Assembly: GCA_023127875.1 (NCBI GenBank)
Contig: JAGMFA010000124.1
Coordinates: 1-6,190, forward strand
Length of the DNA stretch: 6,190 nt
From: Candidatus Zixiibacteriota bacterium
GTDB taxonomy: Bacteria > Zixibacteria > MSB-5A5 > SM1-73
Direction: 5' to 3'
The translations under genes were made by a program, and so were the position numbers. Below the pieces are notes generated by a model that was given only the letters and a program-made list of their open reading frames with translations, had not been told where the DNA came from and made no database searches. This document shows, piece by piece, positions 1 to 6,190 of this stretch (position 1 is the stretch's first letter; every line of letters begins with the position of its first letter).

Positions 1-893
1 ACGACAAAGTTGCCAGAGGGATCCATGGCAATAGCAGGCTCATCTACGTAAGCAGCCCCAGTATCATCATTCACCTCGAAATTGGAGCCTAAGGGAGTGC
101 CAGAAGAATCATATCTCTGCGCATAGATATCCCGGTGCAAATTGCCAATATCGCGTTCATCTGTCCAGCAGATCACAAAGTTGCCGGAGTAATCCATAGC
201 AATGGCAGGGTTCCACTGCCAAAGAAGCCCAGTATCATCATTTACCACGAAGTTGGAGCCTATAGGTGAGCCTGAGGAGTCATATCTCTGAGCATAGATA
301 TGATAGTGACCACTGCGTTCATCTTCCCAGACGATGACAAAGTTGCCCAAGACATCCATAGCAATGGCGGGATTCATCTGGCGAGCAGTTCCAGCATCAT
401 CATTCACCTTGAAGTTAGAGCCTAAGGGAGTGCCTGAGGAATCATATCTCTGAGCATAGATATCCCAGTTACCATTGCGAAAATCTTCCCAGGTGATGAC
501 AAAGTTGCCAGATGGGTTTCGGGCTGTGGCTGAGTAACGCTGATCACAATCTCCGGCGATATCATCATTTACCAGAAAATCGTCAATTATTGACCCAAGT
601 AATTCTTTCCCCTGTCCTCCAGGTTCGTTTTCGGAAAAGCTTAAGGGAGCACCTCTTGGATTGTAAAATGGGTGCTTATTGCAGGGATATAGATTCGGCT
701 CAAACCCCCTTCCCCTGAATGAGTCTCTTTCGGGTCCTCTAAGTCCTTTGAGAGAAGATTCAGAACCTGGTTGACCAGCTAAAACCTGTAGTGAGCGTAG
801 CGAATCTAGAGGCAAAAAGGAGATAAGAAAAATCACCAGGCTGAAAAAGAAAACTTTAGGAATCCGATTTTGGGTCCATCGGATAGCACGCAT
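1..893 (-). CDS. Secreted repeat protein with DIYAQRYDSSG repeats, N-terminal part (runs off left edge)
   Basis: The frame is open from the ATG at 893-891 to the window edge (297 codons plus two bases), so the C-terminus is missing. Residues 1-12 are basic (MRAIRWTQNRIPK) and about 14-29 are strongly hydrophobic (VFFFSLVIFLISFLPL), which is a signal peptide, so the product is exported. Residues 35-100 are an unrecognised, Gly/Pro/Ser-rich linker. From residue 129 come three tandem repeats of 54, 54 and 57 residues, with a fourth beginning at the edge. The consensus is GNFVIxWEDER...DIYAQRYDSSG, then PLGSNFxVNDD and PAIAMD. Similar repeats occur in large secreted or surface proteins and probably form beta-propeller or beta-rich blades; no catalytic site is visible. 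By analogy with the gene at 4459-5898, a sorting domain may lie in the missing end. The start is supported by the signal peptide placement, a weak purine-rich RBS (GAAAGAAG, 900-907) and a promoter at 948-976. Confidence 0.85.
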   Translation of the reverse strand, partial: MRAIRWTQNRIPKVFFFSLVIFLISFLPLDSLRSLQVLAGQPGSESSLKGLRGPERDSFRGRGFEPNLYPCNKHPFYNPRGAPLSFSENEPGGQGKELLGSIIDDFLVNDDIAGDCDQRYSATARNPSGNFVITWEDFRNGNWDIYAQRYDSSGTPLGSNFKVNDDAGTARQMNPAIAMDVLGNFVIVWEDERSGHYHIYAQRYDSSGSPIGSNFVVNDDTGLLWQWNPAIAMDYSGNFVICWTDERDIGNLHRDIYAQRYDSSGTPLGSNFEVNDDTGAAYVDEPAIAMDPSGNFV

Positions 894-947
894 AAGAGCT
901 TCTTTCGGTTAATTTGCGTTGATCGGTTTTTCCGACTAACTATTTTT

Positions 948-976
948 AAAATAATTAAAACAAAACGATTTGTCAA
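948..976 (-). promoter_or_regulatory. Sigma70-like promoter for the gene at 1-893
   Basis: On the minus strand a perfect TTGACA (976-971) is followed after exactly 17 bases by TATTTT (953-948). The -10 box lies about 55 bases upstream of the ATG at 893. The surrounding DNA is AT-rich. The same architecture precedes the other secreted-protein gene, at 5944-5972. It is read directly from the sequence; activity is inferred. Confidence 0.65.
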
Positions 977-1060
977 GCCATTTTTGGGATCTTTTTTTAA
1001 AAATGCTTAAGTACTGATGATAAAACCAGATCAATCTTCCAGAATCGAGACATTGTTTTT

Positions 1061-1078
1061 TGTCAAGATTGAGATCTC
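1061..1078 (+). repeat. Degenerate copy of the 1162-1179 repeat
   Basis: TGTCAAGATTGAGATCTC matches the left part of the repeat at 1162-1179 at about 14 of 18 positions, and both are preceded by a run of T. The stretch just before it (1039-1055) also resembles 1244-1260 at 14 of 17 positions. This suggests that the 894-1282 gap grew by duplication of a repeat unit which then decayed. I see no gene in 894-1282 on either strand. Confidence 0.4.
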
Positions 1079-1127
1079 TACTTCTTTCTGTCGACAAATA
1101 CACCACAATTTTAATGGTGATGGAGAT

Positions 1128-1162
1128 AAGTCTTGAGTTTTTGAGAGGCTTAAGACTTTTTT
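1128..1162 (+). terminator. Terminator-like hairpin with T tract, weak
   Basis: AAGTCTTGAG (1128-1137) pairs with CTTAAGACTT (1149-1158) with one G-T pair. The second arm runs into a six-T tract (1157-1162), giving the form of a plus-strand intrinsic terminator. The stem is AT-rich, and no plus-strand gene precedes it in the window, so it may be only another inverted repeat of this cluster. Confidence 0.3.
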
Positions 1163-1213
1163 GTCGAGATTAGAATCTCGACCTACAACATATCACAAAA
1201 ATGTGTAGGTCGA
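1163..1213. repeat. Overlapping inverted repeats in intergenic cluster
   Basis: GTCGAGATT-AG-AATCTCGAC (1163-1182) is a perfect 9-bp-arm hairpin. Its right side overlaps TCGACCTACA (1178-1187), which pairs perfectly with TGTAGGTCGA (1204-1213) across a 16-base AT-rich loop. The two hairpins compete for the same bases, so RNA from this stretch could switch between two folds. More simply, this is a composite of dispersed palindromic repeats. Confidence 0.6.
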
Positions 1214-1243
1214 TCCGAAGGATCGATCCTTCGGATCGTTTTT
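1211..1243. repeat. Perfect 28-bp palindrome followed by five T
   Basis: CGATCCGAAGGATC (1211-1224) is followed directly by its exact reverse complement (1225-1238), then TTTTT (1239-1243). It overlaps the preceding inverted repeat by three bases. It sits 45 bases upstream of the portal ATG, so on the plus strand it could block read-through into portal, or it could be a repeat with no such role. The core TCCGAAGGATC recurs at 4126-4136, at the left edge of the insertion inside TerL. Confidence 0.7.
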
Positions 1244-1268
1244 CCAAAATCGACACATTCCTTAGCTC

Positions 1269-1274
1269 GAGGAG
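1269..1274 (+). promoter_or_regulatory. Ribosome binding site for portal
   Basis: GAGGAG lies 8 bases before the ATG at 1283, which supports that start over internal ATGs at 1298, 1415 and 1439, none of which has a comparable site. The site lies inside a small hairpin (CGAG 1268-1271 with CTCG 1278-1281), so access to it could be limited. I found no convincing plus-strand promoter upstream of it. Confidence 0.5.
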
Positions 1275-1282
1275 AAACTCGT

Positions 1283-2758
1283 ATGAATGCTTCGCATATG
1301 ACTTCTTTTTATGGTGAGCGGGCAGACGCCCGCCCGTCTGGGCGCAGTCGAACCATAAAAGATTTCTGGAAAAAGCTTTTTGCCCGTCAGGGATCGAACC
1401 CTTCAGCAAAAAGGATGAAAGAAAGAAATTTTCACGTTATGATTGGTCAGAATTTTGGAGGGAGTAAGGCAAAAAAGAGGAATTTTCCCACAGGATCTGT
1501 AGGAAAAGATTTTCCCATCTCTCCGGTTTCCAAAAGAACCTCATATCTGGATCAGGGAGAGCTTTTATTACCGCAATCCAGCTTGTATGACAGTTCCTTT
1601 CGGATCAGGCTTTACCGGTTTTTGAGGGACAGCATACCGGTCTTGAATTCTGCGATCTGGACCTGGACCCGCATCTGTGCCTCCCCCAGCCATTTTGAAT
1701 TAAAAGGTCCAGTCGGAGATCCCGCCCGTGGCGGGGCTGAAAATCCCGCCAAAGGCGAGGATGATCCAAAGCTTTTGGATAATGCGTCTGAAGTGCTCAA
1801 AAATTTGGATCGGCGCATATATCAACACAGCTTCCAGAAGTTCGGCGGAGCAGATGCACTTTTGATGCAATTTTTCGGCTCACTCTTCACCGACGGGGCA
1901 GTGTGCGGAGAGTTGGTCTTAACCCCATCCAGAGATAAGTTGGATAAATTTTATTTCATCGATCCTGCCACCATCAGATTTAAGCTAAAAGATGACACCA
2001 GTTGGGAGCTTTATCAGGAGGTGGATGGGGTCCAAGTCAAGCTTAATCCAGCTTCCACTTTCTATCTCGGTTTGGACCCGGATGCGGACGATCCCAGAGG
2101 GAAAAGCATTTTGAGCTCGATTCCCTTCGTGGCAAGGGTGGAGGAAAGGCTTTTGGAGGATATGCAAAAGACCATGCACAACGCGGGTTACCATCGTTTG
2201 CACGTGACCATAAAGCCACCAGAGAGGTTTTCCGGTGAGTCGGACGAGACTTACGTTTCAAGGGCAAATAAGTATTTTGAGGATACGGTGGAAATGATGA
2301 AGGAACTGGCTCCGGAGGATAATCCCATTACCTGGAACGACGTCGGAATCGAATACATCGGTCCATCCGGGCACGTTGCCTCCTCCAACTATTGGTATAT
2401 CAACCATAAAGCCTTGGTGGAGGACATCTGTTCCGGAGTGCATTTGGACCCCTTCATGTTGGGCTATTCCTACGGACCTACCAGAAGTTGGGCGCAGTTT
2501 AAATATGAACTGATCTTACGAAACGTCATCTCCATCCAGAGATTAGCTAAAAGATTTATGGAGTGGATCAGAAACATCGAGCTGGCTTTGTGGGGAATTC
2601 CGCTGGAGTCTGTGCATCATTTCGATAACCGAAAGTTCTTCGGAATGCTGGAACAAAGAGAAGCAGAAAAGATTCATCTGGAAAATATCATTCGGAAAAA
2701 AGAGGCGGGATTTATCTCAGAAGACCAGGCCAAGAGAGAGATAGAGAGTGAAGAGTAA
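1283..2758 (+). CDS. Phage-type portal protein
   Basis: The 491-residue length is usual for a portal, the dodecameric ring at the capsid vertex through which DNA is packaged and on which the terminase docks. The call rests on overall pattern. The core is NSAIWTWTRICASPSHFEL (about 122-140), then GxLVLTP (about 209), FIDPATIRFK (225-234), a DPRGKSILSSIPFV segment (270-283), and a long helical stretch. ALVEDICSGVHLDPFMLGYS (377-396) matches the portal pattern where a hydrophobic helix precedes a Pro and LG. The C-terminal KKEAGFISEDQAKREI is the G-hIS-xxxA/R ending common in portals. It is followed after 116 bases by terminase. Oddities: residues 1-43 are encoded by successive palindromic repeats, residues 14-21 are an 8-codon insertion shared with TerL, and residues 145-160 are two 8-codon palindrome units. 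The domain call is firm; the exact subfamily and true N-terminus are not. Confidence 0.82.
   Translation: MNASHMTSFYGERADARPSGRSRTIKDFWKKLFARQGSNPSAKRMKERNFHVMIGQNFGGSKAKKRNFPTGSVGKDFPISPVSKRTSYLDQGELLLPQSSLYDSSFRIRLYRFLRDSIPVLNSAIWTWTRICASPSHFELKGPVGDPARGGAENPAKGEDDPKLLDNASEVLKNLDRRIYQHSFQKFGGADALLMQFFGSLFTDGAVCGELVLTPSRDKLDKFYFIDPATIRFKLKDDTSWELYQEVDGVQVKLNPASTFYLGLDPDADDPRGKSILSSIPFVARVEERLLEDMQKTMHNAGYHRLHVTIKPPERFSGESDETYVSRANKYFEDTVEMMKELAPEDNPITWNDVGIEYIGPSGHVASSNYWYINHKALVEDICSGVHLDPFMLGYSYGPTRSWAQFKYELILRNVISIQRLAKRFMEWIRNIELALWGIPLESVHHFDNRKFFGMLEQREAEKIHLENIIRKKEAGFISEDQAKREIESEE
1311..1356. repeat. Palindromic repeat with a second palindrome nested inside it, in portal
   Basis: The ends ATGGTGAGCG (1311-1320) and AGTCGAACCAT (1346-1356) match, base for base, the reverse complement of the uninterrupted 22-bp repeat at 6008-6029. 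Here they are split by 24 extra bases (1322-1345) that exactly cover portal codons 14-21 (ADARPSGR), so the frame is kept. The insert forms its own hairpins: GCGGGC/GCCCGC (1318-1333) and CAGACG/CGTCTG (1323-1340). It is related to TerL 4141-4164. Confidence 0.75.
1376..1413. repeat. Nested inverted repeat inside portal N-terminus
   Basis: CTTTTTGC (1376-1383) pairs with GCAAAAAG (1406-1413). Within the loop AGGG (1389-1392) pairs with CCCT (1399-1402) around TCGA. It encodes about residues 32-43 (LFARQGSNPSAK). It has the same nested-hairpin style as the other elements but no clear sequence match to them, so it may be a separate repeat family. Confidence 0.5.
1719..1766 (+). repeat. Two tandem 24-bp GC-rich palindromic units inside portal
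   Basis: CCCGCC-CGT-GGCGGG (1721-1735) is a perfect hairpin. A second copy 24 bases later, CCCGCC-AAA-GGCGAGG (1745-1760), has decayed on one arm. The 24-bp period equals 8 codons, giving GDPARGGA then ENPAKGED (portal residues 145-160). The GC content is clearly higher than in the surrounding gene. The placement after a beta-strand (SHFELKGP) suggests a surface loop that tolerates insertion. Confidence 0.7.
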
Positions 2759-2818
2759 AGAGATCATACACTAAGACAAACGCATTTATTTCTGATACAG
2801 AGCGCCCCCTCACCTTAT

Positions 2819-2841
2819 CCCTCTCCCCTGTGGGGAGAGGG
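2819..2841. repeat. Hairpin repeat between portal and terminase
   Basis: CCCTCTCCCC (2819-2828), loop TGT, and GGGGAGAGGG (2832-2841) form a perfect 10-bp stem, preceded by CCCCCTCACCTTATC. This resembles the CCCTCACC...CTCTCCCC repeats that I recall as dispersed in many bacterial genomes. No T tract follows on the plus strand, so it is a poor intrinsic terminator. It could stabilise or attenuate a portal-terL transcript. Confidence 0.65.
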
Positions 2842-2859
2842 GAAATCAAAAACATTCAC

Positions 2860-2915
2860 TGATATCGAGATTCGATGTTCGCTGCTCGAGCTTCGATACG
2901 AGCTTCGAGATATCA
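2860..2915. repeat. Inverted repeat with internal 12-bp tandem repeat at the start of terL
   Basis: TGATATC (2860-2866) and GATATCA (2909-2915) are exact inverted ends. Between them CGAGCTTCGA occurs twice (2887-2896 and 2899-2908) with a 12-base period, giving the peptide RASIRAS. The ATG at 2875 lies inside this element, so roughly the first 14 residues of the longest terL frame come from repeat DNA. Confidence 0.6.
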
Positions 2916-4335
2916 AGGGATAAAGGATGATGGTTTGTGGAAAACTCATGGTTCGACCGACAAAAAGAAATTTTGGAGAAAAGCGATTCCAGATCCAATC
3001 TTATTTGCCAGAGAATTTCTGGAGATCGAACCTCATCCGGGACAGATAAAGTGGCTTTCTGATTCCACCAAACCTGAGAACGCCCTCCATACCGGGAATC
3101 GCTGGGGGAAAAGCCTGGTTCAAGCCATCAAAATCCTTCACCGTTGTATTTTCAAAATCAGAAATCTTAAATACAATAATACCGATAAATACGAGGCGGT
3201 GAATGCCTCCATCACCCAAGATCAAGCCAAAATCATTTTCAGCAACGTGAGCAGATTGATTAAAGGAAAGCCACTTTTGGAGATTTTGGTGAAGGATATA
3301 AAATTCACCCCCTTTCCTCATATCATTTTTGGAAACGGTGCCATCTTCTGGGCACGATCGACTCAGAGAAGAGGGGAATATCTTCTGGGGCACGACTATG
3401 ATTATTTCAACTTCGATGAGGTGGCATTTGAGCCGCATCCCGAATACGTGGTCAATCAGGTCATCATGATGAGACTGGCAGACAGGGCAGGAATGTTGGA
3501 CTATACCTCAACACCCAAAGGCAAAAACTGGTTTTACCGAAAATGCTGTGAGCTTCAAAAAAATCCCCAAATCGGTTATGTCCAAAATGGAGATTCCCGT
3601 GAAAATCCGCATATAAGCGGAGAATATCTGGAGAGAAAACTGAAAAGTTTATCTCCCAGCAAGATTGAACAAAACATAAAAGGATTATTTATCGACGATG
3701 CTAATCAGGTGATAAGAGAAGAATATATCAGAAATGCGATGAATTCCTCCACCGGTCTGTCCAATCCAATCCCGGGACACCGATATTGTCATGGTTGGGA
3801 CTTAGCCCGCAAAAGGACCTTTACTGTGGGCATTACCCTGGATATAACCCAGAAGCCTTATCAAGTTGTGGCATTTGAGAGGTTTCAAAGAGAGTGGAAG
3901 GACGTTTATGCGGTAATAAGAAAAAGACACAGGGAATATGGTGGAGAGGTGATAATTGATTCCACCGGCTTAGGGGATGTAGTTTTGGCTGAACTATCGG
4001 ACATTAAACCCCAAGGATTCAATTTCGGAGAAAGAGGAGGAAAGGCAAAATCTGAGCTTATTGCTAACCTGGAGCAGATGCATGCTTTAAGCAATGTCGC
4101 CTATCCATATATCGAACAGATCGGGTCCGAAGGATCCCGCCCAGACGGGCGTCCGTCTGGACGCTTCGCGGGAGAGCATGGAGAATTATGGACTTTGCAG
4201 GATGAGCTGCGAAATTTTTACTGGGACAAGAATCAAGAATGCGATGCGGTAATGGCGCTGGCTTTGGCTTTGTGGCTAGTAAGAGAAGGAGGAGAATCGC
4301 CGTTGATTCTGTTGCCAAAGGTGGGAAGGTTATGA
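2875..4335 (+). CDS. terL: Phage terminase large subunit (packaging ATPase-nuclease)
   Basis: At 486 residues this is full length for TerL, which cuts concatemeric phage DNA and pumps it into the prohead through the portal. The N-terminal ATPase shows PHPGQIKWL (53-61), a terminase Walker A TGNRWGKS (73-80), Walker B YFNFDE (177-182) with catalytic Glu182, and the coupling motif TSTP (211-214). The C-terminal RNase H-like nuclease has its three expected acidic residues: Asp309 (HGWDLA), Asp362 (IIDSTGLGD) and Asp457 (CDAVMALALA). All key residues are intact, so it looks functional or recently so. The start is uncertain: ATG 2875 lies in a repeat and has no good RBS. TTG at 2935, preceded by AAGGA (2923-2927), would remove 20 repeat-derived residues and keep every motif. 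Residues about 418-436 are a palindromic insertion in the nuclease domain, between the second and third Asp. No small terminase gene is visible. Confidence 0.93.
   Translation: MFAARASIRASRYQGIKDDGLWKTHGSTDKKKFWRKAIPDPILFAREFLEIEPHPGQIKWLSDSTKPENALHTGNRWGKSLVQAIKILHRCIFKIRNLKYNNTDKYEAVNASITQDQAKIIFSNVSRLIKGKPLLEILVKDIKFTPFPHIIFGNGAIFWARSTQRRGEYLLGHDYDYFNFDEVAFEPHPEYVVNQVIMMRLADRAGMLDYTSTPKGKNWFYRKCCELQKNPQIGYVQNGDSRENPHISGEYLERKLKSLSPSKIEQNIKGLFIDDANQVIREEYIRNAMNSSTGLSNPIPGHRYCHGWDLARKRTFTVGITLDITQKPYQVVAFERFQREWKDVYAVIRKRHREYGGEVIIDSTGLGDVVLAELSDIKPQGFNFGERGGKAKSELIANLEQMHALSNVAYPYIEQIGSEGSRPDGRPSGRFAGEHGELWTLQDELRNFYWDKNQECDAVMALALALWLVREGGESPLILLPKVGRL
4135..4173. repeat. In-frame palindromic insertion inside terL
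   Basis: TCCCGC (4135-4140) and GCGGGA (4168-4173) enclose CCAGACGG-GCGT-CCGTCTGG (4141-4160), a perfect 8-bp hairpin. Codons 423-430 (PDGRPSGR, 4141-4164) match portal codons 14-21 (ADARPSGR) at 19 of 24 bases in direct orientation. In inverted orientation, 4139-4164 matches 1318-1343 at 22 of 26. The left flank TCCGAAGGATC (4126-4136) is also found at 1214-1224. The insert lies before the last nuclease motif, in a segment (IEQI ... LWTLQDELRNF) that normally continues without such a linker. Confidence 0.75.
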
Positions 4336-4342
4336 TTGATTG

Positions 4343-4370
4343 GTCAACGGATTAAACGGATGAAGCGGAT
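4343..4370 (+). repeat. CGGAT repeat, left copy
   Basis: GTCAACGGATTAAACGGAT (4343-4361) continues with GAAGCGGAT, giving CGGAT three times at a 9-base period. It begins 7 bases after the terL stop. Its inverted partner lies at 4440-4459, and an identical 15-bp core (ACGGATTAAACGGAT) occurs at 6035-6049. Confidence 0.65.
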
Positions 4371-4390
4371 GAATGTAGCCGCAGGATTTC

Positions 4391-4421
4391 GTTGGGGCAG
4401 GGGTTGAACCCCTGCCCCAAC
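4391..4421. repeat. Perfect 31-bp palindrome between convergent genes
   Basis: GTTGGGGCAGGGGTT (4391-4405) and AACCCCTGCCCCAAC (4407-4421) are exact reverse complements around a single G. It lies in the 123-base gap between the stops of terL (plus) and the beta-propeller gene (minus), so it could end transcription from both sides. Neither side has a clear T tract, so this would need Rho or the hairpin alone. It may instead be a mobile short repeat. Confidence 0.7.
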
Positions 4422-4439
4422 ATCTTAAATGATCAGTTT

Positions 4440-4459
4440 AATCCGTTCTATCCGTTGAC
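4440..4459 (-). repeat. CGGAT repeat, right copy (inverted)
   Basis: Read on the minus strand, GTCAACGGATAGAACGGATT pairs with the left copy at 4343-4361. Its core is 13 of 15 identical to the other copies. Its first base is the last base of the TAG stop of the gene at 4459-5898, so the repeat abuts the coding end exactly. Confidence 0.6.
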
Positions 4460-5898
4460 TACCTTAAGAGTAGCATCTTCTTCGTTTCGCTATAATTTCC
4501 TGCTTTTAATTGATAGAAATAGATTCCGCTGGCGACCTCTTTCCCCAAATCATCTTTCCCGTCCCAGATGACTTCATAGTTTCCCGCCCTTTTCGGCCCA
4601 TCCACCAAGGTCCTCACCTTCTGCCCCAGAATATTATAGATTTTGAGGGATGTGTGGATGGGACGGTGAACTATGAACTGTGAACCATGAACGGTGAAGG
4701 GTATCTTGGTGGTAGGGTTAAACGGATTGGGATAGTTCTGCTTCAAGGAGAAGTGCGGGATTATCTGGGTTTCCTGATCTTCTTCTACGGCAGTGGGTGG
4801 AGAGCAAGCGATAACCGAGATGCTTGAACTATCATAATTGGCACAATAGATTTTGTTATTGGTGGAATCGTAAGCCAAAGCTATAGGGTAATCTACAAAG
4901 GGCACTGTGGCTATCACCGAATCACCCGCGCCATCAATGATGGTGACATTGTCACTTAGCGCATTGGCGCAGTAGATTTTATTGTTTTTGGAATTGTAGG
5001 CCAGAGCTAAAGGTGTAGAGCCCACCGCCAGTGTTGTTATTATGGAATTGCCTATACCATCGATAATAGAAACACTATTGCTTTGGGAGTTAGCACAATA
5101 AACTTTATTGTTTGTGGGATTATAGGCCAACGCGCAAGGATATGATTCGACTGAGACTATAGCTAACACGGTATCTCCAGTTCCATTGATTATGGTTACG
5201 GTGTGACTTGATATGTTTGTGCAGTAGATTTTGTTTTGTTGGAAATTATACACTAAAGAATAAGGGCCATCGCCAACAGGGACTGTGGTTCTCACTGTAT
5301 CACCATCTCCGTCTATTATACTAACGTTATCACTTCCCCCATTTGCACAATAGATTTTATTGTCTGTGGAGTTATAGACTAAATCTCTAGGAGCTAACCC
5401 TACCGAAACGGTGCGGAGGAGTGAATCAGTGGCTCCGTTAATGATACTCACATTGTGACTTTGACAATTTCCACAGTAGACTTTGTTGTCGATGGTATTA
5501 TGCACTAAAACGCGAGGATAAGAGCCCACTGTAATCGTGGTTATCACTGAATCGTCTGTTCCGTCAATAACGGTAACATTGCCTCTTTCAGCATTTGCAC
5601 AATAGATCTTGTCGTCAGTGCGATTATGGTCTAAGGGGTTAGAGGAAAGGAATTGACCAAGGCTACCCGCTGGCAGTGTGGCTATTACTGAGTCTTTTGC
5701 ACCATCCACAATAGTGACACTGTCCGTCCCGTCATAACCACAATAGATTTTATTGTCAGAAGGATTGTAAAGTAAAGCCGCAGGGTGGCCTACGACATCA
5801 ATGGTAACAATGACTGAGTCGGATTGCGCAATGCAGAGGGAGTAAAAAGAGAATGAAATGATGAACATAACAAAGACAAAACTGAGATTCTTACACAT
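4459..5898 (-). CDS. Secreted YVTN-like beta-propeller protein with T9SS sorting domain
   Basis: Of 479 residues, 1-24 form a signal peptide (MCKNLSFVFVMFIISFSFYS, cleavage probably after LCIA), although the Cys does not fit a lipobox well. Residues 27-366 hold eight tandem repeats of 42 residues (the second is 47). The pattern is DSVIATVxVGxxPxALxYNxxxNKIYCANxxSxNVxIIDG, close to YVTN beta-propeller repeats (NKIYVAN...VSVIDG), so an eight-bladed or seven-plus-one propeller is likely. Residues 383-479 match a T9SS type A sorting domain: NYPNPFNPTTKI, LKIYNILGQKVRTLVDG, YEVIWDGKDDLGKEVASGIYFYQLKAG, KKMLLLR. The protein should cross the outer membrane by T9SS and stay attached or be released; ligand and role are unknown. 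No enzyme motif is seen. Oddities: every blade has Cys where the family usually has Val (YCAN), and a heptamer DNA repeat encodes part of the sorting domain (about residues 400-412). The start is firm, with GAGGAGGAG just upstream. Confidence 0.92.
   Translation of the reverse strand: MCKNLSFVFVMFIISFSFYSLCIAQSDSVIVTIDVVGHPAALLYNPSDNKIYCGYDGTDSVTIVDGAKDSVIATLPAGSLGQFLSSNPLDHNRTDDKIYCANAERGNVTVIDGTDDSVITTITVGSYPRVLVHNTIDNKVYCGNCQSHNVSIINGATDSLLRTVSVGLAPRDLVYNSTDNKIYCANGGSDNVSIIDGDGDTVRTTVPVGDGPYSLVYNFQQNKIYCTNISSHTVTIINGTGDTVLAIVSVESYPCALAYNPTNNKVYCANSQSNSVSIIDGIGNSIITTLAVGSTPLALAYNSKNNKIYCANALSDNVTIIDGAGDSVIATVPFVDYPIALAYDSTNNKIYCANYDSSSISVIACSPPTAVEEDQETQIIPHFSLKQNYPNPFNPTTKIPFTVHGSQFIVHRPIHTSLKIYNILGQKVRTLVDGPKRAGNYEVIWDGKDDLGKEVASGIYFYQLKAGNYSETKKMLLLR
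4665..4699 (-). repeat. Five tandem heptamers inside the T9SS sorting domain
   Basis: On the plus strand the units are GGTGAAC, TATGAAC, TGTGAAC, CATGAAC and GGTGAAG, with consensus NRTGAAC. They encode FTVHGSQFIVHRP between two strands of the sorting domain. Seven is not a multiple of three, so gain or loss of one unit would shift the frame and remove the C-terminal sorting signal. Confidence 0.7.
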
Positions 5899-5901
5899 AG
5901 A

Positions 5902-5910
5902 CTCCTCCTC
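5902..5910 (-). promoter_or_regulatory. Strong Shine-Dalgarno site for the beta-propeller gene
   Basis: GAGGAGGAG on the minus strand ends three bases before the ATG (5898-5896), with AGGAGG placed 5 bases upstream of it. It fixes the start codon and predicts efficient translation. Confidence 0.85.
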
Positions 5911-5943
5911 AGACTGGATTTTTGGAATTATAGCATCAATTCT

Positions 5944-5972
5944 ATGATATTCTTTGAATGGCTTCTTGTCAA
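5944..5972 (-). promoter_or_regulatory. Sigma70-like promoter for the beta-propeller gene
   Basis: TTGACA (5972-5967), a 17-base spacer, then TATCAT (5949-5944) on the minus strand. Transcription would begin near 5937, leaving a leader of about 39 bases with the RBS at its end. This -35 hexamer and spacing are identical to those at 948-976. It is not the TTTG / TAnnTTTG form known for Bacteroidetes. Confidence 0.75.
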
Positions 5973-6007
5973 GGAAAAAATGGGGAGAAAGTTTCCCAAC
6001 AGATTAA

Positions 6008-6029
6008 ATGGTTCGACTCCGCTCACCAT
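6008..6029. repeat. Uninterrupted copy of the palindromic repeat found split in portal
   Basis: The 22-bp unit reads ATGGTTCGACT then CCGCTCACCAT. Its reverse complement is the same as the two ends of 1311-1356 with the 24-bp insert removed. Arms ATGGT/ACCAT pair; the centre pairs only partly. Just upstream, 5998-6011 (AACAGATTAAATGG) looks like a worn CGGATTAAACGG unit. Confidence 0.65.
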
Positions 6030-6034
6030 CTTCG

Positions 6035-6049
6035 ACGGATTAAACGGAT
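6035..6049 (+). repeat. CGGAT repeat, third copy
   Basis: ACGGATTAAACGGAT is identical to 4347-4361 and 13 of 15 identical to the minus-strand copy at 4441-4455. It shows that this is a dispersed family and not a feature of the convergent gap alone. Confidence 0.65.
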
Positions 6050-6059
6050 AAGAATGCAA

Positions 6060-6089
6060 ATGGCGAATGACGAATGAATGATGACGGAT
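6060..6089 (+). repeat. Tandem heptamer tract, ATGACGA type
   Basis: The units are ATGGCGA, ATGACGA, ATGAATG and ATGACGG, followed by AT. It is noncoding, upstream of the promoter at 5944-5972, and is the second heptamer tract of the window. The rest of the right end (6090-6190) shows no repeat, RNA or gene that I can support. Confidence 0.55.
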
Positions 6090-6190
6090 AAAGTCTTGTT
6101 GGAGGGACAAGTGTAGAGGAAGGCTTATGGTCTTCAACCAAATAAGTTAACATTCTCTGGTTCCACATAAGATCAAAATCCAGTTCTCAG

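Follow-up and report, generated by a model that had tools for sequence, protein, structure and literature searches.

Gene transfer agents (GTAs) have been defined by six features (PMC9662315): particle proteins of Caudoviricete origin, packaging of largely random host DNA, complete endogenization (often at several loci), a genome of their own too large to be packaged whole, chiefly vertical descent alongside the host, and delivery of the packaged DNA into other cells. In 2022 formal classification covered three GTA groups whose genetic basis had been established; how prevalent GTAs really are is described as unknown (PMC9662315, PMC11841831). RcGTA (Rhodogtaviriformidae), BaGTA and BhGTA are viriforms consisting of host-fixed caudoviral head and packaging genes, often at several loci and inherited vertically (PMC9662315), and their small terminase subunits (TerS), as portrayed in PMC11841831, have no detectable DNA-binding domain. 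A short cluster comprising a TerS without an obvious DNA-binding domain, the terminase large subunit (TerL), portal and capsid makes up FpGTA I, which has been proposed as a GTA operon in Faecalibacterium prausnitzii (PMC12946183). The element described here is likewise a set of host-fixed caudoviral head and packaging genes, and differs from the known GTAs in its phylum (Zixibacteria), in its portal-TerL gene order, in having no recognised tail and in a protease-ligase fusion restricted to one clade. FpGTA I belongs to a gut lineage and has GTA-like packaged DNA (PMC12946183), whereas the finding for the Zixibacteria element is co-diversification across a whole phylum. A literature search, in part judged by titles and abstracts, found no paper describing such an element and no GTA report for Zixibacteria.

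The window, the whole stretch of 6,190 nucleotides analysed, was initially described as carrying a portal and a TerL gene in reversed order between host-type flanks, with no further phage gene. All of this was borne out, and the features are as follows.

3..893, minus strand: host flank, repeat protein that looks secreted, truncated at the window edge
1283..2758, plus strand: portal protein gene, 491 aa, with a portal-family match
1319..1342, plus strand: first portal insertion, palindromic and in frame, 8 extra residues compared to the closest relative
1715..1762, plus strand: second portal insertion, in frame, adding 8 to 17 residues according to which relative is compared
2875..4335, plus strand: TerL gene, 486-aa ORF, ATPase and nuclease residues intact
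4123..4170, plus strand: TerL insertion, palindromic and in frame, 16 residues, preceding the last nuclease Asp
4459..5898, minus strand: host flank, YNCE/lactonase-type beta-propeller with a FlgD/T9SS-type C-terminus (Pfam)

We consider it probable that these two genes make up one locus, the packaging motor, of a caudoviral element which Zixibacteria have domesticated and inherit vertically, and which is most likely GTA-like. That the window shows the motor locus of such a split element is suggested by the phylum-wide presence of TerL and of the major capsid protein (MCP), by congruence with the host RpoB tree, by low dN/dS and by the location of MCP elsewhere in some genomes. Among the three options of the preliminary description (one locus of a split GTA, a domesticated packaging pair or a prophage remnant), the first fits best with the recurrence of the pair, the low dN/dS and the capsid genes at other loci.

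The TerL ORF matches Terminase_6N in Pfam (E 7.3e-5) and phrog_2, terminase large subunit, in PHROG (E 5.5e-34), and its family profile matches the solved phage TerL structures 5tge, 5m1f and 4zni. Among the matches listed, the nearest annotated phage TerLs have 23-26% identity and come from Thermus phages and others. The true start is probably near 2935 and not at 2875, because the alignment of the relatives begins only there. The motor had been claimed to be intact (Walker A, Glu182, STP and three nuclease Asp), and every one of these residues was confirmed: Walker A TGNRWGKS, D181-E182, STP (212-214), D309, D362 and D457. The ten TerL positions checked are invariant in 76 proteins of at least 395 aa (the window included; the short or broken L009, L026, L038, L061, L067 and L068 excluded), the sole exception being one undetermined residue at D457.

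The portal ORF, which is full length (491 aa) as previously claimed, matches portal families (phrog_3753, E 2.6e-33, PHROG search) and has no match in a Pfam search; the portal and MCP family profiles did not match any solved structure by sequence. Its conserved core begins at about residue 107, the N-terminal part being poorly conserved. The repeats formerly reported within the genes do exist, but their nature had to be corrected to short in-frame palindromic insertions. The 16-residue insertion of TerL is absent in 29/29 aligned relatives, and positions 4138-4165 within it are 86% complementary to positions 1317-1344 of the portal gene. Such palindromic insertions in both genes may be taken as signs of a decaying leftover, in a lineage where the split has already destroyed function, as may the TerL of the related complete chromosome G005, which stops after about residue 329, and the failure to find an MCP in certain genomes from other parts of the phylum. 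This reading is, however, very unlikely, considering that the frames are open, the insertions are in frame, the catalytic residues are intact, dN/dS of the window genes against SM1_73, the closest relative, is 0.075-0.089 (well below 1, as domestication had been expected to show), and SM1_73 keeps an open head module, from f3 to f27, on another contig.

The portal-TerL pair recurs throughout Zixibacteria. TerL is present in 114 of 132 genomes, mostly in single copy, and the matching MCP in 111 of 132; of these, 108 show a single match, and no MCP match contains an internal stop. At least one of the two genes is found in 123 genomes and both in 102 of these; since relatives thus retain the MCP, the option of a domesticated pair without a capsid is weakened. 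In some Zixibacteria lineages genes of the element have been lost or broken. A search for the MCP found none in 21 of the 132 genomes, including the complete chromosomes G023 and G025 that retain TerL, and the gene is split into two pieces in G024, G116 and G127. A stop codon interrupts TerL in G080 and G065, and 8 genomes carry a second, partial TerL match. The portal gene precedes TerL, with both on one strand, in 73/81 loci (median gap 67 bases, maximum 2.1 kb), so the reversed order is real in these; seven of the remaining eight have less than 200 bases upstream, and in L023 the 1.3 kb upstream contain no portal. A TPR protein (31/81 loci) and a PD-(D/E)XK nuclease (25/81) are recurrent host genes near the cluster. 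As to the flanks of the window, the protein at 3-893 has a secreted-looking N-terminus and matched no family above the cut-off, and in SM1_73 DNA similar to the propeller flank sits downstream of the portal-TerL pair.

Comparison of the TerL+portal tree with the host RpoB tree (30 genomes, the best-scoring of 46 with a match among 48 searched) showed 21 of 27 splits in common, including all 18 strongly supported host splits, and zero strong conflicts; 1000 shuffles gave a mean of 0.3 and a maximum of 2 common splits. The MCP tree (25 genomes, L024, L029, L071, L063 and L057 having been dropped for want of a usable MCP) shares 16 of 22 splits with RpoB (shuffle mean 0.26). The MCP tree conflicts strongly with RpoB at one point and with TerL+portal at two, and the TerL and portal trees conflict strongly with each other at one. 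Predominantly vertical descent in step with the host, a GTA feature, is therefore seen for TerL+portal and for MCP alike. Fifteen of 18 comparisons yielded a dN/dS value, ranging from 0.027 to 0.107; no value was obtained for the propeller flank or for either of the two L063-L071 pairs. The signature of an active prophage, sporadic distribution with host-incongruent trees, was not seen in the 132 genomes or in the TerL+portal and MCP trees set against RpoB. Ordinary prophages or their remnants, scattered through the phylum, would account for the phage-type genes and for the lineages in which the MCP is absent or disrupted, but the mostly single copies in most of the phylum, the congruence with RpoB, dN/dS well below 1, the recurrent TPR and PD-(D/E)XK host neighbours and the fact that typing of recurrent neighbour proteins, which covered part of the ORFs, turned up no integrase or replication family make this highly improbable. 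The prophage-remnant option, contradicted by host-congruent inheritance, was rejected on this ground together with phylum-wide distribution and purifying selection.

The head module comprises a capsid-maturation protease, a possible decoration protein, the MCP (phrog_3922, major head protein, E 7.8e-61), a propeller-like protein, f15 and the TerS-like f14. The MCP lies 4-10 kb downstream of the motor locus in 57 genomes; the two are apart on one contig in 9 and on different contigs in 36, many of which may be assembly breaks. Capsid genes at other loci, which had been proposed as a check, were found in SM1_73 and in several complete chromosomes, where the capsid gene is at another site of the same genome. 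For the window's own organism we infer the head module from SM1_73. The portal-TerL and head modules are thus conserved and mostly in single copy, sometimes adjoining and sometimes widely separated, depending on the genome, and the presence of the element in 123 of 132 genomes with such separated arrangements agrees with the endogenization, often at multiple loci, that characterizes GTAs. A Caudoviricete origin of the particle proteins, another GTA feature, is seen by similarity (TerL, portal, MCP and the capsid-protease fold). Where the modules are 0.09-1.3 Mb apart, one capsid could hardly hold both, which bears on the GTA feature of a genome too large to be packaged whole.

In the GTA-like element that we favour, TerL would dock onto the portal of a prohead made from the other locus and fill it headful by headful. 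Packaging without sequence specificity would take up chromosomal DNA, and the particles would hand it to kin cells. Non-specific packaging is proposed because most copies of the TerS homologue f14 have no phage-type Cys/His N-terminal segment (absent in 31/34, L054 being of this type; kept in 3/34, the L051 type), which resembles the TerS proteins of known GTAs, described as having no detectable DNA-binding domain (PMC11841831). The element offers a simple virome-based test of gene transfer in this uncultured phylum.

None of the typed module proteins was recognisable as a tail tube or tape-measure protein, f15 has weak matches to phage tail and baseplate structures (TM <0.3), and two long proteins of sister phages had no match in 14 genomes in a tail search run without a positive control. 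Because no tail was recognised, a domesticated capsid element with another use, such as a protein container or a store for DNA that is not delivered, has to be weighed, and the secreted-looking N-termini of f27 and the adjoining 460-540 aa protein speak for it as well. PHROG and Pfam gave no clear function for the latter or for f6, f16 and f17. Portal and TerL are nevertheless under strong purifying selection with all catalytic residues kept, therefore DNA is arguably still packaged, and f15 and f14 are common to phages with tail spike or fibre genes. We hold a container or store to be unlikely.

The protease f3 has a capsid-protease fold according to comparison of its structure model, which is confident in the protease domain only (pLDDT of the C-terminal domain block 33-76); a search with Foldseek alone yielded nothing at E 0.001, and the matches to herpesvirus proteases in the model comparison are of shared fold only. 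The f3 motif is present in 69 of 96 ORFs, and in 68 of the 71 that have at least 250 aa, short pieces being included and some genomes counted twice (e.g. L054 and L209). From T4 gp21 and the herpesvirus assemblin-type capsid proteases f3 differs by C-terminal extensions and, in the clade of the window, by fusion to an ATP-dependent DNA ligase. The ligase domain is found in 5 genomes, its motif KxDGxR in L002, L003, L004 and L247, of this clade only, and no ATP-dependent ligase other than the fused one was found in these genomes. The motif HxxxxxHxDxR (L002, L211 and L247) and weak LigD_N matches are signs of a 3'-phosphoesterase; the corresponding fold match in the C-terminus is tentative, because the model is of low confidence there. 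LigD, the bacterial NHEJ ligase, similarly has an ATP-dependent ligase domain with KxDGxR, whereas the ligase of f3 is joined to a capsid protease and its catalytic motifs were seen in the window's clade only. In NHEJ the partner of LigD is Ku. The Ku family was found in 0/18 genomes, some of them incomplete, the Bacillus subtilis control being positive.

A repair role was proposed earlier in which GTA-delivered DNA serves as a recombination template (PMC9632790). A bolder and unlikely proposal is that the element is an ancient phylum-wide GTA that predates the radiation of Zixibacteria and that, in the window's clade, acts as a DNA-repair courier, the ligase and 3'-phosphoesterase-like domain of f3 being packed with the DNA and sealing or repairing ends in the recipient. 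The protease-ligase fusion would then tie such particles to DNA repair through their own parts.

Phage sisters of the element, the IMG/VR contigs L082, L085 and L101, carry homologous f15, f14, TerL (30-32% identical to that of the window) and portal genes, in the order f15-f14-TerL-portal as opposed to portal-TerL in Zixibacteria. Their f14 retains CxxC...HxxxH, while most Zixibacteria copies are without this segment, and tail fibre or spike genes are present in L082 and L085. With phage sisters, intermediate loss of the TerS segment and repeated splitting of the locus, this phylum-wide packaging system opens the phage-to-GTA transition to comparison. Among 80 of the 188 confirmed IMG/VR relatives one is close (55%) and carries the gene block of Zixibacteria, and the rest are at 23-35%; viral scans with MCP and portal alignments returned only L081, plus the distant L206 (27%). 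Within 50,697 annotated phage records, the closest MCPs (32-35% identity over 84-91%) belong to five unannotated human-faecal entries named 'Bacteriophage sp.' (MT836604, MT835952, MT838993, MT835769 and MT835508), for which the matches listed at E 1e-5 include no TerL similar to that of the window; the first three also have a portal match, at 22-23%.

Open reading frames found in the window confirm the coordinates proposed for the portal (1283-2758) and terminase large subunit (TerL, 2875-4335) genes. The portal matches portal PHROGs and none of the Pfam families. TerL hits Terminase_6N as well as phrog_2, and solved TerL structures (5tge, 5m1f, 4zni) are matched by its family profile. The preliminary description regarded the catalytic residues of TerL as intact; indeed, ten of its catalytic or motif positions were checked across 76 TerL proteins, and all are invariant bar one undetermined residue. 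The dN/dS well below 1 that it would take as one sign of domestication was obtained for the window and its closest relative, SM1_73 (portal 0.089, TerL 0.075), and all 15 comparisons yielding a value gave 0.027-0.107, dS being high in some. Both flanking genes, described as secreted and of host type, are of host type; the downstream one carries domains of secretion type at its C-terminus, and the upstream one is secreted by appearance only.

At E 0.001, 391 relatives of the portal and 1100 of TerL are found in the protein database, and the named sources of the best 120 of each are Zixibacteria, bar one Verrucomicrobiae bin. Of 96 relatives confirmed on genome contigs 80 were retained (TerL identity 44-87%), 68 of them labelled Zixibacteria, Zixiibacteriota or GN15 and 12 otherwise or vaguely. 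Among the 80 retained of 188 confirmed IMG/VR relatives, one (L081, 55%) shares its gene block with the Zixibacteria loci; the others are at 23-35%.

At 73 of 81 loci TerL is preceded on its own strand by the portal gene (median gap 67 bases, maximum 2.1 kb), with small ORFs in the gap at some loci. ORF clustering revealed a same-strand head-module block downstream: the capsid-maturation protease f3, f6, f16, f7, the major capsid protein (MCP), f9, f15, f17, f14 and f27. MCP matches phrog_3922 "major head protein" (E 7.8e-61), and f7 is weakly matched as a virion structural protein (E 7.7e-5). MCP has 850 relatives in the protein database (among the 120 listed, the named sources are Zixibacteria, bar one Acidobacteriota bin). 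Mean identity of aligned columns is 69% for MCP (26 sequences) and 63% for TerL (30 sequences, a different set). The recurrent upstream host genes encode an unnamed protein (34 loci), a TPR protein (31), a PD-(D/E)XK nuclease (25) and glycosyltransferases (12-15). The protease is fused to an ATP-dependent DNA ligase in five genomes of the window's clade, and the end of the fusion may be LigD-phosphoesterase-like:

Capsid protease and ATP-dependent DNA ligase fusions, each a single open frame
L247 (SM1_73 head-module contig): 12345-14624, minus strand
L002: 12892-15144
L003: 12528-14729
L004: 13496-15700
L211: 13785-15869, minus strand

The TerL+portal tree of 30 genomes shares 21 of 27 splits with the RpoB tree (patristic r 0.84), recovers 18/18 RpoB splits with support of at least 0.9 and shows no strong conflict; 1000 label shuffles gave a mean of 0.3 common splits (maximum 2). 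Singly, TerL recovers 16/18 and portal 17/18 of the strong splits, with one strong conflict between the two trees. The MCP tree (25 genomes) shares 16 of 22 splits with RpoB, 13 of the 15 strong ones, with one strong conflict (shuffle mean 0.26), and has two strong conflicts with TerL+portal.

SM1_73 is the sister of the window (support 0.996), with 83-84% DNA identity over portal and TerL and similar propeller-gene DNA downstream of the pair. Capsid genes, which the preliminary description thought might lie at other loci, are found in SM1_73 as a head module (f3 to f27) open on a 15.7 kb contig, L247. This contig ends about 1 kb past f3, and the separation from TerL rests solely on TerL's own contig, where different genes, on the opposite strand, follow. 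Since the head module of SM1_73 is on a separate contig and the cluster is intact in L002, a slightly more distant relative, the stand-alone state is common to the window and SM1_73 and therefore follows a split.

In a sample of 132 genomes of the phylum of L009's genome (G005, Zixiibacteriota), MCP was found in 111, with no match in the other 21, and TerL in 114 (either gene in 123, both in 102). Of the 111 genomes with MCP, 108 gave a single match and three (G024, G116 and G127) two pieces, with no internal stops. In G080 and G065 TerL is interrupted by an internal stop, 8 genomes show a second, partial TerL match, and TerL is truncated in G005. MCP lies 3.6-9.7 kb downstream of TerL on the same strand in 57 of the 102 genomes with both; the two genes are apart on one contig in 9 and on different contigs in 36, some perhaps through assembly breaks. 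The 9 include complete chromosomes, with distances of 1.29 Mb (G005), 411 kb (G012), 91 kb (G013) and 591 kb (G024). G026 is intact and its close relative G013 is split, therefore splitting recurs. No capsid gene was found in the complete chromosomes G023 and G025 (L057 and L071 genomes), in which TerL, portal and f3 are present; the capsid gene has apparently been lost. These gaps and breaks count against the probable GTA (gene transfer agent)-like element. The system is undergoing loss or breakage in some Zixibacteria lineages; in other GTA clades systems are likewise lost or broken in some lineages.

In G012 (CP070766; L212 and L213, 2117000-2150000) the head module terminates a short way before rpoB (2137414). 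There, 411 kb from the main TerL, a small match to the TerL C-terminus (2126983-2127114) persists and is possibly a scar of the split. In G024, L063's complete chromosome, the two MCP pieces overlap and lie 0.6 Mb apart (1725304-1725762 and 2322220-2323002), reflecting either a misassembly or a rearrangement that cut the gene.

Zixibacteria family profiles, searched against ORFs of the viral loci only, matched three phage contigs (L082, L085, L101) with the gene order f15-f14-TerL-portal (E-values: f15 about 1e-50 or better, f14 1e-7 to 1e-10, TerL 1e-65 or better, portal 2e-78 or better). Because f14 directly precedes TerL in these contigs, we infer from its position and size that it is the small terminase (TerS). 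At its N-terminus, phage f14 carries a CxxC...HxxxH segment, which would bind DNA; it is present in 3 of 34 Zixibacteria f14 ORFs (L042, L051, L055), some start sites being uncertain, and absent from f14 of their relatives L054 and L056. TerS of known GTAs is described as devoid of a DNA-binding domain (PMC11841831).

The gene content, conservation, split and co-diversification of the packaging element are observed. In the proposed mechanism, proheads would be built from the head-module proteins, TerL would dock on the portal, chromosomal DNA would be packaged headful-wise without sequence choice, and particles would be released and then taken up by kin. Of these steps delivery has the least support: neither a tail tube nor a tape measure could be recognised, and the likeness of f15 to tail or baseplate proteins is only weak. 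Literature on Zixibacteria GTAs, prophages, terminases or phages, with preprints and most subscription papers outside its scope, yielded low-count co-mentions only (1-3 occurrences).

Short palindromic elements lie in frame inside both portal and TerL of the window (1319-1342, 1715-1762, 4123-4170), with one element common to the two genes in the form of inverted arms (1317-1344 and 4138-4165). These elements are reminiscent of Rickettsia palindromic elements and possibly belong to a repeat dispersed in this genome. Both flanking genes contain internal repeats (126 nt at 4837-5784; about 162-171 nt at 3-580). Shortly 3' of TerL, a perfect inverted repeat (15-nt arms, 1-nt loop; 4391-4421) is possibly a terminator separating convergent genes.
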